In this document: positions 1 through 64,000 of the stretch, one piece after another
Numbering within the stretch: the stretch's first letter is position 1
Layout of the letters: each line of letters opens with the position of its first letter
Assembly: GCF_014696105.1 (NCBI RefSeq)
Contig: NZ_JACJPO010000027.1
Coordinates: forward strand, 124,001 to 188,000
Origin: Microcoleus sp. FACHB-1515
GTDB lineage: Bacteria > Cyanobacteriota > Cyanobacteriia > Elainellales > Elainellaceae
Reading direction: 5' to 3'
DNA: 64,000 nt
Position numbers and translations under genes: made by a program
Notes under the pieces: model-generated
Database searches by the model: none
Told to the model about the DNA's origin: nothing
The model's input: only the letters and a program-made list of their open reading frames with translations

Positions 1-99
1 CGTTTGCTCAAACTGGCTTCGTTCCCAACCCACACGCGCTCCAGCCAGCCACGATAAACTCAAAAGCACAGTGCAGGCTCGATCGCCCCATCAGATGCT

Positions 100-2136
100 A
101 TGTCTAACCGTCTTGCTGCCGCTCAAAGTTTGTATTTGCGAAAGCACGCCGAAAATCCGATCGACTGGTGGGAATGGAGCGACGAAGCGATCGCCACTGC
201 CCGCCGCGACAACAAGCCGATTTTTCTGTCGATCGGCTATTCAAGCTGTCACTGGTGCACGGTGATGGAGGGCGAAGCGTTCTCCGATCCCACGATCGCA
301 GCGTTTATGAACGCGAATTTTCTGCCGATCAAGGTCGATCGCGAAGAAAGACCTGACCTGGACAGTATTTATATGCAAGCGCTGCAACTGCTGACCGGAC
401 AGGGCGGCTGGCCGCTAAACGTGTTTTTGTCTCCCGATGATCTCTTGCCTTTTTATGGCGGCACATACTTTCCGATTGACCCGCGCTACGGACGACCCGG
501 ATTTTTGCAGGTGCTAGAAGCGCTGTGTCGCTTTTTCCATGCCGAACGCGACAAGCTGCGATCGATTAAAGATGAAGTCATGTCTGCCTTGCAGGAAACG
601 ACGCAGGCACGAGAGGCGCGATCGATCGATGTCGATTTGCTCAAGCTCGGCCTTGAATACAGTGCAGGCATTCTCGCCGCTAAGGGAATGGGACCAAGCT
701 TCCCAATGATTCCTCATGCGGCAGCAGCCCTAGCCGGAAGTCGATTTCGGTTCGATCGCTACGACGCAATGGCAGCCGCCAAACAGCGTGGACTCGATCT
801 TGCCTTGGGCGGCATTTTCGACCATGTTGGTGGCGGCTTTCACCGCTACACGGTCGATGCTACCTGGACTGTGCCGCATTTTGAAAAGATGCTCTACGAC
901 AACGGCCAGATTGTTGAATTTCTGGCGAATCTGTGGAGCGCAGGCGTGCAGGAAGCGGCGATCGATCGCGCGATCGATCGCACGGTCGAATGGCTAGAGC
1001 GCGAAATGACCGCACCTGAAGGCTATTTCTACGCCGCGCAAGATGCCGACAGCTTCACCACGCCATCCGAGGCGGAACCCGAAGAAGGCGCATTCTATGT
1101 TTGGCGCTACGAAGAACTGCTCAACCTGCTCACGTCCGAAGAATTCAGCGAGCTGAGTGCCGCCTTTGCGATCGCGCCTGCGGGCAATTTTGAAGGTCAA
1201 ATCGTTTTGCAGCGACGCGAATCCAATCAACTCTCACAGACCGCAGAAGCCGCGATCGCCAAACTGTTCGCCGTCCGCTATGGCGCGATCCCCGATCGCA
1301 CCGTCATGCCCGCCCGCAACAACGAAGAAGCCAAAACCACAGCTTGGTCAGGGCGAATTCCACCCGTCACCGACACAAAAATGATTTTGGCGTGGAATAG
1401 CCTGATGATTTCAGGGCTGGCGCGATCGAGCGCTGTCTTGAACCGTCCGCACCATCTCGAACTCGCTAGCCGCGCTGCCGCCTTTTTGCTCGACAATCAA
1501 TCGATCGATCGTCAACTGCATCGCCTCAACTACAACGGTCAAGCCAGCATCCTCGCTCAATCTGAAGACTACGCACTGTTCATCAAAGCCTTGCTCGACC
1601 TTGATCAGGCAGCGCTTGGTGAAGGCAAATGGCTTGAAAGCGCCGTTCAGCTTCAGCAGGAATTCGATGACCGACTCGGCAGCAGCGAAGGCGGCTATTT
1701 CAACACGATCGCCCGTTCCGATCTGGTTATCCGCGAACGCAGCACGGACGACAATGCCACGCCATCGGCAAACGGAATTGCGATCGCCAACTTGATTCGC
1801 CTCAGCTTGCGGACTGAAAATTTAGCCTATCTCGATGCCGCTGAGCGAGCACTTCGGGCATTCAGCGGCATCATGGGATCCGCACCGCAATCCTGCCCCG
1901 TCTTGTTCCTTGCGCTCGACTGGTATCTCTTTCCAATCTTGGTGCGATCGACGGGCGATCGAATCACGGAACTGCAACAGCACTATTTTCCCACTGCAAC
2001 TTTTGCGATCGAGTCTGAGTTGCCTGCCGGAGCGATCGGATTGGTTTGCGAAGGATTAAGCTGTCAGGAACCCGCACAAAGCTGGGAACAGTTGCAGCAG
2101 CAGCTACAGCAAAGCCAAACGGTTCACAAATCCTAA
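100..2136 (+). CDS. Thioredoxin-like DUF255 (YyaL/SSP411 family) protein
   Basis: A 678-residue cytosolic protein, the usual length for this family. The N-terminal thioredoxin-like domain (about residues 1-160) carries the family signature SSCHWC, with C50 and C53 as the CxxC pair, followed by VDREERPD and GGWPLNVFLSPD. The rest resembles an alpha/alpha six-barrel as in N-acyl-glucosamine epimerases and glycosidases (HFEKMLYDN, EGYFYAAQDADS, DNATPSANGIA). The biochemical role of the family is not settled; a redox or sugar-related function is usually proposed. The ATG at 100 is chosen because the conserved N-terminal region (HAENPIDWWEW) follows directly. It stands alone and converges on hsp20, with a hairpin between them. 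Confidence 0.93.
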   Translation: MSNRLAAAQSLYLRKHAENPIDWWEWSDEAIATARRDNKPIFLSIGYSSCHWCTVMEGEAFSDPTIAAFMNANFLPIKVDREERPDLDSIYMQALQLLTGQGGWPLNVFLSPDDLLPFYGGTYFPIDPRYGRPGFLQVLEALCRFFHAERDKLRSIKDEVMSALQETTQAREARSIDVDLLKLGLEYSAGILAAKGMGPSFPMIPHAAAALAGSRFRFDRYDAMAAAKQRGLDLALGGIFDHVGGGFHRYTVDATWTVPHFEKMLYDNGQIVEFLANLWSAGVQEAAIDRAIDRTVEWLEREMTAPEGYFYAAQDADSFTTPSEAEPEEGAFYVWRYEELLNLLTSEEFSELSAAFAIAPAGNFEGQIVLQRRESNQLSQTAEAAIAKLFAVRYGAIPDRTVMPARNNEEAKTTAWSGRIPPVTDTKMILAWNSLMISGLARSSAVLNRPHHLELASRAAAFLLDNQSIDRQLHRLNYNGQASILAQSEDYALFIKALLDLDQAALGEGKWLESAVQLQQEFDDRLGSSEGGYFNTIARSDLVIRERSTDDNATPSANGIAIANLIRLSLRTENLAYLDAAERALRAFSGIMGSAPQSCPVLFLALDWYLFPILVRSTGDRITELQQHYFPTATFAIESELPAGAIGLVCEGLSCQEPAQSWEQLQQQLQQSQTVHKS

Positions 2137-2139
2137 AAA

Positions 2140-2162
2140 AAGGAGGGCTTGAAACCCTCCTT
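2140..2162 (-). terminator. Rho-independent terminator of hsp20
   Basis: Perfect 8-bp stem (AAGGAGGG / CCCTCCTT) with a 7-nt loop. Read on the minus strand, it is followed by a run of seven U from the A tract at 2134-2140. It lies just past the hsp20 stop and probably also stops transcription from the gene at 100-2136. Confidence 0.85.
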
Positions 2163-2183
2163 GACAATCAGATTATTGAACGA

Positions 2184-2669
2184 TTAGTTGTGAGCGGCTT
2201 GCTCTTGAGCGGCGATTTCTGGTGTGCTGTTGCTGTGGCTCAGTTCAGCCAAATTTAGCTTCACAACGGTGTTGCGAGCTTCGGTCACTTTCGGCAGCGT
2301 CAGGGTCAAAATGCCGTCTTTGTAATCCGCTTTGACCTGATCGTTAATGACCGCAACAGGCAGCGTAATCACGCGCTGGAATTTGCCATAGCGAAATTCG
2401 CTGTTCAGCAAATTGTTTTCAGACTGCGACGCTTGACGATATTCACCAACGATCGCAACCGCTTCACGGCTGACTTGAATATCGATATCTTTGGCATCTA
2501 AACCTGGAAGTTGTGCCCGCAGTTCGATCGCATCTCCCATGTCGCGCAGTTCGATCGCAGGCGACCAAGCAGACTCATTGGTTGCAAAACTTAGCTCATC
2601 AAACACGCGATCAAATTGGCGACGTAGCGTTTCCATTTCGCGCAAGGGTTGCCAGTAACGAACTAACAT
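2184..2669 (-). CDS. Small heat-shock protein, Hsp20/alpha-crystallin family
   Basis: A 161-residue ATP-independent holdase chaperone. The N-terminus (RYWQPLREMETL) matches cyanobacterial HspA/Hsp17-type proteins. The alpha-crystallin domain spans about residues 40-135 and contains the hallmark DGILTLTLPK. ATG at 2669 is preferred over the in-frame GTG at 2678, because AGAGGTG sits 8 nt before the ATG and family members start at this point. The leader can fold so that this ribosome site is paired (see the thermometer feature), so heat induction at translation is likely. Confidence 0.93.
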   Translation of the reverse strand: MLVRYWQPLREMETLRRQFDRVFDELSFATNESAWSPAIELRDMGDAIELRAQLPGLDAKDIDIQVSREAVAIVGEYRQASQSENNLLNSEFRYGKFQRVITLPVAVINDQVKADYKDGILTLTLPKVTEARNTVVKLNLAELSHSNSTPEIAAQEQAAHN

Positions 2670-2672
2670 TTT

Positions 2673-2701
2673 GTTCACCTCTTATTCGATGAATGGTTCA
2701 C
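2673..2701 (-). promoter_or_regulatory. Candidate RNA thermometer in the hsp20 5' leader
   Basis: On the transcript, ACC-AUUC (loop AUC) pairs with GAAU-GGU across an asymmetric AAGA internal loop. Outer GU/AC pairs enclose a GA/GA mismatch. The GAGGUG ribosome site is inside this structure, 4 nt from the ATG. A short hairpin with an asymmetric internal loop at the ribosome site is the design known for Hsp17 of Synechocystis. Folding was done by eye. Confidence 0.55.
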
Positions 2702-2724
2702 TCTTTCGAGATGATTTAATCATG

Positions 2725-2738
2725 TCGCAAATTTGCGA
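2725..2738. promoter_or_regulatory. Perfect 14-bp palindrome upstream of hsp20
   Basis: TCGCAAATTTGCGA is a perfect palindrome about 56 bp upstream of the hsp20 start, in the gap after the DciA-like gene. It could be an operator. It overlaps the start of a HIP1 octamer, so part of the symmetry may come from HIP1. No CIRCE element (the HrcA operator) is present. Confidence 0.3.
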
Positions 2739-2785
2739 TCGCTTCGGTCAGGAGAACTCGACTGCGGTAGTAGAGTTTTCCCAAC

Positions 2786-3343
2786 TCACCACTGTTTCAC
2801 AACGCAGTGGGTACACATTGACCAGCGCTGAAGTTCGCCCGCAGGCGTTGGACAATCGCACACAGGACAAAGCGGCAAGTGCTGCGATCGCGTCTGCATG
2901 GCAATCGCCCAATGCTGAAAAGCAATTGTTGGTGTTTGGTTGGCGGAAGTAGATTCGATACTGTTCTGGTGCGCGATCGGCTCGGTTGCTTCGACTCGGC
3001 AGGGATGCATCTGAAACAGCAGAGCGGTTGGAGTGGCGATCGCAGGTTGTTCGGTTTGCCACTGGCGGGGCGAAAAGCGAATATCAACGAGCGCCGTTGC
3101 CAGTTGCGCGTTGAGGCGATCGAGGATGCGGACGCGCTCAAAGGCCAAGGTTTGCGACCAGACCGTGTTGGAAGTTGCCACCTGAAGCACCTGCCGCTGA
3201 ATTGCGATCGGGCGCGTCTGCGTAGCAATTGTCGCGCCCACCACCTCACTCCAAACGGTTGTGAGCCGCTGAAACTGCTGGCGCTCTTGCCAAGCGGATT
3301 GTTCAAGCAGGTTCAAGACATGGTGAAGCGATCGAAGCGCCAT
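2786..3343 (-). CDS. DciA-like DUF721 protein with C-terminal zinc ribbon
   Basis: A 185-residue protein whose N-terminal DUF721 domain (about residues 1-100; SLHHVLNLLEQ, then LTTVWSEVVGATIATQTRP) matches the family of DciA, which recruits or loads the replicative helicase DnaB in bacteria lacking DnaC. The C-terminus has two CxxC pairs (CPVC and CTHC), a zinc-ribbon-like tail. The start at MALRSL is preferred over the longer reading to 3406 because the DUF721 homology begins there. A helicase-loading role is inferred from the family. It precedes hsp20 on the same strand. Confidence 0.78.
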   Translation of the reverse strand: MALRSLHHVLNLLEQSAWQERQQFQRLTTVWSEVVGATIATQTRPIAIQRQVLQVATSNTVWSQTLAFERVRILDRLNAQLATALVDIRFSPRQWQTEQPAIATPTALLFQMHPCRVEATEPIAHQNSIESTSANQTPTIAFQHWAIAMQTRSQHLPLCPVCDCPTPAGELQRWSMCTHCVVKQW

Positions 3344-3556
3344 GAGCAAAAGTACTAGCGATTTGGGTTGTCCAATAGTATAAGGAGCATTGGCTGGCAA
3401 ATCCAAGCAGATTTAGTGTAGATTTGGATGCAATTTGCCAAAGCAGTGCTATTCTTGGCGATCTCACAGAGTTCAATTTTGTGGCGATCGCGATCCAGCT
3501 AGTCGCGTCGCTGGAAGTCAGTTCACTTCGCATTCCGCTTGCCAGGAGAATTGTTT

Positions 3557-5005
3557 ATGCGCCGAGCTTCAGTTCAAGCTGCCCTGTCACCCAGTTTGCA
3601 TCCCGCTTTGCAAGCCGCACTCAGCAGTCTAGATGTGCAGCTTGAAGCTGAACTGACGCGCTATCGTCGCCAGCGTCATCTTCAGCGTCGTCGCCAGCAC
3701 GATGCCAAACCGATGAGCATGATTGCAGTGCAGGCCGTTGGCGGCAGAACGCAGCCGCAAGTTCCGCCTGCACCCGCACCGGAGGCCGACCCTTGGCAAA
3801 CTGAACCGTCTGCCCCGCTAGCCGTGCAAGGAGCGATCGCCGCTGCCCAACCGCCGATCGCACCCCAACCGTCTGCTGAACCTGCGGCTGACTTTGGGCG
3901 TGCGATCGCCTTCAATTCAATTCCTGAGCCGATCACGGTATTGCAGCCAGATGATCCTGCTGACGAATCAGAACCGGACGACTATCTCGCCTCTTCGGAA
4001 GAACTGTTGCGGAGTTTGGCCGAGGAAGAAGCTGATTTGCGCCGTCAACGACAATCGAAAGGCCGCGATCGCATCTTGACACCGCTGGGAATCGGATCGC
4101 TCCTGCTGATGCTGCTTTCTAGCGCCACGCTGGGCTATTTGGTTTTGAATCCCGGTACGCTGCAAAGCTGGAATCTAGCTCGCTTCTGGAATCGATCGCC
4201 TGCACCGGAAGCAACCACACCGATCGAATCGCCTGTTGCGATCGAAGGCGGCGAAGCCATCGAACCCTCCGTTGCGCCATCGCCCGACCTTTCCAGCCAA
4301 GAATTTCACGATCTCAACCTGGATACACTCAGTACGCTGCCGATGTCGCCTTCGCCCGCTCCACTGCCGACTGCAACGGCGATCGCTCCGTCTCCCAGCG
4401 TTGCGGCTTCTCCTAGTCTTCCAGTTCCGGCAAGTCCGGCTCAACCCGCTCGTCCGAGGGCAAGTGTGGCTCCCAGCCCAGTTGCGCCAGCGGTGACGGT
4501 TCCACGCCGAACGGTGCCAACTGCGCCACCTGCCCAGCGCAATTCAACGACGCGATCGACTCCGGCTGCGCGTCCAGCTCCCACTCGTCCAACGGTGCGA
4601 GCAGCTCAGCCGACTCGTCCGGCGCAAGCGCGTCCGGCTCCACGTCCGGCTCAGGCGCGTCCTGCCGCACGTTCAGTTCGGCCTGCTCAGCAAGCAGCAC
4701 GTCCGGCTGCGCCCCGTCGATCGCCTGCCGCACGTCCGGCTCCCCGCCCTGCCGCACCCGCAGCTAGCAGGCCTGCCACACGCCCAAGCACTCCGCCGCG
4801 CTACGTGGTCGTGAGTCCGTATAGTGGCGATCGCAGCCTAGAACAAGCTCAGCGCGTAGTTGGTGATGCTTACGTGCGGAATTTGCCGAATGGGGCGCAG
4901 GTGCAGTATGGCGCGTTTAGCGATGGCGATCGCGCCAGAGAACTCAGCCAGCAGCTTCAGCAGCAGGGCATTTCGGCGCAGGTGATTGAAGCGGGCGGCA
5001 ACTAA
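3557..5005 (+). CDS. SPOR-domain membrane protein with Ala/Pro/Arg-rich linker
   Basis: A 482-residue single-pass protein. Residues 1-175 are cytosolic and charged; a membrane segment lies at about 176-198 (LGIGSLLLMLLSSATLGYLVL). A long low-complexity stretch rich in Ala, Pro and Arg (about 260-415) follows, then a C-terminal SPOR domain (about 420-482) containing QVQYGAFSDGDRARELSQQL. SPOR domains bind peptidoglycan lacking stem peptides, so a periplasmic cell-wall or division role is likely. ATG 3557 is preferred to TTG 3539 because GGAGAA lies 8 nt before it. It ends at a shared hairpin facing the ERF gene. Confidence 0.82.
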   Translation: MRRASVQAALSPSLHPALQAALSSLDVQLEAELTRYRRQRHLQRRRQHDAKPMSMIAVQAVGGRTQPQVPPAPAPEADPWQTEPSAPLAVQGAIAAAQPPIAPQPSAEPAADFGRAIAFNSIPEPITVLQPDDPADESEPDDYLASSEELLRSLAEEEADLRRQRQSKGRDRILTPLGIGSLLLMLLSSATLGYLVLNPGTLQSWNLARFWNRSPAPEATTPIESPVAIEGGEAIEPSVAPSPDLSSQEFHDLNLDTLSTLPMSPSPAPLPTATAIAPSPSVAASPSLPVPASPAQPARPRASVAPSPVAPAVTVPRRTVPTAPPAQRNSTTRSTPAARPAPTRPTVRAAQPTRPAQARPAPRPAQARPAARSVRPAQQAARPAAPRRSPAARPAPRPAAPAASRPATRPSTPPRYVVVSPYSGDRSLEQAQRVVGDAYVRNLPNGAQVQYGAFSDGDRARELSQQLQQQGISAQVIEAGGN

Positions 5006-5046
5006 AGCAGCGATCGCAGGTTTCGCCACTCTCACGCCAAAACAAC

Positions 5047-5080
5047 GTTACGGTCTAGCAAAATTGCTCAAGACCGTAAC
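5047..5080. terminator. Bidirectional hairpin terminator between SPOR and ERF genes
   Basis: Perfect 10-bp arms GTTACGGTCT and AGACCGTAAC, with further pairing inside (AGCAA/TTGCT). It lies between two converging genes. There is no strong T tract on either side. Confidence 0.65.
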
Positions 5081-5140
5081 GCTGAAATTGAATGGTTGGT
5101 GAGCGGAGGAAGCGGAAAAGGCGATCGACGTGAATCTTAA

Positions 5141-5599
5141 TTAAGCTTGAGCGGGCGATCGCTTGCGGGCTTCCCATTCAGCTTTCGTGATCGTGCCTCT
5201 GCCATTGGCGGCGGCGGGCTTTGGGGTCGGCGTGTGGGCGGCGTTGCCGTCGTCGTCTTCGTCCGCTGTCACGGAAAGAATAGCACAGAGCGCATAGCGG
5301 CGACCGTAGGTGATGGCGGCTCCGAGCTTTTGCGGGTCGTCCGTTTGCGGCAGCGGATAGTGGCCGCTGATTGACTGGCCGGATTCGTGGTAGAGCGAGG
5401 TTTTGAGGACGGTTTGATCGCCGTTGACTTCCGTCGTTTGCACGATCGTCAGGCCGTTCTGACGCAGGGCAGGTTCGACGGCTTCCAGAACAGCATCGAG
5501 CGTGGCGTATTTATTTTTCAAAAAGGGGTTGACTTTATCTTTGCGAATCGGCTGAAATTCGCTGCGTGCTCTAATCAAGGCGGAAATGAGTTCGTTCAT
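5141..5599 (-). CDS. ERF-family single-strand annealing protein
   Basis: A 152-residue protein of the ERF superfamily, phage-type recombinases that anneal complementary single strands. Seen: NELISALIRARSEFQPI, then NPFLKNKYATLDAVLEAV, then LGAAITYGRRYALCAILSV followed by an acidic ADEDDDG. These are the family's core blocks. The C-terminus is a short flexible Ala/Pro/Lys tail. The start is set at ATG 5599 because a consensus -10 (TATAAT, 5628-5633) would place the transcript start near 5621, leaving the in-frame ATG at 5620 without a leader. No phage genes are nearby. It lies 101 bp downstream of comF on the same strand. Confidence 0.85.
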   Translation of the reverse strand: MNELISALIRARSEFQPIRKDKVNPFLKNKYATLDAVLEAVEPALRQNGLTIVQTTEVNGDQTVLKTSLYHESGQSISGHYPLPQTDDPQKLGAAITYGRRYALCAILSVTADEDDDGNAAHTPTPKPAAANGRGTITKAEWEARKRSPAQA

Positions 5600-5627
5600 G
5601 CGACTTCGCCTGTAGTTCATAGGTACT

Positions 5628-5633
5628 ATTATA
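5628..5633 (-). promoter_or_regulatory. -10 element of the ERF gene
   Basis: Minus-strand TATAAT, a perfect sigma-70 -10 box, 29 bp from the chosen start codon. No convincing -35 box is visible. Confidence 0.5.
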
Positions 5634-5700
5634 GCGCGATCGATTTCCGTTTAGGGTGCGCCAAACCGTCATCGCTAGTCGAATCGACCGCCCTCAAATG

Positions 5701-6351
5701 TCAACGTTTGGCGGTTCGGGACAACGCGATCACACCCCGAACCCGAATGCCCTGCTGCTGCAAACAACTCGCGGCAGCGTTTACCGTTGCGCCCGTTGTG
5801 TAGATGTCGTCAAGCAGCAACACGCCTGCCGATCGCTGCCGAAAAGCAGAATTGACGGCAAACGCATTTGCTAAATTTTGAGCGCGATCGATCGCCCCTA
5901 GCTTGAACTGCGCCTCGGTCGATCGAATGCGCCAAAGTGCATCCGAAGCCAGAGGTAATCGAGTTGCCTGACAAAACGACTCGGCCAGTAGAGTTGCCTG
6001 ATTGTAGCCGCGCTGCTTTTGTTTGGCGGCATGAAGGGGAATGGGCACGATCGCACAGGCTGGAATCTGCATCGTTTGTTGCCAAGCTTCGCCGAGCCAG
6101 AGGCCAAGCGGCTGAGCAATTTGCGGCTGGCCGTTGTATTTGAGCGCGGCGATCGATCGCTTCAGCGTTCCTTCATACTTGCCCCATGCAAAAATCGGCA
6201 AATCGCCCTGCCAATCTGCGGCAGGACGATCGAACTGGCAGGCATGGAGTTGGCGATCGCAGTCGCGGCAGAAGAATCGGGGGCTGGGTCGATCGCACAG
6301 CGGGCAGGTAGGCGCAATCAGCAGTGAAGAAAGCGATTTCCAAAGGTTCAT
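5701..6351 (-). CDS. comF: ComF family phosphoribosyltransferase-like protein
   Basis: A 216-residue protein with the two ComF parts: an N-terminal four-Cys zinc site (CPLCDRPSPRFFCRDC, about residues 17-32) and a C-terminal phosphoribosyltransferase fold with the PRPP-binding loop VLLLDDIYTTGAT at about 176-188. ComF is needed for DNA uptake in naturally competent bacteria and is widely conserved in cyanobacteria. Length is typical. It is divergent from infC. The ERF gene follows on the same strand, which would fit a link between uptake and recombination, though that is inference. Confidence 0.88.
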   Translation of the reverse strand: MNLWKSLSSLLIAPTCPLCDRPSPRFFCRDCDRQLHACQFDRPAADWQGDLPIFAWGKYEGTLKRSIAALKYNGQPQIAQPLGLWLGEAWQQTMQIPACAIVPIPLHAAKQKQRGYNQATLLAESFCQATRLPLASDALWRIRSTEAQFKLGAIDRAQNLANAFAVNSAFRQRSAGVLLLDDIYTTGATVNAAASCLQQQGIRVRGVIALSRTAKR

Positions 6352-6476
6352 GATGGCGTAGAATTGCTACCGATCGAAGGTGACAGCAGGCCGTGCAATG
6401 TCGCTAAAATGTCAGTACACAAATCTATAGTTCCACTGCCAGTGATGCGGCTTAACATGGTGCTATAGCAACTGGT

Positions 6477-6506
6477 TTGACCGAAAAACATTTGTGTTCG
6501 TGTAAA
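6477..6506 (+). promoter_or_regulatory. Candidate sigma-70 promoter of infC
   Basis: -35 TTGACC (6477-6482) and -10 TGTAAA (6501-6506) separated by 18 bp. This would give a leader of about 55-60 nt before the infC start codon. Confidence 0.4.
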
Positions 6507-6570
6507 CTGTGTCCCTGTACTTCGCTTCGATTGTCCTTTCACCCCACAAACTGACAACTTGAAATCGCCA

Positions 6571-7098
6571 ATGGCTCTGATCAAACAAAATCGCGATTTA
6601 CCAACCATTAATGAACGGATTCGGTTTCCCAAAATTCGAGTAATTGATAGCGACGGTGCACAGCTTGGCATTATGGTTCCCCGTGATGCGCTGCGGCTGG
6701 CCGAAGAAAAAGAACTTGACTTGGTACTCGTGAGCGACAAGGCAGACCCGCCCGTCTGCCGGATCATGGACTACGGCAAATTCAAGTTTGAGCAAGAAAA
6801 GAAAGCCCGCGAAGCCCGCAAAAAGCAGCACACTTCTGACGTGAAAGAAGTGAAGATGCGCTACAAGATTGAAGACCACGACTATCAGGTGCGCGTCAAT
6901 CAGGCCGAGCGCTTCCTCAAATCCGGCGACAAAGTGAAAGCAACCGTGATGTTTCGCGGTCGCGAAATTCAGCACAGCGACTTGGCCGAAACGCTGCTGA
7001 AGCGCTTGGCAACCGATCTGCAAGAATTCGCGGAAGTGCAGCAAGCCCCCAAGCGTGAAGGCCGCAACATGATGATGCTGCTGTCTCCGAAAAAGTAG
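6571..7098 (+). CDS. infC: Translation initiation factor IF-3
   Basis: A 175-residue protein of typical length. The N-domain has [13 protein letters not shown] and [22 protein letters not shown]. The C-domain has [20 protein letters not shown] and [10 protein letters not shown], both classic IF-3 blocks. It binds the 30S subunit, checks the start codon-initiator tRNA pairing and prevents premature 50S joining. ATG 6571 is chosen over TTG 6559, although no strong ribosome site precedes either. It is not followed by rpmI-rplT as in many bacteria; a strong terminator ends the unit. Confidence 0.97.
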
Positions 7099-7118
7099 TT
7101 TTCTTGGTTTCATTTTTC

Positions 7119-7157
7119 AACCCAGAAGCGCAAAACTTCTGGGTTATTTTATTTTTG
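7119..7157 (+). terminator. Rho-independent terminator of infC
   Basis: Perfect 10-bp stem AACCCAGAAG / CTTCTGGGTT with a 7-nt loop, followed by the T-rich ATTTTATTTTT. It starts 20 bp after the infC stop. Confidence 0.92.
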
Positions 7158-7313
7158 GCGATCGCTTCTTCCACGCCTTGGGGCATGTTGAAATCACAGG
7201 AAGCATCTCAATTCATAAACCTGCCATTAATTTCGCCGAAAAGTTCGCCGCGATCGACACAAAAGCATGGTTAGATTGTAGGCAATTCGCGAATGGCGGC
7301 AGCAGGAGCCAGC

Positions 7314-10300
7314 ATGAGTGACGGTTGGATAGTAGCCCTTCAAAAAAATTTATGGAGCCGCAAAATTCTTCAAGTGGTCAACATTCGACCCGAAGAAGTC
7401 GAGCGAACGATTTTGCTGTTTGCTTTTTACACTGCAACTTCGATCGGCGTTTTGTGGCTCGAAATTAGCGCGGCAGCATTGTTTTTAGGCGAATACGGTG
7501 CAGAATCGCTGCCCTGGATCTACATTGCCAGCGCAGGGATCGGAACAGGTTTAGGCTTTTTCTATTCTTTGCTGCAAAAGCTGCTGCCCTTACGCCGCGT
7601 CCTCGTTTTGACTGCCGTACTGATGGCGTTGCCGCTGCTGCTGTTTCGGCTAGAAATTAGTCCGGCTCTGCTTGGTGGCTATAGCGTTTTTCTAATGCGG
7701 CTGTGGCTCGAAGCGGTCTACGTGCTCAACGAACTCAACACCTCGATCACCGCCAATCAGCTTTTTAACATTCGCGAAATTAAGCGCACCTATCCGATTA
7801 TTAGCAGCGGTATTTTGGTGGCGGACGTGCTGAGCGGCGTTTCCCTGCCAATTTTGCGATCGATCATCGGTTTGGAAAATATCATCTTGCTCGCCAGCCT
7901 CATGCTTTTGGTGGGCGCAGGCATTTTGGCCTACATCAGCCAGACCTACCAGCAGTTTTTCCCCGATTCGCGCCGCCGCCTGCTCGAAGATCCACCGGAG
8001 TCTGCGGCTCGTCGGCTGCGTGGTCCGCTTCAGCGCTACGTGATTTTGCTGGTGGCGTTTTTTGTCATGGTGCAGGTGCTCTGGCTGCTAATTGACTTTC
8101 AGTATCTCAGCCAGCTTGAAGCTAGCTTGAATGTTCGCGTCGAAGACATTGCCGACTTTCTGGCGCTTTTTAGCAGCATTTTGGGACTGTTTGAACTGCT
8201 GACGCAGTGGTTTATTTCGAGTCGGGCGATCGAGCGCTTAGGCGTCTTCATCGTTGCCACGATTCCGCCTGCTCTAATTGTCGCCGTCAGCTTCCTCAGC
8301 CTCACTCGCCTCATCGATCTATTTCTGGGACTGATTCTGCTCAAGTTTCTTGATGAGCTATTGCGCTACACGCTGCTGGCAAGCACTGGCCCGGTTCTGT
8401 TCCAGCCTGTGCCCGACGATCAGCGCAGTCGCGTTCAGTCGATCGTGCGCGGCATTGCCGAACCGCTTTCAACCGGATTGACCGGACTGGGAATGCTGGC
8501 GACAATTTGGCTGTGTCAGTATCTCTTGCCTGCTGGCACGCAAGCGCAACTGCACCGCATTCAAAGCTTTGTCTTCGTCGGCTATATCGGGTTGTTTGCG
8601 GCGATCTGGCTGGGAACCGTGCTGATGCTGCGATCGCGCTACACTGGATTGCTCGTTCTGAGTGCCGAACGGGGCGATCTAAGCTTGGCCGATGTGGATC
8701 CGCGATCGCTGCGTCGTGCCGTCCTCGATACGCTGGAGCGACCGGGAGCCGAAGCTGACAAAGCATCGAGCATTGAACTGTTGAGCTTTTTGGATGCCAA
8801 AGCGGTCGGAGATGTGCTTGCGCCGATGCTGCCCAACCTGACGCCCACCTTGCAGCGACAGGCACTCGAAGAAATGCTGAAGCACCCCAATTCGATCTAT
8901 CTCGATCGCGTCCGGGCACTGCTTTCCCAACCGCTCACCCCCGAAGTTTTCGCCCTTGCCCTCCGCTACGTTTGGCTGACGGATGCCGATCCGGATCTCA
9001 CGCCGCTGCAAGGATACCTTCAGCCCACTGTTGATCCGGCTGTGCGCGGAACGGCGGCTTCTTTGCTGCTTCGGCGCGGCGATGCTCAGCAAAAAGCGAT
9101 CGCCACTGACACCCTGCGGCGAATGCTGACGCACGATCGCGAACGCGAACGGGTGATGGGCTGTCGGGCGTTGGGTGAAGCGCAATACTTGCAGGCGTTG
9201 CGGCTCTACATCAAACCATTGCTGCAAGATTCTTCGCTGCGGGTGCGCTGCGCGATGCTGGAAGCGATCGCCGCTACTCATTCCGAGGAATACTATCCCT
9301 CCCTGCTGCGCGGCTTGCAGTACAAATCCACGCGAGACGCAGCGCTACACGCCTTGGTGCGGCTCGATAATGATGCGATCCCGCTGCTGGTCAAACTGGC
9401 TGAAGATCCGTATCAGCCTGAGCTGGTGCGTACCTATGCGCTGACGGCAATGGGGCAGATTGGCAGCGTCGAAGCGCTCAACGCCCTAGTTTCCCAATTA
9501 ATGACCGCATGGGGATCAACACGCCGCAACATTCTTCGCATCCTGGTTAAGCTGCCGCAGGAAACTGGAATCGATGCGGTTTCTGATATCCTCGGTCGCA
9601 ACGGAGTTGAGTCGCTGATTCAGCAAGAAATTTTGTTTGTCGGTCAACTGTATGCCGCGATCGTTGATTTCGACATTGAAGACGGCAATCGCGAAGTTGC
9701 TTTGCTTGTCAGGGCTTTGCGCGATCAGCAAACCGACTCGATCGAACGCCTTTTCCTGCTGATGCGACTGCTCTACCATCCCAACAGCGCGATTCAAGCT
9801 GCCGCCTTCAACTTAGAGTCCAACTCGCCCGACTTCATGGCGCGAGGCTTGGAAATTCTCGACAACACGATCGACATCGCCAGCAAGCGCACGCTCCTGG
9901 TGCTGCTCGATCGCCGCTCGGATCGCGACAAGCTGCAAAGCATCAGCGAGGCGATCGGCTATCAGGCCATGTCGCCCAGTCAGCGCCTCCGGCATCTGCT
10001 TGAACTGCGCTACTTCCTTTCCGATTGGACATTGGCCTGCTGCTTCCATCTCGCCCGCCGCTATCGCTGGAGTTTGACCACCGAGCAAACCTTGGCCGGA
10101 CTGCGCCACCCGACCGGATTTGTGCGCGAATCGGTTTTGACCTATCTAAAAGTAGCTTCGCCGCGATCGCTCATCGACCTGCTGCCGCGCCTGAAGGCCG
10201 ATCCCGATCGCATCGTCAGTGCTCAAGTCGAAACGCTGATGGCCGAATTCAACTTGGCCGTTGATCTGAGCCGCAACAACGGCCACCGCAGCAATGGTGC

Positions 10301-10325
10301 AGGCTATAAGAACGTTCCGACTTGA
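7314..10325 (+). CDS. Polytopic transporter-like protein fused to HEAT repeats
   Basis: A protein of about 1003 residues in two parts. The N-terminal 430 residues hold about ten to twelve hydrophobic segments and resemble major-facilitator or ATP/ADP-exchange-type carriers (FAFYTATSIGVLWLEISAAAL; ITANQLFNIREIKRTYPIIS). The C-terminal 550 residues are soluble and built from HEAT-like helical pairs (VRCAMLEAIAATHSEEY; DAALHALVRLDNDAIPLLVKL). No substrate can be named. Proteins of this layout occur in cyanobacteria and related groups. ATG 7314 is chosen over 7293 because GGAG precedes it by 6 nt. It ends against the nitrilase gene at a shared terminator. Confidence 0.75.
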   Translation: MSDGWIVALQKNLWSRKILQVVNIRPEEVERTILLFAFYTATSIGVLWLEISAAALFLGEYGAESLPWIYIASAGIGTGLGFFYSLLQKLLPLRRVLVLTAVLMALPLLLFRLEISPALLGGYSVFLMRLWLEAVYVLNELNTSITANQLFNIREIKRTYPIISSGILVADVLSGVSLPILRSIIGLENIILLASLMLLVGAGILAYISQTYQQFFPDSRRRLLEDPPESAARRLRGPLQRYVILLVAFFVMVQVLWLLIDFQYLSQLEASLNVRVEDIADFLALFSSILGLFELLTQWFISSRAIERLGVFIVATIPPALIVAVSFLSLTRLIDLFLGLILLKFLDELLRYTLLASTGPVLFQPVPDDQRSRVQSIVRGIAEPLSTGLTGLGMLATIWLCQYLLPAGTQAQLHRIQSFVFVGYIGLFAAIWLGTVLMLRSRYTGLLVLSAERGDLSLADVDPRSLRRAVLDTLERPGAEADKASSIELLSFLDAKAVGDVLAPMLPNLTPTLQRQALEEMLKHPNSIYLDRVRALLSQPLTPEVFALALRYVWLTDADPDLTPLQGYLQPTVDPAVRGTAASLLLRRGDAQQKAIATDTLRRMLTHDRERERVMGCRALGEAQYLQALRLYIKPLLQDSSLRVRCAMLEAIAATHSEEYYPSLLRGLQYKSTRDAALHALVRLDNDAIPLLVKLAEDPYQPELVRTYALTAMGQIGSVEALNALVSQLMTAWGSTRRNILRILVKLPQETGIDAVSDILGRNGVESLIQQEILFVGQLYAAIVDFDIEDGNREVALLVRALRDQQTDSIERLFLLMRLLYHPNSAIQAAAFNLESNSPDFMARGLEILDNTIDIASKRTLLVLLDRRSDRDKLQSISEAIGYQAMSPSQRLRHLLELRYFLSDWTLACCFHLARRYRWSLTTEQTLAGLRHPTGFVRESVLTYLKVASPRSLIDLLPRLKADPDRIVSAQVETLMAEFNLAVDLSRNNGHRSNGAGYKNVPT

Positions 10326-10368
10326 GGGCAGAAGGCAAGGCTCGAAAGCCGCTCCTTGCCTTCTGCCC
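10326..10368. terminator. Bidirectional terminator with a 15-bp perfect stem
   Basis: GGGCAGAAGGCAAGG and its exact complement CCTTGCCTTCTGCCC enclose a 13-nt loop, between the converging HEAT-repeat and nitrilase genes. The arm sequence resembles the GGCAGAAGGC-type intergenic repeats common in cyanobacteria. Confidence 0.8.
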
Positions 10369-10371
10369 TGC

Positions 10372-11181
10372 TCAAAACACGCGATGCTGAAGCGAAGGCA
10401 TTTGCCGCCGCACCTGTTCTAAGCGTCCGGGTTCGATCGCGGCGATCGCCACTCCCGGCTGCTCTCCTGCATCGGCCAAAATCACGCCCCAAGGATCGAT
10501 AATAACGGCGTGGCCGTGTGACTGCCGCATTGAGTTGTGGCGTCCGGTTTGGGCAGGCGCGATCACATAGCAGGTGTTTTCGATCGCCCGTGCCTGCAAC
10601 AGCACTTGCCAGTGGTCTTTGCCTGTGTAGGCGGTGAATGCAGCGGGAACAAACAGCACTTCGGCTCCCATCTGCGCCAAATGCCGATAGAGTTCGGGAA
10701 AGCGCACGTCATAGCAAACTGACAGCCCCAGATGTCCCAGTTCTTTTGAGGGATGGACAGGCGGCAGTTGCAGTCCGGCCACAACGCTGCTGGACTCGCG
10801 ATACATATTGCCGTCGGGCAAATTCACGTCAAACAGATGCACTTTTTCGTAGCGAGCGAGTTCTTCGCCGCTTTTGCCAACCAGCAAGGCCGTATTGTGA
10901 ACTTTGCCATCGCGGGCAGGAACGGGAAACCCGCCGCCCAGCAGCGTTACCTGATGACGCTGCGCCATTGTTTTGAGAAATTTTTCGCTCTCTTGGGCGA
11001 TCGCTTCGGCCTGAGCAATTTTGCTGTCCTCGTCGCCCAAAAAGGAAAAGTTTTCCGGCAGGCACACCAGTTCTGCACCTCGTCGCACCGCCAAATCAAT
11101 TAAATCTTCCGCTTGGGCAAGATTTTTGTGAAGGTCAGGAATGCTGTTCATTTGAACGGCAGCGGCAAGATAAGACTTCAT
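10372..11181 (-). CDS. Carbon-nitrogen hydrolase, Nit-type amidase
   Basis: A 269-residue nitrilase-superfamily amidohydrolase. The catalytic Glu (LPENFSFLG), Lys (YEKVHLFDV) and Cys (VCYDVRFPELYR) are all present. The CYDVRFPE block and overall length match the Nit1/Nit2 branch, whose members hydrolyse deaminated glutathione or omega-amides. The precise substrate cannot be read from the sequence. The start at MKSYLAAAVQ is preferred to an ATG 4 codons earlier because the family fold begins at this beta strand. It converges with the HEAT protein. Confidence 0.9.
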   Translation of the reverse strand: MKSYLAAAVQMNSIPDLHKNLAQAEDLIDLAVRRGAELVCLPENFSFLGDEDSKIAQAEAIAQESEKFLKTMAQRHQVTLLGGGFPVPARDGKVHNTALLVGKSGEELARYEKVHLFDVNLPDGNMYRESSSVVAGLQLPPVHPSKELGHLGLSVCYDVRFPELYRHLAQMGAEVLFVPAAFTAYTGKDHWQVLLQARAIENTCYVIAPAQTGRHNSMRQSHGHAVIIDPWGVILADAGEQPGVAIAAIEPGRLEQVRRQMPSLQHRVF

Positions 11182-11761
11182 GGCAGGCAACAAATGACAA
11201 AAAGAATAGAACGAAACCTATCTTTAATTTTCTCTGAAATCGGCGCAGGCTGACGCAGCTTCTCTATCTCAAGGAGGAGAAGAATCACAAATTTGGAGAC
11301 GATCGCCGCTTCTGAACTCAAAAATGGGTTGTGTCAGCCGCTGCATTACAATCTTTAGCGAAAGTTATGTTTTTGTTGTTTTCCGTAAAGCTCAGGTGAA
11401 CTTGCCCATTTGCTACTTTGCGAACGGCTCGTTCTTCCGATTTAATCTTGGGAATCAAGATAAGTTCAATGACCTTCCAGTGACGCGAACAGAACGTTCA
11501 GCATTCTTGATACCGATTGCATCTTGTCGTTGCTTTCTTGGTGCATTGATTTGGCGTCACTTGGTTTGGCGCTCGATCGCCCGACTCAACTACCGCAAAT
11601 GCGAGTTGCTTCAAGCAACTAACCTCTCAGCTTCAATCCGCCGATAGATGGACTATGGCGATCGAGGCGAGCAACGTCGAGGGTTGCATCTTCGCTGACT
11701 GAGCCAGGCAAGTCGCGCCTGATGTTCCTTACTTCTATCGAACCCATCTTGATTTGTACAG
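11182..11761. other. 580-bp intergenic region, no convincing gene
   Basis: Lies between the divergent nitrilase and FHA genes. One open frame (11324-11647, plus strand) lacks a ribosome site, is rich in Cys, Phe and Arg and shows no domain, so I do not call it. AAGGAGGAGA at 11271 resembles a strong ribosome site but no start codon follows at the right distance. A perfect palindrome lies at 11604-11620. Confidence 0.6.
11604..11620. promoter_or_regulatory. 17-bp perfect inverted repeat upstream of the FHA gene
   Basis: AGTTGCTT-C-AAGCAACT, 8-bp arms around one base. With a 1-nt centre it cannot form an RNA hairpin, so it looks like a binding site for a dimeric regulator. It is 142 bp upstream of the FHA start codon. 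Confidence 0.35.
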
Positions 11762-12307
11762 ATGCCAGTTGATATGCCTCATTCCAATTCCTCTAGAATT
11801 TCTGACAATCCGCTCAGCCTTCTAGAGCAATCGCGGTTGTCCAACTTTCTTGCGGACTACGATCTTGATCCAGAAGAAGTGACAACGCTCGTTGAACCTG
11901 TTTTGCGAGCCAAACAGCGCTGCCAAACGAGTTCTTTTTATATCCAAGCGGTCACAACAGGCCGCATTTCGTTTCTTGCCTCAAATCTGAGTGGCGTGCG
12001 CGACATGCAGATGACCGAGGCCGCTTCGCACTGGCTGATTGGTCGGAGTCCAAACTGCGCGATCGCCATTGCCAATCCACAACTTTCGCGCCGCCATGCG
12101 GTAATTGGCTACTCGTCCGAAAGCTTCTACATCACCGATGTCGGCAGCAGAAACGGAACTTGGGTCAACAAGCGCAGGCTGAGCGCAATGGAGCGGCAAC
12201 CGCTGCAAGATGGCGATGTCATCCGCTTGGGCAGTTTGCCCGTCGAGTTCTTCGCCTTGACGCGCGATCGCAACTGCGAAATCGGCACAGACATTACCTG
12301 CTACTAA
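11762..12307 (+). CDS. FHA-domain phosphopeptide-binding protein
   Basis: A 181-residue cytosolic protein. The forkhead-associated domain occupies about residues 75-165 with the ligand-binding signature in order: IGRSPNCAIAI, LSRRHAVI, DVGSRNGTWVN. The N-terminal 70 residues are helical and unassigned. FHA domains bind phosphothreonine, so it is likely a reader for Ser/Thr kinase signalling; the kinase at 13473-15212 is close but on the other strand. ATG 11762 is used; ATG 11774 is also possible. Confidence 0.88.
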   Translation: MPVDMPHSNSSRISDNPLSLLEQSRLSNFLADYDLDPEEVTTLVEPVLRAKQRCQTSSFYIQAVTTGRISFLASNLSGVRDMQMTEAASHWLIGRSPNCAIAIANPQLSRRHAVIGYSSESFYITDVGSRNGTWVNKRRLSAMERQPLQDGDVIRLGSLPVEFFALTRDRNCEIGTDITCY

Positions 12308-12354
12308 ACTGTTGGCGCTTGGCGGATTCGACCATCGATTGCTTAACAGTTCGC

Positions 12355-13434
12355 TTAAGCGTGCAAATAGTTCACGATCGCTGCGGCAATGGTGCGATTG
12401 CCGTCAGTCGCGATCGGCAAGTTGGACTGGGGCGGCAGTAGCGCTTCTGGCAAAAAGCTCCAGTTGCCCTCAAAAAATTCCGCAGGTTCAACGATGCGAT
12501 GCCGAGCATAAGTGCGAATGCCGTCGATCAGCAGCGCAGCCTCGGCAAAATCCGATCGCGTGATCGACACAATTCCGGTTTTTTGGCGGCAAGCCTCGGC
12601 AAACGTGCTGAATCCCGGTTTAGAGACGACGCGATCGCACAGCGGCATCAAGTCCACAGGCCGATAGCGGGAATCGGTAATCTTGACGAGGTGAGGCAGA
12701 TCCGGAGCCGATCGATCGAACGTCATAAACTGCCAGTCGGGGAAGTTCGCCAGATTGTGATAGGGAATTGCAGCAAGTCCCAAGCCGCCAAACGTCAGCA
12801 GTGCGGTTTGTTCGATCGGACGATTCAGACCAAAGCGCGATCGCACTTCATCCAGCGGAAAGCGGGGCGAACCTCCGGTCAAACCAACATCGGTAATCTG
12901 CGGAAAAGCGCTCATCGACTCGTGGAACGGCAACCGGAATAAGCGATCGCACTGCCCAAAGCATTCGGCAATCCAGTCAGCGATCTCCACAAACTCACCG
13001 CCCCAAGCGCGATAGATATAGTCCCAGCCGAAATTACTCACCATCCAGCAGGGCAAATCGGCAGCGTGAGCGATCGGAGCAGCCAGCGGTGGAATATCTG
13101 CCAAGACGAGTCCGACGCGATTTTGCCGCAGGAAAGTAGCTTCGGAAGCGACGATCGATCGCGCCTGCGATCGAATGTGCTTGAGCTTGTCGAGCGTGGC
13201 GGCTTTATCCATTGTGATGCTGTCGGTTTGTAGAATGCCGACATCAAAAGCGCGGGGTCGATGAATGAAATCGCCAGAAATGTAGGATTCTAGCAGCCAG
13301 CGCGGAGCCGTCGTTGCCATCATCACGAGAATATCTGGATCGAGCCGCTGCACTTCGGCCACGATCGAGGCAGTCCGAGTTGCATGTCCAAAGCCATGAT
13401 TGGTCACGGCAGTATAGAGAATTGGTTGCGGCAT
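12355..13434 (-). CDS. Glycosyltransferase-like protein (MurG/GT28-type fold)
   Basis: A 359-residue two-domain protein. The N-terminus has TNHGFGHATRTASIVAE, the glycine/His loop of GT-B enzymes that work on nucleotide-sugar or lipid acceptors. The C-domain has DLMPLCDRVVSKPGFSTFAE, the typical donor-binding region with its conserved KPG. No donor or acceptor can be assigned. It lies 38 bp downstream of a Ser/Thr kinase on the same strand, so the two are probably cotranscribed. It converges with the FHA gene. Confidence 0.75.
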   Translation of the reverse strand: MPQPILYTAVTNHGFGHATRTASIVAEVQRLDPDILVMMATTAPRWLLESYISGDFIHRPRAFDVGILQTDSITMDKAATLDKLKHIRSQARSIVASEATFLRQNRVGLVLADIPPLAAPIAHAADLPCWMVSNFGWDYIYRAWGGEFVEIADWIAECFGQCDRLFRLPFHESMSAFPQITDVGLTGGSPRFPLDEVRSRFGLNRPIEQTALLTFGGLGLAAIPYHNLANFPDWQFMTFDRSAPDLPHLVKITDSRYRPVDLMPLCDRVVSKPGFSTFAEACRQKTGIVSITRSDFAEAALLIDGIRTYARHRIVEPAEFFEGNWSFLPEALLPPQSNLPIATDGNRTIAAAIVNYLHA

Positions 13435-13472
13435 GGTGTAGAGCGATCAAGCTTTTACGTGAGTCCAATCGG

Positions 13473-15212
13473 CTAGTGCAAATCTTCATCCCACACGGCC
13501 ATGTAGATGCGATCGCGATTGTTACGCTCGATCGTGCCTTCGATGCCTCTGCTGGCAAAGCCAAATCGGTTCGCCTGGCGATCGCGCACTCGATCGAGTC
13601 CCTGCTCAATGTCGGTACTGAGTCTGCCGCCCATCATGCCGTTGAGCGTGACGCGCATAATGTTTCGATCGACCGACTGCGCGAATGAAGCTTCGGTTTG
13701 GCGGACGCGATTTGTGGTGCGATCGTACAGGTAGGCCAGCGTCACCTGTCCGGGTACAAGGTCGTAAAGTGCCGATCGCGTGTTCGGCCACAGTCCGCCA
13801 CCTGTGCGACTCGGTTCTCCCAGCGACGACTCCACTTCGCTTTCCGGTGTGCCTGTGGGAAATCCGGGGATAGGCTTATTGACTGGACTTTCCGGCTTGG
13901 GAGCTTCGGGTTCGGGCGGCTCAGGTTCAACCGGAGACGGCGATTCTTGAACGGGTGGCGGGCTAGGTTCTGGCTCAGGGGTTGCTTCGGGGGTTGCCTC
14001 GGGACTGGGTGTCTCAGTCGCTTCGGGCGTGGGCGTTGCGTCGGGAGTTTCGGTCGCTTCGGGGCTGGGTGACGAGTCAACAGTCGGCGTTTCGGTCGGT
14101 GCGGTTTCTTCGGGCGTGAGTTGCGGATCGGGCGATCGCAACATCACAGCGGCGATCGCGGCAGCAGCAATTCCAGCGATCGCCACCAGTCCCAAAATTC
14201 CCAGCGTTCGCCAAGGCGTTGCAGCGGTCGCAGGCGGAATGGTTGCCACTTTGCGCGGCGGAGCGGCGACGGGCGTGGTTGCTTCGGGCTGATGACGCGA
14301 GGGAGCAGGCTGCTTGGGGGCGCGGGGCGCGACGGCAACGGTTGCCGCCGTCGCTGGAGGAGCCGTTATCTGAGCAGGCGGCAGCGTTTGAAAGTCAGGA
14401 GCCGTTGCGCCATCTGGCAGCAGCAGCAGCCATTCAGCGATCGACTGCGGGCGATATTTGGCCTCAACAGCCATACCGCGCATCACGGCTTGATTCGTTG
14501 CCGCACTCAGTTCCGGGCGCAGATCGCGAGGGGCGGGCATCGGTTGACGACTGCGGAGAATCGAGGCGACGGGAACTTGAGCCGTCAGCAGCGTGTAGAG
14601 CGTGGCCGCTAAGCCGTAAACGTCGGTGGCGGGTGTGCGTTTTTCCTGGGAAACGTACTGCTCGATCGGCGCATATCCCACTGACACGAGGCTGGTGTGT
14701 GCCTGCGTCACGCCCGACGTGAATTCGCGAGCGATGCCAAAGTCGATCAAAACCACTTCATCAGTTCCATTGCGGCGCATGACGTTTTGCGGCTTCACGT
14801 CGCGATGGAGCAGACCGTTTTGATGAACGACTTGCAGGGCAGAACCGATTTGCCGAATGTAGTGAATGGCGATCGCTTCCGGCAGTGGCTTATCGGGCAG
14901 GACGATCGCCTCCAGGGTTTCACCGGGAATGTAGTCCATCACCAGATAGGGCAAATTGCCTTCGGTGAAGAAATCGCTGACGCGCACGATGTTGGGATGC
15001 ACACACAAGGCGAGGCGGCGGGCTTCATCGCGAAACCAGCGCTCGATGTCGGCATATTGCGGGCTGCGCTGGCTGGCCTCGTTAATCGTTTTGATCACGA
15101 CGGGCTGATTGAGATACTGGTGCATGGCTTTGTAGGTCACACCAAAGCCACCTTCGCCCAAAAGCTGATCCAGGGTGTATTTTCCGTTTTGCAGCGTCGT
15201 CCCAACTAACAT
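13473..15212 (-). CDS. Membrane Ser/Thr protein kinase
   Basis: About 579 residues. The cytosolic Hanks-type kinase domain (about 10-265) has the glycine loop [11 protein letters not shown], the ATP lysine in VVIKTIN, catalytic [10 protein letters not shown] and [10 protein letters not shown], so all key residues are intact. A membrane segment follows at about 335-357 ([22 protein letters not shown]), then a Pro/Thr/Glu-rich spacer and an exported C-terminal domain of about 130 residues ([20 protein letters not shown]). That domain resembles the tails of cyanobacterial kinases, probably a sensor. Two adjacent ATGs (15215, 15212) exist. It is probably cotranscribed with the glycosyltransferase downstream. 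Confidence 0.9.
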
Positions 15213-15320
15213 CATGGCTAATCGATCGCGTCTTCCACACCTTACTGCGTCTGCCGTGCGATCGCTAGCCTAAGCGCAAACCGATCGATCGCCCTCTTCA
15301 CCCCGACAGAACTTTGCACA

Positions 15321-16739
15321 TCAATCGTCACAGGCTTCTAGCTGTGCCAGTTGCAGCACGATCGCATCAACAGAGGGACGCACTTCGCGCACAGGCACAT
15401 CAAAGTGATTCACCAAAATGCTGAAGGCGATCGGCTCGTAATTGGGCGGATTGAGATAACCAGAAAGCGCTGCCACGCCGCTGATTGCTCCGGTCTTGCC
15501 TTGCAGCCGACCTTGCGCGATCGTGCCCTGAAAGCGATTGACCAGCGTTCCACTTTCTCCGGCAACGGCAAGCGAATTGCGATAAACAGTGGAATCCGAC
15601 ATGGCTTGCAGCGTTTGCACGATCGCCTCCGGTGTCACCAAATTGTGGCGCGACAAGCCCGACCCGTCTGCTAAGTCGAAGCCTTCCGGGTCAACACCAA
15701 TTTGGGAAAGTGTGGATTCGATCGCGGCAATTCCCGCTTGCAACGGCGAATCGGTTTCCGGCTGAGCGGCGATTCCTACCTGTCGCAGCAGCGACTCGGC
15801 GTAGAGATTGTTGCTTTCTTGATTGGTGGGGATCAAAAGTTGGGAGAGGGGCGGAGAGTCGATCGCGGCAATTTCAATTTCGTTATCGGGTGGCGAAAGC
15901 CATCGATCCGCGAGGCCAACGCCTTCGGGAAGCGAAATACCGACACTTCTCAAGGCGATTTGCCAGCGATCGAGAAAATACAGCGAGGGTTCAGGGACAG
16001 AAAGCGATGTTTCATCAGCAGGCGAATCAACCTGTAGCTGTCCGCGAATGCGTTGGCGATCGACCTGAATAAATTCCGGTTCAGTTGCGGCCACCGTGAA
16101 CGATTGATTTTCAATCAGGTTGAACAATACAGCGCCAAACTCGTTGTTCCATTCTAGGCGCAACGGATCACCGATCGCCTGTGGAATCAGCCGCAGCGTC
16201 ACGGCATTCTCGTTCACAATGAAACTCGACACTGGAGCAGCATAGCCATAGGGCAGATCGCCAGCTTCCCAACTTGGATTGATCGGCTCGGCTGCGAAAG
16301 TGCTTTCGTCCAAAATCATGCTGTCGATTCGCCGGATGCCGCGATCGCGAAGTTGGGTGGCAAGCTGCAAAAGCTGATCGTCCCCAACGCTCGGATCGCC
16401 TCGTCCAACTACTCGCAGCAAATCCTCTGACTGATAAACCGAGGTGCGAATGCGGTAGTCTGCGCCAAGCTGCGTCAGGGCGGCGGCAGTTGTGAGCAGC
16501 TTGACATTCGAGGCGGGAATGAAAAATCGATCGCTCTCCTGAGCATAAAGCGATTCACCGTCGAAGGTTTGAATCGAAATGCCCCAGCGCGATCGATCGA
16601 ATTTTGCTTGCTCAGTGGCGATTCCATCGGCAAGCTGGGCGGGACAAATGCCAGCCTGAGCAGGAGCAGCGATCGCCAGCGTGAGAACGGGGAGAAGGGC
16701 GATCGATACCGTAACGGGAGCGCTTCGCGATCGCTTCAC
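15321..16739 (-). CDS. dacB: D-alanyl-D-alanine carboxypeptidase/endopeptidase (PBP4/DacB type)
   Basis: A 472-residue exported penicillin-binding protein. A signal peptide is seen at 1-29 (VSIALLPVLTLAIAAPAQA). The three active-site motifs are present: SxxK as SNVK with S77, SxN as SNN in NQESNNLYAE, and KTG in LQGKTGAISG. The inserted domain between motifs 1 and 2 is typical of class C enzymes. It trims or cuts peptidoglycan cross-links in the periplasm. Its start overlaps the preceding gene's stop by 4 bp, so it is translationally coupled to it. Confidence 0.92.
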   Translation of the reverse strand: MKRSRSAPVTVSIALLPVLTLAIAAPAQAGICPAQLADGIATEQAKFDRSRWGISIQTFDGESLYAQESDRFFIPASNVKLLTTAAALTQLGADYRIRTSVYQSEDLLRVVGRGDPSVGDDQLLQLATQLRDRGIRRIDSMILDESTFAAEPINPSWEAGDLPYGYAAPVSSFIVNENAVTLRLIPQAIGDPLRLEWNNEFGAVLFNLIENQSFTVAATEPEFIQVDRQRIRGQLQVDSPADETSLSVPEPSLYFLDRWQIALRSVGISLPEGVGLADRWLSPPDNEIEIAAIDSPPLSQLLIPTNQESNNLYAESLLRQVGIAAQPETDSPLQAGIAAIESTLSQIGVDPEGFDLADGSGLSRHNLVTPEAIVQTLQAMSDSTVYRNSLAVAGESGTLVNRFQGTIAQGRLQGKTGAISGVAALSGYLNPPNYEPIAFSILVNHFDVPVREVRPSVDAIVLQLAQLEACDD

Positions 16740-17113
16740 GACAATTTTTCTTCCAGCGGTTTACAAAAATCTTCAATGCCCGTTTTGAGCACAAACAGCG
16801 CGACGGGCAACGCCAACCCTCGCGGCATCGAGGTTTCTGTTCGCAGAATTTGCAGCGCAGGCTCGATCGAGTCTCCCGCGATCGCTTGCCGAAATTCTTC
16901 GCGGCAAATCACCGTCCGCCAGCGTTTCGCCAAACCTTCCAGCCAGCGTTCCGACTCATCGGGTTCCTGGCCGACGCGCAAGGCAAGCGCGATCGCCGCA
17001 TCTTCAAGGTTGCCTTCGCAGTCTTCGATCATGTCTAACGCTCGCAGCGCGTCTTCATCACCTGCCAGTTCCGCTCGATATTCAATAATTTCAACAGAAG
17101 TCAGTGTTTCCAT
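16736..17113 (-). CDS. Conserved hypothetical protein in a CDF-dacB operon
   Basis: A 125-residue acidic protein, mostly helical. The N-terminal segment (IIEYRAELAGDEDALRALDMIEDCEGNLEDAAI) resembles a small helical repeat. There is no signal peptide; a weak hydrophobic stretch lies at about 98-110 (RGLALPVALFVLK). I do not recognise a named family. It lies 9 bp after the cation transporter and overlaps dacB by 4 bp, so all three are surely one operon. Confidence 0.75.
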   Translation of the reverse strand: METLTSVEIIEYRAELAGDEDALRALDMIEDCEGNLEDAAIALALRVGQEPDESERWLEGLAKRWRTVICREEFRQAIAGDSIEPALQILRTETSMPRGLALPVALFVLKTGIEDFCKPLEEKLS

Positions 17114-17122
17114 AGATTCATC

Positions 17123-18034
17123 TTATTCTCGTAGCGATCGATCTAGCTGCTGATCGTCCCATGAAATCGGGTCTTCGATCGGCTCTAGATGCGTTGTGAC
17201 GTGCGTGTGCGGCAGCGCTTGAACGATCGCCAATTCGATTTCTTCAAGTAAATTGTGACCACGCTGAACCGTCCAGTTTCCGGGGACAAGCACGTGAAAC
17301 GACACGAAGCGCCGCGATCCGGACTGGCGCGATCGCATCGCATGAAACTCGATGCCCTGATCCGCATACCGAGTCAGAATGTCGAGAATCAGCGTTTGTT
17401 CGTCGATCGCCAAGGCTTCATCCATCAAGCCCGACCCGGTTTCGATCATCAGCCGATAGCCCGCCCACACAATATTGATCGCCACTGCGATCGCAATCAG
17501 CGGATCGAGAATCAGCCAGCCTGTCCACTTCACCAGCAGAATTCCGATGATTACGCCGATCGAAGTCCACACATCCGTCAGCAAATGGTGAGCATCGGCG
17601 CGGAGCGTGATCGATCGCAGCCTGCGACCCGCCCGCAGCAAAATCCAGGCAACACCGCCATTAATTGCAGTTGCCAGAAGTGAAAGCAGTAAGCCGAGGC
17701 CGATTTGCTCGATCGCTTCGGGATGCAGGAGGCGATCGATCGCGGCAACCGCAATGCTGATCGCCGCCACGACAATCAACGCGCTCTCTAGCCCACTGGA
17801 AAAATATTCCGCTTTCGAGTGGCCGTATTGATGTTCGGCATCGGGCGGCTTGGCAGCGAGTGAGAGCGCCCAAAATGCCACCAGCGCAGCCGCTAAATTC
17901 ACGCCCGATTCCAAAGCGTCGGAAAGCAAGCCAACCGAGTCAGTGAGATGGTAGGCAGCAAATTTTAGCGCGATCGTGGCAACCGCAGCCGCGATCGACA
18001 AAATCGTGTAGGGACGAGCGGCAGAAGCACTCAT
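17123..18034 (-). CDS. Cation diffusion facilitator family transporter
   Basis: A 303-residue inner-membrane metal/proton antiporter. Six membrane helices are visible. The metal-site residues of the family are present: [12 protein letters not shown] in helix 2 and [13 protein letters not shown] in helix 5 (HxxxD). A cytosolic C-terminal domain of about 90 residues follows. Metal specificity (Zn, Co, Mn or Fe) cannot be read off. The start at [10 protein letters not shown] is chosen because an upstream extension to 18151 lacks family similarity and would cross the divergent promoter region. First gene of an operon with 16736-17113 and dacB. Confidence 0.9.
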
Positions 18035-18095
18035 GGAGCCGACGGCAAAATACTGAATGTCGATCGTACCGTACAGCGATCGCCTCAGCTTGGTA

Positions 18096-18112
18096 TCCTC
18101 CTCACAGGAGGA
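18096..18112 (+). promoter_or_regulatory. Hairpin sequestering the Shine-Dalgarno of the DUF202 gene
   Basis: TCCTCCT-CAC-AGGAGGA, a perfect 7-bp stem with a 3-nt loop. The right arm is the full AGGAGG ribosome site, 6 nt before the ATG at 18119. When folded, the site would be closed, suggesting translational control. Confidence 0.55.
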
Positions 18113-18118
18113 AGCATC

Positions 18119-18505
18119 ATGACAAGACTCGATCGACAGCGCGAACATCAAGCCAACGAGCGCACCTACTTGGCCTGGCTGCGGACTTCAATTTCGCTGA
18201 TTGCGTTTGGTTTTGCGATCGCCCGATTTGGCTTGTTTCTGCGGCAAATGCAGCCTCAGGCAATGACGACGCTGCCGCGATCGGAGCTTTTAGGCATGAG
18301 CTTGATTGGGTTGGGCATTGCCACGATCGGACTGGCCGCCTGGCAATACAACCGCGCCTACTGGCAAATTGAGCGCGGCAACTATCGGCCCACTCGCTGG
18401 GTGATTTGGATGATTACGATCGTCGTCATCCTGCTGGGTAGTTTGAGCCTGCCGCTGCTGCTGCCACCTGATCAGCCTCCGCCGCCTTCAGGTCGGGAAC
18501 CGTAG
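18119..18505 (+). CDS. DUF202 (YidH-like) small membrane protein
   Basis: A 128-residue inner-membrane protein of the DUF202 family. The hallmark [25 protein letters not shown] begins at residue 12, and three hydrophobic helices are visible (about 25-45, 58-78, 96-116). The biochemical function of the family is unknown. The start follows a full AGGAGG site that lies in a hairpin. The gene is divergent from the cation transporter (84 bp between starts) and converges on the NTF2-like gene. Confidence 0.88.
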
Positions 18506-18540
18506 CGATCGCTTTACTCAGCCCGACTTGGCCTACAGCT

Positions 18541-18903
18541 TTACAAAACTCGACTCACGTGGCCTGCGACAATTTGCCAGCGGCCTTGCGGCTGTGCCCA
18601 AACGCGAGTGTAGCGATAGGTTCCGGTTAAATTTTCGCCTTCGTAGGTTCCGGCCAGTTCAGTTTTCACCGTGACGATCGCCACCTTGTCATAAATCTGC
18701 ACCTGCCGCTCTAGAAACTTCACAGCCGTTAGTTTTTCGCTGCCAGAGCGGTGCGCGTCCAAATCCATTTGCTTGTTGGCGAGTGCCCCTGTTGGCAGGG
18801 TGAAGACGAGATCGTCTGCGATCAGTTCATCCAGAGCGGCAACGTCGCTGGCGAGCATGGCTTGTCGCAACCGTTCTTCTAATTCGGCGATCGCGTCTTG
18901 CAT
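18541..18903 (-). CDS. NTF2-like/SnoaL-fold protein
   Basis: A 120-residue protein with the fold of the DUF4440/NTF2-like group: an N-terminal helix pair (IAELEERLRQAMLASDVAALDELIADDLVFTLPTG), then the curved beta sheet with KVAIVTVKTELAGTYEGENLTGTYRYTRVW and GRWQIVAGHVS. Members are enzymes or ligand-binding accessory proteins; no substrate can be named. It lies 39 bp downstream of the secreted protein gene on the same strand. Confidence 0.82.
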   Translation of the reverse strand: MQDAIAELEERLRQAMLASDVAALDELIADDLVFTLPTGALANKQMDLDAHRSGSEKLTAVKFLERQVQIYDKVAIVTVKTELAGTYEGENLTGTYRYTRVWAQPQGRWQIVAGHVSRVL

Positions 18904-18942
18904 TGGGATTCACCTGTGCTCAGCATTCGCAGCTTAGCACGC

Positions 18943-19365
18943 TTAATTTCCTTGCGAAATCGACAGCGTAAACGGATGATTGCCCTGCGATCGATCGCCC
19001 ACAAAAATAGAGTAAGTCCCACGCTCCCAAACGCCCGGAATCTCGACCGCGCCTTGCGAGAAGCGATCGGCCATGACGCATTGCGTTCTGCCATTGGAGC
19101 CTGTCACCATCAGCGTTGGCTGACCGCTGCCCTGCACACTGAACCGAAGCGAGGTGAAATCTTCGGTGACTCGAACGACCTGCGTGGGCGTACTGGAAAC
19201 ATAGCCACAATCACCAGACTGGCCGCCGCTGGCGCTGCCGTTGACGACAACGTTGGTGCTCAGCGGCGTTTGAATCGGATTGGCGATCGCCGTTCCAGAC
19301 AAACCGAGTGCAAGAGCAATTGCAGTCGGAAGCGCGAACCAGTTTAACGGTCGGAGAGTTGCCAT
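18943..19365 (-). CDS. Small exported beta-rich protein of unknown function
   Basis: A 140-residue protein with a clear signal peptide (about 1-28; LPTAIALALGLSGTAIA, cut before NPIQ). The mature part is beta-rich and Gly/Ser-rich with two Cys (CGYVSS and QCVMAD) that could form a periplasmic disulfide. The ending GTYSIFVGDRSQGNHPFTL resembles PPC-like periplasmic beta domains. I do not recognise a named family. It is likely cotranscribed with the NTF2-like gene. Confidence 0.75.
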   Translation of the reverse strand: MATLRPLNWFALPTAIALALGLSGTAIANPIQTPLSTNVVVNGSASGGQSGDCGYVSSTPTQVVRVTEDFTSLRFSVQGSGQPTLMVTGSNGRTQCVMADRFSQGAVEIPGVWERGTYSIFVGDRSQGNHPFTLSISQGN

Positions 19366-19451
19366 TGGTTGATAACAAGTTTTGTTACAGTTCGATCGTA
19401 GCGAGCGGACTTTGGGGCGTGTCCGAATCTGTGACAGTTCCGCAAGTGGGG

Positions 19452-21251
19452 TTACTGCTGATATTGCCGGATCAGTTCGGGCAGATGGTCGTAACCATCG
19501 ACACCAATTACCGAGACGATCGCGGTGCGATTTTGCTCCAGCATTTTCATAAAGTTTTCTTCACCCAGTTGCCCCTGCCAAACTGTTAGCAGTCCGGCAG
19601 ACTGCCGCCAGCGATTCGAGCCGCTTTGTTCTAATAAATACATTCCCAAACTGGCGGTGAGAATGCTTTGCTGCGAATTCTTCTGCTGCCAATAAGCTTC
19701 GCCCAAATAAGCAAGATTCAAGCCTTGCAGATACAGATCGCCCGTAAACTGTGCCGCCTGCAAGCCGCGCCCAAGCTGCTCGATCGCCAACTCCGATCGC
19801 TCCAAAACCACATACGCAATTCCCAAGCTGCTGTGGCACAAGGCTTGACTGGCGCGATCGGCTTGGCGTTCGGCCAGCTTCAAGCCCTGCTCTAGATAGC
19901 CGATCGCGCTTTCGTAGCGATCCGGGTCGGGATATTCGCTTTGCTGCGCCTGCAACACTTCGCTGTAGCCTAAATTGGCGAGGGCGTTGGCTTCTCCGAT
20001 CCGATCGCCTGCCTGCCGACTGAGGACGACGGCTCGCTGTCCGTAGCGAATGGCGCTTTCGTAGTCGGTTTGGGCAACGGCAGCGCGGCTGAGGTGGTTG
20101 AAGTTCGCAACTTCGCAGACGCGATCGCCTGCCTCACGCGCCAGATCGATCGCCTGCTGATGAAACGCATCCGCTTCGCGCAGGCGGCCTTGAATTCGCG
20201 CTGAATAGCCCAGGAGCGTGAGGATTCTGGCTTTTTCCTGCGTTCCTTCTGCTCGTCTGAGCGGTTCATCAAGATAGCTGAGCGCATCCCTGAGCGATTC
20301 ACCAGAAAATGAAGCGAACACGCCGCCATACAGCGGGAAGTAGTCGCGCTGGGCAAACTGTCGCAGAATTTGCAGCGTCACCTGAAAGCAATCATCTGCA
20401 ATTCGACTGGAGCCGCTGGCAAGCTGCGACCAAATCACGGCAAAAGCAAGATACGTGGCGATCGACAATTTTGCACTTGATTTCGCGTCGTAAAGCTGCT
20501 TGTCAAACCAGCGCACCAAGCCTTGCTGCAACCGCTGCATCGTAACGAGCAGTTCGACAAAGCTGCCAGCATCGATCGGATTGTGGCTTGCCCATTCGCT
20601 CGGTGATTCGTTGCGAGCAAGCGCTTCAAACAGCGATCGCAAAATGGGTCGATCCACCTGTTTTGCCCAGGTTCGCCAGGGATTCGGCTGCTCGGTGCTG
20701 CCTGCAAAGCCGATCGATCGCGAGTCATACATCCAGCTAATTAAATGATCTTCGAGTCGTTGCCAGGCGACGATGCCGTGCTGCAAACCGATCGCGATGT
20801 CTGAAGAATCCGGATTGGAACTTAACGTTTTAGCAAGCTGCTGAAGCTGCGGCAGTTCGATCGCCTGTGGCTGATTCGGATCGAGCGCACGGACAATGGC
20901 GGCGATCGCATCGTTGCTCGATTGAATTCCCGTTGCGATCGTGCTGACGATTTGGCTGGCTTGAGTTTCTGTTTGCCAGCGCTGCCATTCGCCCTGAATC
21001 GTTTGCAAGGCTCGCAGTCGGCGCTGAGCTTTCGCCTGCTTGAGTTCGTCGGCAATTTGCGCTTGGGCTTGAGTTTCACTGAGACGCGATTCGAGCGCAC
21101 GCTCAAAAATTTCTCCGGTTCCAGTTTCGACTTGCGCGAGCAGCAGTTGATAGACCTGCGCTTTCGATCGAATTTGTCCTTTAAGCGTGGTCTGCACAAT
21201 TTCATCGATCAGCGTCAAATAGCGATCGCGGTAGGAGGAAATTTCATTCAT
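19452..21251 (-). CDS. Tetratricopeptide-repeat protein
   Basis: A 599-residue cytosolic protein. The N-terminal half is helical, with a charged coiled coil at about 60-105. From about 315 on there are at least five TPR units (ARILTLLGYSARIQGRLREA; EVANFNHLSRAAVAQTDYES; GEANALANLGYSEVLQAQ; QALCHSSLGIAYVVLERSEL; GLNLAYLGEAYWQQKN). It should be a protein-interaction scaffold; partners are unknown. The start at MNEISSYRDRYL is preferred over one 20 codons upstream. Confidence 0.85.
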   Translation of the reverse strand: MNEISSYRDRYLTLIDEIVQTTLKGQIRSKAQVYQLLLAQVETGTGEIFERALESRLSETQAQAQIADELKQAKAQRRLRALQTIQGEWQRWQTETQASQIVSTIATGIQSSNDAIAAIVRALDPNQPQAIELPQLQQLAKTLSSNPDSSDIAIGLQHGIVAWQRLEDHLISWMYDSRSIGFAGSTEQPNPWRTWAKQVDRPILRSLFEALARNESPSEWASHNPIDAGSFVELLVTMQRLQQGLVRWFDKQLYDAKSSAKLSIATYLAFAVIWSQLASGSSRIADDCFQVTLQILRQFAQRDYFPLYGGVFASFSGESLRDALSYLDEPLRRAEGTQEKARILTLLGYSARIQGRLREADAFHQQAIDLAREAGDRVCEVANFNHLSRAAVAQTDYESAIRYGQRAVVLSRQAGDRIGEANALANLGYSEVLQAQQSEYPDPDRYESAIGYLEQGLKLAERQADRASQALCHSSLGIAYVVLERSELAIEQLGRGLQAAQFTGDLYLQGLNLAYLGEAYWQQKNSQQSILTASLGMYLLEQSGSNRWRQSAGLLTVWQGQLGEENFMKMLEQNRTAIVSVIGVDGYDHLPELIRQYQQ

Positions 21252-21602
21252 TAGCAATAGCGGCAAGAAATACAACGGTTTTTTAACAATTGAACTGTCT
21301 TCGAAAGGCAATATTTCAACTGCGATGAAATTGTCAAAAAAGTTATCGCAGTTTGGTCAATGGCAGCTACACTATACGCACAGCTTTTGTAGCATTTTTC
21401 TTGAGTTTGAGGTTAGCTTGCTTTGCCACACCCCTTGATTTCGATCGTAGCGAACGCGATTCGCTTTGTTAACGCTTTCACATCGACACGGCAATGATCG
21501 ATCGCCCATTGAAACAGTTGCATCGATCGCAGCTTTGCATCTCCTCGCAAACTCAAATTGGCATGACGGCTTGTTGTTTGTTGCATCCAGAGGCATTTTT
21601 TT
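21252..21602. other. 351-bp divergent promoter region
   Basis: Separates the TPR gene (minus) from the RDD-pentapeptide gene (plus). AGAGG 9-13 bp before the ATG at 21603 is the plus-strand ribosome site. I see no small gene, repeat or strong hairpin. Confidence 0.6.
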
Positions 21603-23753
21603 ATGGCGAGTCCAACTTTTAGAAGTGGAACCGCTCGAACGAGGAGCGTTCAAATGGTTCGATCGCATCGCCTCGTCACGCTGCCGCTCAGCCTACGCAG
21701 AGTTGGCGCTTGGGCGATCGAGATCACGATTGTCGCCGCGAGTGCGATCGTGCCGCTGGAGTTAGGACTGGTTGCCAAAACGCACCACACCGGAGAACTC
21801 GCACCGCTCAATCCGGTTTTGAGCGCGACAGAGGAAGCCATTGCTGAAACGCTGGCGATTCCGATTGGCGATGAGAATCAGCAGGTTGCGCCGCTCACGA
21901 ATTTGCTGTGGTCGGGTGCGATCGTGCTGCCGATCGTGCTGGCCGGATCGCAACTTTATCTGCTGGCAAAAACGGGCAGCACCTTACCAAAACGCTGGTT
22001 TGGCATTCAGGTGACAACGGCAACGGGCACACCGCCCGGACTGGCAAAAGTGCTGCTGCGCGAAGGCGTAGGACGCTGGGGATTGCCCGTTGGCACAGCT
22101 TATCTAATCTGGCGCTACAGCGGGGCGTTTCCCGGTTTGGGCATTCTCGCCAGCTTAAGTGCGCTGCTGCTTGTGGGAGAAGCGGCGATCGCATTGTTCG
22201 ATCGCGACCGCCGCACAGGACACGACCGGATCGGCGGCACCTATGCGATCGATGCGTTTTCCCCGATCTGGCAGCCTGTCGAACCGCCCTTACAAGCCGT
22301 TGTGACGGAAACAGCAGACGATTGGGTGGATGGCGCGATTACGGCGATCGTCTTGCCGCCCGAACCGCTGCCGCGCCAGCAAGGGCTGTGGCTGTGGATG
22401 CGTCATCATCCGGGAACTGTGCTCGTGGGCGGTTCGATCGCTACGGTTGGACTGGTTTTAGGCACGTTCGTCGGCACGCTGCTCTATATCCAAGGACAAG
22501 CCAACGATCGCGAAATTCGTCAGCAGCGCGACCAGATGTTTCTGGCGATCGTCAATCAGCTTGCCACGAGCGATCGCTTGTCTGAACGGCAAGCGGCAGT
22601 GTTGACGTTGGCCTCGATCGACGATCCGCGATCGCCTGCCTTGCTCAGCGATTTGCTCGCTCAAGAAACTAGTTCCACAATGCTCGACGCGATCGAGCAA
22701 GCCTTGGTGAGTTTGGGAACCGAGACGCTGCCCGCTCTGCGAAAACTCAATCAGGCGATGCGATCGGAATTTGCTTCTGCACAGGGCACGTCGCAGGCAA
22801 GACTAGCCGCGTTGCGCTTGCGAACGACGCAGCAGGCGATCGCCAAAATCCTCACGATCTACAGCGGTCAACTGCCGCGCCTCGACCTAAGCCGCATCGA
22901 TTTAGGCCAAACCAACCAGCCTGCATTTCGTCTGGTTCTCGATCAAACGGATTTGTCGAGTTTGAATTTTCGCAGCGCAAGATTGGCGGGCGTCAGTTTG
23001 CGTGGCACTCGCTTTTATGGCCGAGGCAAAGACGATCGCTGGGGCACATTTGACGATGCGATCGCTGATCTGAGCGGCGCGGAACTCAAGCAGACCGATT
23101 TAACCGGAGCAATTCTAAGTCGGGTGCGGCTCGATCGCACCAACTTCACAAATGCCACGCTGAATAAAGCAGATTTGAGCCATGCGCGATCGATCGCGGG
23201 CAACTTCAGCAACGCCAGTCTGGTCGGTGGCAACTTGCAGCAGGCCGTTCTGGAGCGGGCGAGCTTCACCGGAGCCAATTTGGGAAATGCAAACTTCTCG
23301 CAGGTGAATTTGCAAGCAGGCATGATCTCTCAGGCGCAGGCGATCGCCACGAATTTTACCCGCGCGAATTTGCGGCAGTCCGATTGGCGCGAAGCCGATT
23401 TGTCGCGCAGCAATTTCACCGAGGCCAATCTCGACAATGCCGACTTAAGCGCGGCGAATTTGCAAAACGCCAACTTCACAAACGCCAATTTGCAAAACGC
23501 CAATCTGACCGGAGCCGATTTGAACGGCGTCAACTTCAGCGGAGCCAATTTGGACGGAGCCGATTTTCAAGACGCGATTTTTGTGCCTGCGCCGCCCGTG
23601 CGATCGAACCAGTTCATCCAGACCGATCCGCAATATGAAGTCACTGCCGCGCTCAAAGGCGTAGATTTCACTCGTGTCCGCAATCTCAGCCGCGAACAAG
23701 TCGAATACATCTGTGTGCAAGGCGGCATTTATCCGCGCTGTCCTGCTCCTTGA
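21603..23753 (+). CDS. RDD-family membrane protein with C-terminal pentapeptide repeats
   Basis: A 716-residue multi-domain protein. An RDD domain (about residues 25-215) contains LRRVGAWAIEITIVAAS, PKRWFGIQVTTATG and DRRTGHDRIGGTYAID. A third membrane segment at about 265-290 follows. A soluble helical region (about 300-420) resembles HEAT/ARM units (QAAVLTLASIDDPRSPALLSDLL). The last 300 residues are pentapeptide repeats of the A(D/N)Lxx type (LDNADLSAANLQNANFTNAN). Those form a right-handed beta helix, probably cytosolic. Function unknown; many cyanobacteria have proteins of this kind. Confidence 0.85.
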   Translation: MASPTFRSGTARTRSVQMVRSHRLVTLPLSLRRVGAWAIEITIVAASAIVPLELGLVAKTHHTGELAPLNPVLSATEEAIAETLAIPIGDENQQVAPLTNLLWSGAIVLPIVLAGSQLYLLAKTGSTLPKRWFGIQVTTATGTPPGLAKVLLREGVGRWGLPVGTAYLIWRYSGAFPGLGILASLSALLLVGEAAIALFDRDRRTGHDRIGGTYAIDAFSPIWQPVEPPLQAVVTETADDWVDGAITAIVLPPEPLPRQQGLWLWMRHHPGTVLVGGSIATVGLVLGTFVGTLLYIQGQANDREIRQQRDQMFLAIVNQLATSDRLSERQAAVLTLASIDDPRSPALLSDLLAQETSSTMLDAIEQALVSLGTETLPALRKLNQAMRSEFASAQGTSQARLAALRLRTTQQAIAKILTIYSGQLPRLDLSRIDLGQTNQPAFRLVLDQTDLSSLNFRSARLAGVSLRGTRFYGRGKDDRWGTFDDAIADLSGAELKQTDLTGAILSRVRLDRTNFTNATLNKADLSHARSIAGNFSNASLVGGNLQQAVLERASFTGANLGNANFSQVNLQAGMISQAQAIATNFTRANLRQSDWREADLSRSNFTEANLDNADLSAANLQNANFTNANLQNANLTGADLNGVNFSGANLDGADFQDAIFVPAPPVRSNQFIQTDPQYEVTAALKGVDFTRVRNLSREQVEYICVQGGIYPRCPAP

Positions 23754-23934
23754 GCCGTGCGGTCAACGAAGCCAACATTCTGCTGCCGACCATTCAACAG
23801 AAGCGCGATCGCTTTGCAGCATCAACTTTATTAAATGAAAAAATTTTTGTAGTGTAGCAACCTTCTCAGGGCATAGATTCGGTGTAAAAATGAAGCATTC
23901 CTTGGTGGTGTCGAGCAGTTTCACCATTGCGAAC

Positions 23935-23964
23935 GACGCCTGTCATCTTCCAAACTAAGGCGTC
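23935..23964 (+). terminator. Weak inverted repeat after the RDD-pentapeptide gene
   Basis: GACGCCT (23935-23941) and AGGCGTC (23958-23964), perfect 7-bp arms with a 16-nt loop. It lies 180 bp after one stop and 48 bp before the next start. There is no T tract, so it may instead be part of the downstream leader. Confidence 0.3.
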
Positions 23965-24011
23965 TCTGACAAATTGATTCGATCGCAAAGCCATTCAGCA
24001 AGGCTTCTCCC

Positions 24012-24374
24012 ATGACCAATATTCCTCCGGCTTACGCGAACGCCATTTTTGGAGCGGCCATTTTTGATCTGAGCGGCCTGCCCAAAGCTTATTTCGCCAC
24101 CCAAGAAAGCCGCGATAGCGGCTGGGTGCAAACGGTCTTTCAGTCGCTTGGCCTCCAGTCACTTTTGCTGTCGTCACTTCAGCTTGAAGGCTTTCGCTAT
24201 GCTCGCATTCACGGCAACGACCACTGCGCGATCGTCGTCAAGCAGCGAGCTTGCTACACGGCGTTGCTGCTCGATCGCAATCTGCCCGAAATCAGCAGTT
24301 CCACCTTTGTCAAGTGGGTGCAGGAGTTTGAGCCGCAGTCGCTCAAGGCCGATTCCCGCTTCAGCATGGCGTAG
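24012..24374 (+). CDS. Roadblock/LC7-like small protein
   Basis: A 120-residue cytosolic protein. The pattern of an amphipathic helix, a beta strand (AIFGAAIFDLSGLPKAYFAT), a central helix (WVQTVFQSLGLQSLLLSSL) and two strands (FRYARIHGNDHCAIVVKQRA, YTALLLD) fits the roadblock fold, usually involved in small-GTPase control or motility. The assignment rests on fold pattern only. It is monocistronic, converging on the AraC/methyltransferase gene. Confidence 0.65.
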   Translation: MTNIPPAYANAIFGAAIFDLSGLPKAYFATQESRDSGWVQTVFQSLGLQSLLLSSLQLEGFRYARIHGNDHCAIVVKQRACYTALLLDRNLPEISSSTFVKWVQEFEPQSLKADSRFSMA

Positions 24375-24397
24375 GCGCGAGCGCATCTTGACCGCAC

Positions 24398-25327
24398 TTA
24401 AACTGGCGTTAAGCCCTCAAGCGTCAGTTGCTCACTGTCTGTCTGCTGACACGGTTCGGCTGAGCAATCACGTCCAAGCTCGCCACTCGATCGCCCCGCT
24501 TCCCAGCCCAGCATCATGCGTTTGCGATCGAGTCCCCAGCGGTAGCCGCCGAGTTCGCCAGAAGCACGGATGACGCGATGGCAGGGAATCAGGTAGGCGA
24601 TCGGATTGTCGCCCACTGCATTGCCGATTGCTCTTGCCGCTGTTGGACGGTTCAGCCTTCCCGCTAAAGACTGGTAGGTGGTGAGATCGCCAAAGCGCAC
24701 ATCCAAAAGCGCTCGCCACACTTGAATTTGAAAATTTGTGCCTTTGACGTGGAGCGTCAGCGGCGGTTGCAGTCCGGCAGGCTGAAAGATTTGAGCGGCG
24801 ATCGCTTCCGTCACCGTCGGATCAAAGTGAATTTCAGCATTCGGCCAGTCCTGCCGCAGCAGCGTTTCTGCGGATCGATCGGCATCGAGAAAATGCAGGT
24901 TGCAAATGCCTCGCGCCGTCGTTGCGATCAGCGATCGACCAAACGGCGAATCGTGCAGGCCATAGCGAATTTGCAGCCCTGCCCCGCCCGACTTGAATTC
25001 GCCCGGAGACATCGCCTCCAAATTCACGAACAGATCATGCAGCCGTCCGGGACTCGACAAACCCAGATCGATCGACAGATCCAGCAAATTTGACTGGGCA
25101 ATTTTGCGCTTGGCCTGCTCGATCGTCAAATTTTGCAAAAATCGCTTGGGGCTGATGCCTGCCCAGCGCGTAAACAAACGCTGAAAGTAAAATTCGCTCA
25201 GGTTCACCTGCTGCGCGATCGTTGCCAAATCCGGCTGGCTGATCTGATGCTGCTGCAAAAAAGCGATCGCCTGCGCCATGCGCTGATAGTCTTCCGGATT
25301 CAGATTTGCCTCACTGCGAGCGTTCAT
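24398..25327 (-). CDS. AraC-type HTH fused to O6-methylguanine-DNA methyltransferase
   Basis: A 309-residue protein. N-terminal AraC HTH domain (about 10-110): PDLATIAQQVNLSEFYFQRLFTRWAGISPKRFL. C-terminal O6-alkylguanine transferase (about 120-285) with FGDLTTYQSLAGRLNRPTAARAIGNAVGDNP and the acceptor cysteine in PCHRVIRASGELGGYRWG. It is like Ada but lacks the N-terminal four-Cys phosphotriester sensor. It can repair O6-methylguanine directly, but how, or whether, it senses damage for transcription is unclear. The Gln/Ser-rich C-terminal 30 residues are poorly conserved. A long inverted repeat lies upstream. Confidence 0.92.
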   Translation of the reverse strand: MNARSEANLNPEDYQRMAQAIAFLQQHQISQPDLATIAQQVNLSEFYFQRLFTRWAGISPKRFLQNLTIEQAKRKIAQSNLLDLSIDLGLSSPGRLHDLFVNLEAMSPGEFKSGGAGLQIRYGLHDSPFGRSLIATTARGICNLHFLDADRSAETLLRQDWPNAEIHFDPTVTEAIAAQIFQPAGLQPPLTLHVKGTNFQIQVWRALLDVRFGDLTTYQSLAGRLNRPTAARAIGNAVGDNPIAYLIPCHRVIRASGELGGYRWGLDRKRMMLGWEAGRSSGELGRDCSAEPCQQTDSEQLTLEGLTPV

Positions 25328-25399
25328 AGCAAGTTGAATAGAAATGCTCGCTTACTGTAGACGGAAACGGCGAGGAAGAGCCACCCGATTGTTGCGATC

Positions 25400-25504
25400 G
25401 AAGACAGGAGGCAGAGGGGGTATGGGCGAAGAGAGGTGATTCGCGACTTTACGGGGTTGGAGGTACCTGTTCCCCAGACCTCTTACCCTCTGCCTCCTGT
25501 CTTC
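25400..25504. repeat. 105-bp inverted repeat with 19-bp perfect arms
   Basis: Arms 25400-25418 and 25486-25504 (GAAGACAGGAGGCAGAGGG and its complement) enclose 67 bp. The right arm overlaps the stop codon of the gene at 25503-25988. It resembles the GGAGGCAGAGGG intergenic repeats found in many cyanobacteria and may act as a terminator. Confidence 0.7.
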
Positions 25505-25988
25505 AGCAAGTTGACCAAATTTCCGCGCTGATAAAGTTGCGAATCCAGCGATTGGTAGGGAGCGATCGCAACTGTTTGATCGCTTCTTGGGTGCGGGGGC
25601 CGCAGACGCCATCGATCGCACCCGTATACAGTCCTTCTTTTTGCAAAACCGTTTGAATTTCGACTGTTTCTGTTTGGCTGAGGTTTGCCTTTTTAAATCG
25701 CTCTAGCTGTAGAGCAACCTTCAATTTATGCTGCTGTTCCTGAATAAAAACAGGATCGATCAAATCAAGCTCGTGGGCAACCAGATGATCGGCTTCATCC
25801 AGCAGCAGATTGAGCATAGGTTCTTGCTCGGCCTGCTGCAAAATTGCACCCAGGCGATTGGCTTCGGTTTCGGTCAGCTTTGACTGAATGGACAAAGTGC
25901 AATATTCGCGGACAATGGGCTTGTATTTCATTAGTTCCTGTAGGCTTAGTTCAGTCTTCATTGCCTCTTCTGCTCGTTGATTTTCCAT
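25503..25988 (-). CDS. Small protein with C-terminal peptidoglycan-binding-like domain
   Basis: A 161-residue protein with no signal peptide. Residues 1-100 are helical and acidic (LTETEANRLGAILQQAEQEPMLNLLLDEADHLV). The C-terminal 50 residues contain VLQKEGLYTGAIDGVCGPRTQEAIKQL, a peptidoglycan-binding (PF01471-type) half-repeat. Without an export signal its target may not be the wall. An alternative start is at 25961 (AGAGG before it). It is divergent from a sigma-like gene with two palindromes between them, suggesting shared control. Confidence 0.75.
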   Translation of the reverse strand: MENQRAEEAMKTELSLQELMKYKPIVREYCTLSIQSKLTETEANRLGAILQQAEQEPMLNLLLDEADHLVAHELDLIDPVFIQEQQHKLKVALQLERFKKANLSQTETVEIQTVLQKEGLYTGAIDGVCGPRTQEAIKQLRSLPTNRWIRNFISAEIWSTC

Positions 25989-26023
25989 TGAACTGCATCA
26001 CTCCTCGCGAAGCTGAAATAAAT

Positions 26024-26039
26024 CACTATATGTATAGTG
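26024..26039. promoter_or_regulatory. 16-bp perfect palindrome upstream of the peptidoglycan-binding-like gene
   Basis: CACTATA-TG-TATAGTG, 7-bp arms, 35 bp upstream of the minus-strand start codon. It overlaps a possible -10 (TATAGT), so it is a good repressor-site candidate. Confidence 0.45.
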
Positions 26040-26163
26040 TTAAGCACTGGCGCAAGTGTGACAGGTCAAACGTAAAGTTTTGGTAAAGGGAAGCGGAAAT
26101 TCAATTAATCCAGGTGAGGGCTACTTTCAATGTGGTTTGGCGCGATCGCAAGTTGAGTGTTTC

Positions 26164-26174
26164 GTGACTGTCAC
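26164..26174. promoter_or_regulatory. 11-bp perfect palindrome upstream of the sigma-like gene
   Basis: GTGAC-T-GTCAC, 49 bp before the sigma-like start. A related half-site, GTGACAGGTCA, lies at about 26057-26067. Confidence 0.35.
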
Positions 26175-26222
26175 ATTCTCTGGTTTGGGGTCACTAGGTT
26201 GTAAATCAACTTTTTTCCATTT

Positions 26223-26825
26223 ATGCACAACCCCTCGCAGCATTCGATCGACGATGAGTTTGATTCGCTCATAGAAACACTTTTGTCCGCTGATAGCCCG
26301 CTGTCCTATTCATTTCTTTCGTCTATTCAAGCGTGGCTGCGCCAGTTTAATATTGCGTCGCGGGTTGAAGCATCTGAGGTTTTGCATGAAGCTTACCTGC
26401 GAGCCAAAGCTGCTCGAAAAAAAGGAGAAATCATTCGTTCTCCTCACGCTTGGTTACGGCGAGTGTGCTTCAACATTGTGCGCGAACAGCAGCGGAAACT
26501 CGGAAAGTATCAATTAGCTGAGGTGGAAATTTTAGAAGATCGGTATGGAAGGATACACACCGATCAGCAGGTGAGCAGCGAACTACTGGACGATCGCATT
26601 CAGGTGATGCTGGATGCCTTTTTGATCTTGAAGCGCAACAATCCTGAAAGTGCTGAACTGCTGCAACTGAAAGACTGTGAAGGCATGTCTTGGTTAGCGA
26701 TCCAAGCTCATCTGACTGCGAGCGGCAGCAATGCGCCCAATGTTGACACGCTGCGGCAACGCTGTACTCGCGCTCGCAAACAACTCAGACAGATTTATCA
26801 CGAAACCGAGAAAGCAAGCGTTTAA
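26223..26825 (+). CDS. Sigma-70-like (ECF-type) transcription factor
   Basis: A 200-residue protein with the layout of an ECF-like sigma factor. Region 2-like helices: ASRVEASEVLHEAYLRAKAARKK, then SPHAWLRRVCFNIVREQQRK (the RNAP-contact and -10 face). Region 4-like: LLQLKDCEGMSWLAIQAHL, then VDTLRQRCTRARKQLRQIYH, the final HTH helix. It is divergent, so any sigma family it belongs to is not one of the primary cyanobacterial SigA-type factors. No anti-sigma factor is adjacent. ATG 26223 is used; a ribosome site is not obvious. Confidence 0.72.
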   Translation: MHNPSQHSIDDEFDSLIETLLSADSPLSYSFLSSIQAWLRQFNIASRVEASEVLHEAYLRAKAARKKGEIIRSPHAWLRRVCFNIVREQQRKLGKYQLAEVEILEDRYGRIHTDQQVSSELLDDRIQVMLDAFLILKRNNPESAELLQLKDCEGMSWLAIQAHLTASGSNAPNVDTLRQRCTRARKQLRQIYHETEKASV

Positions 26826-26996
26826 TTCATTCGGGGCAATGTGCGATCGCACGACGTGAAGCTGCAATCGCCCGACTGCTGAGAACTGCGAATGACAGCT
26901 TCAGCAGAATTATACGAATTTAAAGAGTGGTGAGGGCAGATAGGGCAGCAAGAAAAAAGGGATAACCCGTAATCGAAGCAATCATCGGAGCAGTTA

Positions 26997-27302
26997 GTGG
27001 ATGGAGTAATTGATCGATTTTGGTTTGCAGGTGATGAAGGGCTTCAAATGTTGCTCAAAATTATCGTGTGCACCGTTGACCCTGATTTAGCGAGATCCCG
27101 CTTCATTCAACGAGGCTTATCTGATCCAAAAAGGCTTAAATTTCACGGTGATTGGGACGTTTGCACCGCTCAAAGGGGCATCGAATTACCACTTAAAAAC
27201 TATAATCCACCACTTTTATCTTTTCCGACGATCGAAGTTGATACAAGTGATGAGTATTGTCCGAATTTAGATGATATTGAATCATTTTTGCGAAAGGATT
27301 AG
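26997..27302 (+). pseudogene. C-terminal fragment of a P-loop kinase-like ATPase
   Basis: A 101-residue open frame from a GTG. The text LLKIIVCTVDPDLARSRFIQRGLSDPKRLKFHGDWDV is typical of the C-terminal half of zeta-toxin/AAA_33-like P-loop proteins, where it follows the Walker region by about 80 residues. The 170 bp between the sigma-like gene and this start cannot hold that N-terminal part, and no Walker A is visible in any frame. It is probably a decayed remnant. Base composition is more AT-rich than the neighbours. Confidence 0.55.
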
Positions 27303-27320
27303 AGCGATTGAATTGTCAGT

Positions 27321-28436
27321 CTATTCCCAGAGGCGGCGGCGGGGCGAACTCTTGAGGCGATCGTGAGCATCTTTAAGCAAAAATGGAATGTCTAGCTGTT
27401 CGGGGCAGCGCGGCAGACAGTCACCGCAGTCCGTACAGCGATCGCCCCGACGCCCCGGAAACCAATGTCCGGCATTCTCAAACATGCCGTAGCGATATTG
27501 TCCGTAGGCCGTCATGTCGTAGGCGAGCGCCAAATTCCGCAAGCGCAACACTTCAGGAATCTGAATTCCCTCTGGGCAAGGCAGACAGGCAAAACACTGA
27601 CGACAGCGATCGCTCATGCTGTCCTGCTGGCGCTCCAATTGGCTTAGCGCTTCCAGTTCACCTGCTGTCAAAGCACCGTCTCGATCGGCCATGCTCAGCG
27701 GCCAGTCAAGTTCCTGCGGCTCGGCGGCTCCCACGCTCAGTGTTGTAATGCGTCGATCGCTGAGCAAAAATCGGTAGTTCAATTCCAGCGGCGAAAACGG
27801 TTCACACAGCTTTTCAAGCGTGGGCGGCGGTGTGTAGAGCAGGCCGCCCTTGTCCGCAGGCGAAATGATGAAGACGCCCATATCAAGCTGATGCGCTCGA
27901 TCGATCGCCGCCCGATTGCGTTGAAAAAAATAGTTGTAGTGCAAATTGACAAAGGCAAACTGTCGCGTTTCGATCGCCGCCAAAATCAATTCCAGCGGTG
28001 CGTGAGTCGAAAAGCCGACATGGTGAATTTTTCCCGCCGCGATCGCCTCGCGTACTGCCTGCATACAGCCATCCGCCCGGTTCACCCAGTCCAGATGCTC
28101 CCACGTGTTCAGTCCGTGAATGGCGAGACAGTCGATCGACTGGACGCCCAATCGAGCCAGCGAGCGATCGATGTTTTGCCGCATCGGTTCGGCATCCGGT
28201 GTCGGCAGCAGCTTAGTGGTCAGATAAACGGAGGGCGGACGGAGCGAGCGGAGCGCTTCTCCCAACAACTGCTCGCTGTTGCCGTAGCCGCTGGCCGTTT
28301 CGATGTGGTTGATGCCCAATTCGAGGGCGCGATCGATCGTTTGCTTGGCATTTTTCGCTGAGGCCAAATAGCGCATCGTTCCCAGCGAAAAAATTGAGAG
28401 TGACAGATTCGTTTGCCCGAAGCGACGATAGCGCAT
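27321..28436 (-). CDS. Aldo/keto reductase with C-terminal 4Fe-4S ferredoxin domain
   Basis: A 371-residue protein. TIM-barrel reductase domain (about 1-270): YRRFGQTNLSLSIFSLGTMR, NHIETASGYGNSEQLLG, KIHHVGFSTHAP. The C-terminal domain has a Cys cluster CRQCFACLPCPEGI and a second CTDCGDCLPRCPEQ, fitting iron-sulfur clusters. It probably performs an NAD(P)H or ferredoxin-linked carbonyl reduction; the substrate is unknown. The start at MRYRRFG is chosen: the 40 upstream codons run through intergenic repeat DNA and lack similarity. It lies downstream of the bifunctional nuclease. Confidence 0.88.
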   Translation of the reverse strand: MRYRRFGQTNLSLSIFSLGTMRYLASAKNAKQTIDRALELGINHIETASGYGNSEQLLGEALRSLRPPSVYLTTKLLPTPDAEPMRQNIDRSLARLGVQSIDCLAIHGLNTWEHLDWVNRADGCMQAVREAIAAGKIHHVGFSTHAPLELILAAIETRQFAFVNLHYNYFFQRNRAAIDRAHQLDMGVFIISPADKGGLLYTPPPTLEKLCEPFSPLELNYRFLLSDRRITTLSVGAAEPQELDWPLSMADRDGALTAGELEALSQLERQQDSMSDRCRQCFACLPCPEGIQIPEVLRLRNLALAYDMTAYGQYRYGMFENAGHWFPGRRGDRCTDCGDCLPRCPEQLDIPFLLKDAHDRLKSSPRRRLWE

Positions 28437-28517
28437 GATTGAGTGTTGGGGATCGAGTGCCGGGTGTCGGCTGCTTTCCCAACCCCTAGAATGTGTTAAC
28501 AGCCATCGATCCTCCCC

Positions 28518-28598
28518 GACCCTCCTTAGCAAGGAGGGAGTCGAACCACCGCTCAAAATCCCCCTTACTAAGGGGGATTTAGGGGGATCTCCACCGGA
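28518..28598. repeat. REP-like inverted repeats (CCCCCTTA type)
   Basis: CCTCCTTAGCAAGGAGG at about 28518-28535 is a near-palindrome. Then AATCCCCCTTACTAAGGGGGATTT forms a near-perfect hairpin, followed by a repeated AGGGGGAT. This class of intergenic element is widespread in cyanobacteria. It lies between the bifunctional nuclease and the aldo/keto reductase. A degenerate piece (CAAATCCCCCT) lies near 56849. Confidence 0.7.
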
Positions 28599-28632
28599 AA
28601 ATTAAGCGACCAGAAGGGTTTAAGACACACCC

Positions 28633-29133
28633 CTAGTCGCTGTTCCGCTTCGGTTTGCGCCCGGTGAAATCTTCAGGCCGCAGGTTTGATAGAAAATCGC
28701 GAAAGGCTTGACGCTCGGCTTCGTCGGCATCGCGATCGACTGGAATTGACGCTTCGGCCACAACTTCTTCAAGTACCCAGATCGGGCTGCGGGTGCGGAG
28801 GGCAAGCGCGATCGCATCGCTGGGGCGCGAATCGATTTCTTTGCGAGCTTCGCCGTTTTTCAGCATCAAGCTGGCGTGATAGGTGTTGTCTTCAAGCGTG
28901 TGAATCACGACGCGCTCCAGCGTCATGTCCCACGCTTCCAAAATGTTGACGAGCAAATCGTGCGTCAGCGGGCGCTGCGGCGCTTGATTTTCCAGAACCA
29001 TCATAATCGACTTGGCCTGGTCTTGGCCGATGAAGATGGGCAACTGGCGGCGATCGGTGGCATCGCGCAGCAGGACGATGGGGCTGCGTGTTTGGGCGTC
29101 CACCGCAATTCCAGCGACCTTCATTTCAATCAT
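28633..29133 (-). CDS. Bifunctional nuclease family protein (DUF151)
   Basis: A 166-residue protein of the DUF151/BFN family. Seen: LPIFIGQDQAKSIMMVLEN, then RPLTHDLLVNILEAWDM, then the family hallmark EIDSRPSDAIALALR. Plant members have RNase and DNase activity; bacterial function is poorly known. The C-terminus is charged and variable. It is divergent from ribE. Confidence 0.9.
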   Translation of the reverse strand: MIEMKVAGIAVDAQTRSPIVLLRDATDRRQLPIFIGQDQAKSIMMVLENQAPQRPLTHDLLVNILEAWDMTLERVVIHTLEDNTYHASLMLKNGEARKEIDSRPSDAIALALRTRSPIWVLEEVVAEASIPVDRDADEAERQAFRDFLSNLRPEDFTGRKPKRNSD

Positions 29134-29525
29134 TGATCTAGCCTCTATCCGATGTGCGAGAAAGGAAAGCAGTACATCAACTGGGCAGTTTGTTCAAATT
29201 GAGCTTCTGTCTTGAACGATAGCCGATGAACGAGCGGCATAAAGTGATCGAGCGATCGTTCTGTTAAAGATTTGGCAAAAATCAATTCCTCCCACCAGCA
29301 TCACAATTCATAGAGGCTTTACTAAAAGTGAACTTGAATTAGCGGTTTGAAGCGGTTTGCCTCGCCTTGCTGCCTGAGCGATCAAACTCAGTGAGCAGCT
29401 TGAGGGTATTGAACTCCAGTATGCCCTGAACTGATCGACTCATCTTGAATCTGGGTCGGAATCTTTGACGAAAAGATACACTAACAAACAGGGCAAGCTG
29501 TGTACTAGTCTAGCGAGTTCGCATC
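29134..29525. other. 392-bp divergent region upstream of ribE
   Basis: No FMN riboswitch core, small gene or strong hairpin was recognised. A short direct repeat AGCGGTTTGA / AGCGGTTTGC lies at about 29340-29360. No obvious promoter was found. Confidence 0.55.
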
Positions 29526-30221
29526 ATGTTTACCGGATTGATTCAGGCGATCGGCACGCTCAAACCTTGGAGTGCCGAAGAACTTCAAATTTCCTGTCCG
29601 GGTGCGGCGGGTGCAGCCCTGCTGAAGGAAGCGGCGATCGGCGACAGCATTGCCGTTGATGGCGTTTGCCTCACCGTCACGCAATTGATGCCCAGCGGTT
29701 TTTTGGCAGCAGTTTCGCCGGAAACGCGCGATCGCTCCACGTTGGGACGCGGCAAAACCCACGTCAACCTCGAAGCTTCTTTGCGTGTCGGCAGCAAGCT
29801 GGGTGGACATTTCGTCACAGGCCACGTCGATGGCATCGGCCACCTCGAATCGAGCGTTCAAACGGAAAACGCTTGGGTGATGACGTTCACGGTCACGGAT
29901 GGCCGCGTTTCGCGCTACATCGTCCCGAAAGGCAGCATTTCGGTGAACGGGGTCAGCCTGACAGTGGCGGACTGTGATGCGATCGGCTCTTGGTTCTCGG
30001 TCGCCGTGATTCCGCTCACCTATGCCGAGACAAATCTGCAATATCTCGAAGCGGGCGATTCGGTCAACCTGGAAGGGGATGTGCTGGGCAAATATGTCGA
30101 AAAGTTTTTGCGAATGTCAAACGGCGGCATTGCAACGGCTCAGCTTGAGACAGTCATGGCTGGCTCGGCTTCACGCGATTCGATCACACCAGAGTTTTTG
30201 ATGGAAAACGGCTATTTGTAG
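29526..30221 (+). CDS. ribE: Riboflavin synthase, alpha chain
   Basis: A 231-residue enzyme that dismutates two 6,7-dimethyl-8-ribityllumazine molecules into riboflavin and a pyrimidine. The N-terminal MFTGLIQAIG signature is present, and both lumazine-binding repeats are visible, with GDSIAVDGVCLTVTQL in the first and GSISVNGVSLTVADC in the second. Length is slightly over the usual 200-220 due to a longer C-terminus. Monocistronic; a hairpin follows the stop. Confidence 0.96.
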   Translation: MFTGLIQAIGTLKPWSAEELQISCPGAAGAALLKEAAIGDSIAVDGVCLTVTQLMPSGFLAAVSPETRDRSTLGRGKTHVNLEASLRVGSKLGGHFVTGHVDGIGHLESSVQTENAWVMTFTVTDGRVSRYIVPKGSISVNGVSLTVADCDAIGSWFSVAVIPLTYAETNLQYLEAGDSVNLEGDVLGKYVEKFLRMSNGGIATAQLETVMAGSASRDSITPEFLMENGYL

Positions 30222-30258
30222 GGCAATCGCTTCTCACAAAGGTTGCCAAAAATGCTAA

Positions 30259-30281
30259 AGGTCTAGCGATTTGCTAGACCT
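30259..30281 (+). terminator. Hairpin after ribE
   Basis: Perfect 9-bp stem AGGTCTAGC / GCTAGACCT with loop GATTT, 38 bp after the ribE stop. No T tract follows, so it is terminator-like rather than canonical. Confidence 0.6.
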
Positions 30282-30727
30282 CGATAGGAGTGATTGAGTT
30301 TGGTTCAATGCAAAAAAGCGATGAAGTGAAATTGAACCAGGTTGATCGGACAAACGTAGCGAATCGAACGATCGAAAAAATCACAACTAAAGTGAACGTC
30401 AAATGCACAACAATTCAAGTTCGATTAAACCGCAAATCTCTGTAGGAGACTATACTGTGGGCAATCACAATTTCGCCTAATCAAAGAGAGCAAAATAAAA
30501 GGCGATCGCGCTACCTCCTGAATGGGTAATTAAAACAGAAATCGAATGTTGTGTTCGGCTTGAGAGCAGGAGGCGCAGGCTCTAGACCGAGGAAGTTTGG
30601 AGTTGAATCTTTTCTCTTGCGCCTATTGATAAAGTAACACCCAAACCGTATTGCAGCACACTCAATTCACTAAGATTTACACGACTTGATAGTTAGCAAT
30701 TTCAATCGACACAGTTAATTACAGTCA

Positions 30728-30751
30728 AGGCGATCGAGCAAGCGATCGCCT
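30728..30751 (-). terminator. Hairpin downstream of lepA built from HIP1 sequence
   Basis: AGGCGATCG and CGATCGCCT, perfect 9-bp arms with a 6-nt loop, 38 bp beyond the lepA stop. Each arm contains CGATCG. Confidence 0.5.
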
Positions 30752-30788
30752 CGTAATTAGGCAGCGATTTTTCCACCGAAAGCGGCTT

Positions 30789-32591
30789 CTACAGCTTCAG
30801 AACGGCCATGAATGCTTCTTGCGGAACATCGACCGTGCCGATCGCCTTCAGGCGTTTCTTTCCCTTCGCCTGCTTCTGCAAAAGTTTTTTCTTGCGGCTG
30901 ATGTCGCCACCGTAGCACTTGGCGAGAACGTCTTTGCGGAGAGCGGGAATGCTTTCGCTGGCAACAACGCGAGAACCGATCGCCGCCTGAAGTGGAATTT
31001 TGAACTGATGGCGGGGAATGAGTTCTTTCAGCTTTTCAACGAGGGCTTTGCCGACGTAGTAGGCTTTGTCGCGATGCACGATCGTCGCCAAAGGATCGAC
31101 CGGATCGCCGTTAATCAACACGTCGAGCTTGACGAGCGGATTTTCGCGATAGCCAATCAGGTGATATTCCATGCTGGCGTAGCCGCGCGATCGCGATTTC
31201 ATCTGGTCAAAGAAGTCAGTCACCACTTCGGCAAGGGGAATCTCATACATCAAGGTCGTGCGGCCTTGGGTGAGATACTTCATGTCTTTGAACTGGCCGC
31301 GCCGCGTTTGGCTTAGCTCCATTAGCGTTCCGACATATTCTTCGGGCGTGATGATATCGACTTGAACGTAAGGTTCTTCGATCTTTTCGCGATATTGCGG
31401 GTCAGGCAACATGCTGGGGTTGTCGATTTCCAGCACTTCGCCGTCGATTTTGGTGACGCGATAGATAACTGAAGGTGCGGTGGTGATCAGATCAAGGTCG
31501 TATTCGCGCTCTAGCCGCTCTTGGACGATCTCCATGTGCAGCAGTCCCAAGAAGCCGCAGCGGAAGCCAAAGCCCATTGCGCTCGACGTTTCTGGCTCGT
31601 ACTGCAAGGCGGCATCGTTGAGGCGCAGCTTTTCGAGAGCTTCGCGCAGATCTTCAAACTGGTCGGCATCGGTCGGGAACAATCCGCAGAACACCATTGG
31701 TTTTGCTTCGGTGTAGCCCGGAAGCGGTTCTTTGGCACGAGCGTTCGCGAGAGTGATCGTATCGCCGACGCGAGCATCTTCAACCGATTTGATTGCGGCT
31801 GCGAGATAGCCGACTTCGCCTGCGTGGAGTTCGTTGACTTGAATTTGATTGGGTGAGAGAACGCCGAGTTCGTCAATTTCGTATTCTTTGCCCGAAGCCA
31901 TCAGACGGACGCGATCGCCCTTCTTCACCGTGCCATCCATGACGCGGAAATAGACGATCACGCCGCGATAGGGATCGTAGTAGCTATCGAAAATCAAGGC
32001 GCGCAGCGGTTCTTGCGTTGTGTCTTGTGGCGGCGGAACCAGATAGACGATCGATTCCAAAATTTCATCAATGCCGATGCCTTCTTTGGCCGAGGCAAGA
32101 ATGGCGCCGCTACAGTCTAGTCCGACAATTTCTTCGATTTCGCCTTTGACGCGATCGGGTTCGGCTCCGGGCAAATCGATCTTATTGAGAACCGGGATGA
32201 TTTCGAGGTTGTGTTCTAAAGCAAGATACACGTTTGCCAGGGTTTGCGCTTCCACGCCTTGTGAAGCATCGACGACGAGCAGCGCTCCTTCACAGGCAGC
32301 GAGCGATCGCGACACCTCATACGAGAAATCGACGTGCCCCGGCGTGTCGATCAAATTGAGGACGTATTTCTCACCGTCGCGAGCGGTGTAGTTCATCCGG
32401 GCGGCTTGCAGCTTGATGGTGATGCCGCGTTCGCGTTCGAGATCCATCGAGTCGAGGAACTGCTCTTTCATGTCGCGATCGTTCACCGTCCCGGTGGTTT
32501 GCAGCAGGCGATCGGCCAGCGTCGATTTACCGTGATCGATGTGAGCGATGATTGAGAAATTGCGAATGCGCGAAACGGGTACGTCTGTCAT
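30789..32591 (-). CDS. lepA: Elongation factor 4 (LepA)
   Basis: A 600-residue ribosome-associated GTPase of normal length. Visible: G1 [12 protein letters not shown] (residue 14 on), switch region [11 protein letters not shown]3 [11 protein letters not shown]4 NKIDLP. Also present is the LepA-specific C-terminal domain with [26 protein letters not shown]. It back-translocates or remodels stalled ribosomes and aids 30S assembly. Monocistronic. Confidence 0.98.
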
Positions 32592-32827
32592 AGATCTTCT
32601 GCGTCGTCCTGTTACACATTGTAATTCTTCTTCAAACGAATCCTCTGACAGGCCGATTTTTTTGTTGATTTGTGGCGATCGTCAAGCTTTAATACGCAGG
32701 CGATCGAACTTCGTTGATCTCTGCTTTGAAAAGCGTAGAATCACAAATAGAATCCGTCGCTGACGCGATGGCGTTTTTTCGCGCTGATGGATTCAATTCA
32801 CCTTCGCGAAACAGTGGATAAGACAAC

Positions 32828-33073
32828 ATGAACGACGCCGTTCCACCAGAGCAGTCACTGCCCAAACCGTCGCAGCCGAGCCGCGTCGATATTTCAATCA
32901 ACATTGACGCAGAACTGCTCGACCAGATTTCTCATCTCACCGCCGATCCCAGCAAGGTGATCGAAGTAGCGGTGCGTCAATGGCTCAGGGGCGGGTCGCG
33001 CCGCGATGACGACCTGACGCGATCGATGCAGCGCAATGTGCCTGTTCCGCCGCGTGGCGAATGGAATGATTAA
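32828..33073 (+). CDS. Small ribbon-helix-helix-like protein
   Basis: An 81-residue protein. A central segment, SRVDISINIDAELLDQISHL, followed by a helix ending in AVRQWLRGG fits the ribbon-helix-helix fold of CcdA/Arc-type DNA-binding proteins and antitoxins. N- and C-terminal tails are proline-rich and disordered. No toxin-like open frame is adjacent on either side, so it is either a solitary regulator or an orphan antitoxin. Start ATG 32828. Confidence 0.6.
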   Translation: MNDAVPPEQSLPKPSQPSRVDISINIDAELLDQISHLTADPSKVIEVAVRQWLRGGSRRDDDLTRSMQRNVPVPPRGEWND

Positions 33074-33480
33074 GCTGGACAAAATTCGATCGAGGTTCAT
33101 CGTTTTTTTACAAACAGTTAAATTTTCTCCTGAAATTGCCGTGTTTCCACGCAATTAATAGTAGAAAGCAGCGACCTCATGGTTGAATCATGTCTGGGAC
33201 AGGGTGAATCTTGCCTAGGGAACCTCGCTCGATCGGCGTAAATTGCTCATTCGACTGCGTGCGAGCCAACTGCAAGCGAGCGGCAAATCGGTTCAAGCTG
33301 AGTAGAATCCACAATCGCTGAAGCGAGCAGTTGAGATAAGCTGCTCAATTCGCAGCCACAGCGCGAATTGAGCAGCGGATCGCAGCGGCAATTTGTTTTA
33401 ATGAACATGAATGCCTGCTTGAACCAAACTTTTCGATCGATTTCTCTCTTCGTCCTTTCGTCTTCAGTGCTGTAGTATTA
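33074..33480. other. 407-bp leader region of the sensor kinase
   Basis: Contains the strong hairpin at 33340-33376. TTTACAAACAGTTAAATT at 33107-33124 resembles, with one mismatch, the paired RpaB-type HLR1 element of cyanobacteria. No small gene was recognised. Confidence 0.5.
33340..33376. promoter_or_regulatory. 14-bp perfect stem-loop upstream of the sensor kinase
   Basis: GCTGCTCAATTCGC (33340-33353) and GCGAATTGAGCAGC (33363-33376) with a 9-nt loop. An upstream GAGCAG (33325-33330) can pair with CTGCTC inside the left arm, giving two mutually exclusive folds. It ends 104 bp before the kinase start. Could be an attenuator or the end of a small RNA; no T tract follows. Confidence 0.5.
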
Positions 33481-35319
33481 ATGACTTCGCCCAGCGACTT
33501 TTCTCCTTCGCTGTCCAACGGCTTCACCGCAAACGCATCAGCGGCGGAGCAACCCTTCGATCGCAGCGAAGCTTCCGGCTCAAATACCGACCTTGTATTG
33601 ACTCAAGATGCGACAGGCCGCTATTTGTCGTTTTTTTGGCCTGCCGCCGCTCAATACGGGTTAGAGCCTGCCAGATTGATCGGACGATCGATCGACCCGC
33701 AGTTTGGCCCGGTCGCTCCGCAGTTTTATCTAGAGCGGGTTCAGCGTGCCCTCGATTTGCTGCTGCCTGAGCAGTTTCAGTGTCCGTTTTGCTTTGCGGG
33801 ACAATATTTTCTGTTTAACTTGGTCGTCAGCCCGATTTTGCTGCCGCAGGGTCAGGCGCATCAGGTGGTCGTGGTCGGACAACTGCACGATCGCCTGACG
33901 GAATCGCAAGCGCAAACTTTGGCGCAGGTGGCCGCCTGTCCCGCCGTTTTTGCCAGCTTCGATCGCTACCACAAACTGCTGACGCAAATTACCTGGGACA
34001 TTCGCCGCACGCTTGACCTCGAAACGATCTGGCAACGGGCAGTCAATGGACTGGGCGAAGCGCTGGCCGTTTCGCGCTGCGTACTTTGCACTCATACTCC
34101 AGGCGAGCCGCTGCGCGTTGTCGCCGAATATCTACAGGCAGGCTTGCCCTCGCTGCTGGGTCAAGAAATTACACCCGGCACCTATCTCAGTCGTGCACTG
34201 ACCACGACGCGCCCGATTACCGTTCCTTCAGAAGAAATCAATCCGGACGATCTGCCACATCCGGTTTTGGCGATCGCCACTTGCTACCAAGACCAGCCAA
34301 ACAGCCTGATTTTGCTGCATCAGCTCGATCGCGGATCGGGTGTCCAAGGCGATCGCCAGTGGCACGAAGCCGAACTGGAACTGCTGCGCGAGCTGGCCGA
34401 TCAGGTGGGGACAGGCATTGCTCACGCCACGCTATTTGCCGAGAGCAACAGTCTCGCTGCCGAACTGCAAAAAGCGAACGACAGCTTGATGCAGCAGCAC
34501 CAAGAACTCGAAGATGCCCGTGCCTTTGCCGAGGAAGCGTCACGGCTCAAAAGCGAATTTTTAGCCAACACCTCGCACGAACTGCGGACGCCGCTCAACG
34601 GCATGATCGGCTTTTTAAAGCTGATTATGGATGGCATGGCGGACGATCCCGAAGAGCAAAACGAATTTCTCCAAGAAGCGTATCGATCGGCAGTTCACCT
34701 GCACGACATCCTCAACGACATTCTTGACATCGCCAAGATCGAAGCGGGCAAAATGCAGCTTGACCTCAATCCCGTCCGGCTTGACGATCTGCTCAGCGAT
34801 GTCGAAGATTTCACTCGTCCGCTTGCCCATCAGAAACACCTCAGCTTTGAAATCCGCCTGCCTGCCACTCGCGATGAGGTTGTCCTGCTCGGCAACTATC
34901 AGCGCTTGCTGCAAGTGATGCTCAATCTGGTCGGCAACGCGATCAAATTCACGCATGAAGGCGGCATTACGATCACCGCCGAAGTGATTGAGAAGAAAAT
35001 TCTGGGACACAATCAAGACCAGCCGAGCGCGGTCAAAATCAGCGTAGCCGACACGGGCATTGGCGTCTCGCTCGAAAAGCAAGACAAGCTGTTTCAGTCG
35101 TTTAGTCAGGTGGACGGTTCGCGGACGCGGCAGTATGGCGGCACAGGCTTGGGGCTGGCAATTTCGCAAAAGCTGGTCGAAGCGATGAATGGTGTCGTTA
35201 ACTTCTACAGCATGGGCGAAGGTCTTGGATCGACCGTTACCTTTACCGTGCCGCTCTATCAAGACCCGCTGATGATTACTGCCCAAGCGCCCGACACGAT
35301 GAATCTGCTGACTCAGTAG
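33481..35319 (+). CDS. PAS-GAF sensor histidine kinase
   Basis: A 612-residue soluble kinase. An N-terminal PAS-like region (about 33-130), a GAF domain (about 165-315; LDLETIWQRAVNGLGEALAVSRCVL), a coiled coil (about 325-355), then the dimerisation domain with phospho-acceptor H366 in ANTSHELRTPLNG. The ATPase domain has NLVGNAIKFT (N box), DTGIGVSLEKQ (G1) and GGTGLGLAIS (G2). No receiver or membrane segment. The cognate response regulator is not adjacent. GAF signal (bilin, nucleotide or other) is unknown: no obvious chromophore Cys context. Confidence 0.93.
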   Translation: MTSPSDFSPSLSNGFTANASAAEQPFDRSEASGSNTDLVLTQDATGRYLSFFWPAAAQYGLEPARLIGRSIDPQFGPVAPQFYLERVQRALDLLLPEQFQCPFCFAGQYFLFNLVVSPILLPQGQAHQVVVVGQLHDRLTESQAQTLAQVAACPAVFASFDRYHKLLTQITWDIRRTLDLETIWQRAVNGLGEALAVSRCVLCTHTPGEPLRVVAEYLQAGLPSLLGQEITPGTYLSRALTTTRPITVPSEEINPDDLPHPVLAIATCYQDQPNSLILLHQLDRGSGVQGDRQWHEAELELLRELADQVGTGIAHATLFAESNSLAAELQKANDSLMQQHQELEDARAFAEEASRLKSEFLANTSHELRTPLNGMIGFLKLIMDGMADDPEEQNEFLQEAYRSAVHLHDILNDILDIAKIEAGKMQLDLNPVRLDDLLSDVEDFTRPLAHQKHLSFEIRLPATRDEVVLLGNYQRLLQVMLNLVGNAIKFTHEGGITITAEVIEKKILGHNQDQPSAVKISVADTGIGVSLEKQDKLFQSFSQVDGSRTRQYGGTGLGLAISQKLVEAMNGVVNFYSMGEGLGSTVTFTVPLYQDPLMITAQAPDTMNLLTQ

Positions 35320-35330
35320 TTCTGCGACCC

Positions 35331-36062
35331 TCAATCACCCTGCGGCAATTCTTTCCACAGCGTAGTCGTCTGCCGCAAACTCAGGTGATTGCCGTTGCCC
35401 AAAATCAGATGATCGAGCAGCGGAATTCCCAAAAATTGCCCGCCTGCCAGCAGTTGACGAGTCAGGGCAATATCTTCGGGACTGGGATCGACGCTGCCCG
35501 ATGGATGATTGTGAGCGACGATCGCTCGCACTGCCCCCTGCCGAATCACTTCGCGAAAAATATCACGCGGATGCGCGATCGTTTCGGTGGCCGTGCCGAT
35601 GCTGATGATTCGCGTTCCGATCAGCCGATGCTTGATATCGAGCAGCAGCACGGCAAAGCGCTCTTGCGACTGCCACATCAGATCGCTACTTAAAAGAGAA
35701 GCGGCGATCGCAGGATCATCCACGATCGGACGTTCAGACGGACGCGAATGGAGAACGCGCTTGCCCAGTTCGATCGCGGCCAGAATCGTCGTGGCTTTGG
35801 CCGGACCAACGCCTTGAATGTCCATCAGTTCTTGAGCGGTAATATCGCGCAAAGCAGCCAGCGGATCGCGCTGGTCTTCTGCTAGCTTCTGCAAGATAAG
35901 CTGTCCCAACCCGACTGCCGAGAGCTTGCCTGCGCCTTGACCTGTGCCCAGCAAAATCGCGATCAGTTCAGCCGTTGCCAAGTTTTTTGCGCCGTGCGAC
36001 ATCAATCGTTCGCGGGGACGTTCGCTAGTGGGTAAATCGGTAACTCGAAGCGTGTAGGTCAT
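35331..36062 (-). CDS. radC: DNA repair protein RadC (JAB/MPN metalloprotease-like)
   Basis: A 243-residue protein. N-terminal helix-hairpin-helix region ([22 protein letters not shown], about 75-95) then the JAB1/MPN domain with the metal motif [14 protein letters not shown]. Long known as RadC, its true role is unclear; it is often viewed as a predicted metalloprotease. Length typical. Converges with the sensor kinase; divergent from the glycosyltransferase gene. Confidence 0.93.
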
Positions 36063-36192
36063 CAGCGGAAATCAGGAACGAAAAGCGGGAAGGGAATGCG
36101 CTTCCTTTTCTCTAGTTATCCCGAATTTTTTCTCCAATCGATCGCGGCGGGAATTCTGACAACGACAACGCTCTAAGGGTAATCTGAGGGGG

Positions 36193-36212
36193 GAAGCATC
36201 ATGCCATGCTTC
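36193..36212 (+). promoter_or_regulatory. Inverted repeat upstream of the GT2 gene
   Basis: GAAGCAT-CATGCC-ATGCTTC, perfect 7-bp arms, 38 bp before the start at 36250. A strong AGGAGG lies at 36229-36234 but is 15 nt from the ATG, longer than usual. Confidence 0.35.
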
Positions 36213-36249
36213 ATGCAGAGATTTGATCAGGAGGTAGACCGAACCGCTT

Positions 36250-37719
36250 ATGGCGAACAACTGGCGCGATGACGACGATTTTTTGAACGAACTGGAGCCG
36301 ATCAGTTCGCTGACCGTAGATTTGGCGGAATCGGCAGATCTCAATCGCCACTATTATCGCGGCCTGCCCGGACGACGGCGCAAAGCTGCGGTTGCAATCA
36401 CGGTCGTTTGGAGCGGCACGATCGCCTTGCATCTCGTCTCTTGGGGCTACTGGTTCGTTTTTGGACTGACGGCACTTTTGGGCATTCAGGCCTTGCGAAT
36501 TGTGCTGGCGCGTCCGCTCGTTCCACCCGATCCGATCGACAGTGACGATCCGGCAGACTATCCGTTTGTGTCGCTGCTAGTTGCTGCCAAAAATGAGGAA
36601 GCCGTCATTTCAGCCTTAGTCGAAGATTTGTGCAGCCTTGACTATCCCAGCGATCGCTATGAAGTCTGGATCGTCGACGACAACAGCAGCGATCGCACCC
36701 CAACCGTCTTGAAGCAACTGGCACAAAACTATCAGCAGCTTCAGATTATGCGGCGATCGGCAGATGCAACAGGCGGCAAATCCGGCGCACTCAACCAAGT
36801 TTTAGAACTGACGCAGGGCGAAATTCTCGCCGTATTCGATGCCGATGCACAGGTGACAAAAGACTTGCTGCGGCGGGTTGTGCCGCTGTTCGATCGCCCC
36901 ACTGTCGGAGCCGTGCAGGTGCGAAAAGCGATCGCCAATGCCCGCACCAACTTTCTTACGCGCGGCCAAATGGCAGAAATGGCCGTAGACAGCTACATGC
37001 AGCAGCAGCGGATTGCGGTTGGCGGCATTGGCGAACTGCGCGGCAACGGTCAGTTTGTCCGACGGGCGGCACTCGATCGCTGCGGCGGCTGGAACGAGCA
37101 GACGATCACGGACGATCTCGACCTCACCTTGCGACTGCATCTCGATCGCTGGGACATCGATTTTGTGCTATTTCCTGCTGTGGCCGAAGAAGGCGTGACG
37201 CGATCGATCGGTCTGTGGCATCAGCGCAGTCGTTGGGCAGAAGGCGGCTATCAGCGCTACCTCGACTATTGGCGCTTGATCGTCCGCAACCGCATGGGAC
37301 TGGGCAAAACCGCCGATCTGTTTAGCTACTGGCTGATTCAATACATTCTGCCGACTGCCGCCGTTCCCGATTTTCTCATGTCGATCGCCCGCAGTCGTCC
37401 GCCGATTCTCACGCCTCTGAGCGGTTTGGGCTTCAGCCTATTTCTGTTTGGCATGTTTAGCGGACTGCGCCGCATTCAAACGGGCGAACCGCACGAACCC
37501 GCGATCGCAGGCGTCACAGGTTCCGTCACCGTGCCGTCGCGCTGGATCACCCTCTTGCAAACGCTGCGCGGCACGATCTATATGCTGCACTGGCTGATCG
37601 TGATGCCCGCAACAACGGCGCGAATGTCTGTTCGGCAAAAGCGGCTAAAGTGGGTGAAAACGGTGCATCACGGTTCAGATTGGCTGGACGTGACTGAATC
37701 GCGATCGCCCAAATTCTAA
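36250..37719 (+). CDS. GT2 glycosyltransferase, likely beta-monoglucosyldiacylglycerol synthase
   Basis: A 489-residue membrane enzyme. Two N-terminal helices (about 50-95), then a GT2 catalytic domain: VSLLVAAKNEEAVISALV, VWIVDDNSSDRTP, VFDADAQ (DxD-like), and QRSRWAEGG (QxxRW). Two to three C-terminal membrane segments follow. The layout and text closely resemble Synechocystis MgdA (sll1377), which makes monoglucosyldiacylglycerol from UDP-glucose in the first committed step of cyanobacterial galactolipid synthesis. That identity is recalled, not searched. Terminator follows. Confidence 0.8.
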   Translation: MANNWRDDDDFLNELEPISSLTVDLAESADLNRHYYRGLPGRRRKAAVAITVVWSGTIALHLVSWGYWFVFGLTALLGIQALRIVLARPLVPPDPIDSDDPADYPFVSLLVAAKNEEAVISALVEDLCSLDYPSDRYEVWIVDDNSSDRTPTVLKQLAQNYQQLQIMRRSADATGGKSGALNQVLELTQGEILAVFDADAQVTKDLLRRVVPLFDRPTVGAVQVRKAIANARTNFLTRGQMAEMAVDSYMQQQRIAVGGIGELRGNGQFVRRAALDRCGGWNEQTITDDLDLTLRLHLDRWDIDFVLFPAVAEEGVTRSIGLWHQRSRWAEGGYQRYLDYWRLIVRNRMGLGKTADLFSYWLIQYILPTAAVPDFLMSIARSRPPILTPLSGLGFSLFLFGMFSGLRRIQTGEPHEPAIAGVTGSVTVPSRWITLLQTLRGTIYMLHWLIVMPATTARMSVRQKRLKWVKTVHHGSDWLDVTESRSPKF

Positions 37720-37734
37720 TTCAACAACAAACGA

Positions 37735-37773
37735 AAAATCTTCACAGGAACAGTCAACCTGTGAAGATTTTTT
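37735..37773 (+). terminator. Rho-independent terminator after the GT2 gene
   Basis: AAAATCTTCACAGG and CCTGTGAAGATTTT pair perfectly over 14 bp with a 9-nt loop, ending in a T run. Sixteen bp after the stop. Confidence 0.92.
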
Positions 37774-37861
37774 ATGACGATCGCGCAAAATTTTTTAACA
37801 GAAACTCGCTGATCTCAAGAAAAATATCTGTAAAAATGAATGGCACGATTCAAAGCAGAAA

Positions 37862-38521
37862 ATGAAATTAATCCGATTCGTTTTAACAGCCTGTGTCGCG
37901 ATTCCATGCACTAAATTTCTTTTTACAAAAGGCTCAATCTTTTTTGACAATCAGGTTGTGTTTTCTTCTCAATCGATCGCACCTGTCGTAGTTGCAACAT
38001 CTGCTTCCCCAACGCCAACTCCGCCAGCTTTGAAAACTTGGCGCGATCGAGTTCAAGAAGTAGCGCGATCGGGTGGTAGCCAAGATTTATTTCAGGGAAA
38101 AGGCGATCGCCCATTTCTTTATCCAAAAGACTATGAATTGCCCGAAGAATACTACAACGGCTTGGCGTATTACATCATGGGTGCGAGTGGAGAAAGCTAC
38201 ATCATTTACAAGCAGGGATTATCTGCTCCACCGCTGCCGCGAGAATGGTGGGGAAGCACAATTGAAATTGAGTCGGATGTTGCCGAAGCAGCATTGCGAT
38301 CGGGTCAAGCAATTAGTCTTTCTCAAAGCATGAGTGCGGGAACGTTTAGTACTTTGACTCCTCCTGGTTCAGATCAATTTCTGGTATTTAATGCAGACGA
38401 AGCAGATATTTCACAAGTCACCTTTTTAGAGCAAGGAATTTCACTGAAATCAACGACGTTGAGCGTTGAGGAGATGAAGCGGATTTTGCGATCGGGCAAA
38501 CCGATTCCCGTGCAGCCTTAG
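37862..38521 (+). CDS. Exported protein of unknown function
   Basis: A 219-residue protein. The N-terminal hydrophobic stretch (LIRFVLTACVAIPCTKFLF) is a signal anchor or signal peptide. A proline/threonine linker (about 48-58) leads to a soluble domain with no recognised motif (PKDYELPEEYYNGLAYYIMG; LSVEEMKRILRSGKP). Base usage is more AT-rich than most neighbours. I do not recognise the family. It converges on the LOG-family gene with only 3 bp between them. Confidence 0.65.
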   Translation: MKLIRFVLTACVAIPCTKFLFTKGSIFFDNQVVFSSQSIAPVVVATSASPTPTPPALKTWRDRVQEVARSGGSQDLFQGKGDRPFLYPKDYELPEEYYNGLAYYIMGASGESYIIYKQGLSAPPLPREWWGSTIEIESDVAEAALRSGQAISLSQSMSAGTFSTLTPPGSDQFLVFNADEADISQVTFLEQGISLKSTTLSVEEMKRILRSGKPIPVQP

Positions 38522-38524
38522 TAG

Positions 38525-39589
38525 CTATTTCTGTTCAGGATGATCGACGATCGGCGAGGCAGGTGCAAGCTGATTGAGGTGGCGAATCATCTGATAGAGA
38601 CGACCATAATCGCGCTGATTGAAATACATTTTCAGGCAAGGCAATGAATCCGAAGCGGGATCGCCAGATTCCGGTAGAGAAACGCTTTTTTCGATTTTGC
38701 CTTTGACTAAAAGATCGCTAAATTCCTGGTTTAGCTGGTCAATATTTTCGTCGGAAAGTTCGGTTTTTAGCCGCAAAATCAGTTGGCCTTGCGTAAAGCG
38801 ATTCGAGTGATAAACGCGATAGAAATTCGAGATTTCATCGCAGGCGACATCGAGGCGATCGGTAATCGTAAACAGGCTGAAATCATCCGCGCTCACCAAA
38901 CCGCGCTGAAGCAAATGTTTTTGCACATAGTCATACCAGCTATGCCAATAGTCGCCGCCGGGTCGATCGATCAGCACCAAGGGCACAAAATGCGACTTGC
39001 CCGTTTGCACCAAAGTTAAACATTCAAACGCTTCATCTTGTGTGCCAAAGCCGCCCGGAAATAAAGCGAGCGCATCACTTTCGCGCAGAAAAAACAGTTT
39101 GCGCGTAAAGAAATACTTGAAGTTAATTAGCTTTGGATCCCCTTCAATGAACGGATTGCTGCCCTGCTCAAACGGCAGCAAAATGTTGAGTCCGAATGAA
39201 TTGGCGGCTCCGGCTCCTTCATTTCCGGCCTGCATAATGCCTGGCCCGCCGCCTGTAATCACCATGAAGCCTTGCTGAGTGACGCAGCGAGCAAAGGCAA
39301 CGGCCATTTGATATTCGGGCGTTTCGGGCGAGAGGCGAGCCGAGCCAAAAATCGAAATTTTGCGCGTGTGGCGATAAGGATAAAGCGCTTGAAAGGCTCG
39401 CTTCATGTCCAACAGCGAGGCCGACAAAATCTTCCAGTCCAGGCGATCGGCTCCGCCTTCGGCTAATTCGACGATCGTTGATAATGCTTGCTGAATCAGC
39501 GCTCCATGTCGATGTGCGGGCAGTTGCTGAAGCAGTTCATTCAAGTCTTGCTGTAGCGACTCAAGACCCGAATCGGAAGATAAAGTCAT
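38525..39589 (-). CDS. LOG-family (TIGR00730) nucleotide-binding protein
   Basis: A 354-residue protein with the LOG Rossmann fold: KISIFGSARLSPE, GGGPGIMQAGNEGA and LFPGGFGTQDEAFE. The last two are the two family signatures (PGGxGTxxE is the active site of cytokinin nucleoside 5'-monophosphate phosphoribohydrolase). Members also bind or cleave nucleotides without acting on cytokinins. The C-terminal 100 residues extend beyond the usual core. Start at MTLSSDSG is preferred over one 8 codons upstream. Confidence 0.88.
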   Translation of the reverse strand: MTLSSDSGLESLQQDLNELLQQLPAHRHGALIQQALSTIVELAEGGADRLDWKILSASLLDMKRAFQALYPYRHTRKISIFGSARLSPETPEYQMAVAFARCVTQQGFMVITGGGPGIMQAGNEGAGAANSFGLNILLPFEQGSNPFIEGDPKLINFKYFFTRKLFFLRESDALALFPGGFGTQDEAFECLTLVQTGKSHFVPLVLIDRPGGDYWHSWYDYVQKHLLQRGLVSADDFSLFTITDRLDVACDEISNFYRVYHSNRFTQGQLILRLKTELSDENIDQLNQEFSDLLVKGKIEKSVSLPESGDPASDSLPCLKMYFNQRDYGRLYQMIRHLNQLAPASPIVDHPEQK

Positions 39590-39659
39590 GAACACCAGCC
39601 AAACGGACAGCACCCTATTGTATCGACAAATCTAGAAACTTGTCTAAACATTAAAGCTT

Positions 39660-39675
39660 TGTAGTAGGCGATACA
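39660..39675. promoter_or_regulatory. Candidate NtcA box
   Basis: TGTA-N8-TACA matches the NtcA consensus GTA-N8-TAC with the extended flanks. It is 70 bp from the LOG start (minus) and 170 bp from the lipoprotein start (plus). On the minus strand, TAGATT follows 26 bp later as a possible -10, slightly far. About one such match is expected by chance in a window this size. Confidence 0.3.
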
Positions 39676-39845
39676 ACTTTTGACGAGTCAATCGTTTCCA
39701 AGCTCAGCAAATCTCGCTGATGGCAGAGAAAACTGCGCTTGAAGTTCGCTCCCTTTAAGAAAGCAAACGAGCGAGAGCGATCGCCCATTTGATGCGGCTC
39801 GATCGCTGCAAATTGCCAAACAGACTTAATTTGCAGGAGGAATCG

Positions 39846-40115
39846 ATGAAGAAATCAATGTTTTTTGCAGGTGCGATCGGACTGTTGCTGGTACTCGGCG
39901 CTTGCGACACGAATACAAACAGTGGTGCAGGTAATGGCGCAACCGATGATCCTGGCACAACTGACACAACAGGCGGCGCAGGCGGCACGACAACAGGCGG
40001 TGCAGGAGACAGCGGTGCAGGAACAACAGGCGGCATTACGGGTGAGACGGGTGGTGGCCCAACGGGTAGCCCAACCACCACACCGACCCCGACCGCAACG
40101 CCTTCTCCGCAGTAG
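39846..40115 (+). CDS. Small Gly/Thr-rich lipoprotein
   Basis: An 89-residue predicted lipoprotein. Signal peptide with lipobox LLLVLGAC, cysteine at about position 20. The mature part is low-complexity: repeated TGG, AGG and GAG units, ending in a TPTPTATPSPQ tail. The sequence suggests a disordered, surface-exposed spacer, with no fold. ATG 39846 follows a strong AGGAGG at 39836-39841. A second small lipoprotein with an acidic repeat tail is at 61573. Function unknown. Confidence 0.72.
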   Translation: MKKSMFFAGAIGLLLVLGACDTNTNSGAGNGATDDPGTTDTTGGAGGTTTGGAGDSGAGTTGGITGETGGGPTGSPTTTPTPTATPSPQ

Positions 40116-40509
40116 TCGCAGTTAATCTAAATAGGAATGACGCATTGCCAACCCGCAAATCAATTTCCAAAGCTCATCGCTCCAGTCCCAAAAACTGGCG
40201 ATCCCGTAGGGATGCCGGAACGGACTCGCGAGGATCAACCCAATTGAATGGGTTTGCGCTTTCAACCGGAACTTGACACGGCCTCTGCATCTTGTGAAAC
40301 TACAAAACCCGCAGCCGCTCATTCCGTTCAGTGATCGATTCTGGTTGGCTCTGGTTTTAAACGGGGGAACTACTGAAGATGTCACCGAAGGGTGAGAAAT
40401 TTGCCCTTCGCTGACGCGCATAAAAAGCTCGACTTCCACAACGAAGTCGAGCGAGATATCGAGCTTGGTTTTGGCGATCGCTGCGCTGAGGCGATCGAGA
40501 AACTGCAAC
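40116..40509. other. 394-bp intergenic region with trxA terminator
   Basis: The trxA terminator lies at 40422-40452. The remaining 300 bp holds an antisense open tail ending near 40122 (minus strand) with the text FWDWSDELWKLICGLAMRHS, which has protein-like character but no start or ribosome site; it may be a gene remnant. Confidence 0.5.
40422..40452 (-). terminator. Rho-independent terminator of trxA
   Basis: Perfect 10-bp stem GCTCGACTTC / GAAGTCGAGC with a 6-nt loop, followed on the minus strand by TTTTT. Confidence 0.9.
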
Positions 40510-40833
40510 TTAGAGATACTTTTCGAGCGTGTTCGCCAGCGTGGTTTTGGGCACCGCACCGACGACCATATCAACGCGCTGACCACCTTTGAAGATCATC
40601 AGCGTCGGGATGCTGCGAATTCCATATTTGCTGGCGACGCTGGGATTGTCATCGGTGTTGACCTTGACGACCTTGACCTGACCGGAGTACTGTTCAGCAA
40701 TCTCATCGACGACCGGAGCCACCATTCGGCAGGGGCCGCACCAAGGCGCCCAAAAATCCACCAGAACGGGGACATCGCTTTCAAGTACTTCTTGATTAAA
40801 AGTGGAATCTGTAACTTGTGCGGCTGCTGACAT
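40510..40833 (-). CDS. trxA: Thioredoxin
   Basis: A 107-residue m-type thioredoxin with active-site WCGPC in [12 protein letters not shown] and the conserved cis-proline in SIPTLMIF. Reduces disulfides in target enzymes using ferredoxin- or NADPH-thioredoxin reductase. Start at MSAAAQV with AAGGAA about 9 nt before; the longer reading to 40866 is not supported by family length. Downstream of a Ser/Thr kinase (gap 114 bp) on the same strand. Confidence 0.97.
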
Positions 40834-40947
40834 GCCTGAAAATTCCTTGCCTAGGTTATGAATCAAAATTTTACCATAGCGAAAATGTCGCCGCAGAACC
40901 AGCAGGGCTATACATTCAGATACATTTTCGTCAGTCTGAGTCGATCG

Positions 40948-42945
40948 CTAGTTTGAATCGTCTTCTGAAGGCTCGGCTGAGTCGTCTGCTGGAGGCGGAG
41001 CGGGTTCAGGCGCAATGCTTTCAGCAGCGATCGACAGTTCCACATCGATCGGCTGGGATGCAGTTGAAATCACGACAATCTCGTAAATGCCGCTTTGCGG
41101 CAGTGTGGCCGACCAGGTTTTCTCCTCAGAATCCGAAAGCAGAAAGGGTTGCTCAGCAGTTGGGCGCGGCGGGTAAACCGACAGGCGGGTGTTTGGTGCT
41201 TGCAGCTTAATTCCGAGGAGTTGTCCAGTTTGCAAAGTGGCGGTGTAGACTCGGCCTTCACCCGGAGCGAGTGTGGCTGTCAGGCGATCGCTCGTCGTGC
41301 CCGGAGCAAACTCGACTTTTTCTAGCGTGTCGCCAGATTGAAGCGCCTGCACTTGGTCGGCAGCGATCGCCTGCCACACTTGCCCGATCGGACTGGTGAG
41401 AAATCCGTCTTGCTCCGTTTTGCCGCGCTGGTCGGGAAACAGATGGAAAAATTTGGCATCGGTCAAATCGTTCAGTGTGCCGCTGCCCACGCCCAGTGCG
41501 TTGATCTGCTGTCGGAAGCGAGCCAGATCGTCGTCGCCATAGCTGCCCAGATTACGGCGTGCCTGACTACTGAGGTTTTCCTCAAACCAGTCGAGCCAGT
41601 CGCCTGCAATTTGATCCCAGCGATCGCGCCAGATTTCGTCTTCCTTGCTGTCAGAGAGCGTCCGGCCTTGCTGGTTGGGATAGCGCTCAAAAAAGGTGGT
41701 GTTGGTGATGGCGGTGTAGAACGGTTGCGGCACGCCCAAGGCTTCGCGGCGATCGCGCAAAGCGGCTTTGCGGGCGCGTTCTGCGGCAGAAAAGTTTGAG
41801 GTGGGGGTGGGACTGGGAGATTCGACGGGCAACGGAGTTGCGGTTGGCGTCGGTTCGGTTGGCTCTGAGGCAGGCGGCAGCCACAAGTTGCGGGTTCCCC
41901 AGGTGAAGCCGATCGCAGCGGCAAATACGGCCAGCAGCGCAATTTTGCCGACGCTCGATTTCTTTTCGGCAACGGGAGCGGGTGGAACAGCGGCAACAGT
42001 GGCGATCGGAACGGGAGTCGGTGTGGGGATCGGTGTGGAAGCGGAAGTTGGCAGGCTGGTTGCATCCAGGGCTTGCAGGACGGCGATCGCGTTAGGGTAG
42101 CGATCGATCGGCTGGAGGGCAAGCATTTTTGCCAAAACGGTTTGCAGCGGCGGCGTAAATGCATCGCGCCAGGTTGCCGAAATGTCTTGCGGTTCTTTTC
42201 CGATTCGCAGCACCAGTGCGGTCATTGCCAGCGCATACAGGTCGCTGTCGGGCGAAACGATTCCGGCGTGCATTTGTTCGGGCGGGGCATAGCCGACTTT
42301 GCCGAGCAGCGTGGCGGATGAAGGAGTGTGCGCCATTTGCGAAACGCTGGCGGCAATTTGTTTGACGCCGCCAAAATCGATCAGGACGGGAAGGAAGTCG
42401 GTTTCGCGCTGGATCAAATTGTCGGGTGAGATGTCGCGGTGGATGACGCCGATCGAGTGAATGTAGTGCAAAACGGGCAATAGCTGCCGCAGCAGCGTGG
42501 CGATTTCGGCTTCAGAAAATGGCTGCGATCGCGCGTTGAGCAGTTGACGGTAGTTTTTTCCGGTGACGTAATCTTGAACGAGAAAGAGGCGATCGCGTCC
42601 GCCGACGTGGGCGCGAAACAGTTCGCGGAAGCGGGGAATTTGCGGATGCTGAAGCTGATACAAAACTCCGGCTTCGCGGGCGAAGAGTTCTTCGGCTTTT
42701 TGCAGGGCTTCGGCTGCTTGGACTTGCGGGGCAAATTCTTTGAGGACGCAAGGTTCATTGAAGCGGTTGCGATCGCAAGCGAGGTAGGTGCGCCCAAAGC
42801 CGCCGTGTCCGAGTTCGGATTGGATTTGGTAGCGATCGCCCAGCACCAAGCCTGTCTCGATCGTTTGGGGAGACAGTTTTTCGCCGCAGGAGGCGCAAAA
42901 GCGGCTTCCGAGCGTGTTGGGGTGGCCTTGGCTACAGTAAGTCAT
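40948..42945 (-). CDS. Zinc-ribbon Ser/Thr protein kinase with exported tail
   Basis: A 665-residue protein. An N-terminal zinc ribbon (CSQGHPN...CASCGEKL, residues 4-23), a kinase domain (about 35-300: GHGGFGRTYLACD; ATP lysine in CVLKEFAP; DFGGVK) and a membrane segment at about 333-355. A 300-residue C-terminal region follows, containing a repeat of FFERYPNQQGRT-like and FFHLFPDQRGKT-like units and a beta-rich end. The catalytic loop reads HRDISPDN: Ser replaces the usual Lys of HRDxKxxN. Cyanobacterial kinases of this type are common, so it may still be active. Probably precedes trxA in the transcript. Confidence 0.88.
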   Translation of the reverse strand: MTYCSQGHPNTLGSRFCASCGEKLSPQTIETGLVLGDRYQIQSELGHGGFGRTYLACDRNRFNEPCVLKEFAPQVQAAEALQKAEELFAREAGVLYQLQHPQIPRFRELFRAHVGGRDRLFLVQDYVTGKNYRQLLNARSQPFSEAEIATLLRQLLPVLHYIHSIGVIHRDISPDNLIQRETDFLPVLIDFGGVKQIAASVSQMAHTPSSATLLGKVGYAPPEQMHAGIVSPDSDLYALAMTALVLRIGKEPQDISATWRDAFTPPLQTVLAKMLALQPIDRYPNAIAVLQALDATSLPTSASTPIPTPTPVPIATVAAVPPAPVAEKKSSVGKIALLAVFAAAIGFTWGTRNLWLPPASEPTEPTPTATPLPVESPSPTPTSNFSAAERARKAALRDRREALGVPQPFYTAITNTTFFERYPNQQGRTLSDSKEDEIWRDRWDQIAGDWLDWFEENLSSQARRNLGSYGDDDLARFRQQINALGVGSGTLNDLTDAKFFHLFPDQRGKTEQDGFLTSPIGQVWQAIAADQVQALQSGDTLEKVEFAPGTTSDRLTATLAPGEGRVYTATLQTGQLLGIKLQAPNTRLSVYPPRPTAEQPFLLSDSEEKTWSATLPQSGIYEIVVISTASQPIDVELSIAAESIAPEPAPPPADDSAEPSEDDSN

Positions 42946-43252
42946 GCTAGCGGTGGGGAATCTGTTCTAGTTTAGGCGATAGGATTCTTACAGTCATGAA
43001 GCGATCGAGGTTAGCGTTTCTTGTCTGATCCGATCCGCCGACCCGAAAGGCCAAGGGCGTTGCCCCTGCCTCCAAACCTTCCCACCAAAGGCCACCCTGA
43101 AACTCCCAAAGGTCATATCGGTGGGTGTCAATGTACGCCACATTTGCTTTCCCGCTGCGTCCCCCGTCCTGCTCGCTTCCCCTTCAGCCCTTTGCTCTCT
43201 GTCTCTTAACGCCTGAACTCAACTTCCTCTCTACCGACATCTGCGTTTTCTT
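42946..43252. other. 307-bp divergent region with pyrimidine-rich tract
   Basis: Lies between the kinase (minus) and VOC (plus) genes. About 43140-43250 is strongly C/T-rich on the plus strand. An open tail on the minus strand ending near 42947 (DLWEFQGGLWWEGLEAG) is not called because it has no start context. No hairpin or regulator site recognised. Confidence 0.5.
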
Positions 43253-43636
43253 ATGCAGCTCACAACTTACCTCCACACTGCCCTGCGGGTTTCTGATTTA
43301 GCGCGAGCCGAGCATTTTTATGGGGCGGTGTTGGGATTGATGAAGGTCGATCGCCCGTTAAAGTATCCCGGTGCGTGGTATCAAATTGGGGCGGTGCAGC
43401 TTCATCTCATTGTGGATGAGCAGATGGAGCCGATCGCCCCGCCGGAAAAGTGGGGGCGCGATCGCCATTTTGCCTTGGGCGTGGTGGATTTGGAGGTGGC
43501 GAAGGCGCATTTGCAGGCGCAGGGCTGTGAGCTACAGATGAGTGCGTCGGGGCGATCGGCGCTGTTTACGCAAGACCCGGATGGCAATGTGATCGAACTG
43601 ACGCAGGTGGCGGAGGTAGCGGAGGTGGAAGCTTAG
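43253..43636 (+). CDS. VOC-family (glyoxalase-like) protein
   Basis: A 127-residue vicinal-oxygen-chelate protein. Seen: TALRVSDLARAEHFYGAVLGLMKV, HLIVDEQMEP, RDRHFALGVVDLEVAKAHLQAQG and the terminal FTQDPDGNVIELTQ, the standard metal-binding layout. Members include dioxygenases, glyoxalases and antibiotic-resistance proteins; no substrate can be named. It overlaps the converging hydrolase gene by 4 bp at their stops. Confidence 0.88.
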   Translation: MQLTTYLHTALRVSDLARAEHFYGAVLGLMKVDRPLKYPGAWYQIGAVQLHLIVDEQMEPIAPPEKWGRDRHFALGVVDLEVAKAHLQAQGCELQMSASGRSALFTQDPDGNVIELTQVAEVAEVEA

Positions 43637-45330
43637 TCGCGTGAAGGTGTGGGAGTGCGATCGGAGGAGTTGCTTAAGCTGGTGGCAAGCTGTTCGGGCG
43701 TTAGCGATCGCACCAGTTGCAGGGGCAGGGGCGCTTGGCTGAGACGGTTGGCGTAGGCAGCGCTCAGGTAAGGCCGATAGCTCGGCTGATTGGCGAGGTA
43801 GGTTTGGAAGAAGGCGACGCTGAAGGCGCTAATGTATCGACGGGCGATCGTCGGGTCGGGACCAATTACTTCAGGCGGCAAATCGACGGCAGGGTTTTCG
43901 CTGGGGCCAATAGTGGAGAAGTGCGTGCCGCCGCGCAGCAGCAGCAAGAAGCGATCGGGCGTGGTGAGCCAGGTGAACGGGCGAATCTGCTCGAATAGAG
44001 CGGGCGTGACGGTGTCTGCACTGCCGGAAACGATCATCACGGGTAGGTTGATTGGCGCTAGGTTTTCTTGACCGAAAATGCTGCTGTTGAAGGGGTTGAG
44101 CGCCATGACTGCTTTGATGCGATCGTCTCGCAGGCGGGGAGTGCGCTGGGGCAAATCGTTGGCCTGACATTGCAGCAGCAGCGACAGGTTAAATGAATCT
44201 CCGGGCGGACAGTCTTGGCGAAGCTGGTCGCGGTTGATTTCGGCTCCGGCCAAGGCCAGTGCAGTGTAGCCACCGAACGATTGCCCGATCACGCCGACCT
44301 GCTGCACGTTCAAGCGTCCGCGAAACAGCGGATCGTTGCGCGATCGACGATTCAAATCATTCAGCAGCAGTCGGATATCCAGGGCGCGATCGACAAATTC
44401 TTCTGGTTGAATCACCTCACCAGCCCTGCCGCTCAACAGCGCTTCAAGCTGGGCGGTGTTGCTGCCAGGGTGTTCAACGAGGGCGACGGCAAATCCATAA
44501 GAAGCTAGATGCTCTGCAAGATACGCAAACGAGGTGCGGTCTGATCCCAATCCGTGCGAAATCACGATCACCGGGGCGGCGGGCAGCGGCGGACGGTTGG
44601 CAGGCGCAACGGGCAGGTAAACATCGGCCAGAAATACGCGATCGCGCTGTCGATTCACCAGGGTAATCGTTTGCCGTTGTGACCTGTTCGGGCCAGGGGT
44701 TCGCAAATCCGGCAGGGCAGGATCGATCGGGGTGGCCGCTTCGAGTTCAAATTCGGTTTGCACAGCCGCTAGTGCTGCGGTCGATTCGTTGACGAGATCT
44801 TCCAGCTCGTCGGCAATTGCCAAGGTGCGATCGATCTCCACGCGCAGTCCGGCCAGCGGAAACTGCCGCAAAAAGTTCAGGGGCGTCAAGCCTTCTTGCG
44901 AATCGGCAGCAGCCAAAATCAACGCCGAGCGAATCGCATAAAAGCCGGACTTGTGCGACTCGGTTTGAATCAAGTTGCCGACGCGCTCTAGAATCGCTTC
45001 GCCCTGCTCGGTGTAGAGAAACTGCGAAACGGCAACCGCATCAATGTCGGCTCTGGCCTGCAAAATTTCCCGCAGTTGCTCTAGCTGTTCCGGCGTGGCA
45101 TAGCGAGCATAGGCAACGAGATCTCCGGTAATCTTTCCGGTTCTGGCATAGGTTTCAATCGCCTCAAACGACACCGATCGCTCAAATGCGCCGTAGGAAA
45201 AATAAATTCGCTGCACCGCTTGGGCAGGACGAGCCGCCAAAGGCACCGACAGCAGCAAGCCCAACCCCGATCCCAACAGCGATTGGCGGCAAAACGATAA
45301 GAAGCGATCGGTGAGCATAGGGCGATTCAT
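43633..45330 (-). CDS. Exported alpha/beta hydrolase with DUF1400 domain
   Basis: A 565-residue protein. A signal peptide is seen at about 1-38 (LLGSGLGLLLSVPLAARPAQA). The DUF1400 domain (about 40-170), a family typical of cyanobacterial secreted hydrolases, is followed by an alpha/beta hydrolase domain (about 215-540) with the oxyanion/HG region ISHGLGSDRTSFAYLAEHL, the nucleophile elbow GQSFGG and later SGSADTVTP and GGTHFS as Asp and His candidates. Substrate unknown. Downstream of ligA. Confidence 0.87.
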   Translation of the reverse strand: MNRPMLTDRFLSFCRQSLLGSGLGLLLSVPLAARPAQAVQRIYFSYGAFERSVSFEAIETYARTGKITGDLVAYARYATPEQLEQLREILQARADIDAVAVSQFLYTEQGEAILERVGNLIQTESHKSGFYAIRSALILAAADSQEGLTPLNFLRQFPLAGLRVEIDRTLAIADELEDLVNESTAALAAVQTEFELEAATPIDPALPDLRTPGPNRSQRQTITLVNRQRDRVFLADVYLPVAPANRPPLPAAPVIVISHGLGSDRTSFAYLAEHLASYGFAVALVEHPGSNTAQLEALLSGRAGEVIQPEEFVDRALDIRLLLNDLNRRSRNDPLFRGRLNVQQVGVIGQSFGGYTALALAGAEINRDQLRQDCPPGDSFNLSLLLQCQANDLPQRTPRLRDDRIKAVMALNPFNSSIFGQENLAPINLPVMIVSGSADTVTPALFEQIRPFTWLTTPDRFLLLLRGGTHFSTIGPSENPAVDLPPEVIGPDPTIARRYISAFSVAFFQTYLANQPSYRPYLSAAYANRLSQAPLPLQLVRSLTPEQLATSLSNSSDRTPTPSRD

Positions 45331-45436
45331 AGCGTCGGTCTTTCGGTTCTAGGTCGCAAAAATAAAGGAAGCAATTCGGCGGCAGTGGCGGTTGAACTGT
45401 CCACGCTACGGGTAGCCCTTCCTGACGGGCAGCAAA

Positions 45437-47518
<2,082 letters not shown>

Positions 47519-47671
47519 TCATCTCGTACAAATCCGACCGCTAGTCTAGCGTGGCGATCGAGTTTTCGGGATTTCCCAAAGGGCGGTTTTTATAAAGGTC
47601 AAAATTTCCAGTTAGAGCCAATTTCTCAATGGGAATACTGCAACCAGTATTTTCGCTTCGGAGACAAGAGT

Positions 47672-49015
47672 GTGGTTTTTCTATCAGGGCTGGCTTTATC
47701 AGGCATGACGAGCTTGTTTGCAGCAGTTGCGCCGATTCTTTTTGCCTCGCTTGGAGGTTTGCTTGGTTTCGCAATTCCACGCGCCGTCCAGCTTCCTCGC
47801 TACATCAAAATCCTGATTTTGCTTTATCAAAATTCCAGTCCTGATTCACAAACTCGGAAATACACAACTGGTATTTTGCTACTCCTGGGTGGCCTCTTGT
47901 CATTTATGGCTCACTCTTTTGTTCCATTCACAGGGTTTCCCATTGTTGGAGCAATCACAACGCCGATCGCCCTACTTTTTGCTTCAGTCGTGATTCTTGC
48001 AACTTTGGATTTAGTGACAAGACTCAACGAACCGTATGTGATGGAGCTTCAAGCAACCTACAAGTTTGAATTCCAAGAAATGCAAGATGATTTGCTGACC
48101 CTAAAAAATACATTGGGACCAGCTTGGACTGAACTGACTAAAAAAGTTCAAAAAGTTCTTGACGATCTTGCTCCGAAATTGGCTGAGCTAGGCAAAGAAG
48201 TTTCTGCTGAAATCAACAAATATTTCAGCAGCCAACTATCAGAACTCGTCGTCTATCTTGACGGTAAAAATTCCTCGAAAATTGTTCTCAACGAAGCGGA
48301 CATCAAAGCCATCAGCGAAAGTCTTGAACCCTGGAAAAAAGTTGGCGGTTCTTTAGCGTTGGGCGCTTTAACAGGTGCAAGTACAGGAATGGTGGCTTCA
48401 ACAGTTGCGGCATCGACTCTTGCGCCTGCTGCTTGGTGGACACCTTTTGTACCTGGAATGGTTCAAGGAATGATTTTTGGCAGCAAAACTGTTGTTGCAC
48501 CTGCAATGTTTAGCATGTGTACGGTTGCGGCTCCGATCGCCTTGGGATTGACAATCGGAACGGGCGTTTTCAGCGCAACCATGTTTGCACTCGGCAAAAT
48601 GGAAGACCAAAAACTCAGTCAATTTTTAGCTGATGTCATCATTGCTTCTTTGCCGATGGTTCGAGCCGATGGAGAGTTCAGCGAAGAGGAAAAACTCGCG
48701 ATTAAACAGCTTCTAGCCAATCCAAAAATTCAGCAGCAAGACCGCGATCGAGTCCTCACGGCAATGGATAGCGAAGATAGCTTCGATGACATCATCACCA
48801 AAAATCTGCTGTATGAGGAAAAAGAGGAAAAAATTCAGATCAAGCGCAAATTGATCTTGGCAATCACCTGGGAAATTGCGAAAGCTGACGGCAAAATTGA
48901 TGCACAAGAAGCCGCACTTCACGATCGAATGGCAAAAATTCTTCAGGTTCCACAAGAAACTGTGACAGAAGTGCGCCGCCTCATTACTCCGAAGCTGATG
49001 CTACAATCTTGCTAA
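47672..49015 (+). CDS. Membrane protein with C-terminal TerB-like domain
   Basis: A 447-residue protein. N-terminal membrane region (about 1-115) with at least four hydrophobic segments (SLFAAVAPILFASLGGLLGFAI, TGILLLLGGLLSFMAHSFV, IALLFASVVILATL). Then a charged coiled coil (about 130-205), a glycine/alanine-rich hydrophobic stretch (about 225-295) and a TerB-like helical domain (about 300-440; SLPMVRADGEFSEEEKLAIKQL and EIAKADGKIDAQEAALHDRM, the acidic DG/DGxxxxxE metal sites). TerB domains occur in tellurite-resistance and phage-defence contexts. GTG 47672 (GGAG 8 nt before) is preferred over ATG 47705. AT-richer than neighbours. Confidence 0.75.
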   Translation: MVFLSGLALSGMTSLFAAVAPILFASLGGLLGFAIPRAVQLPRYIKILILLYQNSSPDSQTRKYTTGILLLLGGLLSFMAHSFVPFTGFPIVGAITTPIALLFASVVILATLDLVTRLNEPYVMELQATYKFEFQEMQDDLLTLKNTLGPAWTELTKKVQKVLDDLAPKLAELGKEVSAEINKYFSSQLSELVVYLDGKNSSKIVLNEADIKAISESLEPWKKVGGSLALGALTGASTGMVASTVAASTLAPAAWWTPFVPGMVQGMIFGSKTVVAPAMFSMCTVAAPIALGLTIGTGVFSATMFALGKMEDQKLSQFLADVIIASLPMVRADGEFSEEEKLAIKQLLANPKIQQQDRDRVLTAMDSEDSFDDIITKNLLYEEKEEKIQIKRKLILAITWEIAKADGKIDAQEAALHDRMAKILQVPQETVTEVRRLITPKLMLQSC

Positions 49016-49021
49016 TCTGTC

Positions 49022-49065
49022 AAGCGTTCTTCTCGTAAAGTTGTGAGAAGGACGCTTTTGTTTTA
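49022..49065 (+). terminator. Rho-independent terminator of the TerB-like gene
   Basis: 13-bp stem (AAGCGTTCTTCTC / GAGAAGGACGCTT, one G-U) with a 10-nt loop, followed by TTGTTTT. Starts 6 bp after the stop. Confidence 0.85.
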
Positions 49066-49860
49066 CACGATCGCCACTCGATCGCCGCGTCGAATTTTGC
49101 CGCCCTGCACGACGCTGGCGTAGATGCCCACGTGACCTTGATTGTGTTTGACAATGGTTCGCAGAATGTCTACGTCGTTGGGCAGTTCAGACTGCGGCAT
49201 CGTGGTCATGACGCAGCGGGGGCAAGGTTCGGTGATGCTGAGGCGGACTTGATCGCCGATCGCCAAAGTTTTCCCCACCCAGTCATTTTCGACAAATCCG
49301 GTTGCGCTGTCGATCGGCTGGATCACAAAGTTGGGACGAAAGCGGCGCGGTTCAAAGCGCGACGTAGGCTGAAGGAATTGAAACTGATTGAGCGTTGCGG
49401 TTGTCAGCAGATGCACAGTGGCGGCATCGAAAAAGGTATTGGGGCGAATGGCGGCGTTTGTTTCCGCATCCGCATCGGGAATGCCTTCGATGTCCGGCGT
49501 GTACATTTCGATGCTCGGTTCGGCGGGTGCAGCGGTTTCCAGCTTCACCTTGCGGCCAAATGCTTCGGACAAAATGTCGTTAATGTCCGATCGATCGCCC
49601 ATCACAATCGAGCCGTCGGGCAGCGTAATTTTCACCTGAGTTGGAGAATCGAGCGCGGCGCGACATTCAAACAACACGCCCCACTTGCGCGGCAGCTTGG
49701 CGCTGATGATTTTTCCGGTTTCGGCATCCACGAGGGCATAGGCACGATCGCCCATCAGTCCCCGCTCTGCCACCTCGGTCGCGTTTAGCTCCTCGCCCAG
49801 CATCGACTTGACCGGATAGCGCCACATCGACACGATCGAACCCACCACTGATTCACTCAT
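49063..49860 (-). CDS. MOSC-domain protein
   Basis: A 265-residue protein. N-terminal MOSC beta-barrel part (VGSIVSMWRYPVKSMLGEEL; RGLMGDRAYALVDAETGKII) and the C-terminal MOSC domain (about 135-265) with the conserved Cys in PCPRCVMTTMPQSELPND. MOSC domains bind molybdenum-cofactor-type sulfur, and the cysteine is the usual ligand or persulfide site. Length is full. Function (amidoxime reduction or cofactor sulfur transfer) is not clear. It lies opposite the ammonium-transporter gene, which is read the other way. Confidence 0.9.
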   Translation of the reverse strand: MSESVVGSIVSMWRYPVKSMLGEELNATEVAERGLMGDRAYALVDAETGKIISAKLPRKWGVLFECRAALDSPTQVKITLPDGSIVMGDRSDINDILSEAFGRKVKLETAAPAEPSIEMYTPDIEGIPDADAETNAAIRPNTFFDAATVHLLTTATLNQFQFLQPTSRFEPRRFRPNFVIQPIDSATGFVENDWVGKTLAIGDQVRLSITEPCPRCVMTTMPQSELPNDVDILRTIVKHNQGHVGIYASVVQGGKIRRGDRVAIV

Positions 49861-50222
49861 TTTTGGCTCCCTCGATTCTGAACTCTTGCATCGGGTCGAT
49901 CGTCACAGGGCGATCGTGAAGCGCTCCCAGAATGGTATCGCAATCCTCTCAAAAAGCAGTTTGAGGGCAAGAGCAACACAGACAAAACTTAAAATTTACC
50001 GCTGACGGTTCATTCCTATCGCCAAAGATAAACGGCTGGAATCTAAGAAATCGTCAATCTGGATACATTTGTGGAATCAAATCAGAGCATAAGATTCGCT
50101 TCAGGATTTGCATAGACGGTCATAGCCATCGATCGCATCTGTCTTTCAGCAGAATCTCGCGATCGGCTCGACGCCATGCTGTGCAAGCTTGCTGAATCAC
50201 CCGACTCGATCACCTCATCACC
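49861..50222. other. 362-bp divergent region upstream of amt
   Basis: No GTA-N8-TAC NtcA box and no glutamine riboswitch core was found, although an ammonium transporter would be expected to be nitrogen-controlled. TAAGAT near 50092 could be a -10. No small gene recognised. Confidence 0.5.
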
Positions 50223-51626
50223 ATGTCTCCTGAAGCACAAGAATTTTTAGGAACATTTGTACCGGAGTCCTTTTACTATTGGTCTTCGGTGTTTATGTTG
50301 CTGATCCACGCAGGCTTTTTGGCCTATGAAGGCGGTGCATCCCGCACCAAAAACGTCCTTGCCACAATGGTGAAAAACCTGCTGACTCTGGCAAGCGTCG
50401 GTCTGGGATTTTTCTTCTTTGGCTGGTGGGTCTACAATGCCTTTCCGTTCTTTCCGCTCACGGGCGGCATTCTTGGCCCCTGGACAAATCCGCAGCAGAG
50501 CGAAACGATCGCCACTGCCATGACCTATGTGGATGCGTCCTACCCCTGGTCGCCCGCGCTGGGTCCCAATACCGCCGACCACATGACGGGCGTATTTTTC
50601 TTCGCCTTTGCCCTGTTTGCAATGACGACCGCTTCGATCTTGTCCGGTGCGCTGATTGAGCGCGTCAAGATCGGCGCGTATCTGGTGATGTCGATCGTGC
50701 TGGGCTGCTTCACCTGGGTCGTCGCAGCGGCTTGGGGCTGGAATGCGTTCGGCTGGATGTTTACCCAACTGGGCTATCACGATTTTGGCTGCGCGGGCGT
50801 CGTGCATGGCGTGTCCGGCTTTTTCACCTTGGGCGTTTTGCTGAACCTTGGACCTCGCATCGGCAAATACGACGCCAACGGCAAACCCCGCCCAATTCTG
50901 CCGCACAACCTGCCGCTGACGATGGTGGGGCTGATGCTGATTTTCGTCGGCTTCTATGCCTTCCTTGCCGCCTGCTTGATTTACCTGCCCGGATACGAAA
51001 AGGAAACGACGATCTACGGCACACCGATGACCTTGGCCTCGATCGGTGTGAGTACGACGCTCGCCCTTGCTGCGGGACTCGTGGGCGCTTACGTTTCCTC
51101 AAAGGGCGATCCGTTCTTCACGATTTCGGGCGGACTGGCAGGCATCATCACATCAGGCGCAGGCATGGACATCTACCATCCTTCGATCGTGATTATCCTC
51201 GCCTTCATCGCGTCCTTCCTGATGCCAAAAGTGATTGTGGCGATCGAAAAATTCGGCATTGACGATGCAGTTGGCGCAGTTGGCGTACACGGCTTCTGCG
51301 GACTGTTGGGATCGGTGCTGGTGGGCTTTGTGGCGGCGGGTTATCCGCAAGGCGAAGGCATTCCCAACATCAACCCGATCGGTCAAATCACCGGAGCGCT
51401 GATCTGCACCATTCTGCTCGGCTTCATTCCGGGCTACGCGACAAGCTGGATTTTGAAGAAATTCAACTTGCTGCGCGTTTCGCGGGAAGAAGAACTCCAA
51501 GGACTTGACATCGCTGATTTGGGCGTGGAAGGCTATCCCGAATACGCCACGCCGTCATTTGTCACGCATGTCACCTCGCGAGAATCGATCGCGCCCCGCA
51601 GTTCAACAGACCTCGCCCCCGAATAG
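50223..51626 (+). CDS. amt: Ammonium transporter, Amt family
   Basis: A 467-residue trimeric channel-type transporter with 11 membrane helices. The two pore His are seen in CAGVVHGVSG and GAVGVHGFCG. The extended N-terminus has no cleavable signal, and the loop between helices is normal. The C-terminal tail (about 430-467; RVSREEELQGLDIADLGVEGY) carries the conserved EEELxGLD that contacts GlnK/PII. So it should take up ammonium under PII control. A small membrane gene follows 9 bp later. Confidence 0.95.
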   Translation: MSPEAQEFLGTFVPESFYYWSSVFMLLIHAGFLAYEGGASRTKNVLATMVKNLLTLASVGLGFFFFGWWVYNAFPFFPLTGGILGPWTNPQQSETIATAMTYVDASYPWSPALGPNTADHMTGVFFFAFALFAMTTASILSGALIERVKIGAYLVMSIVLGCFTWVVAAAWGWNAFGWMFTQLGYHDFGCAGVVHGVSGFFTLGVLLNLGPRIGKYDANGKPRPILPHNLPLTMVGLMLIFVGFYAFLAACLIYLPGYEKETTIYGTPMTLASIGVSTTLALAAGLVGAYVSSKGDPFFTISGGLAGIITSGAGMDIYHPSIVIILAFIASFLMPKVIVAIEKFGIDDAVGAVGVHGFCGLLGSVLVGFVAAGYPQGEGIPNINPIGQITGALICTILLGFIPGYATSWILKKFNLLRVSREEELQGLDIADLGVEGYPEYATPSFVTHVTSRESIAPRSSTDLAPE

Positions 51627-51635
51627 GAGAACCTG

Positions 51636-52016
51636 ATGAGCAGTCCTTTTTCCAGCTTTCAAGAATTTTCAGAAGCGGATGGCCCGATCTACACCTTTGC
51701 CAACAATCCAACGATGATCGGCTTCCTGCTAATCCTCTGTTTGGCAATCACCGTGTATTTCCTCTACGCCTCCTACACGATGAAGCAGGACAAGTCGGGC
51801 AATTCCGCTGCTGCGATCGGTCTGCTGCTCGTGGCAGGTGCAGCCTCATTGTTTAACCTGTTCACTCCTTCACCCAAGCAGCCGCAGATGAGCGATCGCC
51901 CCCACCCGCAGCGCAGCACAACCGCCAAAGCTTTGCAGCCCCTCGCTCTGCTGGGCATGGTCGGCATTGGGCGATCGAGCTTGGGACGCAAGCGTCGCCG
52001 CAAGTCACGTCGCTAG
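51636..52016 (+). CDS. Small two-helix membrane protein coupled to amt
   Basis: A 126-residue protein. Two membrane helices (about 28-48 MIGFLLILCLAITVYFLYASY and 58-75), then a proline-rich basic tail ending in KRRRKSRR. I do not recognise the family. It begins 9 bp after amt with its own GGAGAA ribosome site, so it is cotranscribed and probably works with the transporter. The basic tail could contact lipid headgroups, RNA or a protein partner. Confidence 0.75.
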   Translation: MSSPFSSFQEFSEADGPIYTFANNPTMIGFLLILCLAITVYFLYASYTMKQDKSGNSAAAIGLLLVAGAASLFNLFTPSPKQPQMSDRPHPQRSTTAKALQPLALLGMVGIGRSSLGRKRRRKSRR

Positions 52017-52061
52017 TGTTGGCTGTTTGCAGGAATCGATCGAGCGGGATGCGAAAGCGTT

Positions 52062-52159
52062 TGCCCTCATCCCCTAACCCCTTCTCCCTAGGGAGAAGGG
52101 GAACCAAACCGGATCAGAAGTCCCTCTCCCCCAGCGAGAGGGATTTAGGGTGAGGGTCA
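52062..52159. repeat. 98-bp imperfect palindromic intergenic repeat (copy 1)
   Basis: Begins CCCTCATCCCCTAACCCC and ends GGGTGAGGG, with CTTCTCCCTAGGGAGAAG as an inner hairpin. Reverse complement matches copy 2 at 58033-58129 through ATCCGGTT and GGTTCCCCTTCTCC. Confidence 0.75.
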
Positions 52160-52232
52160 AGGCGATTGCTTCCTGCTAAAAATTTATGACAGCGATCGGG
52201 CGGGAAGCAAATCTCGCCCTTCTTGATGCGCT

Positions 52233-53522
52233 TCATCGCTGACGGTGATACCAGCGAGCGATTCGATCGGGCGAAATGCCGATTAGATAGGCGGCGATCG
52301 CAACCTGATTAATAATCGTCGTTTTGAAAACTCCCAGCTTTTGCCAGCGACGGGCAGACGTGAGGACGGCATCAGGCGCGATCGCAATGCGTCCCAGCCG
52401 CCGCAGCCGCCGCACCAACTCAAAATCCTCCATCATCGGCAGATCGGGAAATCCGCCGATCTGCCAAAAGGTGTCTCGACGCAAAAACAAAGCCTGATCG
52501 CCATACGGAAATTGAAGGAAACGCGATCGCCAATTTGCGCCCCATTCTACGATCCGCAATCCCGTCTCCCTGCCGTCGATTCCCAAGCGAAACGCTCCGG
52601 CGATCGCGTTCGATCGCGCCATTTGCTCAACCGTCGCAAAAAAATTTGGCGGCAATCGCGTATCGGCATGAAGAAACAGCAGCCAATTTGCCGTTGCCAG
52701 CCGTGCCCCCGCATTCATCTGACGAGCGCGACCCCGATCGCCACTCAGCGCGATCGCCTTTTTCCCTCGCGCCACCGCCAAAGTCGCATCCTCGCTGCCG
52801 CCATCTGAGACAATCACCTCAATCTCCGCTTGCTGATTGAGCATCCGCAAAGTTTCCAGCAGCGACGCCATCTCATTCAAAGTAGGAATCACGATCGCCA
52901 ATTTTGGTCGCTTGATCTGCTCCCAAACGATCAGATCAGCAGGGCGATCGATATCGCTCAAGGTTTCCAACCGTCCAATCGAAAGTTGCTGCTGGCGGGC
53001 ACGATCGATCGTCTGCTCGAAGACAATTTCGGTACTCCAAGCAATTTCCTGAAACAAAGTCGGCTGAAACGACCGCAAGCCCAACAAATAGTAGCCGCCA
53101 TCCGCCGCCGCCCCGATCGCCATATCGCAACTGTCCAACTGTGCAAAGGCGCGATCGAGCAAATTAGCAGTAATCGAAGGGCAGTCCGTGCCGATCACCA
53201 CGACGCGATTGGCCTTGCTGAAGGCAGACTCGATCGCTCCCGTCAGCTTCACGCCCAAATCGCCTTCGGCCTGCGGAACGTAGCACAAATCTTCGCCCAG
53301 CCAAGCCTGCATCCTGCTTTCATCGGCTGAACTGCTGGCGTAATGCACCTCGATCGCGCAGTTGCGGCGAACGGCCAGCCGCCGAGCTTGAGCGATCGTC
53401 CACTCGGTCATCTGCCGCTGAAGCTGCGCGGCTCCCTCCGCTCCTAAAGCCGGAATCAGTCGCGTCTTTGCCCTTCCCGCTTCGGGATAGCGCGTGAAAA
53501 TGATCAGCCGTTCTGTCTTCAA
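52233..53522 (-). CDS. Fused DUF2064 nucleotidyl/glycosyl-transferase and GT2-like glycosyltransferase
   Basis: A 429-residue protein that joins two families usually encoded separately. Residues 1-205 match DUF2064/TIGR04282: IIFTRYPEAGRAKTRLIPALG, VIGTDCPSIT, GYYLLGL. Residues 210-429 match TIGR04283-type GT2: IVIPTLNEMASL, LFLHADTRLP, GDQALFLRRDTFW, PMMEDFEL. Both families are found in arsenosugar biosynthesis gene sets; by itself this does not prove that role. It follows 5-formyl-THF cyclo-ligase by 23 bp. Confidence 0.88.
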   Translation of the reverse strand: MKTERLIIFTRYPEAGRAKTRLIPALGAEGAAQLQRQMTEWTIAQARRLAVRRNCAIEVHYASSSADESRMQAWLGEDLCYVPQAEGDLGVKLTGAIESAFSKANRVVVIGTDCPSITANLLDRAFAQLDSCDMAIGAAADGGYYLLGLRSFQPTLFQEIAWSTEIVFEQTIDRARQQQLSIGRLETLSDIDRPADLIVWEQIKRPKLAIVIPTLNEMASLLETLRMLNQQAEIEVIVSDGGSEDATLAVARGKKAIALSGDRGRARQMNAGARLATANWLLFLHADTRLPPNFFATVEQMARSNAIAGAFRLGIDGRETGLRIVEWGANWRSRFLQFPYGDQALFLRRDTFWQIGGFPDLPMMEDFELVRRLRRLGRIAIAPDAVLTSARRWQKLGVFKTTIINQVAIAAYLIGISPDRIARWYHRQR

Positions 53523-53545
53523 GGCTTCAACGCTAAAAAATTATC

Positions 53546-54115
53546 CTAGCGTGTCCCCGCCGCTCCACAGCCCGCCTCGGTACAAATTTGCTGCAACGGT
53601 TGATCCCACGCTTCGATCGAAATTTCTCGCACTCGCCCCACCTCAAACACGATCGCGATCGTCCGCTTGCTCGACCAAGCCGCAGAACCCAAGAGGCGAT
53701 CGTAATAGCCGCCGCCATAGCCCAGCCGATAGCCGCGATCGTCCACGCCCACACAGGGAACCAAGATCAGATCTACCTGTTCCGGCTCGATCGTCGGCGC
53801 AGTCTCAGCAGGCTCCGCAATGCCGTAATAACCTTGCACCAGCGGGTCAGCGATCGTCCACCGATGCCAAAACAGCGACTTCCCCACGCAGCGCGGAAAT
53901 CCCCAGGTCTTCTCGGCAAACATCTTGTCGGCAAACAAAGACGACAAATCTGGCTCTTGTTGAATGCTGAAATAGCCCAAAACCGTTCGAGCCGAGCGAA
54001 ATTCCGGCCAGTTTTTGAGATGGTGACAAATCTGCTGGCTTTTGGTTTGCCATTCTTCCGCTGACAGATTTCGGCGCAGCGTCAGCAGCGATCGACGCAG
54101 TTCAGATTTGTTCAT
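53546..54115 (-). CDS. 5-formyltetrahydrofolate cyclo-ligase
   Basis: A 189-residue enzyme. N-terminal NKSELRRSLLTLRRNLSAEEW, VLGYFSIQQEPDLSSLF, and the diagnostic LGYGGGYYDRLLG near the C-terminal third. Converts 5-formyl-THF to 5,10-methenyl-THF with ATP, retrieving the storage form of folate. Length typical. Sits in a three-gene minus-strand cluster, 27 bp after the 85-residue gene and 23 bp before the fusion gene. Confidence 0.93.
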   Translation of the reverse strand: MNKSELRRSLLTLRRNLSAEEWQTKSQQICHHLKNWPEFRSARTVLGYFSIQQEPDLSSLFADKMFAEKTWGFPRCVGKSLFWHRWTIADPLVQGYYGIAEPAETAPTIEPEQVDLILVPCVGVDDRGYRLGYGGGYYDRLLGSAAWSSKRTIAIVFEVGRVREISIEAWDQPLQQICTEAGCGAAGTR

Positions 54116-54142
54116 GGAGAAGCGATCGAAACGACCTTGATT

Positions 54143-54400
54143 CTAAACCTCCAGGTCTTGATTGGTGGTGCGATCGCGCTGCGGTTGGCGTTGCGACTCA
54201 GATTCGATCGCACAAATCAGCGTCGTATCCGCCTCAACATCAAACACGATCGCAAATTTGGCTTCGGGCACAAGCCGCCGCAATGTCCAGTAATGCCCCT
54301 CTGCCTCCACACGACTGCGATAGCGAGCAACGATCGATCGCTCCAAATCCGGGTGCAGTCGCATGATTGCCCAACTGTAGAGGCGTTCACGATAAGGCAT
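54143..54400 (-). CDS. Conserved small hypothetical protein
   Basis: An 85-residue protein (RERLYSWAIMRLHPDLERSIVARYRSRVEAEGHY), charged, without membrane segment. Pattern: two helices then a beta strand pair (FAIVFDVEAD). Similar small proteins occur widely in cyanobacteria. First gene of the cluster with cyclo-ligase and transferase fusion. Function unknown. Confidence 0.65.
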   Translation of the reverse strand: MPYRERLYSWAIMRLHPDLERSIVARYRSRVEAEGHYWTLRRLVPEAKFAIVFDVEADTTLICAIESESQRQPQRDRTTNQDLEV

Positions 54401-54496
54401 AATGATTGAGTCTCCATTGCAAAGTGGAGCCAGAGCCAGCGGGATTTGCTTTCTCAGGGCGATCGCTGGCTCTGACTATTTGACTGTGTTCTTGAA

Positions 54497-54528
54497 TAGT
54501 AGTCGGTCGTCTGCCAGTAGTCAACTAC
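54497..54528. promoter_or_regulatory. Operator-like repeats upstream of the XRE gene
   Basis: GTAGT-CA-ACTAC (54517-54528) is a perfect 5-bp-arm palindrome. A related half-site TAGTAGTC lies 19 bp upstream (54497-54504). They are 34 bp before the XRE start at 54562. Confidence 0.4.
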
Positions 54529-54561
54529 CACTTGAGGGGCGATCGAATTTGGCAAACCGAA

Positions 54562-54774
54562 ATGTCCTTGGGAGAAAAGCTAGCGGAGAGACGCAAGGCA
54601 TTAAAGCTAACTCGATTACAAGTGGCTTTAGCAGTGGGAGTTGTTGAAAGCAGCGTCAAAAATTGGGAAACAGGCAGGCACGTTCCCAAACTTTACCCAA
54701 CTCAAATGGAAGCGTTGTGCAACATTCTTGGATTTACGCTCGAAGAACTAGCAGAAATGCAGCGACAGGATTAG
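54562..54774 (+). CDS. XRE-family HTH regulator
   Basis: A 70-residue DNA-binding protein. HTH: SLGEKLAERRKALKLTRLQVALAVGVVESSVKNWETGRHVPKL, followed by a small cyanobacterial-style tail (QMEALCNILGFTLEELAEM). It is smaller than most restriction-modification control proteins but similar in size. ATG 54562 is used because the HTH starts there; the TTG at 54532 would add ten residues. The gene converges on the restriction gene, 26 bp apart. Confidence 0.85.
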   Translation: MSLGEKLAERRKALKLTRLQVALAVGVVESSVKNWETGRHVPKLYPTQMEALCNILGFTLEELAEMQRQD

Positions 54775-54800
54775 TAATGAAGTTTAGTGTTGTCTGGAAA

Positions 54801-55937
54801 TCAAGCCTCATCTTCTATCCCTGCCTCTGCCGCCTGTCTCATTGCTAGAAATGCTTCTTTAAGTGGTTGGCTTACAGCACTTTGAGGTTCTGCCAGAATC
54901 AAATCTTGATATGCAGCAAGAAAATTGCTTCTTAATCTGTGAAATAGATGCAAAAAATGTCGAATGAAGCCGATGCAATCTAGTACAACAAACTCAATAC
55001 CTCCAGTTTGCAAATACAAAGACCGTGCATAGTTTTGAACTTCTTCATTGATAGCCTCAGTCGTAATGAAAATGTAGTTATCGACTCGCCTACTACTTAT
55101 TGATAACTTTTGTAGCGCTCTATCTATATCTTCGCTAGTAACTCGCTTACCTTTCACTTCATAGCTTGTTACGACTTCATCATCCTCTAAAAGAGTAATT
55201 TCTACATCGCCTAATGCACCTGTTTGTGCGTCAGCAGCGTTGTGAGACTGCAATGATAAGACTCTTTCTCCAAGGCTTTGCTCAGCAACCCGATAGGCAG
55301 CAGCTATGACAAGAACAGGAAGCCGACTTGTCCCCTTTAAGCTCAGATGCTTTTCAACCAGGTTGATTATATCTTCTGACGATAAAGGTAAAGCACCTTC
55401 TGTCGTTTTTAGCTCCTGAACCAATGCGTTAATTCGCTGCTGTCTCTCATTTCGGTCAATGATCAGTAGCCGAACTGTTTCAGCTAGAAGCGCCTCTGGT
55501 GAAACTCTGCTGTTACCAACATCATCAAGTAGATCAAGAACGGATTGGTATAGCTGAGGCGGCTTACCCAAAAGATTGTAGTTCTTGGTCAAAGTTGCAT
55601 TTCGATCCCGCAGCGCGGGTGTGAGAAAGGCAGTCGTATTGTTGCAAGGTAGGTTATTTTGAGTAACGAAAGCTGTGATGTAACGCTCGTCGTATGTTCT
55701 TCCTGAAAAAGCGTCAGCATCTCCAATTTCGGTGTAAGGCTTTCTGACATCTACTTGCGGTCGATGAATCTTTGCTAGTAGGCACGCCATGAGCAAACGT
55801 ACACCTGCACGATTTTTGAGATTACGAGCAACGTATTTTATCTTCTCTTGAATTTCCAGGTTTGCGATTAGCGATCGCTCTAAGTTATCGAAAGCGAGTC
55901 GCAAGGCGCTATCAAGAATTTCTGCTGGTTCTGACAT
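54801..55937 (-). CDS. SacI-family type II restriction endonuclease
   Basis: A 378-residue protein. The N-terminal part has KPYTEIGDADAFSGRTYDE and LPCNNTTAFLTPALR, which match the SacI family as recalled. The catalytic core is visible at 241-262: GDVEITLL (D244), then SYEVKGK (E260, K262), a PD-(D/E)xK arrangement. SacI cuts GAGCTC, but the specificity here is unknown. The start overlaps the methylase gene by 58 bp and uses a different frame. Base composition is low in GC and almost free of CGATCG sites, unlike its surroundings. Confidence 0.75.
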   Translation of the reverse strand: MSEPAEILDSALRLAFDNLERSLIANLEIQEKIKYVARNLKNRAGVRLLMACLLAKIHRPQVDVRKPYTEIGDADAFSGRTYDERYITAFVTQNNLPCNNTTAFLTPALRDRNATLTKNYNLLGKPPQLYQSVLDLLDDVGNSRVSPEALLAETVRLLIIDRNERQQRINALVQELKTTEGALPLSSEDIINLVEKHLSLKGTSRLPVLVIAAAYRVAEQSLGERVLSLQSHNAADAQTGALGDVEITLLEDDEVVTSYEVKGKRVTSEDIDRALQKLSISSRRVDNYIFITTEAINEEVQNYARSLYLQTGGIEFVVLDCIGFIRHFLHLFHRLRSNFLAAYQDLILAEPQSAVSQPLKEAFLAMRQAAEAGIEDEA

Positions 55938-56755
55938 TGAATTAAATTTTCTTCCATATCATAATTAGTCCAAAGCACTTCTGTTCGAGGTTGCTTAACA
56001 GAAAGACATTGCTTAGGCTGGCTCTCAATACAGTTCCAATCCTTATAAAGTGTGTCTAAAAGTTTGCAACGGTAGCCGGAAAGGGCAACCTTTCCTTTAA
56101 CTTCATGAAGTACTTCAGAAAGCTTTTGATGATCATAATCTGTCATTTCATATCGGTAAGCTTTGGTGTCACCACGAGAATCATGCGGGTAAGGAGGATC
56201 GCAGTAGAACACAGTTTCTTCGCTATCGTAGCGTTGGATAACTTCAATAGCTTGAGCATTTTCTATTTGAACTCGCAAAAGTCTCTGCACGATTTCAGAT
56301 AGCCCTTCAACGCTTCCGAGCCATCGCGAAACAGCGCCTGCCATGCCTGCTCGACTCGTTAATTTACAGTGCGCCCATCTTCCAGCACTTGCTGTCTGTG
56401 CTAAACCTGTTCTAACCTGACGCGCTCGAACAAAAAATCGACGCGCTCTTTCTAGATCTGAAAGGTCATTTGTTGATTGCTCTGCTGCAACTTTAAGTTC
56501 TTCTCTAGAAAATGGTGTCAGCCCGATCGCTCTAATTAGTTCTTCTTGATTGTCACGAAGCGCTCGAAAAAAATTAACAACTTCCCCATCAATATCGTTG
56601 TAGGTTTCAACGGGAGATGGTTTTCGATTCAGCAATACAGCCGCCGAGCCACCGAAAGGCTCACAGTAATGAACTGCTTCGGGCAACAAAGGTAAAAGCC
56701 AGCTTAAGTGATTGAACTTTCCGCCGTACCATCCAAAAGCAATTAGCTTACTCAT
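55880..56755 (-). CDS. D12-class adenine-specific DNA methyltransferase
   Basis: A 291-residue N6-adenine methylase of the alpha (D12) class. FYGGKF-like motif I region: FGWYGGKFN near the N-terminus and PFGGSAAV; catalytic DPPY at residues 186-189. A Dam-like fold, but the recognition sequence cannot be predicted. It overlaps the SacI-like gene by 58 bp, the tightest coupling expected for a type II pair: methylase first, endonuclease second. Direct repeats lie just before its start (56761-56777). Confidence 0.85.
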   Translation of the reverse strand: MSKLIAFGWYGGKFNHLSWLLPLLPEAVHYCEPFGGSAAVLLNRKPSPVETYNDIDGEVVNFFRALRDNQEELIRAIGLTPFSREELKVAAEQSTNDLSDLERARRFFVRARQVRTGLAQTASAGRWAHCKLTSRAGMAGAVSRWLGSVEGLSEIVQRLLRVQIENAQAIEVIQRYDSEETVFYCDPPYPHDSRGDTKAYRYEMTDYDHQKLSEVLHEVKGKVALSGYRCKLLDTLYKDWNCIESQPKQCLSVKQPRTEVLWTNYDMEENLIQCQNQQKFLIAPCDSLSIT

Positions 56756-56760
56756 CTACC

Positions 56761-56777
56761 CCTGTCCTTGCCTGTCC
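56761..56777. repeat. Direct repeats at the restriction-modification start
   Basis: CCTGTCC-TTG-CCTGTCC, two 7-bp copies with a 10-bp period, 6 bp from the methylase start codon. They overlap the presumed ribosome site (GGACAGGGG on the minus strand). A repressor site or translational element is possible. Confidence 0.35.
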
Positions 56778-56932
56778 TGGAAAAGTAGTATACAAGAACT
56801 AGCAGTTTCAAGAGCAAAGTTATCGTTGCTCTAATCTCGATCGCCCCCCAAATCCCCCTGACTTGAGTACTGCAATACATTGCGATCGCTTCACAATATG
56901 TCATTCTTGGGAGAAATAGTTACCATATAAGG

Positions 56933-58027
56933 GTGACTCATTTGTACCACCCCTTACGGTCTCTAAGGGAAGGCAACTGGTTCAAACTGATTTGTGGAGC
57001 CAGCTTTCAGCACCTCCCTGACATCCGCAATCTCACGCTCGCTTACGCACTGGCCGGAGCCGACTGCATTGATGTGGCCGCCGATCCTGCCGTGATTGCC
57101 GCCGCTCGCGAAGGGTTGCAGGCTGCGAGTGCCTTGCAGGACGAAGCCCGATCGCGAAACTATCAGCCACAGACCCAGCCCTGGCTGATGGTGAGCTTAA
57201 ACGATGGGGAAGACCCGCACTTTCGCAAAGCCGAATTCAATCCGATCGATTGCCCCTCAGAGTGCGATCGCCCCTGCATGGCGATTTGTCCGGCTGAGGC
57301 GATTCGGTTTGAGTCGGGTGTGATCGACGATCGCTGCTACGGCTGTGGTCGGTGCATTCCGATTTGTCCGTTTGGGCGGATTGCAACTCGCGCTTATGTG
57401 TCGTCTCCCGATGCGATCGCGCCGATCGTACTATCGGGTGTGGATGCCGTCGAGATTCACACGCAGGTCGGGCGCATTGTCGATTTTGAGCGGCTGTGGC
57501 GAGCGATCGCGCCGTTTGCTAACAGGCTCAAACTCGTGGCGATTAGCTGCCCGGATGGAGAAGGCTTGGTGGATTATTTGCGATCGATCGATCGACTCGT
57601 TTCGATTCATCAAGGCGCAATTGTTTGGCAAACCGACGGACGACCGATGAGCGGCGACATTGGCGATGGCGCAACTCGTGCGGCGATCCGCTTGGGGCAG
57701 AAAGTTCTGCAAGCCAAACTTCGAGGGTTTGTGCAGCTTGCGGGCGGCACAAACTCGCACACGGTCGTCAAGCTCAAGGCGATCGGACTCCTGAAATCGT
57801 CCACAAACGATGCTTACGTTGCCGGAGTTGCATACGGCAGCTATGCCCGCGTTTTGCTCGCGCCAATCTTGTCTCAGCTAGAAGTGGATTCAGTTGCGCC
57901 TTTGCCGCTCGAATCCAAGCCGAACCTGCTGTGGCAAGCCGTTGAAACCGCTCACTCTCTCGTTGCCCAGCTTAAGCCGATGTCACAGTCCACGATTTCA
58001 ATCGGAGCAGGTCTGCCGGATGTTTGA
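56933..58027 (+). CDS. ldpA: LdpA, light-dependent circadian period protein
   Basis: A 364-residue iron-sulfur protein. Cyanobacteria-specific text: LREGNWFKLICGASFQHLPDIR, then LAYALAGADCIDVAADPAV. Two Cys clusters (CPSECDRPCMAICP at about 108-121; CYGCGRCIPICP at about 136-147) form ferredoxin-type centres. In Synechococcus elongatus LdpA senses redox or light and modifies the Kai oscillator through CikA and KaiA. GTG 56933 is the start because homologues begin just before LREG. A repeat follows the stop. Confidence 0.9.
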   Translation: MTHLYHPLRSLREGNWFKLICGASFQHLPDIRNLTLAYALAGADCIDVAADPAVIAAAREGLQAASALQDEARSRNYQPQTQPWLMVSLNDGEDPHFRKAEFNPIDCPSECDRPCMAICPAEAIRFESGVIDDRCYGCGRCIPICPFGRIATRAYVSSPDAIAPIVLSGVDAVEIHTQVGRIVDFERLWRAIAPFANRLKLVAISCPDGEGLVDYLRSIDRLVSIHQGAIVWQTDGRPMSGDIGDGATRAAIRLGQKVLQAKLRGFVQLAGGTNSHTVVKLKAIGLLKSSTNDAYVAGVAYGSYARVLLAPILSQLEVDSVAPLPLESKPNLLWQAVETAHSLVAQLKPMSQSTISIGAGLPDV

Positions 58028-58032
58028 CCTGT

Positions 58033-58129
58033 CGCCCTCACCCCTAGCCCCTCGCCCTCAGGGAAAGGGGGACAAATCCGGTTCGGTTCCCCTTCTCCAC
58101 TAGGTGTGGGGGTTAGGGGATGAGGGGCA
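58033..58129. repeat. 97-bp imperfect palindromic intergenic repeat (copy 2)
   Basis: Begins CCCTCACCCCTAGCCCC and ends GGTTAGGGGATGAGGGG. Orientation is opposite to copy 1 at 52062-52159. Sits 6 bp after the ldpA stop and before the next gene. Confidence 0.75.
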
Positions 58130-58186
58130 ATTGCTCCCGCGTCTCGTGTGTTCATAGTTCCCGGTTGTTCTACACCGCATTTCCAC

Positions 58187-60112
58187 ATGACATTGAACGG
58201 CAATTCATCTGAATTTAATCATGCTGACAGTTCCAGCATGGCTTCCGCAACGCCGCTTCAGATAACTGATGATCTCAATCAGTTGCTTGAGATTTTGCCC
58301 GATGAAATTCGTTTGCATCTTCAGAACCATCCGCAGCGCGATCGCCTAATTGAAGTCGTGATGGACTTAGGCCGTCGTCCGGAAGCTCGCTTTCCCAATG
58401 CGGCGGAATATCTTTCCGAGTCACCGATCACCGAAGCCGATTTGTCTTACTGCATCGATCGCGTCGGGATGTTCAGCGGCGACAACCGTGCAGGCATCGA
58501 GCAAACCCTGCACCGGATCAGCGCCATGCGAAATCGAGCGGGCGCGATCGTCGGGCTAACCTGCCGTGTCGGTCGAGCGATCTACGGCACGATCGGCTTG
58601 ATTCGCGATTTGGTCGAAACGGGGCGATCGATCTTGATGCTGGGTCGTCCGGGCGTCGGCAAAACAACGGCACTGCGCGAAATTGCTCGCGTGCTGGCAG
58701 ACGACTTGGGTAAGCGCGTCGTGATCATCGACACTTCCAACGAAATTGCCGGAGATGGTGACATTCCGCATCCGGCGATCGGTCGTGCCCGTCGAATGCA
58801 GGTGGCTCGCCCGGAATTGCAGCATCAGGTGATGATCGAAGCGGTCGAAAACCATATGCCGGAAGTGATCGTCATTGACGAAATCGGCACGGAATTGGAG
58901 GCACAGGCGGCACGGACGATCGCAGAGCGTGGCGTTCAACTGGTCGGCACGGCACACGGCAACCGCATCGATAACTTAATCAAAAACCCGACGCTTTCGG
59001 ATTTGGTTGGCGGCATTCAGTCCGTTACTTTAGGCGATGATGAAGCCCGCAGACGCGGTTCGCAAAAGAGCGTCTTGGAGCGCAAAGCCCCACCGACATT
59101 TGATATTGCCGTTGAAATGCTGGAGCGGCAAAAGTGGGTCGTGCATGAATCGGTGGCCGATAGCGTCGATATGCTGCTGCGAAATCGTCAGCCGAATCCG
59201 CAACTCCGCAGCGTCAATGAAAACGGTCAGGTTGTGATCACTCGCGAAACGCCAAACGAACCCACTCCGCCACGTCGTCCGATGGGCGATCCGCGCTTTG
59301 GGGGTGGACGTGATTCGTTCAGTCGAGGTGATGCGTTTGGGCGCGAGTCTTTTGGCAGAGGCGAGTCCTTCGGAGCACGAGGTGAGCGCGGCTGGCGATC
59401 GTCCGGCCAAATGGCTCCTGTCGTGCCCTACAACCGGACGGAAATTCCCGATCGCGCCCCCGGTGAACCGCTTTCCCTGCGGCAGCGGATGCCCGGAGAT
59501 CCCCCTTCGGAGCGGCAGTATTTCGATCGCATCCTGAATGAATCCTTTGACATTCCGCCCGCTGTCGATCTGGAAGAGTCGCCCACTGTTGGCCCAAATG
59601 GGGAAGATTTGCCGCTGCATGTCTACCCGTATGCGATCAGTCGCCATCAGCTTGATCAGGTGGTGCAAACCCTGAATTTGCCGATCGTCCTCACCAAGGA
59701 TATCGACAGCGCGGATGTGGTTTTGGCGTTGCGATCGCACATCAAAAATCACGCTAAGCTCAGGCAGATGGCAAAGGCGCGGCAGCTATCGATCTACACC
59801 GTGAAGTCGAGCAGTATGCCGCAACTGATTCGTGCCATTCAGCGAATGCTGAATATGGACGATCAAGGTTTTGATGAGCCTGTGAACTTGAATTTGTTTG
59901 CCGACAAAGGCGACGAAGACGAACTCGAAGCGCTCGAAGAAGCTCGGCTGGCGGTTGAGCAAATTGTATTGCCGAAAGGTCAACCTGTTGAGCTTTTACC
60001 GAGATCCGCTAAAGTTCGTAAAATGCAGCATGAACTGGTCGAGCACTATCGCCTCAAGTCTTCCAGCTTTGGCGAAGAACCGAATCGACGGCTGCGAATT
60101 TATCCAGCCTAA
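58187..60112 (+). CDS. Ycf45-like AAA ATPase with R3H domain
   Basis: A 641-residue protein. AAA/SpoIIIAA-like ATPase (about 75-315): Walker [15 protein letters not shown], Walker [14 protein letters not shown]. Then a Gly/Arg/Ser-rich linker (about 350-430; [19 protein letters not shown]) and a conserved C-terminal module with a KH-like/R3H end ([23 protein letters not shown]3H core). Family members are chloroplast/cyanobacterial ycf45-like or single-strand nucleic-acid binders. Function unsettled. Start ATG 58187. Terminator follows. Confidence 0.88.
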
Positions 60113-60125
60113 TTGCTAAGTTTAA

Positions 60126-60152
60126 GGGTAGGTTTCGCACCTGCCCTTTTTT
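60126..60152 (+). terminator. Rho-independent terminator of the R3H gene
   Basis: 8-bp stem GGGTAGGT / ACCTGCCC (one G-T pair) with a 5-nt loop and a TTTTTT tail. Confidence 0.9.
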
Positions 60153-60651
60153 ATGAATTGGTCAATTTGGATCGAGAACTTCCTGTTCATTGCGATCGCC
60201 ACCACGTTCTTTTTCTACATCGGCTGGCTGTGGCGATCGACCAAACCATTCCATCGTTCCGCAACCGCTGCCAGCTTGGTTTCGCGGCTGGCTGACGATC
60301 GTGCTGATGGTTGGAATTGCATTGCCGATCGCAGCTTTAGCTTATTGGGTCGTTTGGCTTGGCGATCGAGCAATTACCGCTGTACTTGTTTCTTATCTGG
60401 CGATGTTGGGACTGCAAATTTTGAGCGAAAGCGTCGCGCTGAATCGATTTCACTCGTGCATCTGGGTGACGATTCCCTGCGTCTATTTGCCTTACCGAAT
60501 TTGGCAGCTTCACCGAGGATTATCGATCGCGGAAAATTCGCAAGTTCAGTTATTTTTCGGGATTGAAATTGCCCTGTGGATCTTCAATTACGGCGTTCAT
60601 CTTTCGCAGCTACCGCGATTGTTGGCGTGGCCGAATCAAGAGCAGCAGTAG
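60153..60651 (+). pseudogene. Frameshifted small membrane protein
   Basis: Two overlapping frames together read as one membrane protein. Frame 1 (from ATG 60153) gives a membrane helix: WIENFLFIAIATTFFFYIGWLWRSTKPF. At about 60246-60262 the sense continues in the next frame as VPQPLPAWFRGWLTIVLMVG, then two more helices to a stop at 60651. Each half alone lacks the rest. One base is probably missing or extra (or a sequencing error). Intact length would be about 165 residues. Function unknown. Confidence 0.6.
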
Positions 60652-60653
60652 CA

Positions 60654-61316
60654 TTAATCGATCCATCTTCGCAGCAGATTGGCGTGCGTTTTCGAGAGCA
60701 AATCAAACTCGATCGATTTGCCCTGCTGCTGAAATAAAGCCCGACGAACCGTATCGAGATCGAACAAAATTTCGCGCAAACTCGGATCGCGCACCAGCGA
60801 TTGCACCCAGCCCACCACAACTTGCCGCACGCCTGCCGTCACAGGTTCAACTCGATGTAAGTACGAAGATGGATAGACGATCGCAGCACCTGCCGCCAGC
60901 TTGATCGGGCGATCGCCGTCCATTGCTTCAACTACAAGTTCGCCGCCTTCATAGTGCTCTGGCTCGCTCAGAAAAATCGTGAACGACACATCCGATCGCC
61001 ACGTGCCGCCCATCAGCGCATTATCCACATGCGTACCATAAGACATTCCTGATTCATAGCGGCTAAACAGCAGCGAATGCACCTGCTTGGGCTGCACCAC
61101 CATCTGAAACAGCACGTTCCGCTTCAGCGCAGTTTGCACGATCGCCTTGAGCACTTCGGCGCTTTCAGCTTGGCGATCGAGCTGCTGATTATGTTTGACG
61201 GTGCGGGCATACCAGCCTGCCGTCGTTTTTCCATCGACAAACTTGCTTGCCTCCAGTTGCGTCAAAATCGTCTGGAGTTCAGTGGGCGTTAGAACATCTT
61301 CGATTGCCAGCAGCAT
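60654..61316 (-). CDS. Fe(II)/2-oxoglutarate dioxygenase, PKHD/PiuC-like
   Basis: A 220-residue enzyme. The double-stranded beta-helix core carries the metal triad: H and D in SYGTHVDNALM, then H in SYLHRVEPV, with the 2-oxoglutarate Arg in VRQVVVGW. Resembles E. coli YbiX/PiuC, a family near prolyl hydroxylases and often iron-regulated. Start at MLLAIEDVL. It converges with the frameshifted gene, 2 bp apart. Substrate unknown. Confidence 0.88.
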   Translation of the reverse strand: MLLAIEDVLTPTELQTILTQLEASKFVDGKTTAGWYARTVKHNQQLDRQAESAEVLKAIVQTALKRNVLFQMVVQPKQVHSLLFSRYESGMSYGTHVDNALMGGTWRSDVSFTIFLSEPEHYEGGELVVEAMDGDRPIKLAAGAAIVYPSSYLHRVEPVTAGVRQVVVGWVQSLVRDPSLREILFDLDTVRRALFQQQGKSIEFDLLSKTHANLLRRWID

Positions 61317-61572
61317 GATCACAGATCTTATCGAACCGAGATTCAGTGTAGCGGCTGACTGGGCGATCGCGCTGGGCAACGCCGCCGCCTGAAGTCTCTC
61401 TAAAGAGCGATTTTGGTCAAGATTCGCGGATGACCTCTAGACAATCTCGTAAAATTGTCGGACAAAAGAAACTGCTGCCGCTGCTGGGGCGACGGCCTCG
61501 TTCAAAATTCTAGCGAGGTTCAGCCCTAGCGGTTGTTTGGCAAAACGTTGGGCAAATAGGAGCCAAAAATTC

Positions 61573-61806
61573 ATGCGAAAGTCGATCGCGCTACTAATGC
61601 TGTTAGGACTAACTTCAACCTCTGTTGTCGCGTGCGGCGGCGGCAATGCTGAAGGTGAAGGTGATGAAGTGGAAACGCCTGCTAACACAAACAATCCGGC
61701 GGCTGCCCCTGATGATGATGGCGGCGTAGACGACGAGGGCGACGAGGGCGATGAGGGCGATGAAGGCGGCGAAGGCGGCGAAGGTGGCGAAGGCGGCGAA
61801 GGCTAG
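61573..61806 (+). CDS. Small acidic-repeat lipoprotein
   Basis: A 77-residue predicted lipoprotein. Signal peptide MRKSIALLMLLGLTSTSVVAC, with Cys at about 21 in the lipobox. After a short linker the tail is a tandem DEG then GEG repeat (nine-base units such as GGCGAAGGC). The tail is strongly acidic and disordered. ATG 61573 is chosen since the signal peptide starts there. Function unknown; similar in kind to the 39846 lipoprotein. Confidence 0.68.
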   Translation: MRKSIALLMLLGLTSTSVVACGGGNAEGEGDEVETPANTNNPAAAPDDDGGVDDEGDEGDEGDEGGEGGEGGEGGEG

Positions 61807-62163
61807 GTTGTTCTAGCGTCGTAACCGAAAGGCGATCGCTCGATCTATGGCTCGACCCGTTCAATTTTGGTCGAGATCGTGGAGTTGCAGCGATCGCTTT
61901 GGCATTGAAACTGGGTAGGCTGAAACGAGTGTCAGTACAATCTCAGTGCAATCAACGAGCGACCTGCAAAAGTTCTCGTAAAGCTGGATTGAAGTTTCAG
62001 TGAAAAGCGCAATCGAGCTGGCGCGATCGCGGCGAAATCACCGGATACTGCTGCTTAGATTGCGTAAGACTGTTGTGGCAACTGATGCTGTTATAGTGTC
62101 AATCGATCGCAGGCTTATTGCTTGTGCTGCCCGTTTTCTGCTCTTTTTTTGTGTCATTTGCCA
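61807..62163. other. 357-bp region upstream of the M23 peptidase
   Basis: Contains several HIP1 octamers. TGTTATAGT (62090-62097) is an extended -10 candidate for the peptidase, about 70 bp upstream of its start. No small gene or strong hairpin recognised. Confidence 0.5.
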
Positions 62164-63798
62164 ATGAAGCGTTCTCATCACTCGCTGCGACGCTGGATCA
62201 CAACAGTGGCGCTGACGGCTGCCCTTCTCGACAGTCAACTTCCATTACTTGCTGCCGAAACGGTTGCACCTGAGCTTGATCCTTCACCAACCGCAGACGC
62301 TGACCTCGGCAAAGCCGATCCAAGCCCAACGGAAACCAGCCCAACACGGGACGAGGCTGTTGCTCCACCCGCTGCCTCAGTGATGCCAGAGCCGAATGCT
62401 GCACCTGATGCCGCGCCCGTAGTTGTTGCGCCCAGTCCAGCCGCATCTGATCCAACCCCGTCACCCACAGCGGCAACACAAACCATTCGGCTGGAGGCTG
62501 CAAGGCAGCGTGTTGAAGCGCATCTCGCTGCGATCGTGGCGAGAGACCGCGCCGCCAAAGCCGCACAGCTTCAGCAAAATCTCGTTGCTGCTGCTTTGCG
62601 CTATGCCGAAGCAGGCAATTTTGAACAGGCACGACGCACGGCTGAACATCCTGCGCTGCCGGAAGCAATTCAGGCCGAGACGCTAGCCAAAATTGCCACG
62701 ATCGCCCTGCTGCGTGAAGGTGCAACTACCGCTGCTGCGATCGCGCCTGCTGCCACCCGCATACCTGTCGCAACTGCGTCCACTGCCGTGATTGCGGTGA
62801 CGCCAACTCCCTCCGCGTTGCCGCCTGCTGTTCCCGCTCGTGCCGCCCGTTTTGCGCGAGCGCCTTTTCGTCCGCTGATTGGACAAAGCTGCTTGCCCCA
62901 GCAGGCAAAACTGCTGTCGGTCACTGCGCCATCTGCGGTGGCCGCACCCACCGCGATCGCATCCCCGCCAACGAAAGCGATCGGCCCAGAAATTCCCAGC
63001 AAATCGCGGGTGCATAAAGCAAGTGTCCACCGGGAAGTTGTTATTCCAGAATCGATCGAGCTGCGCTCAGCCGATCGTCGCGTTCAGCCGATCGAGGTGA
63101 AGCTGACTGGCGTGGTTGATGCAATTCCAGCGTTGGTCAAGCCGTCGCCCGTCGCGGCATTCTCGCCGCTCAAATCGCCGCTGAGTGGTTTGGTCAGCGC
63201 GATCGTGCAGGCGAGCCAGCAAGATGCCAGTCCTGCTGCCTTGCCTTCGCTGCCTGTTGTGTATGTCGATGCCAAGGTGAACCGCGCGCCAGCGGCTCAG
63301 CCAGCGGTTGCAGCCAACTGTGAAGGCGGAGGACTGACAACCATTCGCTACTCGGTGCAATCGAGTATGCAGCGCTTGACGCAGTTGGGCTTTGCGTTTC
63401 CTTTGCCAATTCCTGCTGCCGTCACGTCGGCCTTTGGCTGGCGTATTCATCCAATTTCAGGCGATCGCCGCTTTCACGCGGGCGTTGACTTTGGCGCACC
63501 GATGGGAACGCCCGTTTTGGCAGCGCTGCCAGGTCAGGTCGTTGTGGCGGGCAGTCAGGGCGGCTACGGACTCACGGTGATTTTGGAAAATGAAGGGCAT
63601 CGCAATTTGTATGCTCACCTGTCGGCGATCGCCGTTCAGCCCGGTCAAGTCGTGAATGCAGGCAGCATTATCGGTTGGGTCGGCAGTACGGGAAATTCAA
63701 CTGGCCCGCACCTGCACTTTGAGTCGCAGTATCTCACTGCTCAAGGCTGGCAGGCCGTTGATCCCTTGGTGAACGGAACGCTGGCAAGAGGACGATAG
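62164..63798 (+). CDS. Exported M23 peptidoglycan endopeptidase
   Basis: A 544-residue protein. Signal peptide at about 1-33 (WITTVALTAALLDSQLPLLA). A long Ala/Pro-rich region with helical part (about 35-230, charged coiled coil at about 105-175) precedes the C-terminal M23 (LytM) domain (about 415-535): FGWRIHPISGDRRFHAGVDFG contains the zinc His and Asp, and PHLHFESQ holds the HxH metal site. Both metal motifs are intact, so it should be catalytically active, cutting wall peptides in the periplasm. ATG 62164 chosen by signal peptide. Confidence 0.9.
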   Translation: MKRSHHSLRRWITTVALTAALLDSQLPLLAAETVAPELDPSPTADADLGKADPSPTETSPTRDEAVAPPAASVMPEPNAAPDAAPVVVAPSPAASDPTPSPTAATQTIRLEAARQRVEAHLAAIVARDRAAKAAQLQQNLVAAALRYAEAGNFEQARRTAEHPALPEAIQAETLAKIATIALLREGATTAAAIAPAATRIPVATASTAVIAVTPTPSALPPAVPARAARFARAPFRPLIGQSCLPQQAKLLSVTAPSAVAAPTAIASPPTKAIGPEIPSKSRVHKASVHREVVIPESIELRSADRRVQPIEVKLTGVVDAIPALVKPSPVAAFSPLKSPLSGLVSAIVQASQQDASPAALPSLPVVYVDAKVNRAPAAQPAVAANCEGGGLTTIRYSVQSSMQRLTQLGFAFPLPIPAAVTSAFGWRIHPISGDRRFHAGVDFGAPMGTPVLAALPGQVVVAGSQGGYGLTVILENEGHRNLYAHLSAIAVQPGQVVNAGSIIGWVGSTGNSTGPHLHFESQYLTAQGWQAVDPLVNGTLARGR

Positions 63799-63861
63799 TA
63801 AATTGGGCGATCGCGCAGATTGTAAAAAACGAACTAGTTGCTCGATCGATCGACTCGGAGC

Positions 63862-64000
63862 CTACTGCGTTCTGCCGCCGCGCACCACCTGCTCTTCGGG
63901 CGACACACCCAGGAACACGACGCGCACCTGTTGGGGCTGAAAAACACCGGGCACGCTAACCTGTGCCGTTGCCTGCGGAATGGCGACACATCGAACCCGT
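63862..64000 (-). CDS. Partial gene, C-terminus only
   Basis: A minus-strand frame enters from the right edge and ends at TAG 63862. The last 45 residues read QATAQVSVPGVFQPQQVRVV, FLGVSPEEQVVRGG and RTQ. Its beta-rich style suggests an exported or surface protein, but no family can be assigned. It runs tail-to-tail toward the M23 gene with 63 bp between them. Confidence 0.55.
   Translation of the reverse strand, partial: RVRCVAIPQATAQVSVPGVFQPQQVRVVFLGVSPEEQVVRGGRTQ

Follow-up and report, generated by a model that had tools for sequence, protein, structure and literature searches.

Background

The names hspA and hsp17 denote one and the same gene of Synechocystis. In the published outline, the leader of hsp17 from Synechocystis PCC 6803 acts as an RNA thermometer composed of a UCCU/AGGA helix, a 1x3 internal loop and a 10-nt apical loop, with an apparent Tm of 46°C (PMC4477652). 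Other cyanobacteria are likewise described as having small heat-shock genes under the control of RNA thermometers (PMC4477652, PMC4166951); among those of Anabaena variabilis and Thermosynechococcus are a ROSE-like element, a blocker of the start codon and an element with a complex fold (PMC4166951). Among the literature matches listed, no thermometer of the lineage considered here was found by title or abstract opening. We analyzed the leader of an hsp20 gene of Microcoleus sp. FACHB-1515, a Leptolyngbya-like cyanobacterium, located within a stretch of 64,000 nt (hereafter: the window, whose numbering is used throughout), for which an initial annotation had proposed temperature-controlled translation by a hairpin of the Synechocystis hsp17 design. 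This leader may work like the hsp17 hairpin, but by the features tested it is no copy of it.

The hsp20 gene and its neighborhood

The gene (2184-2669, minus strand) encodes a protein of 161 aa (MLVRYWQP...) and starts with the ATG at 2669-2667. The identity of its product, given correctly in the initial annotation, was confirmed by a Pfam search, which reported the HSP20 domain (PF00011; E-value 7.3e-19; 68.2 bits vs. the cut-off of 20.8), and the protein is 91% identical to its counterpart in the genome of the sister species. The genome contains two hsp20 genes above the Pfam cut-off, the second of which is referred to below as L002. The sequence at 2701-2673 (minus) reads as initially given, with GAGGUG (2676-2681, minus) as a clear ribosome site ahead of the ATG at 2669, from which it is separated by 6 nt rather than by the 4 nt claimed. 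A GTG at 2678 is in frame and falls within GAGGUG; it is unlikely to be the start codon.

A dciA-like ORF (PF05258) ends at 2786, just upstream of hsp20. Downstream, a strong intrinsic terminator (2140-2162, minus; a 10-pair stem followed by a T run) is positioned between hsp20 and the converging gene of a DUF255/thioredoxin-like protein (100-2136, plus), just beyond the stop codon of the latter; the terminator scan found 2 such sites vs. 1.3 expected from shuffled sequences.

Putative promoter and 5' end

A sigma-70 scan revealed no minus-strand promoter in 2090-2800. The sequence CATGAT (2719-2724, minus), which has the form CANNAT in relatives, is a putative -10 hexamer, and if this G(R)CANNAT-type block is taken as the -10 element, the transcript would start at 2712 and carry a predicted 5' untranslated leader of 43 nt (2670-2712, minus), compared with about 46 nt in the published outline of Synechocystis hsp17. 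The block is present in 27 of the 48 orthologue leaders listed, and leader lengths counted from it (n=27) range from 28 to 66 nt, with 21/27 within 36-45 nt and 42 nt as the commonest value (7 leaders).

A 16-base element, GTCGAGTTCTCCTGAC (2747-2762, minus), is located 36 nt before the -10 block and, judged by its letters, resembles a K-box or Rre1-type promoter site; a second block further upstream, GTTGGGAAAACTCTAC (2770-2785, minus), looks alike by eye in many relatives. The K-box to which we refer is that of cyanobacterial groE genes. The name appears in PMC5381637. Rre1 is reported to be an activator of chaperone genes in PCC 7942, with GTNCGGK as the proposed site (PMC13421787). The elements of the relatives are GTNCRG-N4-CCNNAC-like, and those of the orthologues L042 and L045 contain GTNCGGK, whereas the copy in the window, GTCGAGT, departs from this proposed site at two positions and is a putative site.

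Orthologues were defined as proteins starting with M-x-R-Y or M-x-x-R-Y, which gave 52 distinct leaders; before counting, loci were left out if their start failed the regular expression or if too few upstream bases were available, as were identical or near-identical leaders. Although the pattern permitted spacings of 34-62, a 16-base GTACAGTTCTCCTSAC-like element was located upstream of the CANNAT block at a distance of 35-37 nt in 23/52 leaders, that of the window included; the sister species and L002 fail this strict pattern and are similar by eye. The combination of element and CANNAT block (2762-2719, minus, in the window) recurs among L006-L023, L040-L061, L131, L190 and L193, not in all of them. 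A ribosome site was detected by pattern in 44/52 leaders, and none was recognizable in the remaining eight (L002, L006, L007, L008, L010, L013, L018 and L021), several of which end in CCU immediately before the ATG.

This distribution speaks for an alternative to a thermometer, namely that any heat control of hsp20 is transcriptional, via the conserved K-box/Rre1-type promoter, and that the G-rich ribosome site folds into the leader hairpin only incidentally. Six of the 23 leaders with the strict promoter have no recognizable ribosome site, so heat-type transcription appears to be kept where a ribosome-site thermometer cannot exist; relatives without the hairpin that keep heat control were what the initial annotation had named as evidence against itself, and as far as sequences tell they are found in part. 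L002 likewise combines a promoter that is similar by eye with the lack of a ribosome site, and the reported activation of chaperone genes by Rre1 points in the same direction. On the other hand, the published outlines describe both kinds of control in Synechocystis, transcriptional for hspA (PMC2758279) and at the RNA level for hsp17 (PMC4477652). Taking into account the comparative evidence presented below, which argues against it, we give this alternative somewhat less than an even chance.

Predicted folds of the leader

The hairpin initially drawn around the ribosome site (2677-2697, minus) consists of an ACC/GGU helix, an AUUC/GAAU cap and an AAGA internal loop. Its pairs can be drawn, but its key pair has a predicted probability of at most 0.014 in all five leader contexts between 15 and 50°C. 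The fold as drawn has a calculated energy of -2.6 kcal/mol at 25°C and -1.0 at 37°C, which is close to zero by 45°C; an extension by tandem G.A pairs would bring it to -6.2 kcal/mol at 25°C and -3.4 at 37°C. Since its geometry also differs from that of the published hairpin, as far as the description of the latter goes, we regard this exact model, a close copy of Synechocystis hsp17, as very improbable.

The ribosome site can nonetheless pair locally, as the initial annotation had supposed in general terms. The best local hairpin, which we consider the candidate thermometer stem (2674-2693, minus), joins UUCAUC (2693-2688) and GGUGAA (2679-2674) across an 8-base loop, GAAUAAGA (2687-2680), with a calculated energy of -7.4 kcal/mol at 25°C and -5.2 at 37°C. 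Between 25 and 45°C its predicted probability decreases from 0.94 to 0.53 (context -43..+3 relative to the start codon), from 0.59 to 0.27 (-43..+15) or from 0.14 to 0.09 (-43..+30). Full opening of GAGGUG is predicted to rise from 0.6% to 20% over this range (-43..+3). When 2710-2660 was folded, the check that the initial annotation had proposed, the bases of AGGUG were unpaired with a mean probability of 0.25 at 25°C, rising to 0.43 at 45°C; the predicted site is mostly closed at the lower temperature, as envisaged, and opens in part on heating.

The 5' arm of this hairpin is also captured by a competing hairpin, UCGA-AA-GAGUG-AAC-CAUUC-A-UCGA (2686-2709, minus), whose predicted probability between 25 and 45°C increases from 0.01 to 0.23 (-43..+3) or from 0.28 to 0.56 (-43..+15). 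With 30 coding bases included, the competing hairpin is dominant already at 25°C (0.83), and the ribosome site is partly paired by coding bases. A further competitor of UUCAUC/GGUGAA is a long helix formed with the 5' end. Pairing of the start codon (CAU/AUG) has a predicted probability of 0.31 at 25°C for -43..+15 and of about zero for -43..+30.

The conclusions from folding are soft, because the outcome varies with the predicted 5' end: the energy required at 25°C to open the ribosome site (context to +20) is 0.9 kcal/mol for a transcript starting at -40, 3.1 for -43 and 6.6 for -46. The percentile of the window leader among its shuffles is 0.42-0.59 for starts at -41 and -43 with up to 30 coding bases (0.42-0.52 for the 43-nt leader), 0.85-0.93 for a start at -45, and 0.97-0.99 with 50 coding bases. 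Likewise, the share of 1000 shuffles that are as closed as the leader or more so is 0.86-0.90 for a start at -40, 0.11-0.12 for -46 (to +3 and +20), 0.009 for -46..+40, 0.14 for -52..+20 and 0.06 for -60..+40.

Resemblance to known thermometers

Set against the published description of Synechocystis hsp17, the leader is alike in being short, in preceding a small heat-shock gene and in having a ribosome site that is predicted to pair in a stem with a large apical loop, of 8 nt compared with 10 nt in Synechocystis. One of the predicted folds (-43..+15) has one-sided unpaired bases that separate the ribosome-site stem from the start-codon stem, a split that the Synechocystis description also has. 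In contrast, the helix is UUCAUC/GGUGAA instead of UCCU/AGGA, and in the favored folds the stem with the ribosome site either lacks an internal loop or, as in the fold just mentioned, has 0x5 and 0x3 bulges. The match to the hsp17 design claimed initially is a loose one: both the UCCU/AGGA helix and the 1x3 internal loop are lacking, and whether the start codon is paired depends on the context. The thermometers of Anabaena variabilis and Thermosynechococcus, compared by their summary (PMC4166951), are alike in presenting diverse, gene-specific leader structures before small heat-shock genes; the leader of a Thermosynechococcus relative (L098) served as no more than a yardstick for the folding. 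Searches for known elements revealed no Rfam family at gathering score across the window and no ROSE element at E-values up to 10 in 2560-2820. The characteristic feature of FourU thermometers is absent as well, with no UUUU in the 43-nt leader and no Rfam match.

Comparison with shuffled sequences and the genomic background

The stability of the fold of -42..+15 is not unusual (z = -0.24; 75 of 200 shuffles as good). The predicted opening of the ribosome site between 25 and 45°C is 8.7-fold for hsp20 vs. a median of 7.3-fold for 85 ORFs of the same genome that are preceded by a Shine-Dalgarno sequence, an uncurated background picked by a simple rule and possibly including hsp20 itself. A stronger response is predicted for 41% of these ORFs, and at 25°C the site is more closed in 59%. 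In 10/85 of them the ribosome site takes part in a 6-bp helix with a loop of 4-10 nt, and in 15/85 in a helix of at least 5 bp. In a comparison with 58 ORFs that assumes a start at -46, hsp20 falls among the most closed 7% (4/58 at least as closed). By itself, the predicted folding does not set hsp20 apart from many ordinary genes, and this ordinary accessibility and temperature response agree with control by transcription only.

The ensemble opening energies of 38 orthologue leaders show no excess over shuffles either (mean percentile 0.47; KS p 0.88; 0.47 for the leader in the window). The known ibpA thermometer of Escherichia coli is, however, missed by the same test (0.04-0.30, with the leader cut at -75), and for this reason we give it little weight and do not regard it as decisive. 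The folding of a short leader alone is thus a poor guide, as the same measure misses a known thermometer.

Conservation of the leader and ribosome-site hairpins in orthologues

Between the two species of the genus that were compared, 45 of the 46 positions of the leader (-46..-1) are identical, compared with 45/66 fourfold-degenerate sites (Fisher p 5.5e-5 for leader vs. fourfold) and 59/69 positions of -116..-47. The single change keeps a U-A pair as U-G. Being more conserved than fourfold sites, the leader appears to be under constraint, whatever its reason, which speaks against purely transcriptional control. With only two species compared, the constrained positions are inseparable, and with one other species of the genus and one differing base the window leader itself yields no covariation score. 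The leader DNA was matched in six of 388 sampled genomes of the class: its own, that of the sister species, and four in which the match spans 22-39 bases lying upstream of the hairpin.

The near-complete conservation extends over the whole of -46..-1, beyond the paired arms, as would be expected if the leader were another kind of RNA element (a protein or small-RNA site, or an mRNA-stability leader) with pairing as a secondary feature. A precedent is E. coli IbpA, which is reported to repress its own translation via its 5' untranslated region (PMC10474464). Nonetheless, we consider such an element rather unlikely here: the constrained positions cannot be told apart from the two species, no partner is known, and the sole Rfam match over the leader, with no family at gathering score, is a weak one to a nematode snoRNA (E-value 4.1).

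The orthologue group is enriched in local hairpins that involve the ribosome site. Among the 44 leaders with a ribosome site, those without having been dropped from these tests, helices that have at least 5 bp and a loop of 4-10 nt were found in a weighted 11.1 of 22 clusters vs. 5.1 expected from shuffles (z 3.3), or vs. 6.5 if 3-12 nt loops are allowed (again 11.1; z 2.4), and 6-bp helices in 6.9 vs. 2.1 (z 3.6); these z values are flattering, because the test was conceived after many of these leaders had been inspected. The first enrichment set (MxxRY) overlaps the leaders that prompted the test, and the later set added L190, L192 and L193, all of one genus, two of them with the helix and one without. 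Loops of up to 30 nt gave no clear excess (15/22 vs. 12.6 for 5 bp; 7 vs. 7.1 for 6 bp), and local ribosome-site helices are not raised in other hsp20 groups (4/39 vs. 9.4 expected). The excess in the orthologue group argues against the hairpin being incidental.

Fischerella/Nostoc-type relatives have a helix in the register of the window (UUAUC, an 8-base loop and GGUGA). In 15 distinct rows, 89.3% of the cells of this 5-bp helix are paired, compared with 33-59% when the register is slid, and its covariation score is reached by 21/500 shuffles; without the two rows of the window's genus, these values are 87.7% and 53/500. The second pair occurs as U-G, U-A, C-G (in the window's genus only) and G-C (in Fischerella thermalis). 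Among the 13 distinct rows of relatives, four (L157, identical to L160; L158; L161; L046) do not form an intact helix. Altogether, temperature-controlled translation, as initially proposed, draws comparative support from leader conservation, the hairpin excess and weak covariation, while its predicted thermal response is ordinary for the genome.

Two other groups of leaders deserve mention. In Fischerella thermalis, the hsp20 leader (L052:1469-1496 vs. L049:1469-1496) exhibits a compensatory change from U-G to G-C in the 5-bp ribosome-site helix, and it is perhaps a better candidate for a thermometer test than the leader in the window. In a Leptolyngbya-like group (L040, L042, L044 and L045), a common stretch near CUUGAUCCAAAAGGAGAU precedes the ATG, UUCUU can pair with AAGGA in three of the four, and the leader of L040 has a predicted stem of 11 bp.

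Proposed mode of action and implications

Our best explanation is that hsp20 mRNA would start near 2712 with a leader of about 43 nt, in which the ribosome site at low temperature would be mostly closed in the UUCAUC/GGUGAA hairpin. Upon warming this hairpin would melt, its 5' arm being also drawn into the competing upstream hairpin, and translation would rise gradually, on top of a presumed transcriptional heat induction. Such a weak, dimmer-like thermometer acting in addition to transcription is plausible from sequence comparison and modeling, and we tentatively rate it about as likely as an incidental fold.

A variant, which we consider improbable, is a two-state thermosensor that refolds rather than simply melts. 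Here, a ribosome-site look-alike, GAGUGAAC (2703-2696, compared with GAGGUGAAC at 2681-2673), and the true site would compete for an overlapping anti-site (CAUUC/UUCAUC, 2695-2688), and warming would transfer the anti-site to the look-alike and thereby free the true ribosome site. A repeat search on the two look-alike stretches found no repeat without gaps, and the likeness therefore rests on reading by eye.

The leader may be, at most, a further weak temperature sensor belonging to a class described before in cyanobacteria. If the gradually melting UUCAUC/GGUGAA hairpin is real, it would add one more lineage-specific RNA thermometer to those of cyanobacterial small heat-shock genes, and it would suggest a rapid gain and replacement of ribosome-site hairpins under a heat-type promoter that persists.
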